Source: Pseudoalteromonas undina (GTDB taxonomy: Bacteria; Pseudomonadota; Gammaproteobacteria; Enterobacterales; Alteromonadaceae). From it: a stretch of 64,000 nucleotides of DNA. Shown here piece after piece: positions 1-64,000 of this stretch (position 1 is its first letter; each line of letters opens with the position of its first letter). The stretch spans positions 310,001 through 374,000 of the forward strand of contig NZ_AHCF03000004.1 in NCBI RefSeq assembly GCF_000238275.3. The letters run 5' to 3'. The position numbers and the translations under genes are program-made. The notes below the pieces were generated by a model. It was not told the DNA's origin. It was given only the letters and a program-made list of their open reading frames with translations, and did no database searches.

Positions 1-241
1 CAAATTGGCGTATAGATTTTAGTCGCAATATAAGTACTTTTAACGTTTTTTAATGCTGTTTTTATGAGTAACTTAAGCTTTTACTTAGTTTTATTTTTTC
101 GAATAAATTTCATTTTGTAAGCGCATTAGCCAAACGTCTCATTGTTGCGTGGTTTTTCATATGCTACGTTCAATTGTTATTTTAAATTTTGGGCTGCAAT
201 ACTGTGCCCTATACACACATACAAAAAGAGAAGCGTGCTTT
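1..241. other. Non-coding lead region before the CstA-type gene
   Basis: I see no convincing gene here. An in-frame extension of the downstream gene begins at 149, but its residues (roughly MVFHMLRSIVILNF onward) do not resemble the start of a CstA protein, and the ATG at 242 has a purine-rich AAAGAGAAG upstream. The stretch is AT-rich and presumably carries the promoter and leader of the transporter gene. Confidence 0.5.
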
Positions 242-1705
242 ATGATCATCTTTTTTATTTGCCTGACTATTTTAATATTAGGCTATAAGTTTTATAGCCC
301 GTTTGTTGAAAAACAAGCGGGTATGGACTCGACAGTAGACACACCACAGAAGCGTTTTAGCGAAGGTGTTGACTATGTTGCTATTCACCCTGTTCGTGCA
401 TTTTTAATTCAGTTTTTGAATATTGCAGGAGTAGGCCCCATATTTGGTCCCATACTTGGCGCCTTGTATGGCCCAGTAGCGCTGGTTTGGATTGTACTTG
501 GTAACGTTTTAGGTGGAGCTGTACACGACTTTTTCTCTGGCGTAATGAGTATTAAAGAAGACGGTAAAAGTTTACCTGAAATTGCAGGCCATTATTACAA
601 CGTAGTATTTAAAGGCTTTATGCTTATATTTACTGCTATGTTGTTATTCTTTGTTGGTGTAGTGTTTATTATGAGCCCTGCAGGATTATTGAGTAACTTA
701 GATGCATTTGAAGGCACCATTTTTGCTAGTAATACATTTTGGGTTCTCGCTATTTTAGCTTACTACTTTTTAGCCACGTTATTACCAATCGATAAAATCA
801 TCACTAAGTTTTACCCTATTTTTGGCTTGTTAATGATTGTAATGACAGTTGCTATTGCAGTCTCACTGTTAATCAACGCACCCCATTTACCAGTAGCTGG
901 CGACTTTTTAGCGTATTTTGAAGCCGATCATGCCCACGACTTTTTAGCCCCAAATCCTGATGGACTGCCTACTTGGCCGTTGCTATTTATCACCATTACT
1001 TGTGGTGCCATTAGTGGTTTTCACTCAACGCAAGCACCTATTATTGCTCGTTGTTTAACTAACGAAAAATATGTACGCCCGGTTTATTATGGCGCGATGA
1101 TGTGCGAAGGTATTGTAGGTTGTGTGTGGGCGCTTGCTGGTATTGCTGCCTTCCCTGAAGGTTATGCGGGTTTAAAATCGATGCTTGATTTAGGCGGTCC
1201 AGGCTTAGTGGTTAACCATATTGCAAACAGCTATTTAGGTGTATTTGGTGGTATTATGGCTATTATTGCTGTTGCTGTTTTCCCTATCACCTCAGGTGAT
1301 ACAGCGTTCCGCTCACTGCGCCTAACAATGGTGGATGCGTTTAGTATTCCGCAAAGTTTACGTAATCGTTTGTTGTTAGCGTTGCCAATTTTAACCATTG
1401 CTTACTTTATGACTAAGCTCGACTTCTCTGTTATTTGGCGCTACTTCGCGTTTTCAAATATGCTGCTTTCTACCAGTGTTTTATGGCTTGCTACTAAGTA
1501 TTTATTTGACCGTGGTACATTCCACTGGATTGCTAGTATACCTGCTGTAATTGCTTCAGCTGTGACCCTGTCATACATAATGACTGCGGCAATAGGATTA
1601 AACTTATCAAGTGATTTAGGTAAACCAATTGGTGTAGCGGTTGCTGTTGTAGGCTTTATTGTATTGGCTTTTGTGCATTCAAAACATAAAGTGCGTCCAG
1701 CTTAA
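242..1705 (+). CDS. CstA-family carbon starvation / pyruvate-peptide transporter (short form)
   Basis: Predicted inner-membrane protein of 487 aa of the CstA family, whose members import peptides or pyruvate. The family hallmark GVGPIFGPILGALYGP follows the first helix, then a series of hydrophobic segments (GNVLGGAVHDFFSGVMSI, ITCGAISGFHSTQAPI, AVFPITSGDTAFRSLRL) typical of CstA. It is much shorter than the roughly 700-residue E. coli CstA, matching the short form common in marine bacteria. I chose the ATG at 242 because AAAGAGAAG lies upstream and the next residues form a membrane helix; the longer reading from 149 adds an unrelated leader. It stands alone and is followed by a clear terminator. 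The substrate cannot be told from sequence. Confidence 0.9.
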   Translation: MIIFFICLTILILGYKFYSPFVEKQAGMDSTVDTPQKRFSEGVDYVAIHPVRAFLIQFLNIAGVGPIFGPILGALYGPVALVWIVLGNVLGGAVHDFFSGVMSIKEDGKSLPEIAGHYYNVVFKGFMLIFTAMLLFFVGVVFIMSPAGLLSNLDAFEGTIFASNTFWVLAILAYYFLATLLPIDKIITKFYPIFGLLMIVMTVAIAVSLLINAPHLPVAGDFLAYFEADHAHDFLAPNPDGLPTWPLLFITITCGAISGFHSTQAPIIARCLTNEKYVRPVYYGAMMCEGIVGCVWALAGIAAFPEGYAGLKSMLDLGGPGLVVNHIANSYLGVFGGIMAIIAVAVFPITSGDTAFRSLRLTMVDAFSIPQSLRNRLLLALPILTIAYFMTKLDFSVIWRYFAFSNMLLSTSVLWLATKYLFDRGTFHWIASIPAVIASAVTLSYIMTAAIGLNLSSDLGKPIGVAVAVVGFIVLAFVHSKHKVRPA

Positions 1706-1725
1706 AACTACATAGTTATTAATGC

Positions 1726-1757
1726 AAAAAGCGAGCTTTATTTAAGCTCGCTTTTTT
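1726..1757 (+). terminator. Rho-independent terminator after the CstA-type gene
   Basis: The stem GCGAGCTT / AAGCTCGC closes a short TATTT loop, is preceded by five A and followed by six T. The A-rich left side means it may also act on the opposite strand. Confidence 0.85.
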
Positions 1758-1835
1758 ATGCTTGAACAAGTAGTAATTTAGTTAAAAGATTTATCAACTT
1801 TCTGATCACCAACCACTTATGTTGACTATCTACCG

Positions 1836-2354
1836 CTAAAAAGTCGCTTGTTCGAAGTAGCTAATATCATCTAGGGTTTTACTAATAATCATTGCCCCTT
1901 CTAATAAGCTAACTGTTTGTATTGCCGCCCGAGCAGGATTAAGCTCTCCATTTATTTGATGTGCTTGAGTTAACCAGGCTAAGTTTTTATTAAAAAACCG
2001 CTGAACTTCAACCCGCACTTTATCGGGTAGGCTGTCGCTTTCTGCACCGAGTAAGCCACATAAACACATCTTTTTGTCTATCACGAGCGCATTTCTAAAT
2101 AACTGAGTGTAAATATCGATGGGATTTTTACCGTTTGCTTTATGTACATTCGGATCGCCAAGTACTGCAATAAAGGCATCGGTGTATTGATGCGCGAGTT
2201 CAGCGCCTAAATCAGCTTTCGTTGGAAAGTGATAATGCACACTGGCACTTTTTATACCAATCTCAGTAGCAAGTTCTCTAAAGCTAAAGTTGCTATAACC
2301 ACCCAGTCGCACTTTATTTTCTGCGGCTTGTAGCAGGGCTGCTTTTTTACTCAT
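1836..2354 (-). CDS. TetR-family transcriptional regulator
   Basis: 172 aa. The first ~50 residues form a TetR DNA-binding domain: a helix-turn-helix around FSFRELATEIGIKSASVHYHF followed by PTKADLGAEL. The C-terminal half is a variable ligand-binding region containing MCLCGLLGAESDSLP, a pattern seen in TetR proteins that sense electrophiles or small organic molecules. It faces a glutathione S-transferase remnant and a cupin gene across a 174-base gap with two similar TAGGTA-containing sites, so it most likely represses itself and that transcript. The inducer is unknown. Confidence 0.88.
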   Translation of the reverse strand: MSKKAALLQAAENKVRLGGYSNFSFRELATEIGIKSASVHYHFPTKADLGAELAHQYTDAFIAVLGDPNVHKANGKNPIDIYTQLFRNALVIDKKMCLCGLLGAESDSLPDKVRVEVQRFFNKNLAWLTQAHQINGELNPARAAIQTVSLLEGAMIISKTLDDISYFEQATF

Positions 2355-2386
2355 TTTGATATTTCCTTGCTGTTATCTGAAAAAAT

Positions 2387-2402
2387 TATCAACCAGTAGG
2401 TA
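2387..2402. promoter_or_regulatory. Putative TetR operator, copy 1 (degenerate)
   Basis: TATCAACCAGTAGGTA shares CAGTAGGTAG with the perfect copy at 2459-2474 but has a degenerate left half. It lies 33 bases upstream of the tetR start and probably serves autorepression. Confidence 0.55.
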
Positions 2403-2458
2403 GTTATTTTCAAGCTCTTTTGTTTTTAGTTTGCAAACATTTAGCGCTTGCTATAAAT

Positions 2459-2474
2459 TACCTATCAGTAGGTA
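2459..2474. promoter_or_regulatory. Putative TetR operator, copy 2 (perfect palindrome)
   Basis: TACCTA-tcag-TAGGTA is a perfect 6+6 inverted repeat located 55 bases before the GST remnant. Its centre is 72 bases from copy 1. Size and position fit a TetR-family operator controlling the rightward transcript. Confidence 0.65.
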
Positions 2475-2528
2475 GTTTCTGTTTACCAATATAAACCTAA
2501 GTTGTCGTTAAAAATATAAGAGAGCATT

Positions 2529-2681
2529 ATGAAAATTTATGACGTAGAAAATTACCCAAACCCATTGCAGGCTCGTATTGCACTTGCTGAAAAAAAACCG
2601 ACTGAAAAAGTAGAGTTTGTTGCTGTCGATTTATTAAATGGGGAATACTGCAGTGAGGCATTTTTGGCAAAAAAACCTTAG
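2529..2681 (+). pseudogene. Glutathione S-transferase, N-terminal remnant
   Basis: An ATG at 2529 with GAGAG upstream opens a 50-codon frame beginning MKIYDVENYPNPLQARIALA and ending ...SEAFLAKKP before TAG. This matches the start of a GST thioredoxin-like domain (beta1, the PNPxQARIALAEK helix, beta2 and the 'SEAFLAKNP' helix), but the other ~150 residues of a GST, including the glutathione-binding and all-alpha parts, are absent. The next gene begins 46 bases later. The likely history is an internal deletion that removed most of the gene but kept its promoter and start. Its position under the TetR operator suggests the intact ancestor was the regulator's target. A functional 50-residue peptide is possible but unlikely. 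Confidence 0.75.
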
Positions 2682-2726
2682 CCAAGTATTGGCGTTTAGT
2701 TATAAATTAATAATTTGGAGTCAAAT

Positions 2727-3422
2727 ATGAAAATTGCTGCCGACTTTAGTCAACGTGTGGTGGTGCATAGTGAGTCACTTGAGTGGATAGCTTCGCCCAT
2801 GCCGGGTGTTGATAGACGTCCACTTGACAGAGTGGGCGACGAGGTTGCTCGTGCCACTAGCATTGTACGTTATGCGCCAAACAGCCACTTTAGCCCACAT
2901 ACACATACCGGCGGTGAAGAGTTTTTAGTACTTGATGGGATATTTCAAGATGAGCATGGTGACTTTCCAAAAGGTACCTATATTCGTAATCCTCCACAAT
3001 CAAAGCATACTCCTGGCTCAAAAGACGGTTGTATTATTTTTGTAAAACTATGGCAGTTTCAGCCAGAAGATCGCCAGCACGTGTGTATTCACACACAGCA
3101 GATGCAAGGGCAGAAAACCCCCGAGTTTAATGACCTAAATGTCATTTTGTTATATCAAGATACGTATGAAACAGTGAGTATTGTACAGTTTAATGCTAAT
3201 CAATCTTTAACGCTCACGGTAAGTGGTGGCGCTGAGTTGTTGGTTTTGGATGGCACTTTACAAGAGCATAACGACACACTTGAAAAACACAGCTGGCTTA
3301 GAGTGCCTGTTAATAGCCAAATAAACGCTACCGCGGGTAACAATGGCGCAAGAGTATGGATAAAAACTGGCTATTTAAACGATGTAAAAAACCAAGTTAA
3401 TCGGCTAAAAAAACATAATTAG
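2727..3422 (+). CDS. Bicupin protein, ChrR-like cupin family
   Basis: 231 aa from the ATG at 2727, chosen because GGAG ends six bases upstream; a TTG at 2715 is possible but precedes that ribosome site. Residues ~1-110 form a cupin resembling the ChrR anti-sigma cupin: H58-T-H60 ... EE(64-65) ... H94 (motif SPHTHTGGEEFLVLDG, then FPKGTYIRNPPQSKHTPG) would bind zinc or another metal. Residues ~120-225 form a second, weaker cupin (LTVSGGAELLVLDGTL). The helical anti-sigma domain of true ChrR is missing, so I do not call it an anti-sigma factor. It is probably co-transcribed with the GST remnant under the TetR regulator, and such stand-alone cupins often accompany oxidative or electrophile stress genes. 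No enzyme activity can be assigned. Confidence 0.8.
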   Translation: MKIAADFSQRVVVHSESLEWIASPMPGVDRRPLDRVGDEVARATSIVRYAPNSHFSPHTHTGGEEFLVLDGIFQDEHGDFPKGTYIRNPPQSKHTPGSKDGCIIFVKLWQFQPEDRQHVCIHTQQMQGQKTPEFNDLNVILLYQDTYETVSIVQFNANQSLTLTVSGGAELLVLDGTLQEHNDTLEKHSWLRVPVNSQINATAGNNGARVWIKTGYLNDVKNQVNRLKKHN

Positions 3423-3525
3423 CTCAAAAAATAAATCTGCATTAAGTGACTTTTTTGATCTGCTTCAAGTAAAAGCTTTTAACTATTGCCTATAATTTAA
3501 GCTCTTTTCATTCAAGGGTTGAGTT

Positions 3526-3915
3526 ATGGTTAATTTAACACATGGTTTGTCGATTGGTATTGAGCGCTCAGGCAGTGAGTTTTTCTTAACACTTAAGGCA
3601 ATTGGTACCTTAACTCACAAAGACTATGAAGTGATCACCCCGATGATCGATTCAGCGTTAGGCGAAGTTAAACATCCTATTGTTAATGTATTAATAGATG
3701 GCACTGAGTTAGATGGTTGGGAGCTTCGTGCTGCTTGGGACGATTTAAAACTTGGCTTAAAGCACAACAAAGAGTTTAAAAAAATAGCGATTTACGGCAA
3801 TAAAGAGTGGCAATCTACCATAGCTAAGTTAGGCAGTTGGTTTATGTCGGGTGAAATACAATACTTTGAAAATGCCACTACCGCTCTAGAGTGGTTAAAA
3901 ACCAATAATGCATGA
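3526..3915 (+). CDS. SpoIIAA-like (STAS/SEC14-type) domain protein
   Basis: 129 aa cytoplasmic protein of the SpoIIAA-like family. It shows the expected order: an N-terminal strand with FFLTLKAIGTLTHKDYEVITP, a central VNVLIDGTELDGWELRAAWDDLKLGLKH and a terminal FENATTALEWL helix. Family members are widespread in proteobacteria, adopt a STAS/CRAL-TRIO-like fold and have no settled function. It has its own 100-base upstream gap and is followed by a terminator, so it is probably monocistronic. Nothing in the context suggests sigma-factor partners. Confidence 0.8.
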   Translation: MVNLTHGLSIGIERSGSEFFLTLKAIGTLTHKDYEVITPMIDSALGEVKHPIVNVLIDGTELDGWELRAAWDDLKLGLKHNKEFKKIAIYGNKEWQSTIAKLGSWFMSGEIQYFENATTALEWLKTNNA

Positions 3916-3923
3916 CGCTTAAT

Positions 3924-3949
3924 AAAAAAGGCCAACAGTGGCCTTTTTT
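3924..3949. terminator. Bidirectional terminator between convergent genes
   Basis: The stem GGCCA-aca-g-TGGCC is flanked by six A on the left and six T on the right. It ends the SpoIIAA-like gene on the plus strand and can end the fructokinase gene on the minus strand. Confidence 0.85.
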
Positions 3950-3963
3950 GTAAGTATCTTGGT

Positions 3964-4914
3964 TTATTTTGACAGTGTTTTTTGCGTGGGAAGCGCAGGA
4001 AAAGCGCCTTTAGCTAAGCATGCTTTTGAGCCACAGCGAAGACCAAAGTGAAGCGCTTTTTTTACTATTGACTCATCATTTAGCTTATCAGTAAGTGGCA
4101 CTGCATTATCGCTGTGGTTTAAGTAGTACAGTACGCCAGCAATAAAAGCATCACCGGCGCTGGTGGTATCTACAGCGGTAATTGTTGGGGCTGCTTCACT
4201 GAGGGTAAAAGCGTTATGGTAAACAGTCGCTGGTGCCGGACCATCGGTTAAAAACACCAGCGTGACGCCTAATTCAAGCAGTGATTGTAAGTAGGCTTCA
4301 ACTGATTGTTGGCGTTGCGTTGCTAAAAAATTTAACTCATCACGTGAGAGCTTAACAATATCGCAATACGCATAGCATGCATGCACGTTTTGCTCAATGT
4401 CATTGCTATTTTGCCATAAACTGTAGCGTAAATTTACATCAAAGCTAACGAGTTTGTGGTTGTTTTTAGCCTGCTTTAAAGCACACACAGTGGTTTTTGC
4501 TATAGCTGTATTGGTTAAGGTGTTTGAACAAAAGTGTAGGGTACTCAATTTATCCCAATTAATAAGCTTTAAATGCTCATTCGTTAACAGTAAATCGGCT
4601 GTTTGATGACGATAAAAGTTAAAGCTGCGTTCGCCGCTTTCATCTAGGCTGACAATAACCATAGCTGTTTGCGCGCCTTCTATGGTAAATAAATACTCAG
4701 TATCTACATTATATTGCTCAAGCGCATTAGTTAATTGTTTAGCAAAATAATCATCTCCCATACCGCCACAAAACGCAGCTTTGCCGCCGAGCTTTGCGTA
4801 ACCTACTGCCACATTAGCTGGAGCACCTCCTGGAATGGGCAAATAAGCACTGTTTTGAGAGTCTTGAGGCAGCATATCAATAAGCAGTTCACCAAGGCTA
4901 AGTAATTTGGTCAT
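3964..4914 (-). CDS. scrK: Fructokinase (PfkB/ribokinase family)
   Basis: 316 aa. Catalyses ATP-dependent phosphorylation of fructose, here presumably the fructose released by sucrose phosphorylase. The N-terminus LLSLGELLIDMLP and PGGAPANVAVGYAKLGGKAAFCGGMGDD is the fructokinase form of the PfkB sugar-binding motif. The C-terminal signature DTTSAGDAF (D249-D255) carries the catalytic base D255. Family assignment is firm; specificity for fructose is inferred from the GGAPANVA motif and the sucrose locus. It is the last gene of the leftward group after the TonB receptor, but two strong hairpins separate them, so its transcript may arise from read-through or its own promoter. GGATTT before the ATG is the probable ribosome site. 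Confidence 0.9.
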   Translation of the reverse strand: MTKLLSLGELLIDMLPQDSQNSAYLPIPGGAPANVAVGYAKLGGKAAFCGGMGDDYFAKQLTNALEQYNVDTEYLFTIEGAQTAMVIVSLDESGERSFNFYRHQTADLLLTNEHLKLINWDKLSTLHFCSNTLTNTAIAKTTVCALKQAKNNHKLVSFDVNLRYSLWQNSNDIEQNVHACYAYCDIVKLSRDELNFLATQRQQSVEAYLQSLLELGVTLVFLTDGPAPATVYHNAFTLSEAAPTITAVDTTSAGDAFIAGVLYYLNHSDNAVPLTDKLNDESIVKKALHFGLRCGSKACLAKGAFPALPTQKTLSK

Positions 4915-4924
4915 AGTGTAAATC

Positions 4925-4950
4925 CTAAAAAACCTAGCATGGCTAGGTCA
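4925..4950 (-). terminator. Intrinsic terminator/attenuator directly before fructokinase
   Basis: On the minus strand ACCTAGC-cat-GCTAGGT (4932-4948) is followed by six T, a textbook intrinsic terminator. It ends only about ten bases before the fructokinase start codon at 4914, so it would block entry into that gene unless relieved. Confidence 0.7.
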
Positions 4951-4975
4951 AAATTCAAGGGAGAATTATTAAAAC

Positions 4976-5023
4976 TAGTGTAACAATCGCTGAACAAACA
5001 TAGCTTCAGCGATTGTTACACTA
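4976..5023 (-). terminator. 19-bp perfect hairpin downstream of the sucrose-locus TonB receptor
   Basis: TAGTGTAACAATCGCTGAA at 4976-4994 pairs perfectly with 5005-5023, leaving a ten-base loop. On the minus strand it follows the receptor stop codon by 7 bases and leads into GTTTTAATAATT. It may terminate the receptor transcript or protect its 3' end. Confidence 0.75.
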
Positions 5024-5030
5024 AAGTTGG

Positions 5031-7424
5031 TTAGTTAAACGCGTATTTAAACGTCAATGACGTTGTACGGCCATTAATAGCACGTGCGCGTATAATGTTG
5101 TTATCAGGTATTGAGCCTTCTTCTGCTTCAGTAATACCTACCGTATCGAATAGGTTATTTACGTTTAACGCAATATTAAGGTTTTCTGATAAATCGTAGC
5201 TTACAAAGCCATTTACTTGAGTGTAACCATCAAACTTAAGATCGTTATTATCTTGAGCATAGGCATCGGTAGTACCAATAAAGCTTAGGCCTGCAGAGCC
5301 TTTTTCATAAGTGTAACGTGCCATTAATGAGTAAATTAAATCAGCTTGGCGACGAGGCGTATTACCAACCACTTCAGGGGTAAGTGCATCTTTTGCAATT
5401 TCAGCGTCTGTCCACGTTAAATTACCACGAAAATCCCATGCATCAATAAAGTAGGTTGATTCAACCTCAATCCCTTTTGCTTCATATTCGCGGTCAAAAA
5501 AGGTTTGTGATGTCGCTTCAAAGTTTTGCTCTTCAGTCTCAGCATAAAATGCCGTGGCAAAAACTGACAGTGAATCAAAGCGCTTTTTAATACCAAACTC
5601 ATACTGGTTTACTTCATCAACGGCATCTTCATCGGCTACTGAGCCATCGGCGCGAACTTTACCAAATAAAAGTCGGTCAGCATTGGCGCGACCGCCTTTA
5701 CTCAGTCGTGCAAACGTTGCAAGGCTTGAGTCAATTTGGTAATTGGCACCAATTGAATATGATGCGTAATCCCAGTCGTAATTAACAGGGCTAGCATTTG
5801 CAAGGTCAATACCTGCAACATTTTGTTCAGGAACAGAAATCACACCGTCGCGATTCATATCAACGGTTGAGGTAACCGCGCCTGCATAGTTACCACGTGC
5901 TTCACCGCTGTCATAACGGGCACTAGCATCAATACTTACGTCACCCACCTTAGTTGAAAATGCAACATAGGGTGCACGAGTGTCGTATTCTGTGTCGTAA
6001 TCACGTTGGCAACAGTTACCCCAAAAAGGCGTGCCATAAGCGTATAAGCCATTTTCAGAGAATTCAGTCCCATCGGCGGCTGTTACATTTAATAGCGCAG
6101 CGTTATCACCTTTGAGCTCCATTAGGTAGGAATTCCATAACCACGACATAGCAATATTTTGGGTTGACGCATAATAGCCAAAAGTAACGCTAGTATCATC
6201 GCTTAGCGATTTAGTCAGTTTGAAGTCGTTAACAATTGAGTCAAAGTCGTTCATGGTTACGTCAAACGTATGAATACGCATGGCTAAATCATCGTTAAAT
6301 GCAGCACCTGTGGTCGCATTACTAAGCGTTGCGCCCACACCACCAATACTTTGCGCTATAGCTGATGCATCGCCAACTTCAGCTGGGATCAATGAATTAA
6401 AATTACCGCTTACAGATGATTTACGAAAACGATTTTCAATACGCCAATCGTTGTCTAAATCAAATACAGCCTCAAAACCAATTGAGTCAACTTGCGGATT
6501 CATACCATCGCGAATATCGCCGTTGCTTATTTGATTTTCGCCGTTTAAGCGCACTGTTTTAGTAAATAATGCCGAATGCGGGGTATCTGATTGTGCGTCA
6601 AACCCAGGAATTGAGTCACCATTTGCATACATTGGCATAGGTAAGTAGCCAACACTTTTATCATCTAAATGTTTGTAATAAAGACGCACGTATCCATTTT
6701 CAAAATCTTTGGTCAGGTTGGCTTTAATTTGCCCACCTTTATTTGATGTGTAACCTGTTTCACGTGGGCCTTCACCTTGACGCACAAAACCACCAACATG
6801 AAAGCGTACAGTGTCATTTAAATAGGTGCCATATTCAAAGTCTGTTCGAATAGTATCGTAATCTAGACCAAGTGTAGTTGATACGCTGCCCGATTCGTTT
6901 TCGCCATTTTTTGAAATGAAATTAATTATGCCACCCGGTGCATTACTGGCTGCGGTAGAGGCTGAACCACCGCGAATAGATTCAATAGTTTGCACTGTAT
7001 TATCTAAGCGCATAAAAATATCAGCATTACCAAATGCAATATCGCCATATTGTAAAACAGGTAAGCCATCTTCTTGAAGCTGTAAAAATTTAGCACCACC
7101 AGAGGCAACCGGTAAACCACGTACTGCAATGTTGGCGTTACCTTCACCGCCGGTTGATTCTGAGCGAACCCCAGGAATAATTCTAAATGCCTCAGCAGTA
7201 GAGCGAGGCGTAGACACCTCAACTTGCTCAAGCGACACACTGCTTACAGAAGAACTTGACGCCATTATCGTTGTACGGCGGGGAACACCGGTAACAACAA
7301 TTGTTTCTAGCCCTTTGTTAGCTTGCGCTTGTGTATTTTGCTCTTGTTGTTGTGCATTAACGCCTTGGCTAACGGCGAGCGCTAAAGCACTGATCAGATA
7401 TAAAGGTGTGTTGTGTGTTGTCAT
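5031..7424 (-). CDS. TonB-dependent outer-membrane receptor, probable sucrose receptor
   Basis: 797 aa from the ATG at 7424 (CGAGGCG ribosome site upstream); a longer reading from 7511 puts 29 non-signal residues in front and crosses the operator. Residues 1-24 (MTTHNTPLYLISALALAVSQ...) form a signal peptide. A TonB box-like ETIVVTG precedes the plug (STAEAFRIIPGVRSESTGGEGNANIAVRGLP...), and the rest is a 22-strand barrel ending SLTFKYAFN with a terminal aromatic-rich strand. It would bring sucrose or a related glucoside into the periplasm using TonB-ExbBD energy. Substrate is inferred from the neighbouring permease, sucrose phosphorylase, fructokinase and LacI gene. Control by the LacI regulator is suggested by the palindrome centred 50 bases upstream of the start. 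Confidence 0.88.
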   Translation of the reverse strand: MTTHNTPLYLISALALAVSQGVNAQQQEQNTQAQANKGLETIVVTGVPRRTTIMASSSSVSSVSLEQVEVSTPRSTAEAFRIIPGVRSESTGGEGNANIAVRGLPVASGGAKFLQLQEDGLPVLQYGDIAFGNADIFMRLDNTVQTIESIRGGSASTAASNAPGGIINFISKNGENESGSVSTTLGLDYDTIRTDFEYGTYLNDTVRFHVGGFVRQGEGPRETGYTSNKGGQIKANLTKDFENGYVRLYYKHLDDKSVGYLPMPMYANGDSIPGFDAQSDTPHSALFTKTVRLNGENQISNGDIRDGMNPQVDSIGFEAVFDLDNDWRIENRFRKSSVSGNFNSLIPAEVGDASAIAQSIGGVGATLSNATTGAAFNDDLAMRIHTFDVTMNDFDSIVNDFKLTKSLSDDTSVTFGYYASTQNIAMSWLWNSYLMELKGDNAALLNVTAADGTEFSENGLYAYGTPFWGNCCQRDYDTEYDTRAPYVAFSTKVGDVSIDASARYDSGEARGNYAGAVTSTVDMNRDGVISVPEQNVAGIDLANASPVNYDWDYASYSIGANYQIDSSLATFARLSKGGRANADRLLFGKVRADGSVADEDAVDEVNQYEFGIKKRFDSLSVFATAFYAETEEQNFEATSQTFFDREYEAKGIEVESTYFIDAWDFRGNLTWTDAEIAKDALTPEVVGNTPRRQADLIYSLMARYTYEKGSAGLSFIGTTDAYAQDNNDLKFDGYTQVNGFVSYDLSENLNIALNVNNLFDTVGITEAEEGSIPDNNIIRARAINGRTTSLTFKYAFN

Positions 7425-7455
7425 GTGAACGCCTCGTTTTAAACCCAAAGGGAAG

Positions 7456-7493
7456 TTGTTATTTTTACTTAATCGATTAAGTAAAAATAACAA
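7456..7493. promoter_or_regulatory. LacI-family operator within a 38-bp perfect palindrome
   Basis: The core ACTTAATCGATTAAGT sits at the centre of a perfect palindrome of 38 bases (7456-7493). The same core, CTTAATCGATTAAG, recurs before the sucrose phosphorylase gene. It lies 32 bases upstream of the receptor ATG and probably overlaps its promoter or early transcript. Confidence 0.85.
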
Positions 7494-7591
7494 AGTTTTT
7501 ACAATAAGCAAATTGTTTTGTTAATTATTTGCTGTTTTTTTACTCAAACATTGATTTTTATAATGTTTTTATAGCATTAAAAGTTGTTTGT

Positions 7592-8821
7592 TTACTCAGC
7601 GACTAAGTTACTTTGCTCTAATGCTGTTGCTGATGGGTCACGAATATAATTAAATAGCATAGCCAAAAATAATATGACTGCGAAACCCGTAGCTAAATAA
7701 AAACCGTAGCGCACGTGTCCAAAGTAATCGCTGATCATACCCATAAATAAAGGTGCTAAGGCGGCTGACAGTGCGGTAAAAAATAATATAACGCCGGCTA
7801 CTGCGCCGTGTTGATGCACAGGAAAACACGATATTCCCTTAGAATTTAAAGTAGGGTAGACCATCGACATAAATAAACCTGAGAGAGGCAATAAAGCCAC
7901 AGCCCAATCAACGCCGCCATAAAGAGTGCCAACGTAACACAGCGCAATGCCAAAGCTTAAGTAAGCCATAACTCCTTGCCAACTAAACCTATTCAGTAAC
8001 CATACCGCAATAAAACGCCCTGCAGCACGTAACACAAAAAAGATTGTAAGTGCGTAAGTGGCCAGCAGCGGCCATGAGCCAGTGTAATCTTTTAGTAGAG
8101 TAGGCATCCACACGTATATGGCGACTTCGGTGGCAACATATAAAGCAATTGCAAGTGAAAAACCCAGTGCATAAGGATTTTTAACCATTTTCATAGTCGT
8201 TTTTAGTGAGGCTGGCTTATCTGTACTTTTTACCACAGCAGGGTAATCGGCACGCCAAGCTAGCAATGCCAAAATCAAACACATAATGCCAGCAATAATG
8301 TAAAGGTAAGTCCAACTTACATTTTGAACCAGCAGCACGCCAACTAAAGCAGGGCCAACAATGGCACCAATGCCAAAAAAACCTTCTACTTTATTCATGG
8401 TTTTGGTGTGCTCTTCGTTGCTATTAGAAATATCACCTAAAAGCGCCAATGCACCGGTTTTAAATAAACCAATGGCGAGGCCAATACAGCACAGTAAAAA
8501 AACAAAAAATATAAAGCTGCTACTAATCGCAAACAAAAAACAACTTGCAGAGAATATTAATAATCCAAGCATAATCGTTTTTTTACGGCCAAGACTATCG
8601 GCTAAAAAGCCTAGAAATAATCCACTTATTGCAATCATGGCCATAGGCGCATAATGAAACGCACTGGCTTGGGTCATACTTAAACCAAAATCGCTTATGA
8701 GTTCGGGAATGATCATGTCAACGGCGTCAGAGGTCATGGCAAACATAAAAAACATCATGTATGTGAGCCAACGAATTTGTTGCAACGGATCGCTGCTTAC
8801 GTGTGTGTGTGATTTTGTCAT
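7592..8821 (-). CDS. MFS sugar permease of the sucrose locus
   Basis: 409 aa from the ATG at 8821, preceded by GAGGAAAAG; the frame opens 33 bases earlier without a ribosome site. About twelve hydrophobic segments are visible. The MFS motif between helices 2 and 3 is FLGFLADSLGRKKTIM, and the equivalent loop in the second half is partly kept. It most likely moves sucrose from periplasm to cytoplasm by proton symport, placing intact sucrose next to the cytoplasmic phosphorylase; that substrate is inferred from context. It runs leftward, divergent from the phosphorylase gene, with 102 bases to the receptor palindrome, so it could share a transcript with the receptor or have its own promoter in the 8822-8993 region. 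Confidence 0.85.
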   Translation of the reverse strand: MTKSHTHVSSDPLQQIRWLTYMMFFMFAMTSDAVDMIIPELISDFGLSMTQASAFHYAPMAMIAISGLFLGFLADSLGRKKTIMLGLLIFSASCFLFAISSSFIFFVFLLCCIGLAIGLFKTGALALLGDISNSNEEHTKTMNKVEGFFGIGAIVGPALVGVLLVQNVSWTYLYIIAGIMCLILALLAWRADYPAVVKSTDKPASLKTTMKMVKNPYALGFSLAIALYVATEVAIYVWMPTLLKDYTGSWPLLATYALTIFFVLRAAGRFIAVWLLNRFSWQGVMAYLSFGIALCYVGTLYGGVDWAVALLPLSGLFMSMVYPTLNSKGISCFPVHQHGAVAGVILFFTALSAALAPLFMGMISDYFGHVRYGFYLATGFAVILFLAMLFNYIRDPSATALEQSNLVAE

Positions 8822-8959
8822 TTGCTTTTCCTCGTTAAATGCTTGGTAACACACATTAAGTTGTCAGTAACTTATTGTAGTATTAATCGAGCCACGATAT
8901 TTGTATGTAAAATATTTAAAAATTACTTGTAAATTCTCACTTGCTAGTTAAAGATATAT

Positions 8960-8973
8960 CTTAATCGATTAAG
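8960..8973. promoter_or_regulatory. LacI-family operator before sucrose phosphorylase
   Basis: CTTAATCGATTAAG is a perfect 14-bp palindrome, 21 bases before the phosphorylase ATG and in the shared region with the divergent permease. It matches the core of the operator at 7456-7493. Confidence 0.85.
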
Positions 8974-8993
8974 TTTCAACTTGGTAATCACAC

Positions 8994-10466
8994 ATGATGA
9001 AGAATAAAGTTCAATTGATCACATATGCTGATCGAATCACCGGTAAAGATATAAACGCATTAACAGCACTTCTAAAGGGTCCACTTAAAGACGTTTTTGC
9101 AGGGGTACACTTATTACCATTTTATAACCCAATAGATGGTAGCGATGCAGGTTTTGACCCAATTAATCACAGTGAAGTTGATGCCCGAATAGGAACTTGG
9201 TCAGATATTCAAGCACTTGGAAAAGACCATGATTTAATGGCCGACTTAATAGTAAACCATGTATCGGCGCAATCGTTTCAATTTCAAGATGTGCTGGCCA
9301 AAGGCAAAGGATCTGAATTTTGGGATTTATTTTTAACTAAAGAAGACGTATTCCCTAATGGCATGAGCAACCAAGAACAACAAGCCATTTACCGTCCGCG
9401 TCCTGGAAGCTGTTTTACACCAATGAAATGCGGTGATGGTCAAACGTATGATTTTTGGACCACCTTTACCGACAACCAAATTGATATAAATGTAAAAGTA
9501 GAAGCAGGCATTGCTTATTTAAATAACGTACTTACTAAATTTTCTGCTAACAACGTAAACATTATTCGTTTAGATGCAGCGGGTTACGCCATTAAGCAAG
9601 CAGGTACTAACTGTTTTATGCTCGATGAAACATTTGCCTATTTAGATAAACTCTCAAAGCAGGCAAATGATTTAGGCATGGAAACCATTGCTGAAATTCA
9701 TAGTCATTATCAAACTCAAGTTGACGTGGCTAAGCGCGTAAACATGGTGTACGACTTTGCCCTACCACCGCTTATTTTACATAGCTTATTTAATAATGAC
9801 GTAGACGCACTGCTTAAGTGGTTACAAATTTCACCACGTAATTGTTTAACTGTACTAGACACCCATGATGGCATTGGCATTATTGACGCGGGTCCAATGG
9901 GCGATAAGCCAGGGCTGTTAAACGCATCTCAAATAGATAATCTAGTAGAAACCATGCATGCCAACAGCAATAACCAGAGCCGTAAAGCAACAGGTGCAGC
10001 TGCAAGTAACGTCGACCTCTATCAAGTTAACTGTACGTATTACGATGCATTGGGCGCAAATGATTTTGATTACTTATTATCTCGCGCCATTCAATTTTTT
10101 GCACCGGGTGTACCACAAGTGTATTACGGTGGTTTATTTGCTTGCAAAAATGATATGGAGCTTCTGGCGAGCACGAATGTTGGTCGTGACATTAATCGCC
10201 CTTATCTAGATGCCGCTAAAATAGATGAAGCGCTAAATAAGCCGGTAGTAAAAGGATTAATAGCGTTAATTAAAATACGTAATGAACACCCTGCATTTGC
10301 TGGTGAATTTACTGCTCAAGGTGGCGCAAGTGTATGTTGTTTAATGTGGAAGCTTGAACAACAGTCAATTTCTTTGAGTATTGATTTTACAAGTCGTACC
10401 GCACTTATTACACAGGTTAATGGTGCTCAAGAAACCACTTTAAACTTACAAAGTTTATTAGTTTAA
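8994..10466 (+). CDS. gtfA: Sucrose phosphorylase (GH13)
   Basis: 490 aa cytoplasmic enzyme that splits sucrose with phosphate into alpha-glucose-1-phosphate and fructose. It opens with KVQLITYADR and shows GVHLLPFYNP-DGSDAGFDP and IYRPRPG, as in characterised sucrose phosphorylases. The catalytic residues are all present: nucleophile D194 (RLDAAGY), acid/base E234 (AEIHSHYQ) and D292 (DTHDGIG). Their spacing of 40 and 58 residues equals that of the Bifidobacterium enzyme. GAAASNVDLYQVN and QVYYGG further support it. Length is close to the usual ~490-505. Related phosphorylases acting on sucrose-6-phosphate or glucosylglycerol exist, so specificity is likely rather than certain. Two ATGs stand in tandem at 8994 and 8997. 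The operator at 8960 and the nearby LacI gene indicate induction by the sugar. Confidence 0.93.
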   Translation: MMKNKVQLITYADRITGKDINALTALLKGPLKDVFAGVHLLPFYNPIDGSDAGFDPINHSEVDARIGTWSDIQALGKDHDLMADLIVNHVSAQSFQFQDVLAKGKGSEFWDLFLTKEDVFPNGMSNQEQQAIYRPRPGSCFTPMKCGDGQTYDFWTTFTDNQIDINVKVEAGIAYLNNVLTKFSANNVNIIRLDAAGYAIKQAGTNCFMLDETFAYLDKLSKQANDLGMETIAEIHSHYQTQVDVAKRVNMVYDFALPPLILHSLFNNDVDALLKWLQISPRNCLTVLDTHDGIGIIDAGPMGDKPGLLNASQIDNLVETMHANSNNQSRKATGAAASNVDLYQVNCTYYDALGANDFDYLLSRAIQFFAPGVPQVYYGGLFACKNDMELLASTNVGRDINRPYLDAAKIDEALNKPVVKGLIALIKIRNEHPAFAGEFTAQGGASVCCLMWKLEQQSISLSIDFTSRTALITQVNGAQETTLNLQSLLV

Positions 10467-10487
10467 ATAGCTTTATTTGTTGAAAAC

Positions 10488-10520
10488 CAAAAAGCCAAGC
10501 AACTTAAGCTTGGCTTTTTT
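10488..10520. terminator. Bidirectional terminator between sucrose phosphorylase and lacI-type gene
   Basis: AAGCCAAGC-aactta-GCTTGGCTT with A-rich left flank and six T at the right. It serves the convergent phosphorylase and LacI genes. Confidence 0.88.
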
Positions 10521-10540
10521 ATCTGCGCTACTAACAGCGC

Positions 10541-11572
10541 TCAGCTACTTGCACCAATATCGAGTGCGTAACCTACTTCGTGTTGTTTTTCTTCTTTAGA
10601 AATAAATAAGTTAGCAGCTATTACACCTTTTTCTTGGCTATTTTGATGAATAGTCGTAAGGCGAGGCACAAAACGGGCTGCTTCTTCTATGCCATCAAAT
10701 CCAACAATACGTAGCTCATTCCCTATTTTTATCCCTTGTTTTATTGCTTCTCGCATGGTGGCGAGGGCGATTAAATCACTCATACATATAATCACATCAG
10801 GGCGTGGTGAGGCGTTTAATACTTCTTTTGCAGCTATGCTGGCAAAACGCTCGCTACTTTCAGGAATATTCCAAATGCGGTCGTCGGCTACCGTTACATT
10901 CGCTTCATTTAACGCACGCTGATAACCTCGTAAGCGTTGGTGAGAAATAGATTGACCCGTTTCAAACTCATGATGTTCGTAAACTCGGCACAATACATTT
11001 TCATCGAGTAATCTCAAGCCCAATATTGCCACGTTATCAGTTGCACTGTGCAAAACATGTTTGGCTATTTCGTAACTGGCTTGTTCGTTGTTTATATTAA
11101 TTGAGGCGTTGCGGGCAATATCAAAATCCACAGTGACCACATGTTTTTGTACTGTTTTTAGTTGCTCTACTAGTGCTTTATTGCGCGGGCGTCCATAACA
11201 AATAAAGCCATCAACAAAATCAACAACATTATTAAGGTTGTCGCTATTGCCTGAAAACAATAAAACATTAATGCCGTTTTTTTCAAGCACTGAGGTTACA
11301 CCACGCATAAAGCTACTCGCGACAGGGTCTGACACCATATATTCCACGCTATCTGGCAGCACTAAAGCAACAATATTAAATGTGCCACTTCGCAAAGATT
11401 GCGCCGCTTTATTAGGGCCATAATAACCGAGCTCTTTACAAGCTTTAAGTATGGCTTCGCGGCGTTTAGCAGAGAGTTGATCAGGGCGATTAAACGCATT
11501 TGATACCGTAGCATTAGACACACCTAATTCTTTGGCAATACTCTTTAATGTCCAGCGGGTGGGTTTACTCAT
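10541..11572 (-). CDS. LacI-family regulator of the sucrose locus
   Basis: 343 aa. Residues ~5-55 are a LacI DNA-binding domain (WTLKSIAKELGVSNATVSNAF, then RPDQLSAKRREAILKACKELGY) with hinge helix KAAQSLRSG. The rest is a periplasmic-binding-protein-like effector domain (VDFVDGFICYGRP, ASPRPDVIICMSDLIALATM, IVGFDGIEEAARFVPRLTTIHQ). LacI proteins bind symmetrical sites with a central CG; CTTAATCGATTAAG, found twice in this locus, has that form, so I infer it is this protein's operator. I see no copy before its own start. The effector is probably sucrose or a product of it. Confidence 0.9.
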   Translation of the reverse strand: MSKPTRWTLKSIAKELGVSNATVSNAFNRPDQLSAKRREAILKACKELGYYGPNKAAQSLRSGTFNIVALVLPDSVEYMVSDPVASSFMRGVTSVLEKNGINVLLFSGNSDNLNNVVDFVDGFICYGRPRNKALVEQLKTVQKHVVTVDFDIARNASININNEQASYEIAKHVLHSATDNVAILGLRLLDENVLCRVYEHHEFETGQSISHQRLRGYQRALNEANVTVADDRIWNIPESSERFASIAAKEVLNASPRPDVIICMSDLIALATMREAIKQGIKIGNELRIVGFDGIEEAARFVPRLTTIHQNSQEKGVIAANLFISKEEKQHEVGYALDIGASS

Positions 11573-11653
11573 CGGCGACTCTTAACTACTTAGCAGGGAA
11601 TTAGTAAATTAACATATTAGGCTGTTTAATATAACAAAAACTGTTGTATTGAG

Positions 11654-12547
11654 TTAATGCCGACACTGTTTAGGTGCAATACCAAAAGTTTGCTTAAATA
11701 AACGGCTAAAATGACTGGCGCTATTAAAACCAAGGTCGTAGCACACTTTACTTATAGCTTGGCCTTCTAATAAAAGCGTGCGGGCTTTTTTAAGCCTAAG
11801 TTGTTGCTGCCAAAGCGCAGGGCTGGTGCCAAAAGCGAGTTTAAATTGCTGGTAAAACTTACTACGACTCATACAAGTTATTTTGCATAAGGTGTCTATG
11901 TCGAGTGTGTCGCTTAAATGCTCTTCAATGTATTGCAGTGCATCACTCACGTTACTTTTTAGACGCAGTTTATCGCAGTTTGCCATTAATAAATCACGGC
12001 TTTGTTGTTGCAGTAAACGGGTGATCAATTCGTTTAACGATAAATCAATTAGGTAGTGTCGCTCGGCGCCTTGCTCACTAAATAAATGCACCATTCGCTC
12101 TAATAACTGCTGAGTTTGCGCATTATGTTGGGTATGCACTAAATTAGGGCTGTATTCAAATAAGGTATCACTAGCAAAGTTTTGCTGCATATTAAGCGCA
12201 TTAGCCACATTGGTTATTTTATCTGTGCTGATTTCAATCGCTAAACAGGTGGTAGGTGAGTTGAGAGTTGCCTGTGGAAAATCAATCAGCACCCCTTGCT
12301 CGGGCGCTAATACAAACGATTCGTGGGGTAAAAACGCTTTATGATAATGACTATTCTCAACATGCATAATTTTCTTGCCACTGAGCATGGCACAAAACAG
12401 TAATTCGTTTGAATGCAGCGCCACTTTTTGCGCACTTTTATAAGTATCATAAATACTCAGTTCGCTGTTGTCGGCAGCAAAGCTCACTTTGTTTTCAATA
12501 AGTACATCAAGTTGTTGGCGTTTTTTATTTAACTGTGACGAATACAT
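11654..12547 (-). CDS. AraC-family regulator with AraC_N (YqhC-type) domain
   Basis: 297 aa. Residues ~20-180 resemble the AraC-type N-terminal domain found in YqhC-like regulators (LLFCAMLSGKKIMHVEN, FLPHESFVLAPEQGVLIDFP). Residues ~195-297 hold two helix-turn-helix motifs (LDIDTLCKITCMSRSKFYQQFKLAFG and ISKVCYDLGFNSASHFSRLFKQ). It is divergent from an aldehyde dehydrogenase gene, which it very probably activates in response to an aldehyde or alcohol. Two direct TTTGGACT repeats 21 bases apart in the gap are candidate binding sites. Confidence 0.87.
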   Translation of the reverse strand: MYSSQLNKKRQQLDVLIENKVSFAADNSELSIYDTYKSAQKVALHSNELLFCAMLSGKKIMHVENSHYHKAFLPHESFVLAPEQGVLIDFPQATLNSPTTCLAIEISTDKITNVANALNMQQNFASDTLFEYSPNLVHTQHNAQTQQLLERMVHLFSEQGAERHYLIDLSLNELITRLLQQQSRDLLMANCDKLRLKSNVSDALQYIEEHLSDTLDIDTLCKITCMSRSKFYQQFKLAFGTSPALWQQQLRLKKARTLLLEGQAISKVCYDLGFNSASHFSRLFKQTFGIAPKQCRH

Positions 12548-12573
12548 AATCAGCCTTTTTAATGATTAAATCG

Positions 12574-12602
12574 TTTGGACTCACAGACAATTTTTTTGGA
12601 CT
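12574..12602. promoter_or_regulatory. Two direct TTTGGACT repeats, possible AraC half-sites
   Basis: TTTGGACT occurs at 12574-12581 and 12595-12602, a 21-base period or two helical turns on one face of DNA. Direct repeats with this spacing are typical of AraC-family activator sites. Confidence 0.5.
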
Positions 12603-12738
12603 GCTAATCAAGTTTTTAAGCGCTTAATAGTCTAATGTCAATCAATACCGATTAAATATAAAGCAACTAGCTACATTACTCTAACAAGTTGCTGGTATTT
12701 CGGCTTAGACTTTTAGCTAACAACAAGAGAACACACAT

Positions 12739-14259
12739 ATGATTTACGCAAATCCAGGCACAGCAGACGCACTCATCACATTTAAACAGCAGTATGGTAA
12801 CTATATTGGCGGCGAGTGGGTTGAACCCGTTAATGGTCAATACTTTGAGAATATTAGCCCTGTAAATGGCAAAGTGTTTTGTAAAATTCCCCGCTCTGAC
12901 AAAGACGATATTAATTTGGCGCTTGATAAAGCGCATGCCGTAAAAACGCAGTGGGGCACCACCTCAGTTACCGAGCGCAGTAATATTTTATTAAAAATTG
13001 CTGATCGCATTGAACAAAATCTAGAGCTACTTGCAGTGGCCGAAACATGGGATAACGGTAAAGCCATTCGCGAAACCCTCGCCGCGGATATTCCACTTGC
13101 TGCGGACCACTTTCGTTACTTTGCCGGTTGCTTGCGTGCTCAAGATGGCAGTATTGGTGAAATAGACGAAACCACGGTGGCGTATCATTTTCATGAACCA
13201 TTAGGTGTTGTAGGGCAAATTATTCCGTGGAACTTTCCAATTTTAATGGCTGCATGGAAACTAGCACCTGCACTTGCAGCTGGTAACTGTGTGGTACTTA
13301 AACCTGCTGAGCAAACACCCGCCTCAATATTAGTATTAATGGAAATTATTGGTGATTTACTACCCGGCGGCGTGCTAAACGTAGTAAATGGCTTTGGTAA
13401 AGAAGCCGGTGAAGCACTGGCAACTAATACGCGTATAGCTAAAATTGCCTTTACAGGCTCAACCCCTGTGGGTTCACATATTTTAAAATGCGCAGCTGAA
13501 AATATTATTCCTTCAACGGTAGAACTTGGGGGAAAATCACCTAATATCTTCTTTAACGATGTTATGGAAAAAGACGACTCATACCTAGATAAAGCAATTG
13601 AGGGCGCTATTCTTGCCTACTTTAACCAAGGTGAAGTATGTACTTGTCCATCACGCTTGTTCATTCAAGAAGATATTTATGAGCAATTTATAGAACGCAT
13701 TTTAAAACGTACCAAGCAAATTAAACGCGGTAACCCGCTAGACAGCGAAACCATGGTAGGTGCGCAAGCCTCTAAAGCACAGTTTGATAAAATTTTAAGT
13801 TACATAGATATTGGCAAACAAGAAGGTGCTGAAGTACTCAGTGGCGGTCATGTTGAGCAACTTAGCGATGAGCTAAATGGTGGCTATTACATTCAACCTA
13901 CTTTATTAAAAGGCACTAACGATATGCGCGTGTTCCAAGAAGAAATTTTTGGCCCCGTTATTTCAATGTCGACCTTTAAAGACGAAGCCGAAGCGCTCGA
14001 ATTGGCTAACAGCTCAGAATTTGGTTTAGGCGCAGGTGTATGGAGCCGTAATATGAACCGCGCTTATCACTTTGGTCGCAAAATAGAAGCCGGTCGCGTA
14101 TGGACCAACTGTTACCATATGTACCCAGCACACGCTGCGTTTGGCGGTTATAAAAAGTCTGGTATAGGCCGCGAAACGCACAAACTCGCGCTCGATCATT
14201 ACCAACAAACTAAAAACTTATTAGTAAGTTACAGCGAAGATCCCCTTGGCTTCTTTTAA
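12739..14259 (+). CDS. NAD-dependent aldehyde dehydrogenase (AldB/ExaC type)
   Basis: 506 aa cytoplasmic ALDH oxidising an aldehyde, probably acetaldehyde or another short chain, to the acid. Motifs run in family order: [34 protein letters not shown], the general base E262 in ELGGKSPN, and the catalytic C301 in [12 protein letters not shown]. The sequence ends [23 protein letters not shown], and both the length and this ending fit ExaC/AldB proteins. It is preceded by a 190-base divergent region shared with the AraC regulator and followed by a terminator. The precise substrate is not determinable here. Confidence 0.92.
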
Positions 14260-14585
14260 TAAGGCGTTTTAGTTTAAACAAACAACCTATAAGTAATGAA
14301 AGCGCTGCATTGTTGTAGCGCTTTGTTTTTTTAAAAACTAATACTGATAGCATTTGATTAGTGGTTAATTATAATAATAAAGAAATGATTTATTAATGAC
14401 GCGAAATAAAACCTCAGTGAATCATGCACAAAGAGGGTAATAAGGCGCTGGGTTGAAAAAGTAGATTAAAGGTTCTAGCTCAGGGCTGTTTGTACAAGCT
14501 CACAGCTCGTCACTCGAAGCCGGCTCATTTTCTCCTCTGTGTTTAAAAAGGCTTTAGTGAATTAATCACAAAAAGGATTATGGTG
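14260..14585. other. Intergenic region with a terminator and no gene
   Basis: It contains the terminator at 14299-14332 and an otherwise featureless AT-rich stretch. A more GC-rich patch around 14477-14535 has repeated GCTC/GAGC-type words but I could not fold it into a convincing element. AAGGA at 14573-14577 is the ribosome site of the next gene. Confidence 0.5.
14299..14332 (+). terminator. Terminator after aldehyde dehydrogenase
   Basis: AAAGCGCT-gcattgttgt-AGCGCTTT followed by GTTTTTTT. The ten-base loop is long but the stem is perfect. Confidence 0.75.
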
Positions 14586-15191
14586 ATGTTTGAAACGATT
14601 GCGATTTATTCAGGGTTAATAGCCACATTATGGATATTCATTGGTGTTTATGTAGCAAGTCGGTTTTATAAAGGTTACAGCCATTCTAAACAATTTTGTA
14701 GTGAATTAGGTGCAACAGGAAGCCCAACTGAAAAACTGTCACCGCTAATTAATAATTATCCTTTAGGTTTTCTATTTTGCTTTTTTGGCTGGTATTTGGC
14801 GCAATTGGCTAATGTTTCTATATTGGTTAATATCGCTGGTTGGTTAGTTATAGTGCATGGTATTGGTACCTGGGTTGCGGGTTATTTTCCTATGGATGCT
14901 GACCCATTTACTAAACATCCAACTTTTAGCTGCAAGGTACATTCTTGGGCTGGTTTTATTATGTTACTTTCGTTGGTTGTAGCACCAATATTAATAGCTA
15001 TTAGTCCAACCACAGAAGTTATCTCTCTATACTTTCGTGTTTTTTCAATTGTTTCTGTTATCGCTACAGTTTATTATCTGTTTGCTATGGCTAAAGCAAT
15101 AAAACTACAAAGTAAACCTGGTACCTATCAACGTATCTCTTATGGTATTCAATTAAGTTGGTTAAGTGTTTTTTCAATAGCATTAATTTAA
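14586..15191 (+). CDS. DUF998-family integral membrane protein
   Basis: 201 aa with about six membrane segments and the DUF998 pattern: an N-terminal helix, LGATGSPTEKLSPLINNYPLGFLF, a conserved WVAGYFPMDADPFTKHPTFSCKVHSWAG loop region (FP-x-D and a His pair), and further helices. Function is unknown for the family. Three starts are possible; I prefer the ATG at 14586 because AAGGA lies eight bases upstream, whereas the ATG at 14580 is only two bases from it. The gene stands alone. Confidence 0.72.
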   Translation: MFETIAIYSGLIATLWIFIGVYVASRFYKGYSHSKQFCSELGATGSPTEKLSPLINNYPLGFLFCFFGWYLAQLANVSILVNIAGWLVIVHGIGTWVAGYFPMDADPFTKHPTFSCKVHSWAGFIMLLSLVVAPILIAISPTTEVISLYFRVFSIVSVIATVYYLFAMAKAIKLQSKPGTYQRISYGIQLSWLSVFSIALI

Positions 15192-15305
15192 AACAATCAC
15201 TAGTGCCTATCATTTGTTTAAACGTTAGGCTTGTCAATCTAAGAAATACATCAGCATTGTGTTGATTTTAGCTCATTATTTGGGCTTATAAATTAAGGAA
15301 GACTC

Positions 15306-15515
15306 ATGAATATAAACGATACCAAATTACGTTTTATTTTACTAAGAGGTCCTTTAGGCTGGGGAATTTCTACAGCTATTTTATTTCAATTAATCATGCA
15401 CCTTACAGGTGAGCAAGATTTTTTTGATGGAATCATTTCATCTTTAATAATATTTCCTTTAGTAGGCATATTATTTGGATACTTTATGTGGCATTCAAAA
15501 CATAAAAAGAACTAA
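15306..15515 (+). CDS. Small two-helix membrane protein, unknown
   Basis: 69 aa with hydrophobic segments at about residues 18-32 and 42-62, separated by an acidic GEQDFFDG loop, and a basic tail HSKHKKN. AAGGAAG precedes the ATG at good distance, so it is likely expressed. I do not recognise a family. It sits among other small single genes with no clear operon partner. Confidence 0.6.
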   Translation: MNINDTKLRFILLRGPLGWGISTAILFQLIMHLTGEQDFFDGIISSLIIFPLVGILFGYFMWHSKHKKN

Positions 15516-15586
15516 ATAACTGAGAGACCTACCTTAATTACTTGGTTTTTTTGAAAGTTTTTAGCTGTAATTACAAGGAGGTTTGA

Positions 15587-16138
15587 GTGAACATTTGTGA
15601 AACCCAAAGATTGCTTATTCGGCAGTTTTCAATTGATGATGTGCCGGCATTAAGTAAAATTCTTAGTGACGATGAAGTGATGAAATACTCAATTCGTGGT
15701 GTGTGCGATGAAGCCGCAACTGGTGAATTTATAAAGTGGTGTTTACAATGCTACGATTCATATGATTTGGGCCCATGGGCACTAATAGATAAAAACAGCG
15801 ATTTATTGATTGGATTTTGTGGTATTTCCCCACAAAGTGTTGCGGGGAACGAAGAGCCTAATTTAGGGTATCGATTAGCGGTCGATTTTTGGAATAAAGG
15901 CTTAGCCTGCGAAGCGGCTAAAAGTGTTTTAAAGTATGTGTTTACTCAAACTACTCATCAATCCGTTGTTGTTATTATTGAACCTGAGCATATTGCGTCA
16001 TTGAGAGTAGCAAAGAAAATTGGCTTTACAGATTATAGCAATCATGAATTTCACGGTCGTGCCGTACAGTTATATCGATTAACAAAGGCGCAGTGGAATG
16101 AATGGACTTCTTTAGATGTTGCTTATGTAGCTACCTAA
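15587..16138 (+). CDS. GNAT-family N-acetyltransferase (RimJ/RimL type)
   Basis: 183 aa. It begins TQRLLIRQFSIDDVPALSKIL, the usual opening of RimJ/RimL-like GNAT enzymes, and has the acetyl-CoA region PNLGYRLAVDFWNKGLACEAAKSVLKYVF and the conserved SLRVAKKIGFTDY motif near the end. It would transfer acetyl from acetyl-CoA to an amine on a protein terminus or small molecule; the acceptor is unknown. The start is GTG at 15587, strongly supported by AAGGAGG (15575-15581) five bases upstream. Confidence 0.88.
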   Translation: MNICETQRLLIRQFSIDDVPALSKILSDDEVMKYSIRGVCDEAATGEFIKWCLQCYDSYDLGPWALIDKNSDLLIGFCGISPQSVAGNEEPNLGYRLAVDFWNKGLACEAAKSVLKYVFTQTTHQSVVVIIEPEHIASLRVAKKIGFTDYSNHEFHGRAVQLYRLTKAQWNEWTSLDVAYVAT

Positions 16139-16181
16139 AGCTCAAGATAGTTAACTTTGGTTTGTTAAAAGAAAATTTTTA

Positions 16182-16439
16182 ATGGATATAGATTCTCACA
16201 TAGTTCAGCTTGAAAAAAATAACCGAAAGTTATTTAGTGCCTCTCATCATTTGGGACTTACGATAGCGATGGCTGTTATTATTTTGTTGTTAATGTTTTA
16301 TTTCAGCCCATTGATAGGGCTTGCTTGTTCAGGTTTTGCTGCTTTCTTTTTAAACTTTTTCTATTCACAGTATACCTTTAGAAAACTCAACGCCCGCATA
16401 ACACTACTGCAAACCAAAATTGAACAAACCTCTAAGTAA
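16182..16439 (+). CDS. Small membrane protein with C-terminal coiled coil, unknown
   Basis: 85 aa. A polar N-terminus (DSHIVQLEKNNRKLF) is followed by two hydrophobic segments at about residues 24-42 and 44-60, and a heptad-like tail (FRKLNARITLLQTKIEQ) likely to form a coiled coil. No family recognised. It starts 43 bases after the acetyltransferase and could share its transcript. The ribosome site is weak. Confidence 0.55.
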   Translation: MDIDSHIVQLEKNNRKLFSASHHLGLTIAMAVIILLLMFYFSPLIGLACSGFAAFFLNFFYSQYTFRKLNARITLLQTKIEQTSK

Positions 16440-16616
16440 GCTGTTGCTCTTAATTTAAAGCCAGTTCATTTTAAATGTTACTCATTGTTAGCTGCTTTTA
16501 TTGTTGCTAAGTTATTGCTGTAAAAAAGTTTGCTGATACTTATTGGATTTAAGATATTTTTAGTTCCACCAAATGAGTTTACAGTAATTATATAGCCTAA
16601 TTTAAAATGGATTTTC

Positions 16617-18089
16617 ATGAACATAAAAACAAAAATAGTTAGCCGTACTTTATTGAGCGCTTTATTAATTACGCCTACCTTGAGCATGGCCGAATTATCG
16701 CTAACTCCTAAAACCCCAGAGCAATGGCGCAGTGTTACTGAGCGTGATATTGAAGCTGCTTACAGCATATCGGCAAAAAATCACCCTGGCATGTTTGATG
16801 TTAACAACCCAGCCTTTCCTGAATTATTAAAGCAAGCAAAAGCAGAAGCACTTGCACTTTCTGCTAAAGCGAGCGGACCACAGGTTCATGTTGCAGCAAT
16901 TGCGCGTTTTAGTACTGTGCTACAAGATGGTCATGCCGGTGTGTTTTCACGCGTTGAACGACCTGCTCGTCGCTGGCCTGGTTTTCGTGCAGTTTGGCGA
17001 GGTGATGCATTAAAAGTGTATTACAGTGAAACAGATAATATAAATAAAGGCGACGTGATAAGTGGCTGCGATGGGCAAAGTACCGAGACGTTAATGCGAC
17101 AAAGAGTGTTTAAGTTTCATGGACAGGTTACACAGCCTGGGCATTGGTGGCAGCAAGGTTGGCGATTACTTGTTGATGAGGGCAACCCATTTTTAACACC
17201 TCTAAAAGAATGTCAATTTTTTAGAGCCAATGGACAATCCTACAGTAAAACCCTTGATTGGTCTGTTCAGCCAAAGAGTGTAAGTAAGCATTTAACACAC
17301 GCCTATAATGGGGATGAGCTTGCAACCGATTTAACTTGGCCTGCACAAAACACTGCGTGGATTGCTATGCCTAGTTTTGCAAATAACGATAAGCAAACTA
17401 AAGATTACAATAATCTTTATAAGAAGGTGACGAGTCAACGTTCCAAGTTACTCAGTGCAAAAGCGGTGGTTTTAGATCTTCGTCATAACCAAGGTGGCTC
17501 GTCGTATTGGAGCTTAACGCTTGCAAAAGCGTTGTGGGGTGAGCAAATTGTTGAACAAAAAATGGATAGCTACTCACAAAATAGCCGGGTTTGGTGGAGA
17601 GCGTCGAAAGACAATACTAACTATGTAAAATCGTTAATTGACGTGGTAAAAGATCAACCTGAAGTTCATGAACTGATTAAAGAAATAGCAGCAGGTATGG
17701 CGCAGTCACTTGAAAATAATAAGCCATTTTACATTGAAGAGCTGCAAAATAAATCAAACCTAAGCGAAAGTACGATACCAGTAAGTGACTTCAAAACACC
17801 GGTTGTTGTTATTGTACCGCCACAGTGTGCAAGTGCCTGTCTTGACGCCATTGATGTATTTAAGCAGTTTTCAAACACTCAGTTATTTGGCGCGCCAAGC
17901 AGTGCTGATTCATTGTATATGGATGTTCGATTAGCCGAGTTACCCTCAGGGTTAGGTAAAGTGATTATCCCTAATAAAGTGTATGTTAATAGAGCAAGAG
18001 GAAAGGGTGATTACTACAACCCCGATATTGCCTATAACGATATTGATTGGACAACCGACAAGTTATTAGAAAAAATTAAACATTTATGA
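16617..18089 (+). CDS. Secreted S41-family (tail-specific type) peptidase
   Basis: 490 aa with a signal peptide (residues 1-24, ending LSMA). A mid-domain precedes an S41 catalytic core: VVLDLRHNQGGSSYWSLTLAKALWG is the typical S41 DLRxNxGG element, and PPQCASACLDAIDVF places the probable nucleophile at S406. The PDZ domain of classical C-terminal processing proteases is not obvious. The protein should act in the periplasm or outside the cell on peptides. The Ser context (CASAC) differs from the common S-A-[GS]-E pattern, so activity is probable but not certain. The gene is followed by a terminator and is monocistronic. Confidence 0.8.
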   Translation: MNIKTKIVSRTLLSALLITPTLSMAELSLTPKTPEQWRSVTERDIEAAYSISAKNHPGMFDVNNPAFPELLKQAKAEALALSAKASGPQVHVAAIARFSTVLQDGHAGVFSRVERPARRWPGFRAVWRGDALKVYYSETDNINKGDVISGCDGQSTETLMRQRVFKFHGQVTQPGHWWQQGWRLLVDEGNPFLTPLKECQFFRANGQSYSKTLDWSVQPKSVSKHLTHAYNGDELATDLTWPAQNTAWIAMPSFANNDKQTKDYNNLYKKVTSQRSKLLSAKAVVLDLRHNQGGSSYWSLTLAKALWGEQIVEQKMDSYSQNSRVWWRASKDNTNYVKSLIDVVKDQPEVHELIKEIAAGMAQSLENNKPFYIEELQNKSNLSESTIPVSDFKTPVVVIVPPQCASACLDAIDVFKQFSNTQLFGAPSSADSLYMDVRLAELPSGLGKVIIPNKVYVNRARGKGDYYNPDIAYNDIDWTTDKLLEKIKHL

Positions 18090-18091
18090 AA

Positions 18092-18117
18092 AAAGCCGCT
18101 CAATGAGCGGCTTTGAC
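18092..18117. terminator. Bidirectional terminator after the S41 peptidase
   Basis: AAAGCCGCTC-aat-GAGCGGCTTT, ten paired bases with a three-base loop and A-rich left flank. It separates the peptidase from the convergent TonB receptor. Confidence 0.82.
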
Positions 18118-18161
18118 TTTTCAATTATAGGGGGTAATCAAAACTGTGTTTGGGCAAGGTA

Positions 18162-21155
18162 TTAATTGCCCATAGAGTATCTAACGCCAAAGGCATAACG
18201 AGGACCGTATTGAGCCGCGCTTAAGAACTGACTTTCGAAGCGGCTAAATGAACGCTCGGTTTCGTTAGTTAAGTTCACACCTTCAAAAAATACCGTTGTG
18301 CTTTCGTTAACTTCGTAGTTAACACTAATATCCCACTGCAAGTACTCTTCAGCATATTGTGGCGGAGCCGTAGCACCTGAATCAGGTAAACCCTGCGCAA
18401 TTAAGTACTCATCACGCCATGCACCGGTAATTTTTACCGATAAGCCATTTTTTTCGTAAAAGCCTTGTAGGTTTGCAGAGTCACTTAGGCCAGCCAATAC
18501 CGCTTGAGAGGCAAGGTAGTAGTTATCGTACTCAACATCACCATCAACAACTGTGGCATTAAAGCCTGCACCAAAGCCCGAGTCGCCAAACAAGTGCTGA
18601 ACAGCAAATTCAAAGCCGTTCACCTTACGTGAGCCAACGTTTTCAGGTGAATTAATAGTCCATTCAATTAGCGGGTCGGTTGCTGGGTCTGGTAAGATAC
18701 GGTTGTTTTCGCCAATACCCACACCATTAGCTACAATTTCATTGTAAATTGCAGTGTCCGTTGCTTGATCGCCACGACCTTCAATGGCGGCTACTGCGTT
18801 GTTCCAACGCTGACCTAAATACACATCATGTAAGCCTTCAAATGTTGTTTTAACCTGCGTGTTATCAATCCAATTATCTACGTCTTTCCAAAATAGACCA
18901 ATAGCAGCGTAGCTGCCTTCGCTGTAGTAATACTCAAGGCTTAAATCTAAGTTCGTTGATTTAAATGGTTCTAAGTTTGGATTACCACGGCTACCACTTC
19001 TTGAATTTAATTTAGGTGAAGGTGTTAAAGCCAAGTTACCTAACATATCACCGAGTGTTGGTCTGGTGATTGTTTGACCCCATGAGGCGCGGGTCACTAG
19101 GTCATCCGTAAGATCGACTTTAATATCAATCATAGGAAGTAGTAAGTCGTATTGGCCTTCATAGTCTACTTCAACTAATTCGCCACCAGCGGCAAATTGA
19201 GTTAACCACTCTGAACCACCAGCCCAGTACACTTGTTCCGCTACACGGCTTTTAGCTGGGCTGACAATATCAGTTTCTTCATAACGAAGACCTAAATTTA
19301 CAAATACTTCGTAGTCGCTAACGTCAAATACCCAATTACTAGAGAGATACACACTGATGGTTTCTTCTTCAACTTCGTTAGTTGGGAAGCCGTCAAAGCT
19401 ACCAATTCGGTAATAATCACTGCCAATAACATCTTCGGTTAAGTAAGCGCTTTGGCGAGCAAATGCTTCATCAAGGTCATAAGTGTAAGCATAACCAGGG
19501 GCTACGCCGTTAGGGCCAAATGAAAACTCATCAAGGAATCCGCTTAAATCAACTCTTTCGAACATCGCATCCGGAAAAATTTCAGCGAATGTACCGTTGT
19601 TAAAGCCTGGTGCATTGGCGTTATTAGAACCACCCCAACCACTAAGTGTTTGTTTAGTGTAAGCCACACCAAATTTTACAGTCTCAAGACCAATATCTGT
19701 ATAAGTAAATAGCTTACCATCTAATTGCACTTGAGAAACTTCTGACTCACCCGGTGTTCTGGTAAAAATACTGAAGTTAGAACCAATTTGATTTGGACTC
19801 ACTTCTTGTGTGCCATTGTTCCAATTAATATTGAAACCGGGCACATCGCCTTCGCGGAAAAAGTATTCTTTAGTCGAGAGATCGGCTGAGCCCAAAATAA
19901 TACGGGCATTAGAGTTTAAGCCTGGATCTTTACCGTTATCTGTAGTGGTTTTTGAAGTATGGGCATCAAAGTTAAAACTTAGATTGTCTGTTGCTAACCA
20001 TTCAACATTAATACCAGTTGCTTTTGAGTCTACTTCTGAGGTTTCACGAAATGCAGTGAATGATGCGTCATCGCCAGCTGAGTTATAGTAAATAGCGGTG
20101 CCGTTTTCATCTAGCTCATAGGCATTACCATTGCCGCCAAACGACCCATTCCAAATACCCCACGATAACGAATTATTACCCGTTGTAGCATTTGATATTG
20201 TGTGATCTAGTGTAAACGTTAAGTTATCTGTTGGTGCAAACTGAAAAGTGGCTTGCGCGTTTAAACGTTCACGCTGAATGTCGTCTTTTGCAAAGCTGAC
20301 TTCTTGTGGGAAGAAAGCGGCAGATACAAATTCACCACTCTCCCCAGCGTTAGGGTCGAAAAACTGCTTCGCTGGATTGCCATCAGCATCCATTGGGCGG
20401 TTATCAATTATGTTTTCAGCATCAACCGATAGGTTAGGGTTGACTAACCAAGAGCGCACATTGGCTGCTTGGCGCTGAAAATCACGACGGTGGTAAGAAA
20501 AGTTAGCTGAAAAACCAAACATTTCGTCAGCAAACGTGTTGCTGTAAATACCTGCTACTTCAGGAGTAACCTCATCACCTTCTTCTACCGATGTATCGTG
20601 AATACCTTTAGCCATTAATGAAAAACGTTGACCCGGCTTCTGTAGAGGTTTAGCGGTAACAATATTTACAGTTGCACCAAGGCCACCTGTTGGTGTATCT
20701 GCACGCGCTGTTTTCATAACTTCAAGTGAGCTTACACCCTCCGATGATAAGTTCTCAAAGTTAAATGAGCGCGTAAAGCCTGTGCCCGCCATTTGACGGC
20801 CGTTAAGTGTTACAAGGTTAAATGATGGGCCAAAACCACGTACGGTAATTTGGCTACCTTCACCGTTTGAGCGACTTACTGATACACCCGTAATACGTTG
20901 TAGCGATTCAGCTAAGTTAGTATCTGGAAATTTACCCATTTCTTCAGCAGAAATGGCATCGACCACGCCTGATGCGTCACGTTTTACATCCATTGAACGA
21001 ATGAGTGAGCCACGAATACCTTTTACTTCAATAACTTCTAGTTCAGGTTCGGCAGTATTTTCTTGCGCAGCGTAAGCGAAGTTAAATGTGCTTGCAGCGA
21101 TGATAAGTGACACAGAAGCCGCTAGTGGGCTTTTTTTAAACTTATTTGTGTTCAT
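18162..21155 (-). CDS. Large TonB-dependent receptor of the beta-glucan locus
   Basis: 997 aa from the ATG at 21155; upstream in-frame codons to 21218 do not look like a signal peptide. Residues 1-29 (MNTNKFKKSPLAASVSLIIA...) are the signal. A TonB box-like LEVIEVKGIRGSL is followed by a plug with KRDASGVVDAISAEEMGKFPDTNLAESLQRI (read in parts) and VTLNGRQMAG, characteristic of the large Xanthomonas/Caulobacter-type carbohydrate receptors. The barrel ends RYAFGVRYSMGN. It starts 74 bases after the GH16 laminarinase-like gene and should be in the same operon, so laminarin oligosaccharides are the inferred substrate. Control is probably through the twin palindromes upstream of the GH16 gene. 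Confidence 0.88.
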   Translation of the reverse strand: MNTNKFKKSPLAASVSLIIAASTFNFAYAAQENTAEPELEVIEVKGIRGSLIRSMDVKRDASGVVDAISAEEMGKFPDTNLAESLQRITGVSVSRSNGEGSQITVRGFGPSFNLVTLNGRQMAGTGFTRSFNFENLSSEGVSSLEVMKTARADTPTGGLGATVNIVTAKPLQKPGQRFSLMAKGIHDTSVEEGDEVTPEVAGIYSNTFADEMFGFSANFSYHRRDFQRQAANVRSWLVNPNLSVDAENIIDNRPMDADGNPAKQFFDPNAGESGEFVSAAFFPQEVSFAKDDIQRERLNAQATFQFAPTDNLTFTLDHTISNATTGNNSLSWGIWNGSFGGNGNAYELDENGTAIYYNSAGDDASFTAFRETSEVDSKATGINVEWLATDNLSFNFDAHTSKTTTDNGKDPGLNSNARIILGSADLSTKEYFFREGDVPGFNINWNNGTQEVSPNQIGSNFSIFTRTPGESEVSQVQLDGKLFTYTDIGLETVKFGVAYTKQTLSGWGGSNNANAPGFNNGTFAEIFPDAMFERVDLSGFLDEFSFGPNGVAPGYAYTYDLDEAFARQSAYLTEDVIGSDYYRIGSFDGFPTNEVEEETISVYLSSNWVFDVSDYEVFVNLGLRYEETDIVSPAKSRVAEQVYWAGGSEWLTQFAAGGELVEVDYEGQYDLLLPMIDIKVDLTDDLVTRASWGQTITRPTLGDMLGNLALTPSPKLNSRSGSRGNPNLEPFKSTNLDLSLEYYYSEGSYAAIGLFWKDVDNWIDNTQVKTTFEGLHDVYLGQRWNNAVAAIEGRGDQATDTAIYNEIVANGVGIGENNRILPDPATDPLIEWTINSPENVGSRKVNGFEFAVQHLFGDSGFGAGFNATVVDGDVEYDNYYLASQAVLAGLSDSANLQGFYEKNGLSVKITGAWRDEYLIAQGLPDSGATAPPQYAEEYLQWDISVNYEVNESTTVFFEGVNLTNETERSFSRFESQFLSAAQYGPRYAFGVRYSMGN

Positions 21156-21229
21156 AATTGCTCTGCTTTTACTTAATTTATTACGGTAAGTAGGTACTTG
21201 TAATTTAGTACCTACCACTGAATTAGGGT

Positions 21230-23887
21230 TTATGGGTTAGCGATAACTACGTTGTCTATACGGTAAACTGCACCTTCACCTGTTCCCCACGCTGGGAACA
21301 TCATCAGTACATTGATGTCGCTAATGTCTAAACCTGCATCAAATAATGATTGCAACGTAAACGTGTATGTTTGCCACTGTCCAATAACAGGTACTTCACC
21401 TTCAACGCTTTGTGCAAGAGGAAGCTCTACCGCTGTTGCTGCACCTGTTGACTCAATTTTAAATGTCCATACTGAGTCAGGGTCATTTGGTGGTGTCACC
21501 ATTTTCATTTCAAATTGCACAACACCATTGGCTAATATTGCTGATGCATCAAAAGAGATACCGTCGTCCGCTAAAAAGCCCATTACTGTTGGTGTAGCAC
21601 CAATAACAAACTCAGCCACTGTGCCGTGATCAGCATCGTCAGTTTCTTCAGTCGGTGTAGAGCCACCACAACAGTCCCAAATACTCCACATATCTGCAGC
21701 AGTATCTTGGAAAATAGTGATTTCATCGCCTGCTGATGCACTAGGATCGTACATTTTAGCGTTATCAACACGGTAAACCGCACCTTCACCTGTGCCCCAT
21801 GCTGGGAATATCATCACTACATCAATGGCACTAACATCTAAACCTGCGCCCGCTAAGTCAGCGAATGTAAAGGTATAAGTTTTCCACTCACCTACAACAG
21901 GTGCATCGCCAGCATCTGTTAATGGTAATTCTACTGCGGTATCACCCTCATTAGATTCAATTTTCATTAACCAAGTTGCATCTGGGTTATTTGGGTTTGA
22001 CATCACTTTCACATCAAACTGTAGTACACCATTTTCTAAAATGCTGGTTGCATCAAATGGAGTGTCGCTACCACCAGCAGATGAACGAGTATTAAAGCCC
22101 ATTACAGTGGGGGCTTCGCCAATAGTGAATTCTGCAGTTAAGCCGTGTTCTGCATCGTCCATAACTTCTGATGGAGTAGAGCCGCCACAACAATCCCACA
22201 TCGGCCAATCTAAGTTTTGCTCGTCAGTAAATAAATCTACTGATGGTGATTCACCTACATCGCCTTCAATAGCCACATTGGTAATTAAATATTCAGCGCC
22301 TGCACCTGTTTGCCATGCTGGGAATACCATTAATACATCAATGGCACTTAAATCTAAGCCTCTTTCTTGTAGTAAAGAAAGTGGGAAGGTGTAAGTTTGC
22401 CATTGACCAGTAACAGGAGTAACACCTTCATTACTATCGCTAAGGGCTACATCGCCGGTATTAGGACCACCATCGCCCGCTTCGGCTTTCAATAGCCATG
22501 TAGTATCTGATGTTGGTGGCGTTACCACTTTCATATCAAAAGTTAGTCGACCATTTAGATCAAGAAGAAGTGATGCATCAAACGGAGATGAAGTGCCGGT
22601 AAAATCATCAGGGAAGTGACCGCCTCGAGTAGAAAACCCAAGCACAGTCCCGTTATTATCGTTAATGTTAAACTTAATTACATCGCCTTTGTCAGCGTCA
22701 GTAATTGTTTCAGGTGTTGTTCCACCACAACAATCCCATGCGATCCAGTTGGCATTTAAGCTGCCATCAAAAATATCAAGATTCTTTGCAACACCATCAC
22801 TTGGCGGAGTAGGTACAGGGGCTTTACCTTCTACAAGTGCATCGTCTAGGCTATCGTAACCTGGACGTACTGTTTCACAACCTTTACCAGTGGCCGGATC
22901 TGAGGCACATTCGTACACACGAACATAATCAATCTCAAAGCTTTGACCTTCTGCAAATGCAGCTGCATCAATACCTAAATTGTTTACATTTTCAGGCCAA
23001 TCGCCACCAACAGCATGGTTTAATATAAGGTAAAAGTCTTTATCAAATGGGGCATTATCCCAGTGAGTGGTAAGTTCGCCGTTACCTTGTTCAAAGTATT
23101 CAGCAAACCAACCTTTATGTTTAAGACCAACAGGCTCATCTTTAGAGTTGTAACGTACTTCAGAACGACGTTGTGTGGCGTATAAATAGCCATCTACGTA
23201 CCAGCGAATTTCTCCCTCTTGCCATTCGATTGCATAAGTATGAAAGTCATCTGCTGGGTTCATACCTTCAGGTAAGGCATAAGCTTTGCCTGAACTTGAG
23301 TTATTTGGCCACTCACGACCATAGTGAAGTGTGCCATGAATATTTGCTTCAACGGTGCCATCTTCAGCGACTGTTTTTAGATTAACTGCTTCTAAAATAT
23401 CAATTTCGCCAGAGCGCGGCCAAGTGCCATATACTTCATCGGTTGGCATCATCCAAAATGCGGGCCAGCTACCTTGACCAGAAGGCAACTTTGCACGCAT
23501 TTCAAAACGGCCATAAGTAAAGTCGGCGTTGTAGCGGGTGTTTAAACGGGCTGACGTGTATGGTTTTTCTGCACCTTCTTCTGCAGGTAAGGCGACTATA
23601 TTTAGTACACCGTCTTTAATGAAGGCATTTTCCTCACTGTCGGTGTAACATTGTTTTTCGTTGTTACCACCGCCAGCGCAGTTTAATTCAAAGTTCCACT
23701 TGTTAGTATCAATACTAGTGCTGTCAAACTCATCGCTCCATACCATACGCCAGTCTGAGACTGGTTCAGTAGGGTTTACTTTTTCAATATCGGTAGTAGT
23801 GGTCGCTGCGTCACCACCACAACCCGCCAAAGATGCTAATGAAATAGCAGCCAAAAGGCGAGTAATGCGTGTTGTTTCAATGTTCAT
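21230..23887 (-). CDS. GH16 beta-glucanase (laminarinase-type) lipoprotein with three WDCCGG modules
   Basis: 885 aa. The N-terminus LLAAISLASLAGCGG is a lipobox, so the mature protein starts at Cys23 or so and is probably outer-membrane anchored. Residues ~45-325 are a GH16 domain: DEFDSTSIDTNKW, YTSARLNTR, and the active site GEIDILEAV with nucleophile E161 and acid/base E166. This pattern and WPAFWMMP fit 1,3(4)-beta-glucanases such as laminarinase. Residues ~370-885 hold three repeats of about 160 residues, each beginning near a WDCCGG motif (W384, W564, W737) and ending in a [ML]FPAW-x-TG-x-GA-x-Y segment. They look like beta-sandwich carbohydrate-binding modules and resemble the C-terminal domain of Pseudoalteromonas ExoP, a comparison made from memory. 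It is the first gene of an operon with the TonB receptor. Confidence 0.9.
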   Translation of the reverse strand: MNIETTRITRLLAAISLASLAGCGGDAATTTTDIEKVNPTEPVSDWRMVWSDEFDSTSIDTNKWNFELNCAGGGNNEKQCYTDSEENAFIKDGVLNIVALPAEEGAEKPYTSARLNTRYNADFTYGRFEMRAKLPSGQGSWPAFWMMPTDEVYGTWPRSGEIDILEAVNLKTVAEDGTVEANIHGTLHYGREWPNNSSSGKAYALPEGMNPADDFHTYAIEWQEGEIRWYVDGYLYATQRRSEVRYNSKDEPVGLKHKGWFAEYFEQGNGELTTHWDNAPFDKDFYLILNHAVGGDWPENVNNLGIDAAAFAEGQSFEIDYVRVYECASDPATGKGCETVRPGYDSLDDALVEGKAPVPTPPSDGVAKNLDIFDGSLNANWIAWDCCGGTTPETITDADKGDVIKFNINDNNGTVLGFSTRGGHFPDDFTGTSSPFDASLLLDLNGRLTFDMKVVTPPTSDTTWLLKAEAGDGGPNTGDVALSDSNEGVTPVTGQWQTYTFPLSLLQERGLDLSAIDVLMVFPAWQTGAGAEYLITNVAIEGDVGESPSVDLFTDEQNLDWPMWDCCGGSTPSEVMDDAEHGLTAEFTIGEAPTVMGFNTRSSAGGSDTPFDATSILENGVLQFDVKVMSNPNNPDATWLMKIESNEGDTAVELPLTDAGDAPVVGEWKTYTFTFADLAGAGLDVSAIDVVMIFPAWGTGEGAVYRVDNAKMYDPSASAGDEITIFQDTAADMWSIWDCCGGSTPTEETDDADHGTVAEFVIGATPTVMGFLADDGISFDASAILANGVVQFEMKMVTPPNDPDSVWTFKIESTGAATAVELPLAQSVEGEVPVIGQWQTYTFTLQSLFDAGLDISDINVLMMFPAWGTGEGAVYRIDNVVIANP

Positions 23888-23949
23888 AACTGAACCCCGT
23901 TCAACTGATTATTGTCAGAATATAGTGTATTTGTTGATTTTTTCATTTT

Positions 23950-23963
23950 TGTAAGCGCTTACA
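23950..23963. promoter_or_regulatory. LacI-type operator TGTAAGCGCTTACA, copy 1
   Basis: Perfect 14-bp palindrome with central CG, 63 bases upstream of the GH16 start. Sites of this form are bound by LacI-family regulators of beta-glucoside or glucan use in Alteromonadales and relatives. Confidence 0.85.
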
Positions 23964-23980
23964 TTTTTCTGTGTGGTAAA

Positions 23981-23994
23981 TGTAAGCGCTTACA
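23981..23994. promoter_or_regulatory. LacI-type operator TGTAAGCGCTTACA, copy 2
   Basis: Identical to copy 1; centres are 31 bases apart, about three helical turns, so two dimers would lie on the same face. The regulator is not encoded nearby: the window's only LacI gene appears tied to a different palindrome. Confidence 0.85.
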
Positions 23995-24158
23995 AATAAT
24001 ATGGGGGATTCTCAACTGGGTCAAGAATTTGTTTAAATAATTTACAACTGGTTTACTTTTAGCGGGGTGTTTTTGTTAACAGGAACGGTTAAACGCCTAA
24101 GTAATGTTATAAATAGAGGTTTAAAAGGTGTACATGGATGTTTTCATTAGCTGTATTG

Positions 24159-24947
24159 CTATTTTTTAAATGGCATTATTAACAATTGCCTCAAGGATGA
24201 ATTTTGTTTGGGGTTTGGGTATTGGCTTAAACCAAGTGCAATATTTTTATCAGGCTGACTTGCCTGTGATTTATAGCTGCCAAAAAGTCTATCCCACCAA
24301 GTTACACTAAAGCCAAAGTTACTGTTTGTTTCTTCGGGGTTTTGGCTATGATGAATACGATGCAGTACTTGAGTTACAAGCACTAAACGCAGCGGCTTTT
24401 CAATAGAGTTGGGTAAACGAATATTCGCATGATTAAACAGTGCTAACCCATTGAGTGCAATTTCAAATATTAATACTGCAATAGCAGGTACACCCAAAGC
24501 GGTAACGGCAATCAATTTTATAAGTATGCTGAGTACAATTTCAATAGGATGAAATCGCAGACCGGTACTGGTATCAATATGTGCATCAGCGTGGTGTACG
24601 CGGTGCAAACGCCACAAAATAGGCACCTGATGAAAAAGCCGATGCTGCCAGTAAATAATTAAATCAAGCAAAAGTAAGCTGAGTATCACTGCAATGAGTG
24701 GTGAGACATTGAGTTGATTAAATAGCCCAATTCCATGCTGCTGATAATAAGCAGCAACCGCAGTTAATCCAACCGGCACTGTAAAGCGTGCAAGCAGGGT
24801 AGAAGTAAAGGTTAATCCAAAATTAGCAAACCAGCGTGACCTATTTTTAATAGTTGATTGGCGTGCAGGCTTTTGCCATTCAAGCAGCATCATTATTGCT
24901 AGTACGCTAAAAAAGAAGCCTAGCCGCCAATATACTTCATGACTCAT
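24159..24947 (-). CDS. Fatty acid hydroxylase / sterol desaturase superfamily protein
   Basis: 262 aa integral membrane protein with four to five helices and the superfamily's di-iron histidine motifs: HRLFHQ, HRVHHADAH and HRIHHSQ. Such enzymes insert hydroxyls or double bonds in fatty acyl chains, sterols or carotenoids, or cleave ether lipids. No specific substrate can be given. Its start overlaps the end of the CDP-alcohol phosphatidyltransferase gene by 11 bases, so it is the last gene of the operon starting near 34546, which suggests work on a membrane lipid. Confidence 0.85.
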   Translation of the reverse strand: MSHEVYWRLGFFFSVLAIMMLLEWQKPARQSTIKNRSRWFANFGLTFTSTLLARFTVPVGLTAVAAYYQQHGIGLFNQLNVSPLIAVILSLLLLDLIIYWQHRLFHQVPILWRLHRVHHADAHIDTSTGLRFHPIEIVLSILIKLIAVTALGVPAIAVLIFEIALNGLALFNHANIRLPNSIEKPLRLVLVTQVLHRIHHSQNPEETNSNFGFSVTWWDRLFGSYKSQASQPDKNIALGLSQYPNPKQNSSLRQLLIMPFKK

Positions 24948-25584
24948 GGTTTACCTCGTTGAGTGCGGTTTCTTGCTGTTTTAAGGTGTAATAACCTCCA
25001 TATATACGGGTGAAAATAGTTATCGCGCAGGCTATAGCAAATAAAACAGCAAGAATTGAAAAATACTGCGGCCAAATACAAAAGGCAATAAATAAGGCAA
25101 TGGTTTCTGTGCCTTCGGTTAAGCCATTTAAGTAGTAAAAACTTTTGTATTTAAATTGCGGTTTATCGAGTTTAAATTTTTCAGCGGCTATAGCAAAAGC
25201 TAAAAAGCTTGAGCCGGTACCTATAAAAGTCACAAGCAATAGTGACCCAGCAAGTGCATTTTGCTCAGGGTTGGTTAAAATAAATGCAAAAGGAATAAGC
25301 GCATAAAATAAAAAATCCAGAGTAATGTCTAAATATCCCCCAGCGCTTGAACTGCTCTGAGCATAACGCGCGAGTGCGCCATCAAGACCATCAAAAATGC
25401 GGTTAATACAAATTACAGCTAATGCGCCATACCAATATTCAAAAATAATTAGTGGCACAGCTAGTAAGCCAATTAAAAAACCTATTAAGGTTAACTGATC
25501 GGCACTCACTCCTTTTTTGTGCAGCTGTTTTACGCACGGAATAAGCACCGGTTTTATAAGTGGGGTAATAAATTTATCTAACAT
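24937..25584 (-). CDS. CDP-alcohol phosphatidyltransferase (YnjF-like)
   Basis: 215 aa membrane enzyme. It contains the complete family signature DG(x)2AR(x)8G(x)3D(x)3D, read as DGALARYAQSSSSAGGYLDI then TLD, whose acidic residues bind divalent metal. Enzymes of this family join a CDP-linked lipid and an alcohol to make a phospholipid head group; which alcohol is unknown. In E. coli a homologous gene, ynjF, also lies next to ynjBCD, so the linkage with this ABC importer is old. It overlaps both neighbours by 11 bases, showing translational coupling. Confidence 0.88.
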   Translation of the reverse strand: MLDKFITPLIKPVLIPCVKQLHKKGVSADQLTLIGFLIGLLAVPLIIFEYWYGALAVICINRIFDGLDGALARYAQSSSSAGGYLDITLDFLFYALIPFAFILTNPEQNALAGSLLLVTFIGTGSSFLAFAIAAEKFKLDKPQFKYKSFYYLNGLTEGTETIALFIAFCIWPQYFSILAVLFAIACAITIFTRIYGGYYTLKQQETALNEVNHES

Positions 25585-26227
25585 TTATATCACTTTGTAC
25601 GTTTAGATTGATGATTTTGCCATTTGTGGCTATTGCGTCACTTTCATCATGGGTGACCATAATGGCGGGTAACTGATATTCCCTAATTTGTGAAAACACC
25701 AGCTGACGGGTTTCAATACGTAATTGCTGATCAAGCTTACTAAAGGGTTCATCGAGTAAAATCGCTTTGGGTTTACTCAGTAATAGTCGCAGTAAAGCAA
25801 CACGGGCTTGCTGCCCACCGGAGAGAGTGTCTGGATGGCGCTTGGCCATGCCTTTTAGCCCAACGTGTGTAAGTGCTTCATCTATTTTCTGCTGGCGTTG
25901 TGTTTTATCCATTTTTGGCATGGCAAAGCTAATATTACCGCCAACAGATAGATGCGAGAATAGTAATGGGTCTTGATATAGCACAGCAACATGGCGTAAA
26001 TGGCTGGGCAAGGAACTAATATTAGTATCATTTAGCCACACCTCGCCAGTCGCATTAAAACCCGGAGGTAATGCGCCAGTAAGCCAATTTAATAAGCTAG
26101 ATTTACCGCTCCCTGATGGCCCCATAATAGTAAGAATTTCACCACCTTTAACCTGTTCATTCAAGCTCAGTAACAACTCGTTTTGACGATAAAGCTGACA
26201 ATTTTTAATTTGTAATGATGGCTGCAT
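25574..26227 (-). CDS. ABC importer ATPase (YnjD-like)
   Basis: 217 aa nucleotide-binding subunit, the same length as E. coli YnjD. Walker A is GPSGSGKSS, the Q-loop VLYQDPLLF, the signature LSGGQQARVALLRLLL, Walker B AILLDEPFSKLD, and the switch histidine is in VTHDESDA. It would drive import together with the fused permease upstream and the binding protein. The short length, without a C-terminal regulatory domain, fits the thiamine/iron/YnjD group rather than MalK-like ATPases. The gap to the permease gene is 24 bases. Confidence 0.9.
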   Translation of the reverse strand: MQPSLQIKNCQLYRQNELLLSLNEQVKGGEILTIMGPSGSGKSSLLNWLTGALPPGFNATGEVWLNDTNISSLPSHLRHVAVLYQDPLLFSHLSVGGNISFAMPKMDKTQRQQKIDEALTHVGLKGMAKRHPDTLSGGQQARVALLRLLLSKPKAILLDEPFSKLDQQLRIETRQLVFSQIREYQLPAIMVTHDESDAIATNGKIINLNVQSDINVR

Positions 26228-26251
26228 TAAACGCCCTTTGATGTATTCATA

Positions 26252-27970
26252 TTATGCTTGCTTGTTATTAAAAACATACCGAGGTAGTCCCCATGCCAGT
26301 ATAAAGCCGAGAAGAGGTAAGCCCATTTGCAGTATTGCATACACAGCACTGGTTCGCCTACTTGCACCATTGGCAAGTGTTACGGCTTCGGTGGTTATGG
26401 TGGCTATTCGGCCACCCCCTGCTAACTGGGTTGATAAATACTGGCCAAAACTTATTGCCAACCCCAGCGCCATCGCAATTAAAATAGGCGCAAATAGTTG
26501 TGGCAATTTAACTTGTATAAACACCTTCCATGGGCTTGAGCCTAAGCTTGCAGCAACACGCGCTAATCTTGGGTCTAAACGCCTGTAACTATCGGCAATA
26601 GATAAAAAAACATAGGGTAAAACAAACAGCAAGTGTACAAATATCACATTAAAAAAAGCATGCTGACTATTTAGCAATTGCTGTAGCCACACAATACCAA
26701 ATAAAAAGGCGATACTGGGTACCAACAACGGCAGGTATATAATTAACAGTGCCCACTTCGCCAAAGGTTTAGCCGTGATTTGCTCTGCTTCTAAACATAG
26801 TAGCACCAAAATAGTGGCAAAACCCGAGCTAACCACGCCAACCACTAAGGTATTAAATAAAGGAGTGTAAATGTGTGTAAAGGCATTTTCAAAGTGTAGT
26901 AATACCAAACTTGAGGGTAAGGTATCCGGAAAACGCCAATAGCCAGCTACTGACCAAAATACTAATCCAATTAACGCAGCTGCAATGAAGACTAAAATTA
27001 CGCAAGTAACGATATAAGTAAAAGCACGAACAAGTTGGTGAGCATAATGGCGTCGGCCGTTGATGAGTGACTGACTAAAAATCATGGCACTGATTTTTTC
27101 AAGCAATAGCCAAATTAGCAGTAGTCCAACAGTGATCGCTAATTGTAACAGAGCACCCGCTGAGGCCTTTATGCGCAGGGTTAAATCTACATCGTTAAAC
27201 CAATGCATGATAGCAACGGCTAAAGTAGGGGGCGTATTTGGCCCAAGTATCAGTGTCATCTCAACGCTCGCACTAGCATAAGCAAGTACTGCAAAAATGG
27301 GCAAACGTAACAGTGGGTATAAATTAGGTAGCACCACTTTAAAAAATGCCACCATGGGGTAATAACCTAAATTAATGGCAATTTGATGCTGCATTCGTAG
27401 CTTTTTGCCAAGTTCAGGCTGCGCTAAAATACCCAATGCAATCAGTAGTAAAAAAGGCAGCTCTTTAAGTACAAGCCCAATAATAATGCTCCAGCCAAAA
27501 GCGTCATAAGGTAATGAGCCCTCAGGAGCTAATTGCCAGCCCGTTAACCAAGGCGAAAATAAGCGCGTAAATAATCCCGATGGCGCGATTAAAAAACTGA
27601 CCGCAATTGCCGCTGCAGCGTGGGGAATAACCAGTATGGGACTCAATACATATTCAATTCGTTTTAGCCATACACTATTAAAAAATGCAGCCAGCATAAT
27701 AATCATGAGCGCAAACGCTATTAATGTACTAATTAGTCCAGTGCGTATGCTCAGGCCTATCATTTGTGAAAGCCCCGGTGTATCCCATAAAACATTAAAC
27801 CCAGCCAAACTCATGTTGGTTTTATTCAAGGCAGGCGCCCAGCCAAAGGCAGGCAACATTACTCCCATTAGGCCGCCTAATACAGGTATTGTTAACAGTG
27901 CCAGCAAACAGTAAGGGGTTACTTTGACTAGGCGTGAGAATAAATCAGCTGAATGGAGTACCTTACTCAT
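26252..27970 (-). CDS. ABC importer permease, duplicated (YnjC-like)
   Basis: 572 aa with roughly twelve membrane segments in two homologous halves, each carrying an EAA-type loop: near ALGILAQPELGKKLRMQHQI-NLGYYP in the first half and DPRLARVAASLGSSPWKVFIQ in the second. Two permease domains in one chain are typical of the ThiP, FbpB and YnjC group, which import thiamine, ferric iron or unknown solutes. Its start codon overlaps the stop of the binding-protein gene (ATGA, 27967-27970). Confidence 0.88.
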   Translation of the reverse strand: MSKVLHSADLFSRLVKVTPYCLLALLTIPVLGGLMGVMLPAFGWAPALNKTNMSLAGFNVLWDTPGLSQMIGLSIRTGLISTLIAFALMIIMLAAFFNSVWLKRIEYVLSPILVIPHAAAAIAVSFLIAPSGLFTRLFSPWLTGWQLAPEGSLPYDAFGWSIIIGLVLKELPFLLLIALGILAQPELGKKLRMQHQIAINLGYYPMVAFFKVVLPNLYPLLRLPIFAVLAYASASVEMTLILGPNTPPTLAVAIMHWFNDVDLTLRIKASAGALLQLAITVGLLLIWLLLEKISAMIFSQSLINGRRHYAHQLVRAFTYIVTCVILVFIAAALIGLVFWSVAGYWRFPDTLPSSLVLLHFENAFTHIYTPLFNTLVVGVVSSGFATILVLLCLEAEQITAKPLAKWALLIIYLPLLVPSIAFLFGIVWLQQLLNSQHAFFNVIFVHLLFVLPYVFLSIADSYRRLDPRLARVAASLGSSPWKVFIQVKLPQLFAPILIAMALGLAISFGQYLSTQLAGGGRIATITTEAVTLANGASRRTSAVYAILQMGLPLLGFILAWGLPRYVFNNKQA

Positions 27971-29229
27971 TGGCTTGCTCCATAACGGGTTTCCCAGCCA
28001 GTATTAATTGCCTCCACCCAGCTCGGATGTGGCTCACTGAGTGTACGTTTAACACTATTTAGAGGCAGTGCGCTAGGATGCGGCTGTACGGTTTTAAATA
28101 AGCCCTGCTGCTCTGCGCTTAAGCTGGTTTGAATTAATACCGTTTTGTCACCCCATATAGCAGTTTTTTGTTTATGCGCTTGCGCTGCGGGGCTTAATAA
28201 AAAGTCAGCCACTAATTGCGCACTTTGCTGGTGGCTTGCATTATAAGGAATAGCGACAAAGTGAGTGTTACTTAAGCTACCATCGGCCATTGCATAACTT
28301 CTTATACTTTTTGGTAAATCATAGCGCTTTACCGCAGCCGGTACTTCTGGTGCCGAAAAAGTAAAGCCAATACTAAGCTCGGTATCGTCTATTAAGCGGC
28401 GCATTTGTATACCGCTTTGCATGAAGTATTCGCCATTGCGCCACAGATTAGGGTGCAATTTATTTAGAAACGTCCACAACGGATCAAGTACTTGGGCTGT
28501 GTTTTTATCATTAGCAGGTTGATTTAGTTTTGCTTGTAGCATTGCATCGCTATGTTGGTGTAATACCACTAATGCATATTTTAAAAAGCTCATCCCTAAA
28601 AAGTCAGGGGGTTTGGGGTAACTAAATCGGCCTGGGTTTGCTTTACTCCAGCTCAATAACTTATTAAGGGTTTGAGGAGGAGAGCTCGTTGCTAGCGTAT
28701 CGTAATAAAAAGTCAGTGATGCCTGCCCCCAAGGGGCTTCCATTCCTTGAGTGGGTAAACCAAAATCAAACAACACGCTGGGATTGTTTTCTGGATTGGT
28801 GTAAATAAAATTAGGCAATTTATCAGCCCAGTCTTTTAGTAAAAGCCCGTGCTTACTCATAGCTGCAAAGTTAGCCCCATTGATCCAAATTAAATCGACA
28901 CTGCCTTGAGTGTGATTATTTGCTGATTTTTCTGCGAGTACGCGGCTAACGGCCTCGCTGGTGTCGCTGAGCTTTATATGGACTAACTCAATGTTATATT
29001 TAGCTTTTACTTGCTCAGCCGCCCACTGAATATAGGCATTTATTTGCGCATCACCGCCCCAAGCATAAAAATATACGCTTTGGTCTTTACCTGAGCTTTC
29101 AACTTGCTGCCAACGGCTTTGTAATTGTGTATTTGCTAGGCTTTTAAAACTAAAAATAAGGCAAATACAAAACGCGACACAACATAAGCTGTATCGCGAT
29201 AATGTTTGCCAAAATTTATTGGCGAGCAT
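27967..29229 (-). CDS. ABC importer periplasmic binding protein (YnjB-like)
   Basis: 420 aa with an N-terminal signal peptide (hydrophobic residues ~14-31, cleavage near SLANT). The mature part looks like a type II solute-binding protein: VYFYAWGGDAQINAYIQWAAEQVKAKYNIELVHIKL near the start, VDLIWINGANFAAMSKHGLL, then PWGQASLTFYYDTL. This resembles E. coli YnjB. The ligand is unknown; relatives bind thiamine, polyamines or ferric iron. Its first 14 bases overlap the end of the DUF547 gene, and it is coupled to the permease gene. Confidence 0.87.
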   Translation of the reverse strand: MLANKFWQTLSRYSLCCVAFCICLIFSFKSLANTQLQSRWQQVESSGKDQSVYFYAWGGDAQINAYIQWAAEQVKAKYNIELVHIKLSDTSEAVSRVLAEKSANNHTQGSVDLIWINGANFAAMSKHGLLLKDWADKLPNFIYTNPENNPSVLFDFGLPTQGMEAPWGQASLTFYYDTLATSSPPQTLNKLLSWSKANPGRFSYPKPPDFLGMSFLKYALVVLHQHSDAMLQAKLNQPANDKNTAQVLDPLWTFLNKLHPNLWRNGEYFMQSGIQMRRLIDDTELSIGFTFSAPEVPAAVKRYDLPKSIRSYAMADGSLSNTHFVAIPYNASHQQSAQLVADFLLSPAAQAHKQKTAIWGDKTVLIQTSLSAEQQGLFKTVQPHPSALPLNSVKRTLSEPHPSWVEAINTGWETRYGASQ

Positions 29230-30022
29230 TTAAATCCCAGTTGTAGTCTAAAAACTTAACTTTCATGTTGTTATTTTTAAGTGCTTTTTGCTGAGCGGGT
29301 GTCAGCTTTAGTGCTTTAGGGTATTGCATAAAAAACTGCTGTAGCGTATTTGCGCCTTTAAAGCCTTGTTCAAAATCATCGCCGTACCACTTAAATATTG
29401 AAGACATAGTTAGCGTGTTATCTTGCGCTATATTTCGAGTCATGTCTGATAAAAAACGCATCGTTTGCTCTTGCAATTGGCTTTCTAAATCAGTGGCTGT
29501 GTAGGCTTCTTCACGTAGTGCTGGGCAGCCAATACTGGCACAATTTACAGCAAAGTGAATACGTGGGTCGTTGTACTTACCACTGCCACGTATTAAACCA
29601 TGTTCTATATCATCAAGGCTGCGAGTTTTATCAAGTAATGGCACAAACTCTTTGCTCCACGGTGAGCTAAAAAAACTGCCTAACTCTTTAATTGATTTAA
29701 GATCTGGGTATTTTGTTAATATCAGCTCAACAGTAAAGGCGTTATACGCGTTGATTAAAAACGCCAGCTGCTTAGGTTTTTCCCATGTATCAAACTCATT
29801 TTGCGTAACAGCCGATAACGAATCTAAATAAGCTTTAAGTTCGCTGCGCTTAGCTTTTATTGCTGAGTAATTAACCTCAGTGCTGTGACCATGATTAATA
29901 GCTACAACATGCTTGTTTAATAATGCATTCCAGCTGTCATGCATATTTTGAGCTTTGCTTGCAAACGATGTTGCAAGCAAAGCAGAACCTAATAATAGCG
30001 CTTTTAAAGGTGTTTTAAACAT
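29216..30022 (-). CDS. DUF547-family secreted protein
   Basis: 268 aa from the ATG at 30022, one base after the stop of the upstream gene; a longer frame from 30109 would start inside that gene. Residues 1-24 (MFKTPLKALLLGSALLATSF...) form a signal peptide. The body has DUF547 features: KQLAFLINAYNAFTVELIL, IHFAVNCASIGCPALREEAYTA and the closing FKWYGDDFEQG. The C-G-x-P region and conserved Asn/Cys suggest a papain-like or transglutaminase-like fold, but no activity is known. In marine gammaproteobacteria such genes often lie next to the VTT-reductase gene upstream, as here. Confidence 0.85.
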   Translation of the reverse strand: MFKTPLKALLLGSALLATSFASKAQNMHDSWNALLNKHVVAINHGHSTEVNYSAIKAKRSELKAYLDSLSAVTQNEFDTWEKPKQLAFLINAYNAFTVELILTKYPDLKSIKELGSFFSSPWSKEFVPLLDKTRSLDDIEHGLIRGSGKYNDPRIHFAVNCASIGCPALREEAYTATDLESQLQEQTMRFLSDMTRNIAQDNTLTMSSIFKWYGDDFEQGFKGANTLQQFFMQYPKALKLTPAQQKALKNNNMKVKFLDYNWDLNARQ

Positions 30023-30023
30023 A

Positions 30024-32177
30024 TTAGCCTCTGCGCCAGGCGTGGTATTTTTCCAGCAAGTTAAGTACCTTTTCAGGAGCATGAGCACGTTTCCATTCGC
30101 CCGCCACATATTTGTTACCTTCAGCCCATGTTGGGTAGCTGTGAATGGTGCCCAATATTTTATTAAGTCCTAAACCGTGTTTCATGGCTAACACAAACTC
30201 AGCAATTAAATCGCCAGCGTGTTCAGATACCACAGTGACACCGAGGATTTTGTCTTTACCTTTAGGGGTGATCACTTTAATAAAACCATTGTTAGCGCTT
30301 TCGGTAATGGCGCGATCTAGCTCTTCAAATTCAAAGCGGGTGATTTCATAGTCTATGCCTTTTTCAATCGCTTCTTGTTCATTTATGCCCACCCGTGCTA
30401 CTTCAGGGTCAATAAATGTGGTCCACGGAATGACACGGTAATCCACTTTAAACTTTTTAAGGTTACCAAATAAGCCATTTACTGCTGCGTACCAACCCTG
30501 GTGAGCAGCTACGTGTGTAAACTGATACGGGCCTACAATATCGCCTGCGGCAAAAATATTAGGGTAGAGTGTTTCAAGGTATTCATTTGTGACTACAGTG
30601 CGGCTCGTTTCAATACCTAGTTCTTCAAGGCCGTAACCTTTAAGGCGAGCGCTTCGGCCAACAGCACATAGTAGCTCATCGTATTCAATATCGATTTCGT
30701 TGTCGTTATGTTTTACCACAATGAATTTTTTGCCATCGCGCTCTTCACAGCGCAGTGCCTGATGCGAAGTTAAAATGTTTACGCCGCTTTGCGTTAGCGC
30801 TTCGTGAGCAAATTTAGACACCTCTAAGTCTTCTTTGATCATAATGCGTTCAGCCATTTCAATTTGTGTAACGTTTGAACCTAAACGCGCAAAGCTTTGT
30901 GCCAATTCGCTACCAATTGGCCCACCGCCAAGTACTACAAGCTTTTTAGGGGCATCGTCAAGCTCAGCAAACTTGCTCCATAACGTATCGCTGGTTACAT
31001 AGCCGGTTTCTTCAATACCCGGAAGTGGCGGTACAAATGGGCGTGCGCCAGTGGCAATAACAATAGTACGGGCAGTGAGTGTTTGCGTGCCGCCATTATT
31101 TAATTTAATTTCCACCGTCCACGGGTCGATAAGTTTGGCGTAGCCTTTTACAACATCTACGCCTAAATTTGTGTAGCGCTCAACACTGTCGTGTGGAGCT
31201 ATATCGGCAATCACTTGCTGTACACGTGCCATTATTTTTTTAAACGAAAACTGCGGTGTCGTGCTTTGTAGCCCATATTTTTCAGCTTGGCGCATTTGCT
31301 GGGCTACTTTTGCACTTTTAATAATAGCTTTACTAGGTACACAGCCAGTGTTTAAGCAGTCGCCGCCCATTTCGCCGGCTTCAATTAGGGTTACTTTGGC
31401 TTTAACCGCTGCTGCAATATAGCTTGTCACTAAGCCGCCAGCACCCGCGCCAATAACAATCATGTTACGGTCGAACTTTTTAGGTTTAGTGTAGTTTTTA
31501 TAAACACGACGCTTTTTTATTGCATTTATAAGGCTTTTTGCAATTAACGGAAATACCCCTAATAACGCAAACGATAAAATTAAATCCAGCGATAAAATGC
31601 CAGATAAGCTCTCTATTTGCGCAAGTTGTGTACCTGCGTTTACAAATACAAATGTACCCGCCAGCATGCCTACTTGGCTTACCCAGTAAAAAGTCCATGA
31701 CTTAATAGCGGTTAAACCCATTAATAAATTAATTAAAAAGAACGGAAAAACAGGCACTAAGCGCAGCGTAAATAAGTAAAATGCGCCTTCTTTTTCAACC
31801 CCAGTATCTATAGCGGCTAAGCGTTCAGGAAAGCGTTTTTTTATGGTATCGCGCAATAAATAACGTGACACTAAAAATGCTAACGTAGCACCAATGCTTG
31901 AGGCAAACGAGGCAACTAATAGCCCTTGAGCCAAACCAAATAATGCACCAGCGGCTAGCGTTAAAATGGCTGCACCGGGCAATGATAGCGCGGTCACTAA
32001 TATATAAAGTAAAAAGAACCCTCCGATCACCAAAAGCGGTGATTGAGCTTTGTACTGATCAAATTGTGCCATTGATCCTTTTAGCCCGTCGAGGGTAAGA
32101 AGCTGGTTTAGGTCATAAAAAAAGAATAAGCCGACACCTATCGCCGCCAGTAATAACAAACTTAGTTTTTTTAACAT
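30024..32177 (-). CDS. Fusion of VTT/TVP38 membrane domain and flavin disulfide reductase
   Basis: 717 aa from the ATG at 32177 (GAGAGA upstream); the frame opens at a TTG 12 bases earlier. Residues ~1-225 are a TVP38/TMEM64-type (VTT) membrane domain with G-rich ALSLPGAAILTLAAGALFG and VFPFFLINLLMG. Residues ~240-717 are a class I pyridine nucleotide-disulfide oxidoreductase: FAD site VIGAGAGGLVTSYIAA, redox pair GGDCLNTGCVPSK, NAD(P) site VVLGGGPIGSELAQ, second FAD motif FAAGDIVG and the dimer-domain end GTIHSYPTWAE. It resembles mercuric reductase and dihydrolipoamide dehydrogenase but lacks the paired C-terminal cysteines of MerA, so mercury reduction is not supported. The membrane tether suggests electron transfer to a membrane or envelope thiol partner. 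Confidence 0.88.
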   Translation of the reverse strand: MLKKLSLLLLAAIGVGLFFFYDLNQLLTLDGLKGSMAQFDQYKAQSPLLVIGGFFLLYILVTALSLPGAAILTLAAGALFGLAQGLLVASFASSIGATLAFLVSRYLLRDTIKKRFPERLAAIDTGVEKEGAFYLFTLRLVPVFPFFLINLLMGLTAIKSWTFYWVSQVGMLAGTFVFVNAGTQLAQIESLSGILSLDLILSFALLGVFPLIAKSLINAIKKRRVYKNYTKPKKFDRNMIVIGAGAGGLVTSYIAAAVKAKVTLIEAGEMGGDCLNTGCVPSKAIIKSAKVAQQMRQAEKYGLQSTTPQFSFKKIMARVQQVIADIAPHDSVERYTNLGVDVVKGYAKLIDPWTVEIKLNNGGTQTLTARTIVIATGARPFVPPLPGIEETGYVTSDTLWSKFAELDDAPKKLVVLGGGPIGSELAQSFARLGSNVTQIEMAERIMIKEDLEVSKFAHEALTQSGVNILTSHQALRCEERDGKKFIVVKHNDNEIDIEYDELLCAVGRSARLKGYGLEELGIETSRTVVTNEYLETLYPNIFAAGDIVGPYQFTHVAAHQGWYAAVNGLFGNLKKFKVDYRVIPWTTFIDPEVARVGINEQEAIEKGIDYEITRFEFEELDRAITESANNGFIKVITPKGKDKILGVTVVSEHAGDLIAEFVLAMKHGLGLNKILGTIHSYPTWAEGNKYVAGEWKRAHAPEKVLNLLEKYHAWRRG

Positions 32178-32194
32178 GCTATCTCTCAAACGGT

Positions 32195-34546
32195 TTAAAA
32201 GTTATGGGTAAGCGTGAGCTTAGCGTTAATTGGTAATTCTGGGAACGCGAGTGTCGCGCCAAAATAGCCACCTTCAAATACAGGGCGCCAGTTTTGCTGA
32301 TCGGTAATATTATTTACATCAAGCCTCAATTTAGTTGCTGAGGTAAACGCATAGCTGGTATTAACATTTAAGGTGTGCTGATCGCGAATGTATACGGTAG
32401 CCAAAAAATCTAAAGGGTAGCTTTTAGTATACAGGGCAGAAAATCCAGCTTGCCACTGAGAAGTAATTGTATAGTTAGCGTTTAAGCTTAACGATTGCTC
32501 TGGGATCCCTTGTACTTGACGGTTTGAGGGAGCAAAAGCTGTGTAACTGGGTGCGCCAATGCTGTTACCCGCAATAATATCGGGACGCGAATTATCAAAC
32601 GCATCGGCTATTTGAGCTGAGTCTTGGCCTGTCGCAGAGTTATCATAACGGGCATCAATGTAACTGTAGCCTGCGCTTACCCAGTAAGGGTAAGCGTCGT
32701 AAAATACTTGGCTTTCGAATCCGGTTGTACGAATACCAGTATTGCTACCATCGCGATTACGTAAGCTGCGGCGTTGGCTAAATACAGCAGCATCTGCATA
32801 CCAGTCGCTTTGTGTTGGCGCATATTTCACGCCAAACTCGACTAAAGTATTTTCCGTAGCAAAATTTTGTGCGCTAATTGTATTGTCACCACCTAACGTA
32901 TTACCGCCGGCCATGCTGTTAGAGGTGGCTTCGTTATAACTTGCTGCCGCATAAGTGGTTAAATCGTCATTAACTGAGTAATTAACGCTCAACTGCGCTG
33001 ATTGCAGGGTATCGTTAATGCTATCACTAGCCGCTATTTGACCTTGAGGCGCAATCGGGTCGCGTGCTTCTACATCATAGTAATCAACACGATAGCCAGC
33101 ACTGGTGCGTAAGCTGTCAGTCCATTGTGAGTCTTGTTGAATGGCAATGCCGGTTTGCCATGAGCGTGAGTCTGTAGTGTCTGATAAATTAAAATCACCA
33201 CTGCCATCATTGTTAATATCGTACTGACCACCAGGGGATACATATACACCGGGGCGTAGCTCTACCAAACGTGCTTTTTGAGTATCAGTTAATGGAATGC
33301 GGCGGTTTGAAAGTGGGCCGGTTAAATCAATAGGTGTGTCGGCTTCAGTAGTAAATTGGCTGTAACCCAATACTTTATTATAACGAACATCAACGGCGAA
33401 TAAGGTTTGCTGCTCATCACTCCATTGATAGGTGAGTTCAGTGCGGTTTTGTGCGGTATCGGCGCCATCAATTATTTCAACAAAACTATTTTGTGCTATT
33501 TCTTCGCGCTGCAAATGTTGAAAGTAAGTAATGTTTTTAATCGACATTACATCAGACAGTGCGCGCTTATAAATACTGTGAACTAAATAAGTGGTTGCTT
33601 GATTGAGATTATCAGGATCGGTAAGCACACGGCTGGTGTCTATTTTGACTTGTCCTGTAGGCGATATAATAGACCCTGCGCTAGGCACTGTGCTGCCATT
33701 CGCTTGTAACCCTTGACCAGTAATATACAGATTATGATCGATAAGCGCTTGGGTTGGGCGGTTTATACCAGCGTTATCGGTAAATTCTGTTTGGTACAGT
33801 TCAAAGTTAATGTCCCAACTGCTTTTGTCATCCGGTAAAATTTTTAATGCCGCAAACAAGCTATCACTTTGTGTGGCTGAATAGTCATAATAACTACCCT
33901 GATCAATATGCTCATAGCTAACACGTAAGCCAATTTTATCCTCAACAATCGGTGCGTTGTAATCTACTTGGGCACTATACTTATCCCAACTTCCTGCAGA
34001 CACCTTCACATTGCCTTTACGCTGATCAGTTGAGGCTGTTTTAGAGTGTAAGTTTACAAAGCCACCGTTACGTTGGCTTGAACCAAACAATACAGGTGGT
34101 GCGCCTTTAACCACATCGATTTGTTCTATCGCATTAAACGACAACGGCACACCAAAACCATTATTACCCGCTTGGCGTCGAGTACCATCTTGAAATAACT
34201 CACCTAACTGGCCGCGGATCGTCGGTAAACTTGGTGCACCAAAACCACTTGCAGCGTATGTATTAGGACTTACTGCCAGAACATCGTGCAATGTTGTTAT
34301 GTTAAGTTGCTCAATTAACTCTTTAGAAATAGGGGTCACAGAGCGAGCTATGTCTTGCAAAGCTAGGTTGTCGCCAAAAGGACCGTTTACTGTGGTGTTT
34401 TTAATAGAGAGGTTTTTAGATTTAAGCGCTTGACCTGCCACTTCAATTCGCTCAATGGGGTCAGAGCTAGTTGTTTCATTAGCCTGAGCAGCTAAAGCTA
34501 CATTTAATAGGGGGGCGAGGGTTAAAGCTAAATACGTGTATTTCAA
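32195..34546 (-). CDS. TonB-dependent receptor, first gene of the YnjBCD-type operon
   Basis: 783 aa. No ATG gives a sensible start; I chose TTG at 34546 because AGAGAAA precedes it and the next residues (KYTYLALTLAPLLNVALAAQ) make a signal peptide. The plug has IARSVTPISKELIEQLNITT and VLAVSPNTYAASGFGAPSLPTIRGQ, the style of FhuE/FpvA-like siderophore receptors, and VKGAPPVLFGSS. The barrel ends LTLTHNF. No Fur box or TPP riboswitch is visible upstream. It ends 17 bases before the VTT-reductase start and is probably co-transcribed with the ABC importer, so both may carry one substrate through both membranes. Confidence 0.85.
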   Translation of the reverse strand: MKYTYLALTLAPLLNVALAAQANETTSSDPIERIEVAGQALKSKNLSIKNTTVNGPFGDNLALQDIARSVTPISKELIEQLNITTLHDVLAVSPNTYAASGFGAPSLPTIRGQLGELFQDGTRRQAGNNGFGVPLSFNAIEQIDVVKGAPPVLFGSSQRNGGFVNLHSKTASTDQRKGNVKVSAGSWDKYSAQVDYNAPIVEDKIGLRVSYEHIDQGSYYDYSATQSDSLFAALKILPDDKSSWDINFELYQTEFTDNAGINRPTQALIDHNLYITGQGLQANGSTVPSAGSIISPTGQVKIDTSRVLTDPDNLNQATTYLVHSIYKRALSDVMSIKNITYFQHLQREEIAQNSFVEIIDGADTAQNRTELTYQWSDEQQTLFAVDVRYNKVLGYSQFTTEADTPIDLTGPLSNRRIPLTDTQKARLVELRPGVYVSPGGQYDINNDGSGDFNLSDTTDSRSWQTGIAIQQDSQWTDSLRTSAGYRVDYYDVEARDPIAPQGQIAASDSINDTLQSAQLSVNYSVNDDLTTYAAASYNEATSNSMAGGNTLGGDNTISAQNFATENTLVEFGVKYAPTQSDWYADAAVFSQRRSLRNRDGSNTGIRTTGFESQVFYDAYPYWVSAGYSYIDARYDNSATGQDSAQIADAFDNSRPDIIAGNSIGAPSYTAFAPSNRQVQGIPEQSLSLNANYTITSQWQAGFSALYTKSYPLDFLATVYIRDQHTLNVNTSYAFTSATKLRLDVNNITDQQNWRPVFEGGYFGATLAFPELPINAKLTLTHNF

Positions 34547-34781
34547 ATCGTGTTTCTCTATTGTTATATGTTGACGTACACAAAAGACCAAGACAGATAA
34601 AAATATCTTTCAATCAATTGCTAATATTTTTATTTTTTATCCTAGCGCTTAAATAATAGTGCCTTTAAATAACTCAACTTAAGATCAGTTTAGGTTTAAT
34701 TTTAATTAATTGAAAATAAAAATACGCTTATACGGTCTTACTTGCCAATTAGTTTATTTATATCTTTTTTAAGGAAATTTT
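34547..34781. promoter_or_regulatory. Divergent promoter region, eight-gene operon and DoxX-like gene
   Basis: 235 AT-rich bases between the leftward TonB receptor and the rightward DoxX-like gene. I found no perfect palindrome, Fur box or known riboswitch. A CTTAA-rich part around 34640-34700 is the most likely control segment. Confidence 0.4.
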
Positions 34782-35195
34782 ATGACAGATTCAATCAATA
34801 CAGATTTACAAACTCGTTTGCAATGGTCACTTTTATCGCTGCGCTTAGGGGTTTTCATAGTTATGGTAATGTGGACACTGGATAAATTTGTAAATCCGGG
34901 GCATAGCGCCCGTATCTTTGAACATTTTTATGGGATCAGTGGCTCTACCGATACTATTGCTTATATTTTAGGTGCACTGCAATTATTGCTAGTAATAGCA
35001 TTTTTAGTCGGTTTTAAAAAACGTATTACTTACGGTGTTATTTTTATAATGCATGGACTATCAACGCTGTCTTCTTACAACCAGTACATAGATGGCTTTA
35101 ATAATTTACTGTTTTTTGCAGCATGGCCTATTTGGGCTGCGTGTTTTGCGCTTTATTTATTACGCGATCAAGACGTAAAATTTACCGTTAAATAA
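34782..35195 (+). CDS. DoxX-like small integral membrane protein
   Basis: 137 aa with four hydrophobic segments (about residues 20-34, 55-75, 82-97, 104-124). The first helix region SLRLGVFIVMVMWTLDKFVNP and the LQLLLVIAFLVGFKKRITYG part resemble the DoxX/DUF417-like group. AAGGAAA stands before the ATG. Function unknown; DoxX proteins elsewhere work with membrane redox enzymes. It is divergent from the operon that contains a membrane-linked disulfide reductase, so a shared role is possible but unproven. Confidence 0.68.
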   Translation: MTDSINTDLQTRLQWSLLSLRLGVFIVMVMWTLDKFVNPGHSARIFEHFYGISGSTDTIAYILGALQLLLVIAFLVGFKKRITYGVIFIMHGLSTLSSYNQYIDGFNNLLFFAAWPIWAACFALYLLRDQDVKFTVK

Positions 35196-35540
35196 TAAGC
35201 AAAAAAAATGGTTATAAGCGTTAGCCTATAACCAATAAAGTACACAGGGAGTGTAGGAAGTTCTGTTGTGCACAGTAAGCGCTTAGCAAGCCATTTACTG
35301 TGTGTAATTAAAAGCACTTTTTGGTGCTTTAAGTTGCTTTAATAAATACGTACAATAATAAAAGCAAAGCTAATGCCAATTTTTAACAGTATGAATTTTA
35401 TAGGTTTTTATATTGTTTGGATTGTGGCTTTGCATAATGCAGGTAAATTTTTCTATATTGCAACGGTAAAAGTTACCTACTTTGCAATATGAAAAAATGG
35501 CACTGTTTTGGAATCCGATTCGACTAAAAGCAGCGCTGAT
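35196..35540. other. Convergent intergenic region with several hairpins
   Basis: No gene seen. Hairpins: TGGTTATA...TATAACCA (35211-35235), probable end of the DoxX-like transcript; CACAGTAA...TTACTGTG (35271-35302), enclosing TAAGCGCTTA; AAAGCAC...GTGCTTT (35311-35330); and a nested element at 35455-35490. The last is described among the findings. The RluA gene ends at 35541 in GCTGATTT-type symmetry that may help end its transcript. Confidence 0.55.
35455..35490. repeat. Nested double inverted repeat
   Basis: Outer arms ATATTGCAA (35455-35463) and TTGCAATAT (35482-35490) enclose inner arms GGTAA and TTACC around AAG (35465-35477). It has no U tract, so it is not a standard terminator. Confidence 0.6.
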
Positions 35541-37208
35541 TTAAAAATCAGCGGCTACTTCAAATTCTAATCGTTCATGACTAATAGGATGGGTAAAAGC
35601 TAAATACTCGGCATGCAAATGTAATCGGTCTGATTTTTCACCGTAGTGGGTGTCGCCTACAATAGGTGTATTTAACCCTAAGTGGTGGGCACAGTGAACA
35701 CGCAATTGATGAGTACGTCCTGTTTTTGGATAGAGTTGTAAGCGGGTGGTATTATTTTTACGTTCCAGTACCTGCCATGTTGTTAATGACGGCTTCCCCG
35801 TTTTGTAACACACCATTTGCCGTGGCTTATCATCAAAATCAAGCACTAAAGGTAACTCTATGCTACCACTATCAGCAGCAATGTTACCTGCCACTAAAGC
35901 AACATATCGTTTTTCTACACTACGCTCTATAAATTGCTTTTGCAGTGCTTTATGTACCCGTTTATTTAGCGCAATCATTAACAGCCCTGAAGTCGACATG
36001 TCTAATCGGTGCACAATAAGTGGCCCCGAAGCGTGTGGGAACTGAGTTTTGATTCGCATATATACCGAATCGTCAATATTAATGCCTGGCACAGATAAAA
36101 ATTCAGCTGGTTTATTTACCACTAACAAATCATCGTCTTGATAAACAATCGTTAGGTCTTTACCCTGTGCAGGGTTGACCAAGAGCGGGTTGTCTTCAAC
36201 ATTTAACCCCTCTAGCATATGCCCTAAAATAGGCTGGCATTTGCTATAGCACGATGGGTAATAATGTAAATGATGTCTTATTGCCGACTTAGGCGGTGCG
36301 CCCCACCAAAATTCGGCCATAGCCAGGGGCTTTAAATTATGCTTATAAGCATATTGTAATAATTTTGGCGCGGCACAATCTCCCGCGCCCGAAGGCGGTG
36401 TGTGCTCGGGCAGTTTGGCAAAAATAGCATTCAAATCGGTCACTTCGCCGTTTGCATTTAAAAACTGGTATTGAGCGAATAGCTTTTTTTGTAAATTTTT
36501 AGAGAGTACTTTACGGCGTTTTTTTAATCCGTTAATTTCATCATCTATTGTTAGTTGTGTCTGTTCAAGCGCTGCAATGCGTGTTTGCCACTGTTGCTTT
36601 AATGCTTGTAGTTGTTTTTTCTCAACAATGCTCTGCCCAGCTAATTGGTTCTTCAGTTTTTCAAACTCATCATTATTGAGTTGTTCGCCGGCGGCTTGCC
36701 GTTGCTGTTTTCGCTGTTTTCGAGTTACTTGCATCGCTTGCTGCTTGGCGATAAGTTGTTGCTCATAGTGTTGGCGAGCAGTCGTTAATTGTTGCTCAAT
36801 TTGCTGATAATTATCACTGTTTTGCAAGGCTGTAATTTGCGCATTAATATCGTTAATCACTTGGCTTTGCTGACTAAATTCTGCATCGTCTATATGTTTA
36901 AGTGCCACATTTGGCGCAAAATGCAGTTGCTCATCTATCCCCGCTATTTGCCCCGAATAGGCGCTAATAAAGCCTAGCTGTTGCGACTTATCTTGAACAA
37001 CCAATACGCCAAACATTTTACCGGCATCAATATCATCTGTATCTAAAATAGCCTTATCTAGCTTTTTTAATTGTTGTTGTAATTGTTTTGCAGCGGCAAC
37101 GGCCAGCGGATGAGGCTTATAATAAAAGGGAAACGTAAACTGCTCAGGCAGTGCAAGGTTATCTATATTTTCATTAAAAGTGGTAAAGCAGCTAGCAGGG
37201 TTTGACAT
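35541..37208 (-). CDS. RluA-family pseudouridine synthase with long N-terminal coiled coil
   Basis: 555 aa. The C-terminal ~210 residues are an RluA catalytic domain: DDDLLVVNKPAEFLSVPG, the active-site HRLDMSTSGLLMIALNK with catalytic D403, and GRTHQLRVH. Before it lie a Gln/Lys-rich helix (about residues 110-240, for example QQRQAAGEQLNNDEFEKLKN) likely to form a coiled coil, and a GDCAAPKLLQYAYKHNLKP segment. This long architecture is found in a subset of gammaproteobacterial pseudouridine synthases. It would isomerise a uridine in rRNA or tRNA, position unknown. The gene stands alone. Confidence 0.9.
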   Translation of the reverse strand: MSNPASCFTTFNENIDNLALPEQFTFPFYYKPHPLAVAAAKQLQQQLKKLDKAILDTDDIDAGKMFGVLVVQDKSQQLGFISAYSGQIAGIDEQLHFAPNVALKHIDDAEFSQQSQVINDINAQITALQNSDNYQQIEQQLTTARQHYEQQLIAKQQAMQVTRKQRKQQRQAAGEQLNNDEFEKLKNQLAGQSIVEKKQLQALKQQWQTRIAALEQTQLTIDDEINGLKKRRKVLSKNLQKKLFAQYQFLNANGEVTDLNAIFAKLPEHTPPSGAGDCAAPKLLQYAYKHNLKPLAMAEFWWGAPPKSAIRHHLHYYPSCYSKCQPILGHMLEGLNVEDNPLLVNPAQGKDLTIVYQDDDLLVVNKPAEFLSVPGINIDDSVYMRIKTQFPHASGPLIVHRLDMSTSGLLMIALNKRVHKALQKQFIERSVEKRYVALVAGNIAADSGSIELPLVLDFDDKPRQMVCYKTGKPSLTTWQVLERKNNTTRLQLYPKTGRTHQLRVHCAHHLGLNTPIVGDTHYGEKSDRLHLHAEYLAFTHPISHERLEFEVAADF

Positions 37209-37300
37209 GGCAATAGTGTGATTAGCAGTTAACAGAATAATTAGTCAGAGTGTAACATAAGCAGCGCTTTGCCACTAAGCATGCCTGGCATTACAAACAA

Positions 37301-37328
37301 AAAGGCCAACATATTTATGTTGGCCTTT
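37301..37328 (-). terminator. Terminator of the S9 peptidase gene
   Basis: A 13-bp perfect stem AAAGGCCAACATA / TATGTTGGCCTTT with two loop bases; on the minus strand it is followed by TTTTTG. Confidence 0.87.
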
Positions 37329-37344
37329 GGTATTAAGCTAATAC

Positions 37345-39393
37345 TTATTTATTGGCGTCTTTCACTGCTTTTAATTTAGCTGCATGGTCAATTTCAAATG
37401 CAGGCATGTCTTTTTTGCCTTCCATTAAGTAGTTGTCCATCCAACGCATTAAACGCAAGCTGTAATCGTACTGTGCCGCTACTTTACGGTTACCATGGCC
37501 TTCTCCTGGGTAGTAAACAAGGCGAACATCTTTACCTTGCACTTTCATGTAACGGTAAAGTTCCATAGATTGTGCAGGGTGAACGCGAGGATCGTCTTTA
37601 CCATGCATAATAAGCAGTGGCGTTTCAGATTGACCCGCCCAGTAAATTGGGCTGCGCTCTAGGTACCATTGCCATTTATCCCATGGGTATGAACGCGCAT
37701 GAACTAGGTTCATTTCGTTTGAAATATCAGTAGTACCAAATTTAGATAGCTGATTAGTGACACCCACAAACATAACGCTGGCAGCAAAGTGCTCGGTTAG
37801 CTTTGTAGCGCCCCAGGCTGATGCATAACCGCCGTAAGAACCACCGGTAATACCCACGCGTTTAGTATCAACTAATCCTAAATCAACAAGGTGATTTTTA
37901 AAGTCAACTAAGTCGTCAAACTCTTTACCTGCGTAATCGTTTTGACCCAGTTTAGAGTAATCTACGCCTTTACCTGTTGAACCTCGGTAGTTAGGGTAAA
38001 ATACCGCATAACCACGTGCAGCACCCATTTGACCAGGGCGCGAGTAGTTAGTTCCCCAGCCGTTTTTATCATGACTTTCTGGGCCACCGTGTACCGACAT
38101 AATTAGTGGGTAGCGTGTGCCTTTTTCATAATCGAGTGGGTAAACTAGAACACCATCAAGTTCTACACCGTCACGCGCTTTAAGGGTAATTGTTTCTTGT
38201 TTAGCAAAGCGTTTGTCGTTTAACCAGCTGTTTGAATCAGTTAAACGTTTTGCCTTGTTACTGCGCACAATAAAGACTTCGTTAGGGTGTTTTGCCGTGT
38301 TACCACGAAGTGCTAGGGTTTTATCTGAATCAGAAACACTTAGCTGTGAGGCAATAAATTTGCCTTCTTTTACTAGCTTCTTGTATTTGTTAGAGCCGGT
38401 TTTAATGCTCGCAACAAAACTTTCTGTGCCAATATTGGCAATAAAGTTAAGCGTGTTACGTTTATGCGACCATTCAAAGTCAACAACGTGGCCCATAAAG
38501 TTAGGTAACCATTCAGTGATTTCGGCGGTTTTAGTATCGGCAATAAATAAGCGGCCAGTTGCAGGGTCGTGCTTATCTTCAGCACCTAAAATAGCAATGT
38601 ATTTACCGTCATGCGAAAGCTCGGCATCGCCTAGCTTACCTTCAGTTTTAAACGATAAGGTGACCTTGTTGCTTGCAATATCAAACAAGTGCCACATCGA
38701 TTTTGTGTATTTATCATCAATTAGTGCAGTAGGTTGAGTTTTAACCAGAAGCTTTTCACCATTCGCAGCCCAATTAACGTCACTCACGTAGTTATCAACA
38801 TTGAGTGCGGTAGGGGTAAGTGGCTTGTCGGCTTTAGCTAAATCTACAATAAAAAGCTGCTTGTTCTTAAGGCCTTGCTCGTACACTTCTGCTTTAAAGC
38901 CAAGTTTTTTAAGTTCTTTTTCTGACTTATCAGCAGCTGGCATTGCTAAAATAGCGACTTGCTTGTTATCAGGACTTAACTGATAGCTTGAAATAGATGT
39001 GTCTTTTAATGACATAACCGCTTGTGCTTGGCCGCCATCAACAGGTATTTGGTAAAGCGAAGTATATTTGTCGTCTTTTAATTTCGCTAAAAAGTAAATT
39101 GTTTTGCTGTCGTTTGACCATTGTAGGCTTTTAATATTAACTGAACCGGTAATAAAAGGGCGTTCAACACCTTTACCGTCAACAACGTAAAGCTCACTGT
39201 AATTACTACCATTTTCATCAACGTAAAGCGTGCGAGGTAACGAACGGGTAAATGCAACACTGTCGCCATCGGGGCTAACGGTTGTTTGTATTACCGATTT
39301 TACTTTTGGAATGTCTTCAACAGTAATTGCTGATTGCGCAAATGCAAGTGAGCTTGAAAGCCCAATTGCTATCGCTAAGCTAGTTTTTAGCAT
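37345..39393 (-). CDS. Secreted S9-family (prolyl oligopeptidase-like) peptidase
   Basis: 682 aa with a signal peptide (MLKTSLAIAIGLSSSLAFA). Residues ~25-400 form a beta-propeller of WD/TolB-like blades (VSPDGDSVAFTRS, LSPDNKQVAILAM). The C-terminal alpha/beta hydrolase carries the nucleophile S519 in GGSYGGYA, an acidic residue in HGKDDPRV and the histidine in PGEGHGNR, completing the S9 triad. It likely cleaves dipeptides or short oligopeptides in the periplasm. Single gene with its own terminator. Confidence 0.92.
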   Translation of the reverse strand: MLKTSLAIAIGLSSSLAFAQSAITVEDIPKVKSVIQTTVSPDGDSVAFTRSLPRTLYVDENGSNYSELYVVDGKGVERPFITGSVNIKSLQWSNDSKTIYFLAKLKDDKYTSLYQIPVDGGQAQAVMSLKDTSISSYQLSPDNKQVAILAMPAADKSEKELKKLGFKAEVYEQGLKNKQLFIVDLAKADKPLTPTALNVDNYVSDVNWAANGEKLLVKTQPTALIDDKYTKSMWHLFDIASNKVTLSFKTEGKLGDAELSHDGKYIAILGAEDKHDPATGRLFIADTKTAEITEWLPNFMGHVVDFEWSHKRNTLNFIANIGTESFVASIKTGSNKYKKLVKEGKFIASQLSVSDSDKTLALRGNTAKHPNEVFIVRSNKAKRLTDSNSWLNDKRFAKQETITLKARDGVELDGVLVYPLDYEKGTRYPLIMSVHGGPESHDKNGWGTNYSRPGQMGAARGYAVFYPNYRGSTGKGVDYSKLGQNDYAGKEFDDLVDFKNHLVDLGLVDTKRVGITGGSYGGYASAWGATKLTEHFAASVMFVGVTNQLSKFGTTDISNEMNLVHARSYPWDKWQWYLERSPIYWAGQSETPLLIMHGKDDPRVHPAQSMELYRYMKVQGKDVRLVYYPGEGHGNRKVAAQYDYSLRLMRWMDNYLMEGKKDMPAFEIDHAAKLKAVKDANK

Positions 39394-39554
39394 TGTTATT
39401 TCCTTTGCTTTATTAGATTTCAGCCATTATAGCAAGGTGTTCTCAATATACTAAAAAATGCGATGATCTAACAAAAAACGCAGAGATATGAACTGTATAG
39501 GCTCAGTGTTTGCCAGTTACTCAGTGTTTTTACCTTTGGACTGTAACTGATATA

Positions 39555-39583
39555 TTGACATGGTAGAATGAACGCTCTACTAT
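39555..39583 (+). promoter_or_regulatory. Near-consensus sigma-70 promoter for the TetR-oxidoreductase pair
   Basis: TTGACA (39555-39560) and TACTAT (39578-39583) are separated by 17 bases. The two operators at 39563-39605 cover the spacer, the -10 box and the start site. Confidence 0.8.
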
Positions 39584-39605
39584 CTGTGTAGAGTGTTCAT
39601 TCTAC
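39563..39605. promoter_or_regulatory. Twin TetR-type operators over the promoter
   Basis: GTAGAATGAACGCTCTAC (39563-39580) and GTAGAGTGTTCATTCTAC (39588-39605) both have GTAGA/TCTAC arms and are near reverse complements of each other, with centres 25 bases apart. They overlap the promoter and end 15 bases before the regulator's ATG, so autorepression is strongly suggested. Confidence 0.85.
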
Positions 39606-39619
39606 ATTGGTATAAAAAT

Positions 39620-40126
39620 ATGCTTAAACAAGAAATAGCTGCAGCGTTAGAGGTTGCCTTTAGCCAGCATGGTTTTGCCGAACCAAGCGTAGCAAAGCTG
39701 CAAAAGCTCAGTGGTGTCAGCTTACGTACCCTTTATAAATATTATCCTTCAAAGCAAGCAATGATTATTGCTGCACTTGAGTATCGCCATACTCGGTATC
39801 TACATTTTTTACTAAAGGACTCACCCGGTGAAGGTGTAAATGCGGTTTTACATATGTTTGATCAGCTTAAATTATGGATGCAGCAGTATGCACCTAATGG
39901 CTGTTTATCAATTAATGCATTGTCGGCATTTCCTGAAGACGAAGTAATTAGCAGCGCAGTGCAAAATCATAAAAATGAGGTTAAGCAATTGTTAGGTGAG
40001 CAAAGCTTAAATGCATCAATAGCGAGTAGCTTATTCTTATTGCATGAAGGGGTTTCGAGCGCATGGCCAGTAATAGGTGATGAGGCAGTACTAGCCGCAA
40101 AACAAAGTATCTTAAAGTTAATTTAA
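39620..40126 (+). CDS. TetR-family regulator
   Basis: 168 aa from the ATG at 39620; an upstream GTG/TTG reading from 39593 would lie inside the operator. The helix-turn-helix is FAEPSVAKLQKLSGVSLRTLYKYYPSK (residues ~18-44), followed by a short ligand domain with NGCLSINALSAFPEDE. It forms an operon with the oxidoreductase gene 11 bases downstream, and AAAGGAG separates them. The twin operators make it very likely a repressor of both genes, released by an unknown small molecule, perhaps a reactive carbonyl or quinone. Confidence 0.88.
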   Translation: MLKQEIAAALEVAFSQHGFAEPSVAKLQKLSGVSLRTLYKYYPSKQAMIIAALEYRHTRYLHFLLKDSPGEGVNAVLHMFDQLKLWMQQYAPNGCLSINALSAFPEDEVISSAVQNHKNEVKQLLGEQSLNASIASSLFLLHEGVSSAWPVIGDEAVLAAKQSILKLI

Positions 40127-40137
40127 AGGAGCAAATA

Positions 40138-41196
40138 ATGGCAAACCTACCCACTACAATGCATGGCGTGCAGCTCACAGCCCATGGCGATTTTGATACG
40201 CTAAAATATGCAACCGATATAGCTGTACCTAGTCTTGCAAGTACCGACGTATTAATAAAAGTCATGGCGGCGGGAGTAAATAACACTGACTTAAACACAC
40301 GTTTAGCTTGGTATTCAAAAAAAGGTGATGAAAGCGATGATGCTAGCTGGTCTGGTAATGCATTAGTATTTCCCCGCATTCAAGGTGCTGATGTATGTGG
40401 TGTGATTATAGCCGTTGGTGAAAGTGTTGATAAAAATCGAATTGGCGAGCGTATTTTAGTTGAACCATGTTTGCTAAAAGCTAACGGTGAATCATTGAAA
40501 ACACCGTGGTATTTTGGTTCAGAGTGCGACGGTGGTTTTGCACAATATACTGTAGTTGATTCTTTGCATGCATATAAAATTAATAGCAGCTATAGCGATG
40601 TAGAGCTTGCGTCGTTTCCGTGCTCATACTCAACTGCTGAAAATATGTTGTACCGCTCTAACCCGCAACAAGGGCAAACTGTATTAATTACTGGAGCTTC
40701 CGGTGGTGTTGGCTCTGCTGCTGTGCAGTTAGCAAAAGCGCGCGGTGCTAATGTTATTGCAATCACTAGTGAAAGTAAGGCGCAGCAGTTAAAAGATTTA
40801 GGTGCTGATAAAGTTTTATCTCGTGAAGACGATTTAATTAAAACCTTGGGTAAAAGCAGTGTTGATGTAGTTATCGATTTAGTAGCAGGGGAGCAATGGC
40901 CAAAGTTATTAGAGGTTTTAAAGCCAAAAGGGCGTTACGCGGTGTCGGGGGCAATTGGAGGAGCGTTAGTTGAGCTTGATATTCGTACATTGTATCTAAA
41001 AGATTTAACATTCTTTGGCTGCACAGTTATAGAACCAGGTGTATTTAAAAGCTTGGTAAACTTTATTGAGCAGGAAAAAATTAAGCCGATAGTGGCGCAA
41101 ACATTGCCATTAAGTGAAATAGTAACAGCGCAACAAGTGTTTTCGCAAAAGCTGCACGTGGGAAAAATTGTTTTAACAATACCGCACAGCGAATAG
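40138..41196 (+). CDS. MDR-family quinone-oxidoreductase-like dehydrogenase
   Basis: 352 aa of the zinc-type alcohol dehydrogenase/quinone reductase superfamily. The N-terminal GroES-like domain has VLIKVMAAGVNNTDLNTRLAWY and the NAD(P)-binding domain shows VLITGASGGVGSAAVQLAKARGA. The structural-zinc cysteine set and catalytic-zinc ligands of true alcohol dehydrogenases are not evident, which favours an NADPH-dependent quinone or enal reductase. It is the second gene of the TetR operon and presumably detoxifies the inducer. Confidence 0.87.
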   Translation: MANLPTTMHGVQLTAHGDFDTLKYATDIAVPSLASTDVLIKVMAAGVNNTDLNTRLAWYSKKGDESDDASWSGNALVFPRIQGADVCGVIIAVGESVDKNRIGERILVEPCLLKANGESLKTPWYFGSECDGGFAQYTVVDSLHAYKINSSYSDVELASFPCSYSTAENMLYRSNPQQGQTVLITGASGGVGSAAVQLAKARGANVIAITSESKAQQLKDLGADKVLSREDDLIKTLGKSSVDVVIDLVAGEQWPKLLEVLKPKGRYAVSGAIGGALVELDIRTLYLKDLTFFGCTVIEPGVFKSLVNFIEQEKIKPIVAQTLPLSEIVTAQQVFSQKLHVGKIVLTIPHSE

Positions 41197-41237
41197 CACA
41201 CTAAAGCCCGCTATTTTAAAGTTAACGAGCTTTAAGC

Positions 41238-42470
41238 TTACAAACTCTTTTTAGGAGGAAGTGCCACGTTTGCAAAAATAAGTCCGGCCACGAGCGACAT
41301 GAAAATTAAAAACGTTTGCTGACCAATATGATCTGCATAAACAAAGTCTTGGCCTTCAATTAGTGAGTTTAAACCAATATATGTTTTGCTCCCAGGCACT
41401 AATACAATTAATCCCTGCATAGCTACAATAGAGGCCGGAGCATTGGCAACACGGTTAAATAAGTTGCTAAATACACCGACTGAAAATGCACCAATAAAGG
41501 TGCCTAACGTGTAATTTAAATCTAAATATATAGCAGGCCCAATACTGGTGCCATAAGCTATAAAGCCTGAGGCAATAGACCAGATTGCATGTTTAAGCTT
41601 AGTTCTAAAAATAACGATTAAGCTACTACATAAAAGTAAAATAGCGAGCCATGCAGTCCACTTTGGTAACGGCTCTGGTTGTACGAAATCGGCTTGCCCA
41701 AAGACCGCAAAGCCAATAGCAAGACCAATAAAAGCCCCAAAATAAAGCTTAAACAGCAACATAAATGAGTCCATAACGCGAGCTGTGCCCGATACTAAAT
41801 GTCTGGCTGCGAGTTCAGCAAGGCCAAGTGCAAGGGCTAAACCGGGTATAAACACAATAATGGCAGAAAGCACAATTAATCGAATGTTGATGTGTGCATC
41901 CAAATGAACGCTAATAGCACAAGCAAGAATAGCCGACACTATTGCCACTAATGGCTCAAGCATGTGAGCCACACGTTTCGAACGGGCCGACCACAATACA
42001 AATAAGTATACAATAAAGGTTAATAACCCAGACCACAGAACATCATTCCAACTGGTGCCCATAAGCATTGCAAATGCGCCGCCAGAGGTGGCAAAGGCAA
42101 CGCCTGTCAGCACTCTGTTATAAGGATTTGGGGCATCAAAAATAATATCAAGTTGCTGATCAACCTCTTGCAACGTGAGCTCACCATTAAGCATTTTATT
42201 AACTAGGTCATCGGTATCGGCAAGTGAACCTAAATCGTGATCGCCTGGGTCAACACGGGCAACATGGGTATATTCATCTTCATGGCCATCGGTCCAAATA
42301 ACAAAGGTAACCGACGTGGGCGACATAACAAACGATGATTTAAGATCTAAATAAGTCGCCACTTCCATTAAGTGGGCTTCTAAGCGATAGGCAGGTGTAC
42401 CGTATTTATGGAGCATTTTGCCCAATTTAACGATAAATTTGCGTTTTTCAGTAAACGTTGCGGTTTTCAA
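41238..42470 (-). CDS. ThrE-family threonine/serine exporter (fused two-domain form)
   Basis: 410 aa. The N-terminal half matches the ThrE domain: GKMLHKYGTPAYRLEAHLMEVATYLDL and FVMSPTSVTFVIW, then VDPGDHDLGSLADTDDLVNKM, followed by about five helices. The C-terminal half is a second four- to five-helix unit like the ThrE_2 domain (VPGSKTYIGLNSLIEGQD). In many bacteria these halves are separate YjjP and YjjB proteins; here they are fused as in Corynebacterium ThrE. It is an inner-membrane exporter for threonine or serine, or, as for YjjPB, succinate. Convergent with the oxidoreductase gene. Confidence 0.87.
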   Translation of the reverse strand: MKTATFTEKRKFIVKLGKMLHKYGTPAYRLEAHLMEVATYLDLKSSFVMSPTSVTFVIWTDGHEDEYTHVARVDPGDHDLGSLADTDDLVNKMLNGELTLQEVDQQLDIIFDAPNPYNRVLTGVAFATSGGAFAMLMGTSWNDVLWSGLLTFIVYLFVLWSARSKRVAHMLEPLVAIVSAILACAISVHLDAHINIRLIVLSAIIVFIPGLALALGLAELAARHLVSGTARVMDSFMLLFKLYFGAFIGLAIGFAVFGQADFVQPEPLPKWTAWLAILLLCSSLIVIFRTKLKHAIWSIASGFIAYGTSIGPAIYLDLNYTLGTFIGAFSVGVFSNLFNRVANAPASIVAMQGLIVLVPGSKTYIGLNSLIEGQDFVYADHIGQQTFLIFMSLVAGLIFANVALPPKKSL

Positions 42471-42545
42471 ATTTGTTTTGAACCAACTATTAAATAACTA
42501 AGCTAAAAATATAGGCAATAATGCTAAAATTGCCCAAGTTTATTT

Positions 42546-42572
42546 GCGGCGATTTTAAACACAAATCGCCGC
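42546..42572 (-). terminator. Strong hairpin after the glycosyltransferase gene
   Basis: GCGGCGATTT-taaacac-AAATCGCCGC, ten pairs. It lies 20 bases after the glycosyltransferase stop on the minus strand; the U tract is poor, so it may be a terminator with help or a 3' stabiliser. Confidence 0.6.
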
Positions 42573-42592
42573 CTGTCTAGTGATTTTTAATG

Positions 42593-43816
42593 TTATTTTT
42601 TATTTTTTTCTGCTATCCACTGCGACATATATTGTGTGCTGCGCATGGTATGGTGTTTGAGCATTTGACCCGTGAAATTTTTCATCCGGTGAGCATCTAA
42701 ATTACTGCTTATTGAGTCGATTTTTTCAATTAATTGAGCACTTAACTGTACTTTGTCATACAGAGTATTAAGCAGAAGGCCGCCAGCGGCTTGTGCTTCG
42801 CTAAATTTAGCCTCGTTGTTGTATAAAGAAACTGCGGCATCTGCAAAAGCTTGCACATCTGCTGTTACCACACCTGGCCACGGCAACGTGCTGTGCATAC
42901 CTTCGCTACCAATAGGCGTGGTGATGCTTGGGGTTTGCATGATCATGGCTTCTAAAAGTTTACCTTTAATACCTGCCCCAAAACGCAAAGGAGCTAAGCA
43001 AATACGCGCACTTTGCATTACCTCATACGCATCATCGGCCCAACCTTTAATTAAAAAGCCGGTTTTAGGATTATTAAGCGCGGTGGCTTTTGGCGGTGGG
43101 TAAGACCCATAAATATGCAATTCTGCCTGCGGTAGTTGTTTGCGGATAAGCGGCCAAATTTTTTGTAAATAGAGTACCGCATCCCAGTTTGGGGCATGTC
43201 TAAAATTACCAATGGTCATAAAGTGTTGGCGTTGTTGATACGATTTAGTTTGCTCAGGTAAGGCACTTAAATCAACCATAAAAGGTAAGTGATGCAACAC
43301 GCTAGGCTCAACTTTAAACACTTCATTGAGTAGTTCCATCTCATAGCTTGAGATAATTAAGCTGAGATCACAGCGTAAAATAGCGGCTATTTCACGTTTA
43401 GCTATGTCTGATAGTAAATCGCTGTGGTTGAATTCGCGCTCACCTTTATGCGCCTCATGGCGTGCATTACGCAGGCATTGTAAATCTTCGGTGTCTAAAA
43501 TTTTAAGCGCATTAGGACAATGCTTATCTACGCGCCAGCCAAACTGCTCTTCCATCATAAAACGATCGAACATCACTAAATCGGGGTTGTAAGCTTTAAC
43601 ATAGTCATCAAAACTATCGCAGTTAAGAGCGATGCTTTGGCTGGTTATACCAAAGTCGGCAAGGTCAACCATGTGTTCGGTAGGCAGTGCGGGCGTGGCG
43701 AACTCAACATCCCAATTTTGCGCCCTAAACGCATTTAGTAACGACATCATGTGCGTACCTGCAGCAGATGAATTGGGCTCTGGCCATACATAGCCAATTA
43801 CCAGCACTTTTTTCAT
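42593..43816 (-). CDS. Glycosyltransferase, GT-B fold (family 4-like)
   Basis: 407 aa. The N-terminal Rossmann half has GYVWPEPNSSAAGTHMMSLL and VMFDRFMMEEQFGW. The C-terminal half contains FMTIGNFRHAPNWDAVLYL and the nucleotide-sugar-binding region CLAPLRFGAGIKGKLLEAMIM, where the Glu and Gly-Lys are typical of GT4 enzymes. It would transfer a sugar from a nucleotide donor to an unknown acceptor. It stands outside any polysaccharide cluster, which is unusual for the family and suggests a small-molecule or protein acceptor. Confidence 0.85.
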   Translation of the reverse strand: MKKVLVIGYVWPEPNSSAAGTHMMSLLNAFRAQNWDVEFATPALPTEHMVDLADFGITSQSIALNCDSFDDYVKAYNPDLVMFDRFMMEEQFGWRVDKHCPNALKILDTEDLQCLRNARHEAHKGEREFNHSDLLSDIAKREIAAILRCDLSLIISSYEMELLNEVFKVEPSVLHHLPFMVDLSALPEQTKSYQQRQHFMTIGNFRHAPNWDAVLYLQKIWPLIRKQLPQAELHIYGSYPPPKATALNNPKTGFLIKGWADDAYEVMQSARICLAPLRFGAGIKGKLLEAMIMQTPSITTPIGSEGMHSTLPWPGVVTADVQAFADAAVSLYNNEAKFSEAQAAGGLLLNTLYDKVQLSAQLIEKIDSISSNLDAHRMKNFTGQMLKHHTMRSTQYMSQWIAEKNKK

Positions 43817-44092
43817 TGGCTAGATTCTCTAATTATTTGATGGAAAAACAGACTCAAACACAGTGGTATATTTTTAAAAGCTGTAACGGTATTTAAAAAG
43901 CAGAGTTTTTTTTTCGAAAAACTAAAATGCTGCAAATTAATAGACATAAACAACCAATTTTAGCGTTGAGTAAATAGGCGTGTATTTTAGCGTATTCAGG
44001 CTACTTAAGTCATTACTTAGCTTAACACTTTATGAATGGTGCAAAACGTGTTTATATATCCGGTAATATTTAACAATAAAAAGGATGAAAAC
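43817..44092. other. Divergent intergenic region, no clear element
   Basis: 276 bases between the leftward glycosyltransferase and rightward S9 peptidase genes. A T-rich tract around 43908-43922 sits in a small GTTTTTTTTTCGAAAAAC symmetry. No operator recognised. AAGGATG before 44093 is the ribosome site of the next gene. Confidence 0.4.
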
Positions 44093-46543
44093 ATGAATGC
44101 TTTTAGGCTGTTAATTGCCTTGGTAGGCTGCATTGTTTTATTGCCTGCAAGTTATGCAGAGCAAGGATATCAAACCCCTTCACCAGCGCTTGCTACACTT
44201 GTAGATGCTAAGTTAGCACCAACTAGTTCTTTATCAAGTGATGGACAGTGGCTGGCTTTGTTTGAACGCAAGCGTGTTGTGTCGCTTGATGAGCTGGCAA
44301 AAGAAGAATTTAAGCTTGCGGGGATCAAGCTCAACCCAGCTAACTTTTCACGCTCACGGGTAAGTGCCAAATACAGTGCTTTAGAACTTAAGCATGTAGA
44401 AAGTGGTACTGTGGTTAACGTAAATAATTTGCCGCAGGGGATCATTCGCTCTCCTCGCTGGTCAGCAAATAGCGAGTATTTAGCGTTTATTGTTGAACAA
44501 CCGGATAACGCACGACTTTGGGTTTATAGCGTTAAAACCAAGCAAGCAAAGCAGTTAAATGAGTTTGCACTAAATTCAGTATTAACCGCTACACCTTATC
44601 AGTGGTTACCCGATAGCACAGCGATTGTGGCGAATTTAGCGGTTAACTTAGACAAACCCAGATTAACCAATGATACCCAAAGCACAGTACCAGTTATTCA
44701 ACAAAGTAGCGGTGAAAAAGCCCCGGCGCGTACTTATCAAAACTTATTAACCAGCCCATTTGATGAAGCACAATTTAAATTTTATGGTCAAGGTCAATTA
44801 GCGTATATCACGCTTGATGGTAAAGCACAGCCAATTGGCCGTGCTGGCTTATTTAAATCGTTTTCAATTTCGCCTGATTCAACCAATATTTTAGTCGCGA
44901 CCATCGACGAGCCATTTTCGTATCAAGTCCCTTACAGCCGTTTTGCAACTACATGGCAAATATGGGGAATGCGTGGATATGCATTAGTCGAGTTGGCAAA
45001 GCAACCCCTTGCCGACAACATTCCACAAGGGTATGACAGTGTTCGCACTGGTCGTCGTGATTTTGAGTGGCGAGCCGATCAGGGTGCGGAGGTTATTTGG
45101 GCCGAAGCGCAAGATGGCGGCGATATGAAAACTGAGGTTGAGCATCATGATTACCTTTATAGTTTACGAGCACCATTTAAACGCGACCCTAAATTATTTG
45201 CCAAAGTAGAGCGTCGTTTTGCAGGCATACAATGGGGTAATGACAACATTGCCATGCTAAGTGATTGGCGCTTTAGTGACCGACAAGTGCGCACTTATGT
45301 AATTCAACCACGTAATGCTGATAGTAACCGCGTGTTATTTTCAGAGCGAAGCTACAATGATGCCTATAAAGATCCTGGTAGTGCCATATATGAACGAAAC
45401 GACTTAGGCACGCGTGTTATAAAAGTCGTAGGCGGACGTTACATTTACCTTCGTGGAAACGGTGCATCTGAGCAAGGAAATATTCCATTTTTAGATCAAT
45501 ATGATGTAAAAACAAATAGTACTAAGCGAGTATGGCAATCGGCTGCACCTTACTACGAGCGAGTGCGAGCTTTATTAGACGATGAAGGTAAGCGTATTAT
45601 CACTATTCGTGAATCTAAAACGCAGCAGCCTAACTTTTTTATTCGTGATTTAGATAAAGATAGCTTAACGCAACTGACCCAATTTGAGCATCCGTATCCA
45701 GCATTTAAAGGGGTGACTAAAGAGCAATTACGTTATACCCGCGATGACGGTGTTGAGCTTTCAGGTACGCTTTATTTACCGCCAGGGTATGACAAAACAC
45801 AAGGGCCTTTACCTGTTCTGATGTGGGCATATCCACTTGAATATAAAGATAAAGCGGTTGCTTCACAAGTACGCGAATCAGAATACGAATTTACCTACAT
45901 AGGTTACTGGGGCCCAATGCCTTATTTAGCTAAAGGAATTGCGGTATTTGACGATCCTAAAATGCCGATTGTAGGTGTTGATGGCAGTGAGCCAAATGAT
46001 CACTTTAGAAAACAGCTGGTTTCTAGCGCCAAAGCAGCGGTAGATGTACTGGTTGAAAAGGGTATTGCTGATAAAGATAATATCGCCATTGCAGGGCACT
46101 CTTACGGTGCATTCATGGTGGCTAACTTATTAGCGCATAGCGACTTATTTAAGGCTGGTATTGCCCGAAGTGGTGCGTATAACCGCACATTAACGCCGTT
46201 TGGTTTTCAAGGTGAAGAACGTGATTTTTGGCAAGCACAAAGTGTGTACGCAAACATGTCGCCGTTTTTCCATGCTGAGAAGATTAACGAACCTATGTTA
46301 ATGATCCACGGTCAAGAAGATCCGAATTCGGGAACTTTCCCAATGCAAAGTGAACGTATGTATGCTGCACTTAAAGGCTTGGGTAAAGAAGCGCGTTTAG
46401 TGATGCTTCCTTACGAAGCCCACGGCTACCGTGCCCGTAAAAGCTTATTACATGTACTGTGGGAGCAAGAGCAGTGGCTTGATAAGTACTTGCTAAGTGA
46501 TAACGTTGAACCAGTTGATATGGAAGAACAACCGATTCAATAG
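44093..46543 (+). CDS. Secreted S9-family peptidase, glutamyl-endopeptidase-like
   Basis: 816 aa from the ATG at 44093, supported by AAGGATG; the frame extends to 44036 without a signal. Residues 1-23 (MNAFRLLIALVGCIVLLPAS...) are a signal peptide. A seven- or eight-bladed propeller precedes a hydrolase domain with S670 in GHSYGAFMVANLLAHSDLF, RSGAYNRTLTPFGFQ, the Asp in HGQEDPNSGTFP and the His in YEAHGYRA. These segments match the S9 glutamyl peptidase subgroup. It should act in the periplasm or be secreted. Confidence 0.92.
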   Translation: MNAFRLLIALVGCIVLLPASYAEQGYQTPSPALATLVDAKLAPTSSLSSDGQWLALFERKRVVSLDELAKEEFKLAGIKLNPANFSRSRVSAKYSALELKHVESGTVVNVNNLPQGIIRSPRWSANSEYLAFIVEQPDNARLWVYSVKTKQAKQLNEFALNSVLTATPYQWLPDSTAIVANLAVNLDKPRLTNDTQSTVPVIQQSSGEKAPARTYQNLLTSPFDEAQFKFYGQGQLAYITLDGKAQPIGRAGLFKSFSISPDSTNILVATIDEPFSYQVPYSRFATTWQIWGMRGYALVELAKQPLADNIPQGYDSVRTGRRDFEWRADQGAEVIWAEAQDGGDMKTEVEHHDYLYSLRAPFKRDPKLFAKVERRFAGIQWGNDNIAMLSDWRFSDRQVRTYVIQPRNADSNRVLFSERSYNDAYKDPGSAIYERNDLGTRVIKVVGGRYIYLRGNGASEQGNIPFLDQYDVKTNSTKRVWQSAAPYYERVRALLDDEGKRIITIRESKTQQPNFFIRDLDKDSLTQLTQFEHPYPAFKGVTKEQLRYTRDDGVELSGTLYLPPGYDKTQGPLPVLMWAYPLEYKDKAVASQVRESEYEFTYIGYWGPMPYLAKGIAVFDDPKMPIVGVDGSEPNDHFRKQLVSSAKAAVDVLVEKGIADKDNIAIAGHSYGAFMVANLLAHSDLFKAGIARSGAYNRTLTPFGFQGEERDFWQAQSVYANMSPFFHAEKINEPMLMIHGQEDPNSGTFPMQSERMYAALKGLGKEARLVMLPYEAHGYRARKSLLHVLWEQEQWLDKYLLSDNVEPVDMEEQPIQ

Positions 46544-46551
46544 TGTATTAT

Positions 46552-46589
46552 GCCGTGAGATCAAGAAGATCCACTCTTAATCTCACGGC
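46552..46589 (+). terminator. Hairpin after the S9 glutamyl peptidase-like gene
   Basis: GCCGTGAGAT / ATCTCACGGC with an 18-base loop, starting 9 bases after the stop codon and followed by ACTTAAAAAAT. A long-loop terminator or mRNA 3' stabiliser. Confidence 0.5.
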
Positions 46590-46620
46590 ACTTAAAAAAT
46601 AAGGCTTTCGAGCTACGGGT

Positions 46621-46651
46621 CTCGGGCTAAGCTCGTTACCCTTAGCCCGAG
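46621..46651. repeat. 11-bp GC-rich inverted repeat
   Basis: CTCGGGCTAAG and CTTAGCCCGAG flank CTCGTTACC. It is more GC-rich than its surroundings and lacks a U tract. It may be a scattered small repeat or a REP-like element. Confidence 0.55.
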
Positions 46652-46761
46652 TCTCGACGCTGTTACTTCTAATTTATCGGAAGCTATTTCACCTTTGGCT
46701 TTTTTCCTTTACCCTTTCATTCATAATTAACACCATTTTATTAACCTATTGCGAGCTTTAA

Positions 46762-47379
46762 ATGATTGATGTAGCTGCACTTGCGGTATTTGTTCCTACG
46801 TTCTTTTTTGTGTCTATTACTCCGGGTATGTGCATGACACTGGCCATGACTTTAGGCATGAGTATAGGCGTGCGCCGAACTTTATGGATGATGATTGGTG
46901 AGCTATTAGGTGTCGCCAGTGTTGCGGTAGCCGCGGTGCTAGGTGTAGCCAGTGTTATGCTTAATTACCCTAGTGCATTTGATATTTTAAAATGGCTAGG
47001 TGGCGCTTATTTAATCTACATCGGCATTAATATGTGGCGTGCGAAAGGAAAAATGTCGGTTGATACACATAACGCAACAGCGGTGAGCCGATATTCATTA
47101 TTTTCACAGGGGTTTGTAACCGCCATTGCCAATCCAAAGGGATGGGCGTTTATGATTTCCTTATTACCTCCTTTTATTAACGTACAATACAGTGTTGCGC
47201 CCCAGTTAGCGGTGCTGGTGGCCATTATTTTGCTCTCAGAGTTTATCTGTATGATGATTTATGCAACAGGTGGTAAAAGCCTGCGGTTATTTTTAACCAA
47301 AGGCAATAACATTAAGTGGATGAATCGTATTGCGGGGAGTTTAATGGTGCTAGTAGGAGTTTGGCTTGCAATTAGTTAA
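46762..47379 (+). CDS. LysE/RhtB-family amino acid exporter
   Basis: 205 aa inner-membrane protein with about six helices. It has the family opening FVPTFFFVSITPGMCMTLAMTLGMSIGVRRTLWMM (the SxTPGP-like region with Cys for Pro), KWLGGAYLIYIGINMWR and TAIANPKGWAFMISLLPPFIN. It would export amino acids or related compounds by proton antiport. It converges with a LysR gene, a frequent pairing, though here the regulator faces away and may instead control other genes. Confidence 0.88.
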   Translation: MIDVAALAVFVPTFFFVSITPGMCMTLAMTLGMSIGVRRTLWMMIGELLGVASVAVAAVLGVASVMLNYPSAFDILKWLGGAYLIYIGINMWRAKGKMSVDTHNATAVSRYSLFSQGFVTAIANPKGWAFMISLLPPFINVQYSVAPQLAVLVAIILLSEFICMMIYATGGKSLRLFLTKGNNIKWMNRIAGSLMVLVGVWLAIS

Positions 47380-47412
47380 CTATAAACAAGCCTTAACCTG
47401 AACTTAGCTTAT

Positions 47413-48297
47413 TTAAATAGCTGAAAATGATGCGTTAAGTGCTTTAATTGCAGCTTTTGTTTTTGCTGCTAACGTGTCGCGTGCAAGCGTTAGAGCAAAT
47501 ACATCGTAATGGGGAAGCTGCCAATCAGTGCATATTTCTAAAAGTTCTCCTGTAGCTAAGAAATGGCGTACTTCAGGCTCTGGCAAAATAGCATAGCCTA
47601 ACTCATCGAGAACAAATTGAATCACAGTTTGCATATTATTAATGGCAATACGTGCTTTTGGTAGTGTTGTGCTTTCACCGCGGGTAAGGTGCGTAAGCGC
47701 CGGATCAACAGCTATATGTGCAATGCGGTTATGCGCTTTTAGGTCATCCAGTGTGATTTTTGGTTGCTGTGCTAGTGCATGATTTTTATGAACACACAGT
47801 ATTAATGGCCAACTAGCGAGTTGGCGTGCAATTAAGTTTGAGTCTTCGAGAGGACCAATCGCCAACACCAAATCAATACCTGTTCTGATCATATCAATCG
47901 GCTCGTCAGAAAGCGTTAAGTGCACATCTATATCACTAAATTGGCTAATTAAATGCTTTACAGGCTCGCTTAATAACCCACCACCAAAACCAACAGGGGC
48001 GGCTAGTTTTAATTGCCCACTCGGACAATTTTGTAAATGCTGTAATTGTTCTGAAGTAGCTGTTGCAACGGCAAGCATTTGTAAACAACTTTGATAATAC
48101 AGTTCACCCGCCTCGGTAAGCGTTAATTCTCGAGGGCTGCGATTAAATAAACTCAAACCTACATCTAGCTCTATTTGTTTTATTTGCTGGCTAATTGCAG
48201 AGGTTGTCATTAAAAGGTCTGCGGCAGCTTTACTCATACTTCCCGTTTGTACTGTGCGAACAAATATATTCAGGGTTTTAGTTAACTTATCACTCAT
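47413..48297 (-). CDS. LysR-family transcriptional regulator
   Basis: 294 aa. The helix-turn-helix lies at residues ~5-60 (LNIFVRTVQTGSMSKAAADLLMTTSAISQQIKQIE, read in parts) with the usual LSLFNRSPRELTLTEAGELYY. The remainder is a LysR substrate-binding domain (GQLKLAAPVGFGGGLL, LILCVHKNHALAQQP). This subgroup resembles the CrgA/DsdC-like branch. Its 5' end faces the TonB receptor gene 121 bases away, where a Fur box is found. The target could be that receptor or the LysE gene. Confidence 0.88.
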   Translation of the reverse strand: MSDKLTKTLNIFVRTVQTGSMSKAAADLLMTTSAISQQIKQIELDVGLSLFNRSPRELTLTEAGELYYQSCLQMLAVATATSEQLQHLQNCPSGQLKLAAPVGFGGGLLSEPVKHLISQFSDIDVHLTLSDEPIDMIRTGIDLVLAIGPLEDSNLIARQLASWPLILCVHKNHALAQQPKITLDDLKAHNRIAHIAVDPALTHLTRGESTTLPKARIAINNMQTVIQFVLDELGYAILPEPEVRHFLATGELLEICTDWQLPHYDVFALTLARDTLAAKTKAAIKALNASFSAI

Positions 48298-48374
48298 ACC
48301 GTTAAGCCTTACTTAAATTAGCTTTAATAAAAATAACGTTGTGAGAAAGGGAACTTCTCACTATTATCGCAAAC

Positions 48375-48393
48375 GCTAATTATTATCATTTAC
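48375..48393. promoter_or_regulatory. Putative Fur box before the siderophore-type receptor
   Basis: GCTAATTATTATCATTTAC matches the 19-bp Fur consensus at 14 of 19 positions by my alignment. It ends 25 bases before the receptor ATG at 48419. Confidence 0.65.
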
Positions 48394-48418
48394 ATGCTAA
48401 ATGTCACGGAGAAATATC

Positions 48419-50404
48419 ATGAACACGGTAAGTTGTAAGTTAAGGCCGGTAACTGCATTTATTTTAAGTACTTTTGCAATTGCTAACCCTGCTTTTGCTG
48501 ATGAAAAAAAACAAGATATGGAAGTAATGGTTGTCACTGCTTCTGGTTACGAACAAATGCTCAAAGAGGCACCTGCAAGTATTAGTGTTATCGACAGAGC
48601 GCAGCTAGAAAAACGCTTTTATCGTGACTTAACCGACGCAATGGCTGATATTCCGGGTGTAATAGTGACTGGCGGAGGTGACAGAAAAGATATTAGCTTG
48701 CGTGGTATGGCAAGCCAATACACGCTTATTCTTATTGATGGGCAACGCCAAAGTTCAAGAGAAACACGACCAAATAGTGATGGCCCGGGCGTAGAAGGTG
48801 CTTGGACGCCGCCAATTTCAGCGATTGAACGTATTGAAGTAATACGTGGCCCTATGTCGTCGTTGTATGGCTCTGATGCTATTGGTGGTGTGATCAATAT
48901 TATTACCCGTAAAGCGCCAGAGCAGTGGTATGGAGAACTGCGTTTAGACAGCACCATTCAAGAGCAAAGCCAGTCAGGTGATATAAACCAAGCCAGCTTT
49001 TTCACTTCTGGTGGCATTATTCCAGATCTATTGGGCGTGCAATTATACGGTCAATTTTCAAAGCGAAATGAAGATGATTTTACTGCAGGATTTCGAGGCA
49101 AAGAACAAAGTAATGTAAAAGCTAAGTTCATATTAACACCTAATGATAGTCACGAATTAATGTTTGAACTTGGCTCGGCAAAACAAACATTAGATGAAAC
49201 CCTCGGCAAAACAGTTGCCGAGCTTGCTCCAGGAGAAAGTTGTGGTCGACGTGGCTGCCCTGAATCAGCAACTACTGAGTATGAGCAACAAACATACTCT
49301 ATGTCACACAATGGTTTTTATGACTTTGGATCGTCGCGTAGTTACATTAAATACGATAAGTTTGATAATAACTCACGTGAAATGTTTGTCGAAAATACCG
49401 ACATTCAAACAACTTGGAGTTTACCGCTATTTAGTGATCATAACTCTACGTTTGGTGCGACCTATTTAAAAGAGTCATTGGATGATTATACAAGTAATAA
49501 AATTAGCGACTTAACCCATGTAGAAAACGAGCAATGGTCAGTTTTTGGTGAAAACGAGTGGGCAGCAACGAATGACTTTAAGCTTACCGCAGGCCTACGT
49601 TACGATCATGATGGCAATTTTGCCGGTCATTGGAGTCCACGTTTATACGGTGTTTATAGCGCATCTAAAGCGATCACCATCAAAGGCGGCATATCAACGG
49701 GTTTCCGTGCGCCAAATATTCGCCAATCTACTGCGCAGTGGGGGCAAGTGAGTCGTGGCGGTAATATTTATGGTAACCCTGACTTAAAGCCTGAGCAATC
49801 AGTGAACTATGAAATGGGTGTTTACTATGACTCTGGACGCGATTTAAGTATATCGACAACCGTTTTTTATAATGAATTTGATGACAAAATAACTCGTATA
49901 GCATGCCCATTAACGCAGTGCACAGATGGCCCAAATCAGTTTGGCTCCATGCCAACTACCTACATTAATGTGGATGAAGCCATAACCCAAGGTGTTGAGC
50001 TATCAGTAGATTACGATATTTCAACTGAAATTGATGTGAGTGCCAGTTATACCTACACCGACTCAGAGCAAAAAACCGGTGAATATAAGGGGAGCCCACT
50101 TAATCAGCTACCAAAACATAGTTTACAAACGTCTTTAAATTGGCGTCCAACAGATAAGTTAGGCGGATGGTTACGTGTGCAATATCGTGGAGAAGAAAGC
50201 CAGCCAACGACAGGGCCTTCACAAAGCAGTTTAATTGCTCCTGATTATACCATTGCCAATTTAGGTGCTAATTATCAACTAAGTGACAGCGTTAAACTCG
50301 GTGCTGGAATTTACAACTTGCTTGATAAAGAGATCACAGAGCAAGAGTATGGTTATGTTGAAGATGGTCGCCGTTATTGGGCGTCTTTAGTGTGGCAGTT
50401 CTAA
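48419..50404 (+). CDS. TonB-dependent siderophore receptor (FepA/CirA-like)
   Basis: 661 aa from the ATG at 48419 (CGGAGAAAT upstream); the frame begins 18 bases earlier without a ribosome site. Signal peptide through AIANPAFA, TonB box-like MEVMVVTASGYEQ, and a plug with RFYRDLTDAMADIPGVIVTGGG and ERIEVIRGPMSSLYGSDAIGGVINIITRK, the pattern of catecholate siderophore and colicin receptors. The barrel includes SPRLYGVYSASKAITIKGG, FRAPNIRQ and ends YWASLVWQF. The Fur box supports iron regulation. The exact siderophore is not predictable. Confidence 0.9.
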   Translation: MNTVSCKLRPVTAFILSTFAIANPAFADEKKQDMEVMVVTASGYEQMLKEAPASISVIDRAQLEKRFYRDLTDAMADIPGVIVTGGGDRKDISLRGMASQYTLILIDGQRQSSRETRPNSDGPGVEGAWTPPISAIERIEVIRGPMSSLYGSDAIGGVINIITRKAPEQWYGELRLDSTIQEQSQSGDINQASFFTSGGIIPDLLGVQLYGQFSKRNEDDFTAGFRGKEQSNVKAKFILTPNDSHELMFELGSAKQTLDETLGKTVAELAPGESCGRRGCPESATTEYEQQTYSMSHNGFYDFGSSRSYIKYDKFDNNSREMFVENTDIQTTWSLPLFSDHNSTFGATYLKESLDDYTSNKISDLTHVENEQWSVFGENEWAATNDFKLTAGLRYDHDGNFAGHWSPRLYGVYSASKAITIKGGISTGFRAPNIRQSTAQWGQVSRGGNIYGNPDLKPEQSVNYEMGVYYDSGRDLSISTTVFYNEFDDKITRIACPLTQCTDGPNQFGSMPTTYINVDEAITQGVELSVDYDISTEIDVSASYTYTDSEQKTGEYKGSPLNQLPKHSLQTSLNWRPTDKLGGWLRVQYRGEESQPTTGPSQSSLIAPDYTIANLGANYQLSDSVKLGAGIYNLLDKEITEQEYGYVEDGRRYWASLVWQF

Positions 50405-50428
50405 ACACTTTTTAATAATACAAAGTAA

Positions 50429-50457
50429 ACGAGTACGCTAAACCGTACTCGTTTTTT
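50429..50457 (+). terminator. Terminator after the siderophore receptor
   Basis: ACGAGTACG-ctaaac-CGTACTCGT followed by six T; a strong intrinsic terminator. Confidence 0.9.
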
Positions 50458-50672
50458 GGTTTTATCTAGGCTCTTGTTCAATAATGTTTAAAAAGCACAA
50501 AAGGCGGTTGGCTTTTTCTGTGTAGTCGCTTATTCTAGCTGCGTATTTAGTCATTAAATGTAACTTTAAAGTTTACTAATAATTTATAATTTTCTTTAAT
50601 CCCCAAAGGTATGCCTCGTTTGAACCACATAGCAAAACAAAAAGCCAACCCTGTATTTTTAGTAGGTGTCGT

Positions 50673-51527
50673 TTGAAAATACCTAAACGCTTACAGCCAT
50701 TAGTTGATGATGGTTTTATTGATGAAGTGATCAGCCGTTTAATGAGTGGTAAAGAGGCCGATGTATTTGTCGTCGCCTGTGGCGATGACATTCGCTGCGC
50801 TAAAGTATACAAAGATGCCAGTAAGCGCAGTTTTAAAAAAGCTGCACAGTACCAAGAAGGGCGAAAAGTGCGAGGCGGGCGCCAAGCCCGTGCTATGGGT
50901 AAACGTTCAAGCTATGGCCGCCAATTAGAAGAAGAAATTTGGCAAAATGCTGAGGTTGACGCGCTGTCGCGTTTATCTTCAGCAGGTGTTCGGGTACCGC
51001 AAACTTACGGCTGCATTGACGGTGTATTGCTAATGGAACTTGTAAGCGATGATGAAGGCGATGTTGCACCACAACTTGGCGCGGTTGATTTAACCGAGCA
51101 ACAAGCCATTGAGCAACATACATTAATGATGCATTACATCAAATTAATGCTGTGCGCTGGGATTATTCACGGTGATTTATCGGAGTTTAACGTGCTTGTT
51201 GATAGCAACGGCCCAGTAATTATTGATTTACCCCAAGCGGTTAACGCCTCTGCTAATAATAGCGCAGAAGCCATGTTTGCCCGTGATGTAAATAACATGC
51301 GCCGCTATTATGGCCAATTTGCACCGGCGCTATTACACACGCAATACGCCAAAGAAATGTGGGCATTGTTTGCAGATGCTAACTTAACCCCGCACTCAAA
51401 ACTCAGTGGCGAATTTGAAGACGACAGCGAAGCTGCAGATGTAGACTCAGTACTTGACGAAATTCAAGCCGCCTTTGATGAAGAGCAAGAACGTAAAGAA
51501 CGCATTCGCGACGCTGATGAGCAATAA
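50673..51527 (+). CDS. RIO1-family serine protein kinase
   Basis: 284 aa. It has the RIO kinase plan: SGKEADVFVVACGDDIRCAKVYKD (nucleotide loop and invariant Lys), LMELVSDDEGD hinge, IIHGDLSEFNVLVDSNGPVIIDLPQAV (catalytic HGDLSEFN loop and metal-binding IIDLPQ). Such bacterial RIO kinases occur in pseudomonads and Alteromonadales; their substrates are unclear, with ribosome-related roles suggested. The C-terminus is highly acidic (EFEDDSEAADVDS). The start is TTG at 50673, as no ATG fits the conserved N-terminus KIPKRLQPLVDDGFID. Confidence 0.9.
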   Translation: MKIPKRLQPLVDDGFIDEVISRLMSGKEADVFVVACGDDIRCAKVYKDASKRSFKKAAQYQEGRKVRGGRQARAMGKRSSYGRQLEEEIWQNAEVDALSRLSSAGVRVPQTYGCIDGVLLMELVSDDEGDVAPQLGAVDLTEQQAIEQHTLMMHYIKLMLCAGIIHGDLSEFNVLVDSNGPVIIDLPQAVNASANNSAEAMFARDVNNMRRYYGQFAPALLHTQYAKEMWALFADANLTPHSKLSGEFEDDSEAADVDSVLDEIQAAFDEEQERKERIRDADEQ

Positions 51528-51991
51528 TCCTTAATTTACGTGCTGAGTTTTGACTATTAGATCAAAACCTAAAAGGCAAGTAAGGGCGATAAGCGGACAG
51601 TCGAAAGCGGTCACGCATTACATCAACTTTGATTTATCCATAGCCTCACTGTTAATTGGTATCTTGCCATTTACAGGTATGATGAATAATTTAACTGTGG
51701 CGACAAATAAATAACGCGAACGAGTTAGCAGCTTTGCTTGCTGCATCAAATCAATGAGTTAACCTGCTTAATTGCTCAGGCTAATAGCGACTATGCGAGC
51801 GAAAAATATCCTTGCTTAACGATTAAACATTCGGTTTAATGAATAGATAATAAACGCTGAGCAATGCAGGGAAAGCTTAAATTATAATAGGTAAACTTAT
51901 TAAATTAGCTGATTTAGCTAGAGCCTCTAAAAAGCAAATTCCCATAGCATAAACAACACCAACTCTGACACACCGAGCGGGTAGCGCCTCA
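51528..51991. other. Gene-free spacer upstream of the cassette array
   Basis: 464 bases with no supportable gene. A weak symmetry GTTTTGA...TCAAAAC (51547-51568) follows the RIO kinase. I searched it for an integrase, an attI-like site, and the TTGGGC start expected for a cassette ending at the first attC, and found none. It may contain decayed sequence. Confidence 0.5.
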
Positions 51992-52050
51992 GCCCAACAA
52001 GCGATTATGCAACACAAACAGCGTGTCGCATAAATACTTAAATGTTAGGT
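51992..52050 (+). mobile_element. attC site 1 (59 bp)
   Basis: R'' box GCCCAAC (51992-51998) and R' box GTTAGGT (52044-52050) both fit the RYYYAAC/GTTRRRY consensus. Between them TTATGCAACAC pairs with GTGTCGCATAA with one mismatch around a seven-base loop. As expected for an integrated site, the R' beyond its G belongs to the next cassette. Confidence 0.8.
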
Positions 52051-52700
52051 CTACTATCAAGGACAGGTGTTTAAATTAACATGAAACCAGAAATCCCAAA
52101 TCATCAAGTAAAAGACTCTGCTGATCAGTACATGGAAGCGTGGAAAATTTTGAATAAGTTACCACCTGGTTCTGGGGTCTTATTACCTCTACTAAATACC
52201 GGAGTAGTTGCAATTGAACTCTATTTGAAATGTATGTCTTCTCTAGATGTGTATACACCTCTAGGTGCAGAAGAGGGGATTAGTGTTATAACAGCAAAAC
52301 CCCAACAATCAGGACACAAATTAAAGAGTATTTTTAATAAAGTTCCAGAAGAATATCGACGTGTTATAAAAGAACTTTATGCTACTAGCCATAAACAAAC
52401 TCCTTATAACCTTGAGCAAGAAACACGCGACTTTGATAATGATATTTCAAACCTAGAAGGAGCTTTTATGCAATCACGATATCCATACGAAAAAGGATTT
52501 GATATCACGAAATTTGATATTGAAATACTTGATGGTTTATGCATTTTTCTTAGTAGCTTCGTATCGGGTTTACAAAATAAATAAGTCGCACTATGTAGTT
52601 ATGTAGACCTAACAAGAAAACAAACAAGGACTTAAAACAGTTGGCTTTTGCTCCTTCGTCGCTTATTTTAGCCAACAATTTTAAGCCTGTTATTTAGGCG
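52045..52700 (+). mobile_element. Integron gene cassette A
   Basis: The cassette runs from TTAGGT (52045) to the G before the next R' (52700). Its start gives R' = GTTAGGT, and its own attC has R'' = ACCTAAC (52607-52613), the exact reverse complement. This is the relationship required when the circular cassette rebuilds its attC. It carries the 167-residue HEPN-like gene. Confidence 0.83.
52081..52584 (+). CDS. HEPN-like domain protein in cassette A
   Basis: 167 aa, not firmly recognised. The N-terminal SADQYMEAWKILNK, LLNTGVVAIELYLKCMSS, the central GHKLKSIFNKVPEEYRRVI and the later MQSRYPYEKGF follow the layout of HEPN-type all-alpha proteins (helix, ELxLK helix, H-x-L linker, RYxYE). HEPN proteins include RNases of toxin-antitoxin and defence systems; the catalytic R-x4-6-H motif is not obvious, so activity is doubtful. 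It fills an integron cassette and so was acquired horizontally. No ribosome site is evident directly before the ATG. Confidence 0.65.
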   Translation: MKPEIPNHQVKDSADQYMEAWKILNKLPPGSGVLLPLLNTGVVAIELYLKCMSSLDVYTPLGAEEGISVITAKPQQSGHKLKSIFNKVPEEYRRVIKELYATSHKQTPYNLEQETRDFDNDISNLEGAFMQSRYPYEKGFDITKFDIEILDGLCIFLSSFVSGLQNK

Positions 52701-52706
52701 TTAGCA
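52607..52706 (+). mobile_element. attC site 2 (100 bp)
   Basis: R'' ACCTAAC (52607-52613) and R' GTTAGCA (52700-52706). Between them AGGACTTAAAA...GTTGGCT pairs with AGCCAAC...TTTTAAGCCT: the arms match except a two-base internal mismatch and one unpaired A, as in the extrahelical bases that orient attC sites. Confidence 0.85.
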
Positions 52707-53112
52707 TTAAGGAGTCAACTTGGATAGTCTATTGAAAATAACATCGCTACTTAATTTTTTAATTTATACCGTTGTGGCGATCTTTATTCTGATATCTCAG
52801 GGTGAATTTTATGAAAACCATTATTGGTTTTTAATTGCTTTTTTGGGTGTTTCTATAGCAGCGTCAAACTTAAAGCCCGTTAATGATGTACTTGTTGGTA
52901 TTCTATTCTCAGGGCTTACAGCTAATCTCTTATTAGTTGCCTCGGTATCAACAGGTATAAAAATCAATAGTGCTACATTTTTGATTTTTTTCGGGTACTT
53001 ATGCGCAGGCTGCTTTTCTGTATGGTTCTTTATCGCACGGAATAAGTATCAGAGTTTTAATGCTAACAAGTGACTATGGTGCTCAATGTCCTCTCATAGC
53101 ACACAGGCATAC
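52701..53112 (+). mobile_element. Integron gene cassette B (right end approximate)
   Basis: Starts TTAGCA at 52701, predicting R'' = TGCTAAC, which is found at 53061-53067 directly before a third attC-like hairpin. The right limit is uncertain because the final R' is degenerate. Confidence 0.75.
52720..53073 (+). CDS. Four-helix membrane protein in cassette B
   Basis: 117 aa with hydrophobic segments at about residues 8-25, 35-48, 58-77 and 84-105, and a short polar tail. I recognise no family. The start is TTG at 52720, with AAGGAG ending five bases upstream and only ~19 bases inside the cassette, the usual cassette arrangement. The attC R'' box (53061) overlaps the last codons and stop, so the cassette is compact. 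Confidence 0.7.
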   Translation: MDSLLKITSLLNFLIYTVVAIFILISQGEFYENHYWFLIAFLGVSIAASNLKPVNDVLVGILFSGLTANLLLVASVSTGIKINSATFLIFFGYLCAGCFSVWFFIARNKYQSFNANK

Positions 53113-53118
53113 TTCGGC
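53061..53118 (+). mobile_element. attC site 3, right end degenerate
   Basis: R'' TGCTAAC (53061-53067). GTGACTATG pairs with CATAGCAC (53095-53102) leaving one unpaired A, the attC extrahelical-base pattern. About ten bases further, where GTTRRRY is expected, the sequence reads ACTTCGGC, so the R' half is lost or diverged. Confidence 0.65.
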
Positions 53119-53345
53119 AAAGAGCGATGAACGATCATTCAGGTGAGTCGTTTTTAACTTAGTAAGAATAAAAAGAAACCCTCCCATTTTTACATAGCGA
53201 AATAACCTACATTAAGCATAAAATTTATAGCTGGTAATAACTTACACTATTTGTTATTAATATATGTTAATAACATAATGGCATTTTCACGCTGGAATGT
53301 GGAAAGTGTTAACTGATAAAGCGGTTGTATGTACAAGGAGTTATG
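53119..53345. other. Spacer after attC3
   Basis: No gene found. It is AT-rich after 53190 with repeated TTA/TAAC words. AAGGAG at 53335-53340 is the ribosome site of the next gene. GTTGTATGT at 53324 could be a worn cassette boundary. Confidence 0.4.
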
Positions 53346-53801
53346 GTGAAGAAATTCTTCAAATATCTAGGTTTTGGAATTTTAAGTGTTGTTATATTTT
53401 TCATTGGTATTGGAGTTGTTGCATCCATAAATACTGTTGATAAAGAGGCCGTCTTTGAGCCTTTTATTGTAAAGGCAATCCCTAAGTTAACAACGTGGGA
53501 AGTAACTCCTTTTAAAGAGCTAATGTCTGAACAAGGTTACACTAGTGCAACTTCAGAGCAATGGGAGTTGTACGTAAAAAAGGTTGCTAAATTAGGTGTA
53601 TTTCAATCAGTCGGTAAAGCAGAGTTGCAAAATTGGAAAACGTTATCTCCAGTTGGTAGCTCAAGTGTGACATATGCTGTTTATCAGGTACCTGTAACCT
53701 TTGATACAGGATTAGCTCATATTCAATTAGGTTTGCAGTCATCTGACGGTAAAGTTGAAATAAATAGTATAAAGTTTTTATCTGATTTGTTAATGCAATA
53801 G
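53346..53801 (+). CDS. Membrane-anchored protein, unknown
   Basis: 151 aa with a single N-terminal helix (about residues 5-25, FGILSVVIFFIGIGVVASI) and a soluble domain of mixed strands and helices facing the periplasm. No family recognised. I prefer the GTG at 53346, five bases after AAGGAG; the ATG at 53343 is only two bases from it. The C-terminal part AVYQVPVTFDTGLAHIQLGLQ resembles small DUF4019/DUF3887-like immunity or stress folds, but that is impression only. Confidence 0.6.
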   Translation: MKKFFKYLGFGILSVVIFFIGIGVVASINTVDKEAVFEPFIVKAIPKLTTWEVTPFKELMSEQGYTSATSEQWELYVKKVAKLGVFQSVGKAELQNWKTLSPVGSSSVTYAVYQVPVTFDTGLAHIQLGLQSSDGKVEINSIKFLSDLLMQ

Positions 53802-53925
53802 TACATATAACAAGGCTATAAATTATTGAATGCATAATAGTTGGTCTTGTTTCGTGTTGCTGCACACCTTAGTAAACTTAACCACTAGTTGTTTATTTTA
53901 CTGAGTATATTTTTAGGAGTAGCCT

Positions 53926-54291
53926 TTGAAGTACATAACTATATTTTTAGTTCTTTTACTGGTTGGTTGTAATAGTACTGATAAAACGGCAAATTCAAGT
54001 ATTGTGTATATTAATGCGCAAACAGATTCACCTGCTAAATGGGTTGTGAAGATTGAACCAAAATATCCTGAAGATGCAGCTAAAAATAGCGTAGAGGGCT
54101 ACTTAAAATTCAAAGCAATAGTGAATGAAGTTGGAGCGTTAGAAAGAGTTGAAGTAATTGAATCTGCCCCAAAAGGTGTATTTGAAAAGGAAGGTTTACG
54201 GGCTTTAAAACTATGGCTATTTAAGCCTGCGTTATTAAATGGTAGGCTGGTTAAGGTTGAGTACGCTGGTACTCTTGAGTGGAGGTTATAA
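53926..54291 (+). CDS. TonB C-terminal-domain lipoprotein
   Basis: 121 aa. The N-terminus YITIFLVLLLVGCNS has a lipobox, giving an anchored protein. Residues ~42-121 resemble the TonB/TolA C-terminal domain: KIEPKYPEDAAKNSVEGYLKFKAIVNEVGALERVEVIES followed by FEKEGLRALKLWLFKPA and the closing strand VEYAGTLEWRL. The usual N-terminal transmembrane anchor and proline-rich linker of TonB are missing, so it is not an energy transducer. The start is TTG at 53926 with TAGGAG upstream. It overlaps the next gene. Confidence 0.78.
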   Translation: MKYITIFLVLLLVGCNSTDKTANSSIVYINAQTDSPAKWVVKIEPKYPEDAAKNSVEGYLKFKAIVNEVGALERVEVIESAPKGVFEKEGLRALKLWLFKPALLNGRLVKVEYAGTLEWRL

Positions 54292-54539
54292 TGTCTCTAG
54301 ATATGAGCATATCATGGAGATCTAAGCAACCTAAACAAAAGCGATGTGATAGGTGTGAACTGTATTATTCTGAGTTTTTGGATAAATGTACGCATTGTTC
54401 CGATTTAAACGAAACACAATTACTTATGCTTAAGGCTAAACATCAAGAATCTTTTAAACACAATGCTAAGCTTGGTAAATATTTATTTATAGCTGCTGTT
54501 GTAATTGGTGCATTACTTTTTGTTAGTTTTTTATGGTAG
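54291..54539 (+). CDS. Zinc-ribbon, single-helix membrane protein
   Basis: 82 aa from the ATG at 54291, which overlaps the preceding stop as TAATG; GGAGG lies six bases upstream. It contains CDRCELYYSEFLDKCTHC, a CxxC-12-CxxC zinc ribbon, then a polar helix and one C-terminal membrane segment (about residues 61-80). Function unknown. Coupling to the TonB-C lipoprotein gene implies a joint role. Confidence 0.7.
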   Translation: MSLDMSISWRSKQPKQKRCDRCELYYSEFLDKCTHCSDLNETQLLMLKAKHQESFKHNAKLGKYLFIAAVVIGALLFVSFLW

Positions 54540-54676
54540 CGTTGGGTTTTTCCTTAAGTGGAAGAGGGTAAGTTAACAGAGAAAAACCCCCAAATACATT
54601 CAGCTTAAAAACTTATATCCATCCGGTAACTCTAAAATTAATCACAATCAACTACCCGTCCACGTAACATTTGTTG

Positions 54677-56266
54677 TTATTTCATTAAACCTATAACTCC
54701 TTCATTAACTAAATGGGTCTGCGCTTCATTGGTATAGGGTTTAAACTTTTTCCAGCGGCCTATGGCTTTGTTGTTAAGCGGTTGGCGCACTTGCATTTTG
54801 CTAGCGGTTGATACCGGTGCGGTGTTTAAATGAAAATCAAGGCACTGCGGTTGCCAGTCTAAGTCGCAATAGCTCACTAACTCTTTTATTTTTTGCTCTG
54901 GTGCGGCGATGAGCTCTTCGTATTTTACTAGTTTAATATTGCTGTGCAGGGCGCTAAAGTGCTGCATCAGTTTATAAAAGCGGCTGTAAAATTTAGCGGT
55001 GTCGAGTAAGTCTAAGGAGTAAGCATAATATGGGTTGTTAATGGTAAATAGCTGACGATAGTTACCAATACAGGTGTCCATGGGATCGCGAAGTAGGCAA
55101 ATTATTTTGGCGTTTGGCAGGGCTTTGGTAATTAAATCAATATAAAAAAAGTTAAACGGTAGTTTATCAATAAAGTGTTTATGACTGCCGGTTACAACGC
55201 GCGTTGCTTCAAGGTAAGTACTGCCAAGTTTTGCAAAATCAAGCTGGTAAGCTTGGCTTAAGGTGTCTATATCGAGTACTTGAGGCGTGTGCGTTTGGCT
55301 AAGTTTTTTTACACTTAGGCCAAAGTCTTGCAGCTCGCCCGCCGATTGTACGTCGCTGTGGCTTGATAAAATGCGTTCAACTAATGTGGTGCCAGAGCGC
55401 GGCATGCCTAATACAAAAATTGGCTCACTGCTTTGGTTGCCAGCTGTTTGTTGGTTTTTGTATTTATCACTGAGCTGTTTTATATGTGCAAATAAAGCCT
55501 CAGACGCTTGGTTATCAAACGCCTTATTAGCGAGTTTTGCTGCTTTACCTTGTTGTAACGCGGTAAAGGCTGCTGAAAACTCTCCTAAGTCTTGATATTC
55601 TTTTGCCAGCGCATGACCTATATGCAGTTTAGCGTCGGGATGATTGACCTGTTCGAATACATTTTTTAATCGCGTGATGTGGTTATTATGTTCGGTGACT
55701 TTAGTTAAATCGGCTAAGGCAAAATGACTTTGATGATGAAGCGGGTTCAGTGCAATGGCATTTTCAAACGCGTGCTGTGCTTTATCAAACTGGCCTAAAA
55801 ACTTAGCGCATACTCCATAGTTATAATAAAACTGCGGTTGGCTGCTGTTACTCGCCTCAGCTAAATTTAACGCGCATGTAAAGTAGTCAGCAGCATGCTG
55901 ATGTAAACCCGCTTGGGTGAGCGCGACGCCTAATGTATCGGCATCCAGTGCTTTACTAATATGTTCAATCTTAACGCTGAGGGCGGTGTTTTTTGCTTTT
56001 TGTAAGTCGCCCGTAAGAGCGTAACACTTGGCAAGTTGCGCTGTATATTCAATAGACTGGGTAAAGCTTAATGCTTTTTCAATTAGCTTTATCGCTTTGT
56101 AAATTTGGCCAACCTGTAAATTAACCATAGCGAGCAAAAAGTAGCCATCAGCAAAGTCTGGTTTTTGTGTTACCAGCTCAACCAGTGCTTTATGCGCTTG
56201 CTGAATATTGCCTTGGTTTAAGTTGTTGATAGCGCTTTGGTGTAGTTGCTTTAAGTTTGGCTGCAT
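54677..56266 (-). CDS. Sulfotransferase with N-terminal TPR repeats
   Basis: 529 aa. Residues ~1-250 contain several tetratricopeptide repeats (for example PDFADGYFLLAMVNLQVGQIYKAIKL and NYGVCAKFLGQFDKAQHAFENAIALNP, read in parts). Residues ~275-529 form a sulfotransferase domain with the PAPS-binding loop FVLGMPRSGTTLVERILSSH, followed by IICLLRDPMDTCIGNYRQLF and a YEELIAAPEQKIKELVSYCDL stretch. TPR-sulfotransferases are common in marine proteobacteria; acceptors are mostly unknown, possibly surface glycans or proteins. It is separated from the TonB receptor by a terminator and is independent. Confidence 0.9.
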   Translation of the reverse strand: MQPNLKQLHQSAINNLNQGNIQQAHKALVELVTQKPDFADGYFLLAMVNLQVGQIYKAIKLIEKALSFTQSIEYTAQLAKCYALTGDLQKAKNTALSVKIEHISKALDADTLGVALTQAGLHQHAADYFTCALNLAEASNSSQPQFYYNYGVCAKFLGQFDKAQHAFENAIALNPLHHQSHFALADLTKVTEHNNHITRLKNVFEQVNHPDAKLHIGHALAKEYQDLGEFSAAFTALQQGKAAKLANKAFDNQASEALFAHIKQLSDKYKNQQTAGNQSSEPIFVLGMPRSGTTLVERILSSHSDVQSAGELQDFGLSVKKLSQTHTPQVLDIDTLSQAYQLDFAKLGSTYLEATRVVTGSHKHFIDKLPFNFFYIDLITKALPNAKIICLLRDPMDTCIGNYRQLFTINNPYYAYSLDLLDTAKFYSRFYKLMQHFSALHSNIKLVKYEELIAAPEQKIKELVSYCDLDWQPQCLDFHLNTAPVSTASKMQVRQPLNNKAIGRWKKFKPYTNEAQTHLVNEGVIGLMK

Positions 56267-56295
56267 GAATACTCTTATAAATAATGTACTTACAA

Positions 56296-56324
56296 ATAAA
56301 AAGGCTCAAAATTAATTTGAGCCT
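56296..56324 (-). terminator. Terminator of the TonB receptor at 56377
   Basis: AGGCTCAAA-ttaa-TTTGAGCCT (56302-56324), followed on the minus strand by TTTTTATTTG. Confidence 0.87.
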
Positions 56325-56328
56325 CTTG

Positions 56329-56390
56329 ATTGTACTTAAACTTATCGTTTAATTACATTTCAAACTTGTCGCTTAATTATATTTCAAACT
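56329..56390 (-). repeat. 24-bp in-frame tandem repeat over the receptor stop codon
   Basis: Read on the minus strand, the receptor's final QFEI-stop is followed in frame by LSDKFEM-stop and LNDKFKY. The units have a period of 24 bases and differ by few changes. Confidence 0.75.
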
Positions 56391-58791
56391 GATAGTTAAA
56401 TTTAATGCCAACAGTAAGCGGGCGATTAATAAAGTAACCATAGTTACGTTGTATGTCTGCGCCATTGGCTGTTGTAATATCCGCATCTGAACGACGAACA
56501 GAAGTAACCGCATATTTATTAAATAGGTTATCTACATATAAAGTAGTCGACCACGCATCGGCGGTTAATTTAGCTGAAATATTACTTAAGCTATAACCTG
56601 GGAGTGCTTCACCGTTGTCACGTAGGCCTACTTTTGAAATTACATCACTTTGTGCGGTTAAACCATAGTTAATATCAAGGGTTTTATCATTTAAAACGTC
56701 TGTTTGGTAGTTAATACCCATAGAGAACTGATGCTCAGGTGAGCCCGGTAAACGGTCGCCGTCTTTCGCGCCATTAGTGCCATCGGCATTAAATAAATAC
56801 GGAGCGTCTGAGGTTAGTTCTGCTTTTGTATAGGCATAAGTTGCATAGGCAGTAAACGAGTCTGATAAAATTGCACGCGTGGCAATTTCAACCCCTTTCG
56901 CATTTGCGCTACCAGCATTTGATAAATACGGTAATTGGCCTACTGTTGTTGCACCGGCAATTTGTGCGTTATCCCAATCTACATTGAATAGTGCGGCATT
57001 AAAGTGTAGCTGGCTTCTCATCCAGGTACTTTTAAAGCCTAGCTCATAGTTGGTGGTTGTATCGGCATCGTATAGCATTTCATCTGGTGTACCACAGCCT
57101 GTTTGTTGGTCTTCAGGTAGAGGTGTTGGGCAAGGCACTAAGCCATTTGAGCCACCAATTCTAAATCCTTCACTTATAGTTGCATACGCCATTACTGAAT
57201 CTGTAAATTGGTATTTAGCATTAAATTTGAACAGATTACCGTTGTCACCGGCTTCGTTCTCTTCAAAGTTAACTGAAACTTCATCAGGTGCAGCACCTTC
57301 ATACAAGGTATTTGCTAATGGAAAATCAAAAGCCGCTTTTGATTCTACGTCGTATTCGTAAAAACGCGCGCCAATGGTAATGTCGAGTTTATCGGTTACC
57401 TGGTAACCCACTTCACCAAAAAGTGCAGACTCAGTGACTTTGCTGCCAGTAATTTCTAAATACTCTAAAGAGTCAGGTCTAAGTTGTGCGCCACCAAAAT
57501 TATCAACCGCGAACTGATCAAAGCCTGGCGTAAACTCTCTGCTTGATGCGTCGGTGTCGGTTTTATTGTAAAAACCACCAACAATCCAGTTTAAATCGCT
57601 ATCACTTTGTGAGACCAAACGTAGCTCTTGAGTAAAGGTATCGACTTCGTCAATTTCACGAGTAAACGCTGAAAACGAAGGAAACTCTTCGTAGCCATAG
57701 TCTAAACGAATTAAAAGGTCAGTTTGGTCGCGTTGACCATCGGCTTCAAAGTGTGAAATACCGGTAGCTGATACCAGTTCGGCAAAACCTAAGTCGGCTT
57801 TAAGTTCGAGGCTCAGTAATTGATCTTCTTTTTCCCGTGGCTCTTCAAAACGGTACGCTGACTCGTATTTGCCGATGCGATCATTTAAACCATTATTTCC
57901 GTTAAGGCTATTGTGATGAACAATTGAGCGGCCTTCGGTGTCTTGCTTTTGATAGAAGTAGTTTAATGTGCCTTCGAATGACTCGTTTGCCTTGTAACGC
58001 AATGAAATACGCCCAGTTGTGGTGGTTTCACCGTTGGCGTCTTTTACATTTTTAAGATTACTATTAACCGCATCAAGGTTTGTCCAATCAGGGTCGGTAA
58101 TCGACACACCTGGTTCACGAACGGTGTAGGCGTAGTCTATAAACCCTGGGTCTTCATAAATATTTAAACTGGTACGTACCGCCAGTTTGTCTTCAATCAA
58201 TGGTAAGTTGAAGATAAAACCGGCTTCGCCGCCGACCGAATCACTTTCTTGAGTTTGAAAAACATCACCAAATACTTCACCTGATATAAAATCAAGCTCT
58301 GGCTCTTTAAGCATGTAGCGAATAGCGCCACCTAATGTACCAGCCCCGTATAGTGTGCCTTGTGGCCCAATAAGTACTTCTACTCGTTCTACATCAACAA
58401 GGCGCATATCTACCGATACTGGAATTTCGTTAATGTAAGTGGCTACCGTGCCGCCATCTGATGAAGGGCCTGATGAATTTGTATTTAATCCACGAACTAT
58501 AATAGGTGAGCCAGAGCGACCACCTTGATCAGTAATTGTTAAACCTGGCACCCAACGCGCTACATCGGCTAATTCGCTGATATTTTGGTCTTTCATTACA
58601 TCGGCATCAAGCGCAGTAATGTTAAGAGGCGCAGCCTGAATAGAGCCACTTCGGCGTGTTGCTGTAACCTCAATAACTTCAAGCGATTTATTTTTTTCAA
58701 TAATTTGCTCTTGTGCTGTTGCATTACCGCTAAATAATACACCGCTCAGTGCGCTTGATACAGCCAAGGTTAACAGGCTTGGTTTAAACAT
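56377..58791 (-). CDS. TonB-dependent receptor, substrate unknown
   Basis: 804 aa. Signal peptide MFKPSLLTLAVSSALSGVLF.. to TAQ, TonB box-like LEVIEVTATRRSG, plug with VARWVPGLTITDQGGRSGSP, IIVRGLNTN and VERVEVLIGPQGTLYGAGTLGGAIRY, and a barrel ending RPLTVGIKFNYQFEI. The plug style is that of the broad alphaproteobacterial/Alteromonadales receptors with unknown ligands. The C-terminal residue is Ile rather than the aromatic residue typical of outer-membrane barrels, with Phe three from the end. It stands alone; the upstream 330 bases presumably hold its promoter. Tandem 24-bp repeats follow the stop. Confidence 0.87.
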   Translation of the reverse strand: MFKPSLLTLAVSSALSGVLFSGNATAQEQIIEKNKSLEVIEVTATRRSGSIQAAPLNITALDADVMKDQNISELADVARWVPGLTITDQGGRSGSPIIVRGLNTNSSGPSSDGGTVATYINEIPVSVDMRLVDVERVEVLIGPQGTLYGAGTLGGAIRYMLKEPELDFISGEVFGDVFQTQESDSVGGEAGFIFNLPLIEDKLAVRTSLNIYEDPGFIDYAYTVREPGVSITDPDWTNLDAVNSNLKNVKDANGETTTTGRISLRYKANESFEGTLNYFYQKQDTEGRSIVHHNSLNGNNGLNDRIGKYESAYRFEEPREKEDQLLSLELKADLGFAELVSATGISHFEADGQRDQTDLLIRLDYGYEEFPSFSAFTREIDEVDTFTQELRLVSQSDSDLNWIVGGFYNKTDTDASSREFTPGFDQFAVDNFGGAQLRPDSLEYLEITGSKVTESALFGEVGYQVTDKLDITIGARFYEYDVESKAAFDFPLANTLYEGAAPDEVSVNFEENEAGDNGNLFKFNAKYQFTDSVMAYATISEGFRIGGSNGLVPCPTPLPEDQQTGCGTPDEMLYDADTTTNYELGFKSTWMRSQLHFNAALFNVDWDNAQIAGATTVGQLPYLSNAGSANAKGVEIATRAILSDSFTAYATYAYTKAELTSDAPYLFNADGTNGAKDGDRLPGSPEHQFSMGINYQTDVLNDKTLDINYGLTAQSDVISKVGLRDNGEALPGYSLSNISAKLTADAWSTTLYVDNLFNKYAVTSVRRSDADITTANGADIQRNYGYFINRPLTVGIKFNYQFEI

Positions 58792-59125
58792 AAAAATTGA
58801 TCCCAGTTAGATTTAGTACGTTAATAAATGAGCGCTAATAATATCAGGGAGTTTTGTTGATGGAAATAAAAATATGAATTTTAATTCACTTTTTTAGAAT
58901 AAAAATTAAGGTGTAGGTTTTTACTTAAATTTAAAGTTTAAATATAACAAGGTGTTTGTATAAATAATGCACACACCGTAAGTGGTATATATTGTTTTAA
59001 GTGCAACAATGAATGGTGTGAAAGGAGAGATAAAACGTAGGCTTAATTATACTAAGAGGGAGTTGTAAAATAGGAGATGAGAAGTTGCGCCATGATAGTT
59101 CATGACGCAATTAAATTATTAAACT
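58792..59125. other. Intergenic region with promoter of the TonB receptor and a hairpin
   Basis: 334 AT-rich bases, no gene. The leftward receptor promoter should lie near 58800-58900 but I cannot fix it. TTGCG-c-CATGA-tagt-TCATG-a-CGCAA (59085-59110) is a hairpin that may end the leftward EamA transcript, though its U tract is poor. Confidence 0.5.
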
Positions 59126-59992
59126 CTAAGCAGCAGGCTGCTTTTTACCATTAGACATTGAACTGCCTACCGAGGCAATAATCACCAGTAAAATAGCCAG
59201 CCACTGCCAAATGCTTAGCAGTTCACCTAAAATAACTAAGCCAGCGAGTGCTGCAATTGCAGGTTCTAGGCTCATTACAATACTAAAACCTTGTGGCGAC
59301 ATATTACGTAAAGTAATCATTTCAAGAGTATAAGGCAGGGCGCTTGAAAGCACGGCGATAGCAATACCTAATGGAATAATATCCCAAGTAAATGCAGCAC
59401 TTTGTGAAATGCCGCCATAAGGCACCAGCACAATGGCTGATATTGTCATGCCCATCGCAACCGTTGCGCCACCAGAGCTTTGACTGCCTGTTTTCTTACC
59501 AAATAAAATATAGCCAGCCCAACAGGCACCCGCCGCAAGTGCGAGTACTACACCGACTGGATCAAGGCTGTCTTGACCTTTCATATCAGGTAAAAGTAAT
59601 AAAATACCGGCCACTGCACAGGCAACCCAAAATAAGTCACGTTTTCTGCGAGAAGAAAATAACGCGACAGCTAATGGGCCTGTAAATTCAAGCGCAACCC
59701 CAATACCTAATGGGATACGTTCTATCGCGTAATAAAATAGAATATTCATGCCGCCTAAACTTAATCCATAAATTAATATGGGTAAGCGTTGGCTTGCAAC
59801 AGGGAAGTGTTTCCATGGTTTAAAAATCAAACATAAAATAGCGGCCGAAAACCCTAAACGTAAGGCTGTTGTGCCCTCAGGCCCAACAATAGGAAAAAGC
59901 TGTTTAGCCAGTGACGCGCCTGACTGAATCGTCATCATTGCTAGCAATATGCATAAAATAGCCAGTAATAGATCTTTGGTTGATTTTTGCAT
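59126..59992 (-). CDS. EamA/RhtA-type DMT exporter
   Basis: 288 aa with ten predicted helices in two EamA repeats. RhtA-like landmarks are LFPIVGPEGTTALRLGFSA, ALEFTGPLAVALFSSRRKRDLFW and the second-half SLEPAIAALAGLVILGE. RhtA exports threonine and homoserine; close relatives export other metabolites, so the substrate is tentative. It is a single gene with 175 bases to the Gfo/Idh/MocA gene. Confidence 0.88.
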   Translation of the reverse strand: MQKSTKDLLLAILCILLAMMTIQSGASLAKQLFPIVGPEGTTALRLGFSAAILCLIFKPWKHFPVASQRLPILIYGLSLGGMNILFYYAIERIPLGIGVALEFTGPLAVALFSSRRKRDLFWVACAVAGILLLLPDMKGQDSLDPVGVVLALAAGACWAGYILFGKKTGSQSSGGATVAMGMTISAIVLVPYGGISQSAAFTWDIIPLGIAIAVLSSALPYTLEMITLRNMSPQGFSIVMSLEPAIAALAGLVILGELLSIWQWLAILLVIIASVGSSMSNGKKQPAA

Positions 59993-60120
59993 GGATGTCC
60001 TTAAAGATTGCGATGAATTTTGGCGGCATGTTACCTGCTTTTGATCTCAGAGGTAAGTCAAATTTTGTGATCTTTTTAAGCTTAATTCAAAATAGCAGTG
60101 TTTAGTAAAGTGTGCTCAAA

Positions 60121-60153
60121 GGCCAAGCGATAAAATACGCTTATCGCTTAGCC
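60121..60153 (-). terminator. Hairpin after the Gfo/Idh/MocA gene
   Basis: AAGCGATAA / TTATCGCTT around AATACGC, extended by GGC/GCC past one mismatch. On the minus strand it lies 14 bases after the stop and is followed by TTTG. Confidence 0.6.
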
Positions 60154-60166
60154 GATAGTTTTTGTT

Positions 60167-61165
60167 TTATTCAGAGGATAAATCTGCTGGGTAAACAACA
60201 CCAAGTTGTGCGCGTGCGGTGTCAAGTACTTGCATTACATCGACAGAAAGCTGATGAGTATTAACGCTAGACTCTCCCTGATTTTGCTCAATGGTATTGA
60301 TAAAGTTCTCGAGTTCGTACTTCATAAAGTGCTCGTCAAATTCCGTGCTAATAAGCTCTTTATGACCATTGTTAGCAATAAACTCTACTTTTTTAAGCTG
60401 CGACACGGCTTCAATTCTAATTCGACCTAATTCCCCCTGAATTTCAGTGATATTTTCGCCTTGTGAAATTTTCGAATAGCTGATCACCGCTTGTCTGTCG
60501 GGATAATTTAAAAGCACATCGCCTGCACCATCCACACCACTTTCAAGTAATACGCCGCTGGCGTGAACAGAGCGTGGCGCTCCCCATAATGCAATAACGA
60601 GATAAAGTGGGTAAATACCCAAATCTAGTAAGGCACCATTAGCAAATTCAGGTAAAAAGGTATTAGGGCGCTCACCATTTTTATACTTGTCGTAACGTGA
60701 TGAATACTGACTAAATTGACCAATAAACTTACGTGGTGTGCCTATTTTTTTTAGGGCAGCTTGTAAGTGCGCAAAATTAGGTAAGTGCGTTGTCATCATC
60801 GCTTCCATGTAAAGGCGCTGATGCTGCTTTGCCGCAGTTAAAATAGCCGCAAGTTGCCTGCTATTAGCCGCTGAGGGCTTTTCACCTAATACGTGTTTGC
60901 CCGCTTTTAAACACTGTATTGCATATGCACTGTGCAGGCTATTGGGCGCCGCTATATAGACTGCGTCTACTTGTTCATCTTGGCACACAGCATCAATAGA
61001 GGTAAAAATTTTAGCATCGGTATTTGTTGGATGATTAGCTAAAAAGCGCTCGCCGCTGCTTATTTGGCGAGAGCAAATACCGTATAAATTAAAATTGCTG
61101 AGTGTATTAGCCGCTGCCAATAACGTGTCGCTAATAAAATTAGTACCTACAATTACAAAATTCAT
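60167..61165 (-). CDS. Gfo/Idh/MocA-family NAD(P)-dependent oxidoreductase
   Basis: 332 aa. The Rossmann N-terminus (MNFVIVGTNFISDTLLAAAN) has a variant of the usual GxGxxG, here GTNFIS. The family motifs DAVYIAAPNSLHSAYAIQCLKAGKHVLGEKPSA (with the catalytic-region EKP), YMEAMMTTHLPNF and LLDLGIYPLYL follow. It would oxidise or reduce a sugar or polyol. It starts 35 bases before the AraC gene end on the same strand, so the two may form an operon. The odd nucleotide-binding loop is worth noting but occurs in relatives. Confidence 0.87.
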   Translation of the reverse strand: MNFVIVGTNFISDTLLAAANTLSNFNLYGICSRQISSGERFLANHPTNTDAKIFTSIDAVCQDEQVDAVYIAAPNSLHSAYAIQCLKAGKHVLGEKPSAANSRQLAAILTAAKQHQRLYMEAMMTTHLPNFAHLQAALKKIGTPRKFIGQFSQYSSRYDKYKNGERPNTFLPEFANGALLDLGIYPLYLVIALWGAPRSVHASGVLLESGVDGAGDVLLNYPDRQAVISYSKISQGENITEIQGELGRIRIEAVSQLKKVEFIANNGHKELISTEFDEHFMKYELENFINTIEQNQGESSVNTHQLSVDVMQVLDTARAQLGVVYPADLSSE

Positions 61166-61200
61166 GAATAGCCTTTGCTGTTTTTAAACAAGGGCGCAGT

Positions 61201-62202
61201 TTAACAATGTTTGGCTCTAAATGCGCGGGCAGAGCAATTAAACCAACGTTTAATGCTAGTACATAACGTAGCTTGCTCCTGATAACCTAAAAGCTCTGAA
61301 ATTTGAGTCACCGACAATTGGTTTTGTAATAAATAGTGCTCACATAAGGCGCGGCGAGTGGCGTCTTTGAGCTTTACAAAACTGGTATCGTGCTTTTTAA
61401 GTTCTCGGTGCAAGGTGCGAGGGTGAATATTAAGCGCAGCGGCAATAGTATTATTAGCGCTTTGAAATATCGGCAGCATAATGCGAATAAGCGCGCTTAC
61501 CTGAGTGGGTAAAGATTGGCTATAAGCATTATTTTCAGCTAAAAAGTTAAGTGCTGCTTGGGTTTTATGTTGCTTAGTTATGTTAAGTGTTAAATCTAAG
61601 TCTTGTTTGGCAATTAATACACCGGCGCTATTTCTGTGAGTAATAACCTTACACCCAAAATGCTGGTGGTAGGTCTGCTTATTTGCGCCTAGGGTATGAG
61701 GTAAAAATACACTTTGTGGCTTACAGCGGCCATTACTCATATTTTTTAAGGTAGCTATGGCCAATGCAATGGTGAGCTCTATTACCTGGTTTATTGCCGG
61801 TAATGGCCTGAGATTTATAGCGAATGATAAAAACACGTGTTTATTATCATCAAGTGGATGAGTGGTTAAATTAAGCGCTGGCGTATGCAAGTGTAAATAT
61901 TTTATCACCCAATCTAGCGCCTCGGCTAAATTAGTGCCTGTTTGAGCGGCTATTGCAATATGGCCCAAAATATCAAAGCTTTGCAGGCTTGCTAGTTTTA
62001 AACCAAAATTTGGACAATTCAGTGTATTCGCGCAATGCTCTAATAGCTGTGCATACGCGCGGTAAGTAAGGGTCTCTTGCTCTAGTTTATTAAAGTCCAC
62101 ATTAATGGCGCACTGCTGCATTATGGCAGCGAAACCTCCCCCAAGTTCTGCAATTAAATGGTCTATTCCTTGTAAAGAGGTGGCTCTAATTAAGCGGCTC
62201 AT
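61201..62202 (-). CDS. AraC-family regulator (OruR/arabinose-binding-domain type)
   Basis: 333 aa. The N-terminal part (TYRAYAQLLEHCANTLNCPNFGLKLASLQSFDILGHIAIA, seen in parts) is the AraC-type arabinose-binding-like domain (PF12625 type). The C-terminus has AraC helix-turn-helix motifs around NTIAAALNIHPRTLHRELKKHDTSF and LSVTQISELLGYQEQATLCTSIKRWFN. It is divergent from the GMC oxidoreductase gene 88 bases away and probably controls it; co-transcription with the Gfo/Idh/MocA gene is possible. Confidence 0.87.
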   Translation of the reverse strand: MSRLIRATSLQGIDHLIAELGGGFAAIMQQCAINVDFNKLEQETLTYRAYAQLLEHCANTLNCPNFGLKLASLQSFDILGHIAIAAQTGTNLAEALDWVIKYLHLHTPALNLTTHPLDDNKHVFLSFAINLRPLPAINQVIELTIALAIATLKNMSNGRCKPQSVFLPHTLGANKQTYHQHFGCKVITHRNSAGVLIAKQDLDLTLNITKQHKTQAALNFLAENNAYSQSLPTQVSALIRIMLPIFQSANNTIAAALNIHPRTLHRELKKHDTSFVKLKDATRRALCEHYLLQNQLSVTQISELLGYQEQATLCTSIKRWFNCSARAFRAKHC

Positions 62203-62290
62203 AAAATATACTTTTGCGTGAGGATGTCTAAAAATAACAAGTTTTTATTCGATGTTCCATGCAAACTAGTTTTTTAATTGGAGAATAAGT

Positions 62291-63889
62291 ATGCATATCA
62301 CTACATTTGATTACATTGTTGTTGGCGCAGGCAGTGCAGGCTGCGTTATTGCATCGCGATTATCTGAAAATAAAAATGTGAGTGTGTGCTTAATTGAAGC
62401 GGGCGGCAGTGATAAAGGTGCAATGGTTCAAATGCCTGCAGGGGTCGCTGCAAGCGTGCCTTATGGCATTAATAGCTGGCATTACAATACGGTACCTCAA
62501 AAAGAACTTAATAATCGCTGCGGATTTATGCCTCGTGGCAAAGTGCTTGGCGGTTCAAGTTCCATTAATGCCATGGTTTATATTCGAGGTAATAAGCACG
62601 ATTATAATAGTTGGGCTGCACTGGGCAGTGAGGGCTGGGATTATGAGAGTTTATTGCCTTATTTTATTAAAGCTGAAAATAATAAAACCTTTACTGAAAG
62701 TGATGTACACGGGGTTTATGGTCCTTTGCATGTGCAGGATTTAAGCCTGCCAAGCCCAGTAAATCAGCTGTTTTTAAACGCCTGCGAACAACAAGGTGTA
62801 CCGCACAATGGCGATATAAACGCAGGGCAGCAAGTGGGTGCAAGGTTATCGCAAGTGACTCAACATCAAGGTGAGCGTTGTAGCGCGGCAAAAGCGTATA
62901 TAACTCCCCATTTAAACCGAAAAAACCTAACTGTGCTTAGCAAAGTACACGTTAATAAAGTGCTTTTTTGCGATAAAACTGCAACCGGAGTCTCTGTTTC
63001 TATAAACAATAAGGCCGTTGTATTGCATGCAAAAAAAGAGGTGCTTTTAAGCGCTGGCGCAATTAACTCACCGCAAATTTTAATGCTATCGGGAGTTGGC
63101 CCTAAAGAGCAACTAAAGCAGCATAATATTGAAATAGTAAACGAGCTTTCTGGTGTTGGAGAGAACCTTCATGACCACTTAACCGTTGTGCCATTGTATA
63201 AAGCTAAATACAGTAAAGGCACATTTGGTATAAGTGCGGGTGGGGCGTTTAATATTGCAAAAGGATGCGTTGATTGGTTTGCCAAACGTGAAGGGCAGCT
63301 TACTAGTAATTTTGCAGAATCACATGCCTTTATAAAGCTATTTTCCGATTCAAAAGTACCTGACGTACAGCTTGAATTTGTAATTGGGCTGGTGGATGAC
63401 CATAGCCGTAAACTGCACCTAGGCCATGGTTATAGTATTCACTGTAGTATTATGCACCCTAAAAGCCGTGGCACGATTCGATTAGCCGATGCCAACCCCT
63501 TGAGTGCTCCACTTATTGATCCTAATTATTTAAGCCACCCCGATGATTTAAACGTGATGTTAGCAGGGCTTAAAAAAACTCTGCAGATTATGCAAAGTGA
63601 AGCATTTGATGTAATTAGAGGTAATATGGTTTACCCGCTAGATGTTAACAATAATGAGCAGCTTATTGAGTATATTAGGCAAACGGCCGAGACTGAATAT
63701 CACCCTGTAGGCACTTGTAAAATGGGGCAAGATCCCATGGCGGTAGTGAATAGCCAACTACAAGTACATGGCGTGAAAAATTTGCGTGTGGTTGATGCCT
63801 CAATTATGCCGCATATAATTACCGGCAACACCAATGCCGGTGTGATAGCCATTGCCGAAAAAGCAGCTGACTTAATTAAGCTAGCTTGA
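62291..63889 (+). CDS. GMC-family oxidoreductase (choline/alcohol dehydrogenase-like)
   Basis: 532 aa FAD-dependent enzyme. The FAD motif is VVGAGSAGCVIASRLSE, followed by LIEAGGSDKG, MPRGKVLGGSSSINAMVYIRG (GMC signature 1) and LLSAGAINSPQILMLSGVGP (signature 2). The active-site pair H471 (YHPVGTCKMG) and N515 (GNTNAG) has the 44-residue spacing of choline oxidase. The length fits BetA-like and AlkJ-like enzymes. No betaine aldehyde dehydrogenase or betI is adjacent, so choline is not supported by context. GGAGAATAAG precedes the ATG. Likely regulated by the divergent AraC protein. Confidence 0.9.
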   Translation: MHITTFDYIVVGAGSAGCVIASRLSENKNVSVCLIEAGGSDKGAMVQMPAGVAASVPYGINSWHYNTVPQKELNNRCGFMPRGKVLGGSSSINAMVYIRGNKHDYNSWAALGSEGWDYESLLPYFIKAENNKTFTESDVHGVYGPLHVQDLSLPSPVNQLFLNACEQQGVPHNGDINAGQQVGARLSQVTQHQGERCSAAKAYITPHLNRKNLTVLSKVHVNKVLFCDKTATGVSVSINNKAVVLHAKKEVLLSAGAINSPQILMLSGVGPKEQLKQHNIEIVNELSGVGENLHDHLTVVPLYKAKYSKGTFGISAGGAFNIAKGCVDWFAKREGQLTSNFAESHAFIKLFSDSKVPDVQLEFVIGLVDDHSRKLHLGHGYSIHCSIMHPKSRGTIRLADANPLSAPLIDPNYLSHPDDLNVMLAGLKKTLQIMQSEAFDVIRGNMVYPLDVNNNEQLIEYIRQTAETEYHPVGTCKMGQDPMAVVNSQLQVHGVKNLRVVDASIMPHIITGNTNAGVIAIAEKAADLIKLA

Positions 63890-64000
63890 CTTATAAAACG
63901 CTGTTAACCATTGCTGCCAGTCTTGCTCTAGTTTGATCATTTGCAGGTGTTTTTTAGCAGCAAAATGCTTGCTTTTATCTTCGTAAGCTAAAAACGGCCC
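63881..64000 (-). CDS. Partial gene at the window edge, C-terminal 39 residues
   Basis: A continuous minus-strand frame enters from the right edge, reads GPFLAYEDKSKHFAAKKHL onward, ends QQWLTAFYKSS and stops at 63881-63883. The stop region overlaps the last nine bases of the GMC gene in a convergent arrangement. I do not recognise the family from so short a tail. Frame openness over 120 bases is only modest evidence. Confidence 0.5.
   Translation of the reverse strand, partial: GPFLAYEDKSKHFAAKKHLQMIKLEQDWQQWLTAFYKSS

Follow-up and report, generated by a model that had tools for sequence, protein, structure and literature searches.

Gene organization and conservation

We analysed a stretch of 64,000 nucleotides from Pseudoalteromonas undina (hereafter, the window). 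The list of open reading frames places eight ORFs at 24159-34546, all on the minus strand, and a Pfam/NCBIfam profile search confirmed the family identities of all eight products. From receptor to hydroxylase they are:

32195-34546, minus strand: TonB-dependent receptor (PF07715 and PF00593), TTG start at 34546
30024-32177, minus strand: VTT (DedA/TVP38) membrane domain fused to a MerA-like FAD/NAD(P) reductase (PF09335, PF07992 and the dimerisation domain PF02852)
29216-30022, minus strand: DUF547 protein (PF04784, 96 bits), N-terminus hydrophobic and signal-like as judged by eye
27967-29229, minus strand: YnjB-type periplasmic binding protein (PRK11622, 508.2 bits; cut-off 203)
26252-27970, minus strand: YnjC-type fused permease (PF00528, BPD_transp_1)
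25574-26227, minus strand: YnjD-type ATPase (PF00005, ABC_tran)
24937-25584, minus strand: YnjF-type CDP-alcohol phosphatidyltransferase (PF01066), catalytic motif intact
24159-24947, minus strand: fatty acid hydroxylase/desaturase-family membrane protein (PF04116, 103.6 bits)

The gaps between these genes are 17, 1, -14, -4, 24, -11 and -11, using the start codons of a preliminary description of this DNA, whose account of the eight genes and their spacings matched the ORF list exactly. It had also proposed a single transcript, which is supported by the spacings, by two scans, by a conserved upstream element and by conserved gene order. Internal promoters or terminators, which it had named as evidence to the contrary, gave no sign above chance: between 22000 and 36500, a sigma-70-like scan found 26 sites (35.3±6.9 in shuffles) and a terminator scan 16 (14.7±3.5 in shuffles). 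A terminator-like hairpin inside the binding-protein gene (29173-29198) seems to be shared by the close relative L084 and to be absent from the other four relatives examined; it was judged to be due to chance.

The same eight-gene order was found in 35 of 82 distinct related loci (one reductase ORF above 800 bits in each; window excluded), indicating that the array did not arise by chance. The locus set comprised 95 loci; among the 76 named loci, four distant matches (L155 and L157-L159) had been dropped beforehand. Three pairs represented the same genome from two collections, and their reduction left 92 distinct loci. Ten of these were excluded from the order tally: seven had no reductase, and in three the reductase ORF was broken or cut. 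The expectation that the whole neighbourhood would be conserved thus held for the eight-gene order but not for every member, as the receptor and DUF547 genes are dispensable and the hydroxylase gene is missing in some lineages. Receptor and DUF547 are both missing from the Psychrobacter loci and the E. coli locus, the Psychromonas loci lack the receptor, and neither the Glaciecola loci nor the E. coli locus have the hydroxylase. Judged from sequence, the array is real: it is a new variant of a system that is already known yet unexplained.

Importer and lipid enzymes

The binding protein (AF2 pLDDT 92.6) is 40% identical to E. coli YnjB, the permease 37% and 28% identical to YnjC in two segments, the ATPase 49% identical to YnjD and the transferase 56% identical to YnjF (all BLASTP). 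The YnjBCD-like importer postulated earlier is therefore well founded, with a YnjB-type profile over cut-off and homologues of YnjC, YnjD and YnjF side by side. CDP-alcohol phosphatidyltransferases share the motif DxxDGxxARxxxxxxxxGxxxDxxxD; it is present in the operon protein, and residues D65, G66, D68, G69, A72, R73, G82, D86 and D90 are the same in all 29 sequences compared, E. coli YnjF among them. Of 78 loci with at least 5 kb downstream (shorter ones were left out), 75 have the transferase gene 3′ of the importer. Gene order and protein sequences show that importer and lipid enzyme are indeed linked, and they support the earlier interpretation in part.

To our knowledge, no substrate or product of YnjBCD or YnjF is known, and in E. 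coli K-12 their annotation is putative or at domain level only. The fold did not lead to a substrate: the binding-protein model matched binders of the 2-aminoethylphosphonate, hexose-phosphate, polyamine, ferric and metal-citrate types at similar levels, and because the matches are spread equally over these classes we assigned no ligand. The transferase scored 66.7 against 180 with the AIPS equivalog model and 43.3 against 170 with the PIPS model. Reading its acceptor class from inositol-phosphate enzymes was abandoned, the matches being weak only. The hydroxylase is far from OlsE (90.6 bits; cut-off 475), and the AF2 model of the DUF547 protein (pLDDT 87.5) found no fold match in the PDB at E≤0.001. 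Passages of PMC9207381 describe YnjBCD as enriched in a sub-zero-brine Marinobacter clade.

The VTT-reductase fusion

The preliminary description had called the flavoprotein a disulfide reductase, a label that we consider doubtful. Disulfide reductases carry a catalytic His where MerA-type proteins align a Tyr, and the operon protein has this Tyr in line with that of MerA, as do all 81 sequences compared; CxxxxC and HxYPT are likewise invariant (81/81). A structure-database comparison returned mercuric reductases as the closest solved structures. A C-terminal cysteine pair is a hallmark of MerA. The reductase resembles MerA in its closest structures and aligned Tyr; it differs in having no cysteines in its C-terminal region and in scoring 389.8 bits with the MerA equivalog model, below the cut-off of 454.45. 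Excerpts of PMC10127716 name the fusion of DedA to a pyridine nucleotide oxidoreductase, the same domain fusion as in the window, as the commonest among COG0398 DedA proteins; they describe no operon, regulation or function for it.

A promoter-like element shared with a divergent DoxX gene

Upstream of the receptor lie four further features:

34585-34612, minus strand: promoter-like element TGAAA-N18-GGTCT directed towards the eight-gene operon (predicted ECF sigma site), conserved in receptor-led loci
34711-34738, plus strand: second copy of TGAAA-N18-GGTCT directed towards DoxX, conserved in part of the receptor-led loci
34782-35195, plus strand: DoxX-family membrane protein, the divergent partner (PF07681, 29 bits; cut-off 23.6)
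35209-35234, strand not assigned: terminator-like hairpin past DoxX (11-pair stem and T tail, called on the minus strand)

The preliminary description contained neither the divergent DoxX gene nor the shared promoter element, and stress-type control was not foreseen in it. An alternative upstream TTG start of the receptor, at 34591, would precede the end of the -10 element.

Of 43 distinct receptor-led loci, 37 carried the element upstream of the TonB gene, always with a spacer of 18 (37/37), and 6 lacked it. When the duplicates were retained (46 receptor-led loci, reduced to 43 by removing one of each of the three pairs), TGAAA-N17/18-GGTCT preceded the TonB gene in 40 loci compared with 0.02 expected from shuffles, and the reversed pattern in none. 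Both orientations occurred in 19 of the 43 distinct loci. DoxX proteins of the same cluster were present in 44 loci; 32 of the 46 receptor-led loci had DoxX. The reverse site accompanied it in 21 of them and occurred in 1 of the 14 loci without DoxX. Among loci tallied without a receptor, 1 of 43 had the element; L143, whose ORFs are split, was tallied as receptor-less, yet the element precedes its receptor fragment. A strict search of 59 genomes yielded 42 matches versus 11 for the control. In the window genome the bare element occurred 16 times versus 12 for its reversed control, so that lone sites without conservation prove nothing. We regard the element as promoter-like and its function as an ECF sigma site as predicted.

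A candidate ECF sigma factor and its predicted regulon

The window genome encodes a PRK12517-type ECF sigma factor (294 bits; cut-off 197). The gene that comes after it encodes a 250-aa DUF3379 protein rather than a small zinc-type anti-sigma factor. The sigma gene has its own upstream site, GGAAA-N18-GGTCT, with one mismatch to the operon element. In 24 of 24 loci read (20 among the highest-scoring and 4 chosen, from 53 genomes over cut-off), such a site with 0-2 mismatches and a spacer of 18 precedes the sigma gene and ends 8 nt 5′ of the start codon; GAAA is kept in 23 and GGTC in all 24, whereas just 2 of the 24 have the first T of TGAAA. When single loci were shuffled, a match as good as the best arose in 0 to 28 of 100 shuffles, and related genomes do not count as independent. 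The predicted operon promoter thus matches the conserved element upstream of the sigma gene, both at the window sites and in the 24 sigma loci.

Single element sites in the window genome precede an EGKCG precursor gene, which is accompanied by HvfB and HvfC maturase genes (over cut-off), an MsrA gene and a catalase-family gene. Among 29 sites read in relatives, 8 lie ahead of EGKCG precursors and 3 are upstream of GshA-like genes. Sites of this type also occur at AhpC/TSA-family genes. The operon and DoxX are very probably under ECF control, as the promoter sequences suggest, and the operon is probably tied to copper/oxidant peptide stress. We suggest, as our own assumption, that DUF3379 is the anti-sigma factor of the PRK12517-type sigma factor; a search of one collection of papers for DUF3379 found none.

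EGKCG-repeat peptides and other MNIO-modified peptides are thought to bind copper. An MNIO gene was found within 25 kb of the operon in 5 of 23 more distant genomes (0.39 expected, P 5e-5), with the 10 and 25 kb limits chosen after the distances had been seen. Bufferin or MNIO genes lie near the importer or reductase in three genomes, G107, G085 and G300. G107 has genes for a bufferin-like precursor, an MNIO and a DUF2063-like protein upstream of YnjBCDF on one strand, and G085 has the receptor, binding protein, permeases, ATPase and DUF547 beside bufferin precursors, without YnjF. A YnjB search across the order of G107 (200 genomes) found G107 alone over cut-off, and the MNIO linkage is therefore not extendable in that order. 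The window operon itself contains no precursor or MNIO maturase, which lie on another contig of the genome (L215), and the E. coli control gave no MNIO match.

Comparison with known systems

The operon shares with bufferin/Buf_EGKCG-oxazolin clusters the element carried by EGKCG genes, a DoxX gene and the MNIO linkage in the three genomes above. According to PMC12452194, the core of these clusters consists of precursor, MNIO, DUF2063 and DoxX; its main text mentions a transporter once and TonB nowhere.

The E. coli counterpart is ydjX-ydjY-ydjZ-ynjA-ynjBCD-ynjE-ynjF. Both loci combine VTT/DedA proteins (YdjX and YdjZ in E. coli) with YnjB, YnjC, YnjD and YnjF, at 28-56% identity over aligned segments. 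In contrast to the window operon, the VTT proteins of E. coli are separate, and its locus also encodes a 4Fe-4S protein, an AhpD-like protein and a sulfurtransferase, whereas TonB receptor, DUF547, fused reductase and hydroxylase are not encoded there. YdjY, YnjA and YnjE had no match among the window operon proteins at E≤1e-3 (BLASTP). The presence of YdjX and YdjZ beside YnjBCD had not been mentioned in the preliminary description. Passages of PMC3688515 and PMC2731931 report the ydj-ynj operon as FNR-activated, with slight induction of ynjAB by BaeR.

According to excerpts of PMC7907618, the hypochlorite-linked ECF factor RpoE2 of H. influenzae regulates msrAB together with a gene cluster that includes DoxX, UPF0276 and DUF2063, and an rpoE2 deletion mutant has wild-type oxidative-stress resistance in vitro. 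The RpoE2 and Neisseria SigE regulons described there resemble ours in combining an ECF factor, methionine sulfoxide repair and a DoxX cluster. They differ in that RpoE2 and SigE are ECF group 13 factors whose anti-sigma factor is small and of the zinc type, whereas the PRK12517 factor has a DUF3379 neighbour instead, and in that the regulon predicted here takes in an importer and lipid operon.

Interpretation

We tentatively favour the explanation that the eight genes and DoxX form an ECF-controlled envelope-stress module that would import a small head group, coupled to a lipid by YnjF. Head-group import and lipidation as such we hold to be possible, with rather more doubt than confidence. 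Copper or oxidants would damage envelope thiols and free the sigma factor, which would then induce MNIO-modified peptides, sulfoxide repair and the eight-gene module. The TonB receptor and YnjBCD would take up a small polar compound, and YnjF would join it to the phosphatidyl group of CDP-diacylglycerol. The hydroxylase may alter this lipid and the VTT domain may carry it over the inner membrane; on the cytoplasmic side, the fused MerA-like reductase would use NAD(P)H to reduce a metal or oxidised species, and DUF547 might act on some bond in the periplasm.

We counted in favour of the envelope-stress module the element in receptor-led loci, the site at the sigma gene, the EGKCG, MsrA, catalase-family and GshA sites, the MNIO linkage and the transferase 3′ of the importer, as well as the RpoE2 parallel (msrAB with DoxX/DUF2063, hypochlorite) in the consulted passages of PMC7907618. 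Against it we counted the similar numbers of bare elements and reversed controls in the window genome, the frequent loss of the first T at the sigma gene, the 6 receptor-led loci without the element and its near absence from loci tallied without a receptor, the FNR control reported for the E. coli version together with the lack of an E. coli MNIO match, and the wild-type resistance of the rpoE2 deletion. A bolder and distinctly doubtful version is that cells answer copper or oxidant stress in the envelope with two arms, MNIO copper-binding peptides in one and import and lipid synthesis by YnjBCD, YnjF and VTT in the other. Under stress, a small polar compound would be salvaged into an undescribed phospholipid and distributed by VTT, the tethered MerA-like reductase would keep the process reduced, and the stress would be sensed by PRK12517/DUF3379 as a new ECF class. 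The promoter element, the candidate sigma factor and the thiol/copper-stress gene set provide a first testable role for a YnjBCD-type system in marine relatives. The inducing stress, the lipid made by YnjF and the joint action of MNIO peptides and lipid response become testable questions. DUF3379 gains a proposed role as an anti-sigma factor, and a role is also suggested for the fusions of VTT to a reductase.

The receptor and YnjBCD might instead retrieve a metal- or thiol-carrying peptide or chelate, that is, a stress-made or stress-damaged compound loaded with copper or thiols, which the MerA-like reductase would strip or reduce, with the lipid enzymes secondary. The gene arrangements in G085 and G107 and the metal-citrate and ferric-binding proteins that the binding protein resembles in fold fit this explanation. 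We think it improbable, however, although it deserves attention: a pure recovery route would have no need of the YnjF that follows the importer almost throughout, the receptor is missing from many operons, and polyamine, hexose-phosphate and similar binders are equally close in fold. E. coli RclC is DoxX-like, and a defence against reactive halogens (HOCl/HOBr) could be built around the reductase and DoxX as around RclA and RclC, with importer and lipid genes mending oxidised membrane components. This is consistent with the MerA-like reductase and a divergent DoxX under the same element, with sites at MsrA, catalase-family and AhpC/TSA-family genes, with MsrAB beside the operon in L074 (by clustering also L131 and L133) and with the hypochlorite precedent of RpoE2 in passages of PMC7907618. 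The reductase, however, scored only 210.3 bits with the RclA equivalog model (cut-off 740) and 235 bits with that for HOSCN reductase (cut-off 650) and is neither, and we consider this explanation unlikely.

The handling of arsenosugars or arsenolipids, in which the system would import or finish an arsenic-containing head group, is brought to mind by relatives of the VTT-reductase next to ArsS (over cut-off, L137 and L145) or, in L134, next to genes resembling ArsM and ArsC (below cut-off). Yet ArsS is absent from the window genome, the ArsM-family model PRK11873 gave nothing over cut-off in 18 genomes searched, and the genes that carry the shared element have to do with thiols and peptides instead; this makes the arsenic explanation very unlikely. 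An ordinary iron/siderophore uptake operon is, if anything, more improbable still. The receptor has weak FpvA-type similarity and reaches 111.8 with a siderophore-receptor model (cut-off 223.5), but it is optional where the lipid enzyme is near-constant, and the conserved upstream element is, by eye, unlike a Fur site. A selenium-related role was considered and rejected, since only 5 of 18 genomes had SelD over cut-off, the window genome not among them. An oxidoreductase of the SelD-N-terminal type lies near some loci (TIGR03169 over cut-off in L135, others by clustering).

Structure of the operon and its E. coli counterpart

All eight ORFs that the preliminary description had placed at 24159-34546 were present there, on the minus strand, and the gaps it had read between them (17, 1, -14, -4, 24, -11 and -11 bases) were matched exactly. 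Family searches confirmed each of the named domains, and the binding protein was clearly recognised as a YnjB, at 508 bits versus a cut-off of 203. The proposed single transcript was supported by simple scans, in which internal promoters and terminators did not exceed chance numbers. The earlier gene list had lacked a divergent DoxX gene, which lies beyond two copies of a promoter-like element (TGAAA-N18-GGTCT, a predicted ECF sigma site):

34612-34585, minus strand: element towards the operon (pattern match)
34711-34738, plus strand: element towards DoxX (pattern match)
34782-35195, divergent from the operon: DoxX protein (family search)

From these sites, transcripts would be expected to start just after 34585 (minus strand) and 34738 (plus strand).

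A strong terminator-like hairpin was seen at 29173-29198, inside the 5' part of the gene for the binding protein; it is apparently common to the close relative L084 and not to four other relatives compared. The structure of the DUF547 protein (29216-30022) was predicted with good confidence, and its comparison with solved folds gave no match at E <= 0.001. In its genome, G000, the window lies on contig C4 (774670 bp; 0.77 Mb), which may be a second chromosome.

In E. coli, ydjX and ydjZ (VTT proteins), ynjBCD and ynjF share one locus. Identities to the window proteins were 56% for YnjF, 49% for YnjD, 40% for YnjB, 37/28% for YnjC and 33-34% for YdjX/YdjZ. The E. coli version is reported to be activated through FNR, and ynjAB to be slightly induced by BaeR (PMC3688515, PMC2731931). 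We conclude that the operon is real and conserved, and that it represents a novel form of YnjBCD/YdjXYZ, a system still unexplained.

Conservation among relatives

Using the VTT-reductase (717 aa) as query, near full-length relatives were found in 15 of 59 same-family genomes, the window's own included. A collection from named genomes comprised 76 loci, of which 72 were used; judged from their names, many of these genomes belong to cold-water marine genera (Pseudoalteromonas, Colwellia, Psychrosphaera, Psychromonas, Psychrobacter, Glaciecola). Across the 82 distinct loci in which the reductase was intact, the same eight-gene order was complete in 35, lacked the receptor and DUF547 in 16 (Psychrobacter) and lacked the receptor alone in 8 (Psychromonas); the remainder had smaller or cut gene sets. 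Glaciecola loci were without the hydroxylase and had MsrAB and another oxidoreductase as neighbours. Of the gene set proposed earlier, the receptor, DUF547 and the hydroxylase are thus dispensable, since whole groups of loci are without them. Importer and CDP-alcohol transferase occurred together in 75 of the 78 loci for which 5 kb downstream could be read; only L061 and both loci of genome G085 departed from this.

In the Glaciecola-type loci L074, L131 and L133, MsrAB, an extra pyridine-nucleotide oxidoreductase and an upstream DUF1499 gene surround the operon (tested in L074, assigned by clustering in the other two). The reductase ORF is in several pieces in L143, L147 and L154, possibly decaying copies or sequencing errors.

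In a protein tree (quick method), 19 sequences from Psychrobacter (Moraxellaceae) fell within a set of 36 rows together with Pseudoalteromonas, Colwellia and Psychrosphaera (SH-aLRT 95). The nested loci are L096, L109, L110, L115-L119, L121-L124, L126, L128-L130, L148, L152 and L156, and 16 of them have the six-gene form. This nesting among Alteromonadales sequences suggests that the VTT-reductase was transferred horizontally among marine bacteria, Psychrobacter included.

A shared element upstream of receptor-led operons

Side-by-side comparison of upstream DNA revealed the pattern TGAAA(G/T)-TTATTT-N11-GGTCT. In 40 of the 46 receptor-led loci its loose form, TGAAA-N17/18-GGTCT, preceded the receptor gene, where shuffles predicted 0.02 loci; the reversed pattern, used as control, gave zero matches. 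After removal of duplicates the element was present in 37/43 loci, always with a spacer of 18 (37/37), and 19 of these 37 also carried an opposite-strand site. DoxX accompanied 32 of the 46 loci, and the reverse site was found in 21/32 loci with DoxX versus 1/14 without. Among loci counted as receptor-less, 1 of 43 had the element, and it was absent from the Psychrobacter loci.

A strict search of the 59 family genomes, allowing one mismatch, gave 42 sites versus 11 for the reversed control. In 29 of these loci that were read in relatives, 8 sites preceded EGKCG-repeat precursors and 3 preceded GshA-like genes (L206 tested, 615 bits versus 393; L187 and L210 called by eye). Two lay before the operon's own receptor, and others before an ECF sigma gene and the genes of an AhpC/TSA-family protein and of a DsbC-like protein that scored 157 bits (cut-off: 215). 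Several preceded genes with no obvious stress link, and 8 fell within longer ORFs, including an extended receptor frame (L192) and an extended EGKCG frame (L199).

The window's genome had 16 matches to the loose pattern versus 12 for the reversed control, so most single sites there are chance. One preceded an EGKCG precursor whose downstream neighbours are the maturases HvfB (441.7 bits; cut-off: 360) and HvfC (306; cut-off: 142); others preceded MsrA (144 bits; cut-off: 108), a catalase-family gene and, 175 bp away, CutA1. In PMC12452194, EGKCG proteins are presented as MNIO-associated precursors and compared with copper storage proteins, and bufferins reportedly bind surplus copper by chelation.

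PRK12517 as candidate sigma factor

The ECF sigma gene preceded by the element scored 263 bits (cut-off: 197) as a member of the PRK12517 subfamily, which was above cut-off in 53 of the 59 family genomes, the window's included. We read 24 sigma loci (L250:2751-4066 and 23 others), made up of the 20 highest-scoring and 4 chosen. In all 24, a site with an 18-nt spacer and 0-2 mismatches ended 8 nt upstream of the start codon. GAAA was kept in 23/24, GGTC in 24/24, the final T in 19/24 and the leading T in only 2/24. When loci were shuffled singly (20 loci), between 0 and 28 of 100 shuffles did as well as the best match. Third-position G and C of codons are fixed within an otherwise variable stretch, which speaks for constraint at the DNA rather than the protein level. 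The predicted position of the promoter would imply a very short or absent leader. In the window's genome the sigma gene is followed by a DUF3379 gene (237 bits), and DUF3379 looks like a new family of anti-sigma factors. The 2.49-Mb contig C3, apart from the window's C4, carries both this sigma gene and the EGKCG cluster.

The three family genomes with the reductase and no PRK12517 match over cut-off (G282, G298, G300) had loci without the element (L083, L082 and L080). Some sigma-bearing genomes were likewise without it, and the association is only a trend among 15 genomes. Stress control by PRK12517 is predicted for the receptor-led branch; the core module is not tied to it in every lineage, since E. 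coli uses FNR and the Psychrobacter loci are without the element. We regard the regulatory prediction for the operon as strong.

In Haemophilus influenzae, the ECF factor RpoE2 is reported to be linked with hypochlorite and to control both msrAB and a cluster of DoxX, UPF0276 and DUF2063 genes; its deletion left oxidative-stress resistance in vitro unchanged (PMC7907618). The targets are similar, but the anti-sigma type differs from that of the PRK12517 system, and we therefore claim a parallel, not membership of the same group.

Linkage to MNIO peptide genes

MNIO peptide genes were physically linked to the operon in some genomes outside the promoter-element group. Upstream of YnjBCD-YnjF in G107, on the same strand, are a bufferin-like precursor that stays under its cut-off (28.6 bits versus 60), an MNIO gene that narrowly misses its own (295 versus 310) and a DUF2063-like gene recognised solely by phmmer (E 6e-4). 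About 0.5 kb separates this group from the binding-protein gene, and the VTT-reductase is found ~3 kb past YnjF. The receptor, binding protein, permeases, ATPase and DUF547 of G085 stand divergently next to DUF2063, an MNIO gene and two BufA2 precursors, both over the cut-off of 60 (80.8 and 79.2 bits). The second G085 copy lies ~6 kb from a BufA2-like ORF, recognised by similarity to the first copy and followed by separate VTT and MerA-like genes. In G300, ~7 kb from the VTT-reductase, there are a precursor-like ORF without family match, a DUF2063-like ORF and an MNIO gene whose score of 293 misses the cut-off of 310 but which passes that of Pfam.

Distances were compared in 23 genomes with 26 MNIO genes, the limits of 25 and 10 kb being fixed after the distances were seen. 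An MNIO gene lay <25 kb from the operon in 5 genomes (0.39 expected; Poisson P 5e-5) and <10 kb in 3 (0.15 expected; P 5e-4). None was found in 3 of the 23 genomes or in the E. coli genome, run as control, and that of the window's genome is on a different contig from the operon.

Proposed role and the VTT-reductase

Since importer and CDP-alcohol transferase form a near-constant pair, the locus is most simply read as importing a lipid head group. The importer would bring in a small polar alcohol, which the transferase, whose catalytic motif is kept, would make into the head group of a lipid. Fold comparison of the well-predicted binding protein picked no ligand class. At low supply of the compound the receptor may allow wider capture, and the VTT/DedA domain may move lipids; eukaryotic homologues are reported as scramblases (PMC10127716). 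This biochemical role, read from gene content, is plausible but unproven.

The closest PDB structures to the flavin half of the VTT-reductase were mercuric reductases. The redox pair CLNxGC and the C-terminal motif HxYPTxxE were kept in 81/81 sequences. Dihydrolipoamide and glutathione reductases have a catalytic His where the VTT-reductase, like MerA, has Tyr, and we have therefore dropped the label 'disulfide reductase' used in the preliminary description. With this invariant Tyr, the protein would be expected to reduce a metal or an electrophile rather than GSSG. Tried as MerA, RclA and HOSCN-reductase, the protein fell below all three cut-offs. The fusion itself is already known: pyridine nucleotide oxidoreductase domains are described as the commonest fusion partners of COG0398 DedA proteins (PMC10127716). 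Relatives of the VTT-reductase adjoin ArsS in other lineages (L137:4899-11683, L145:3362-7697), and another lies beside ArsM-like and ArsC-like genes (L134:9956-13785).
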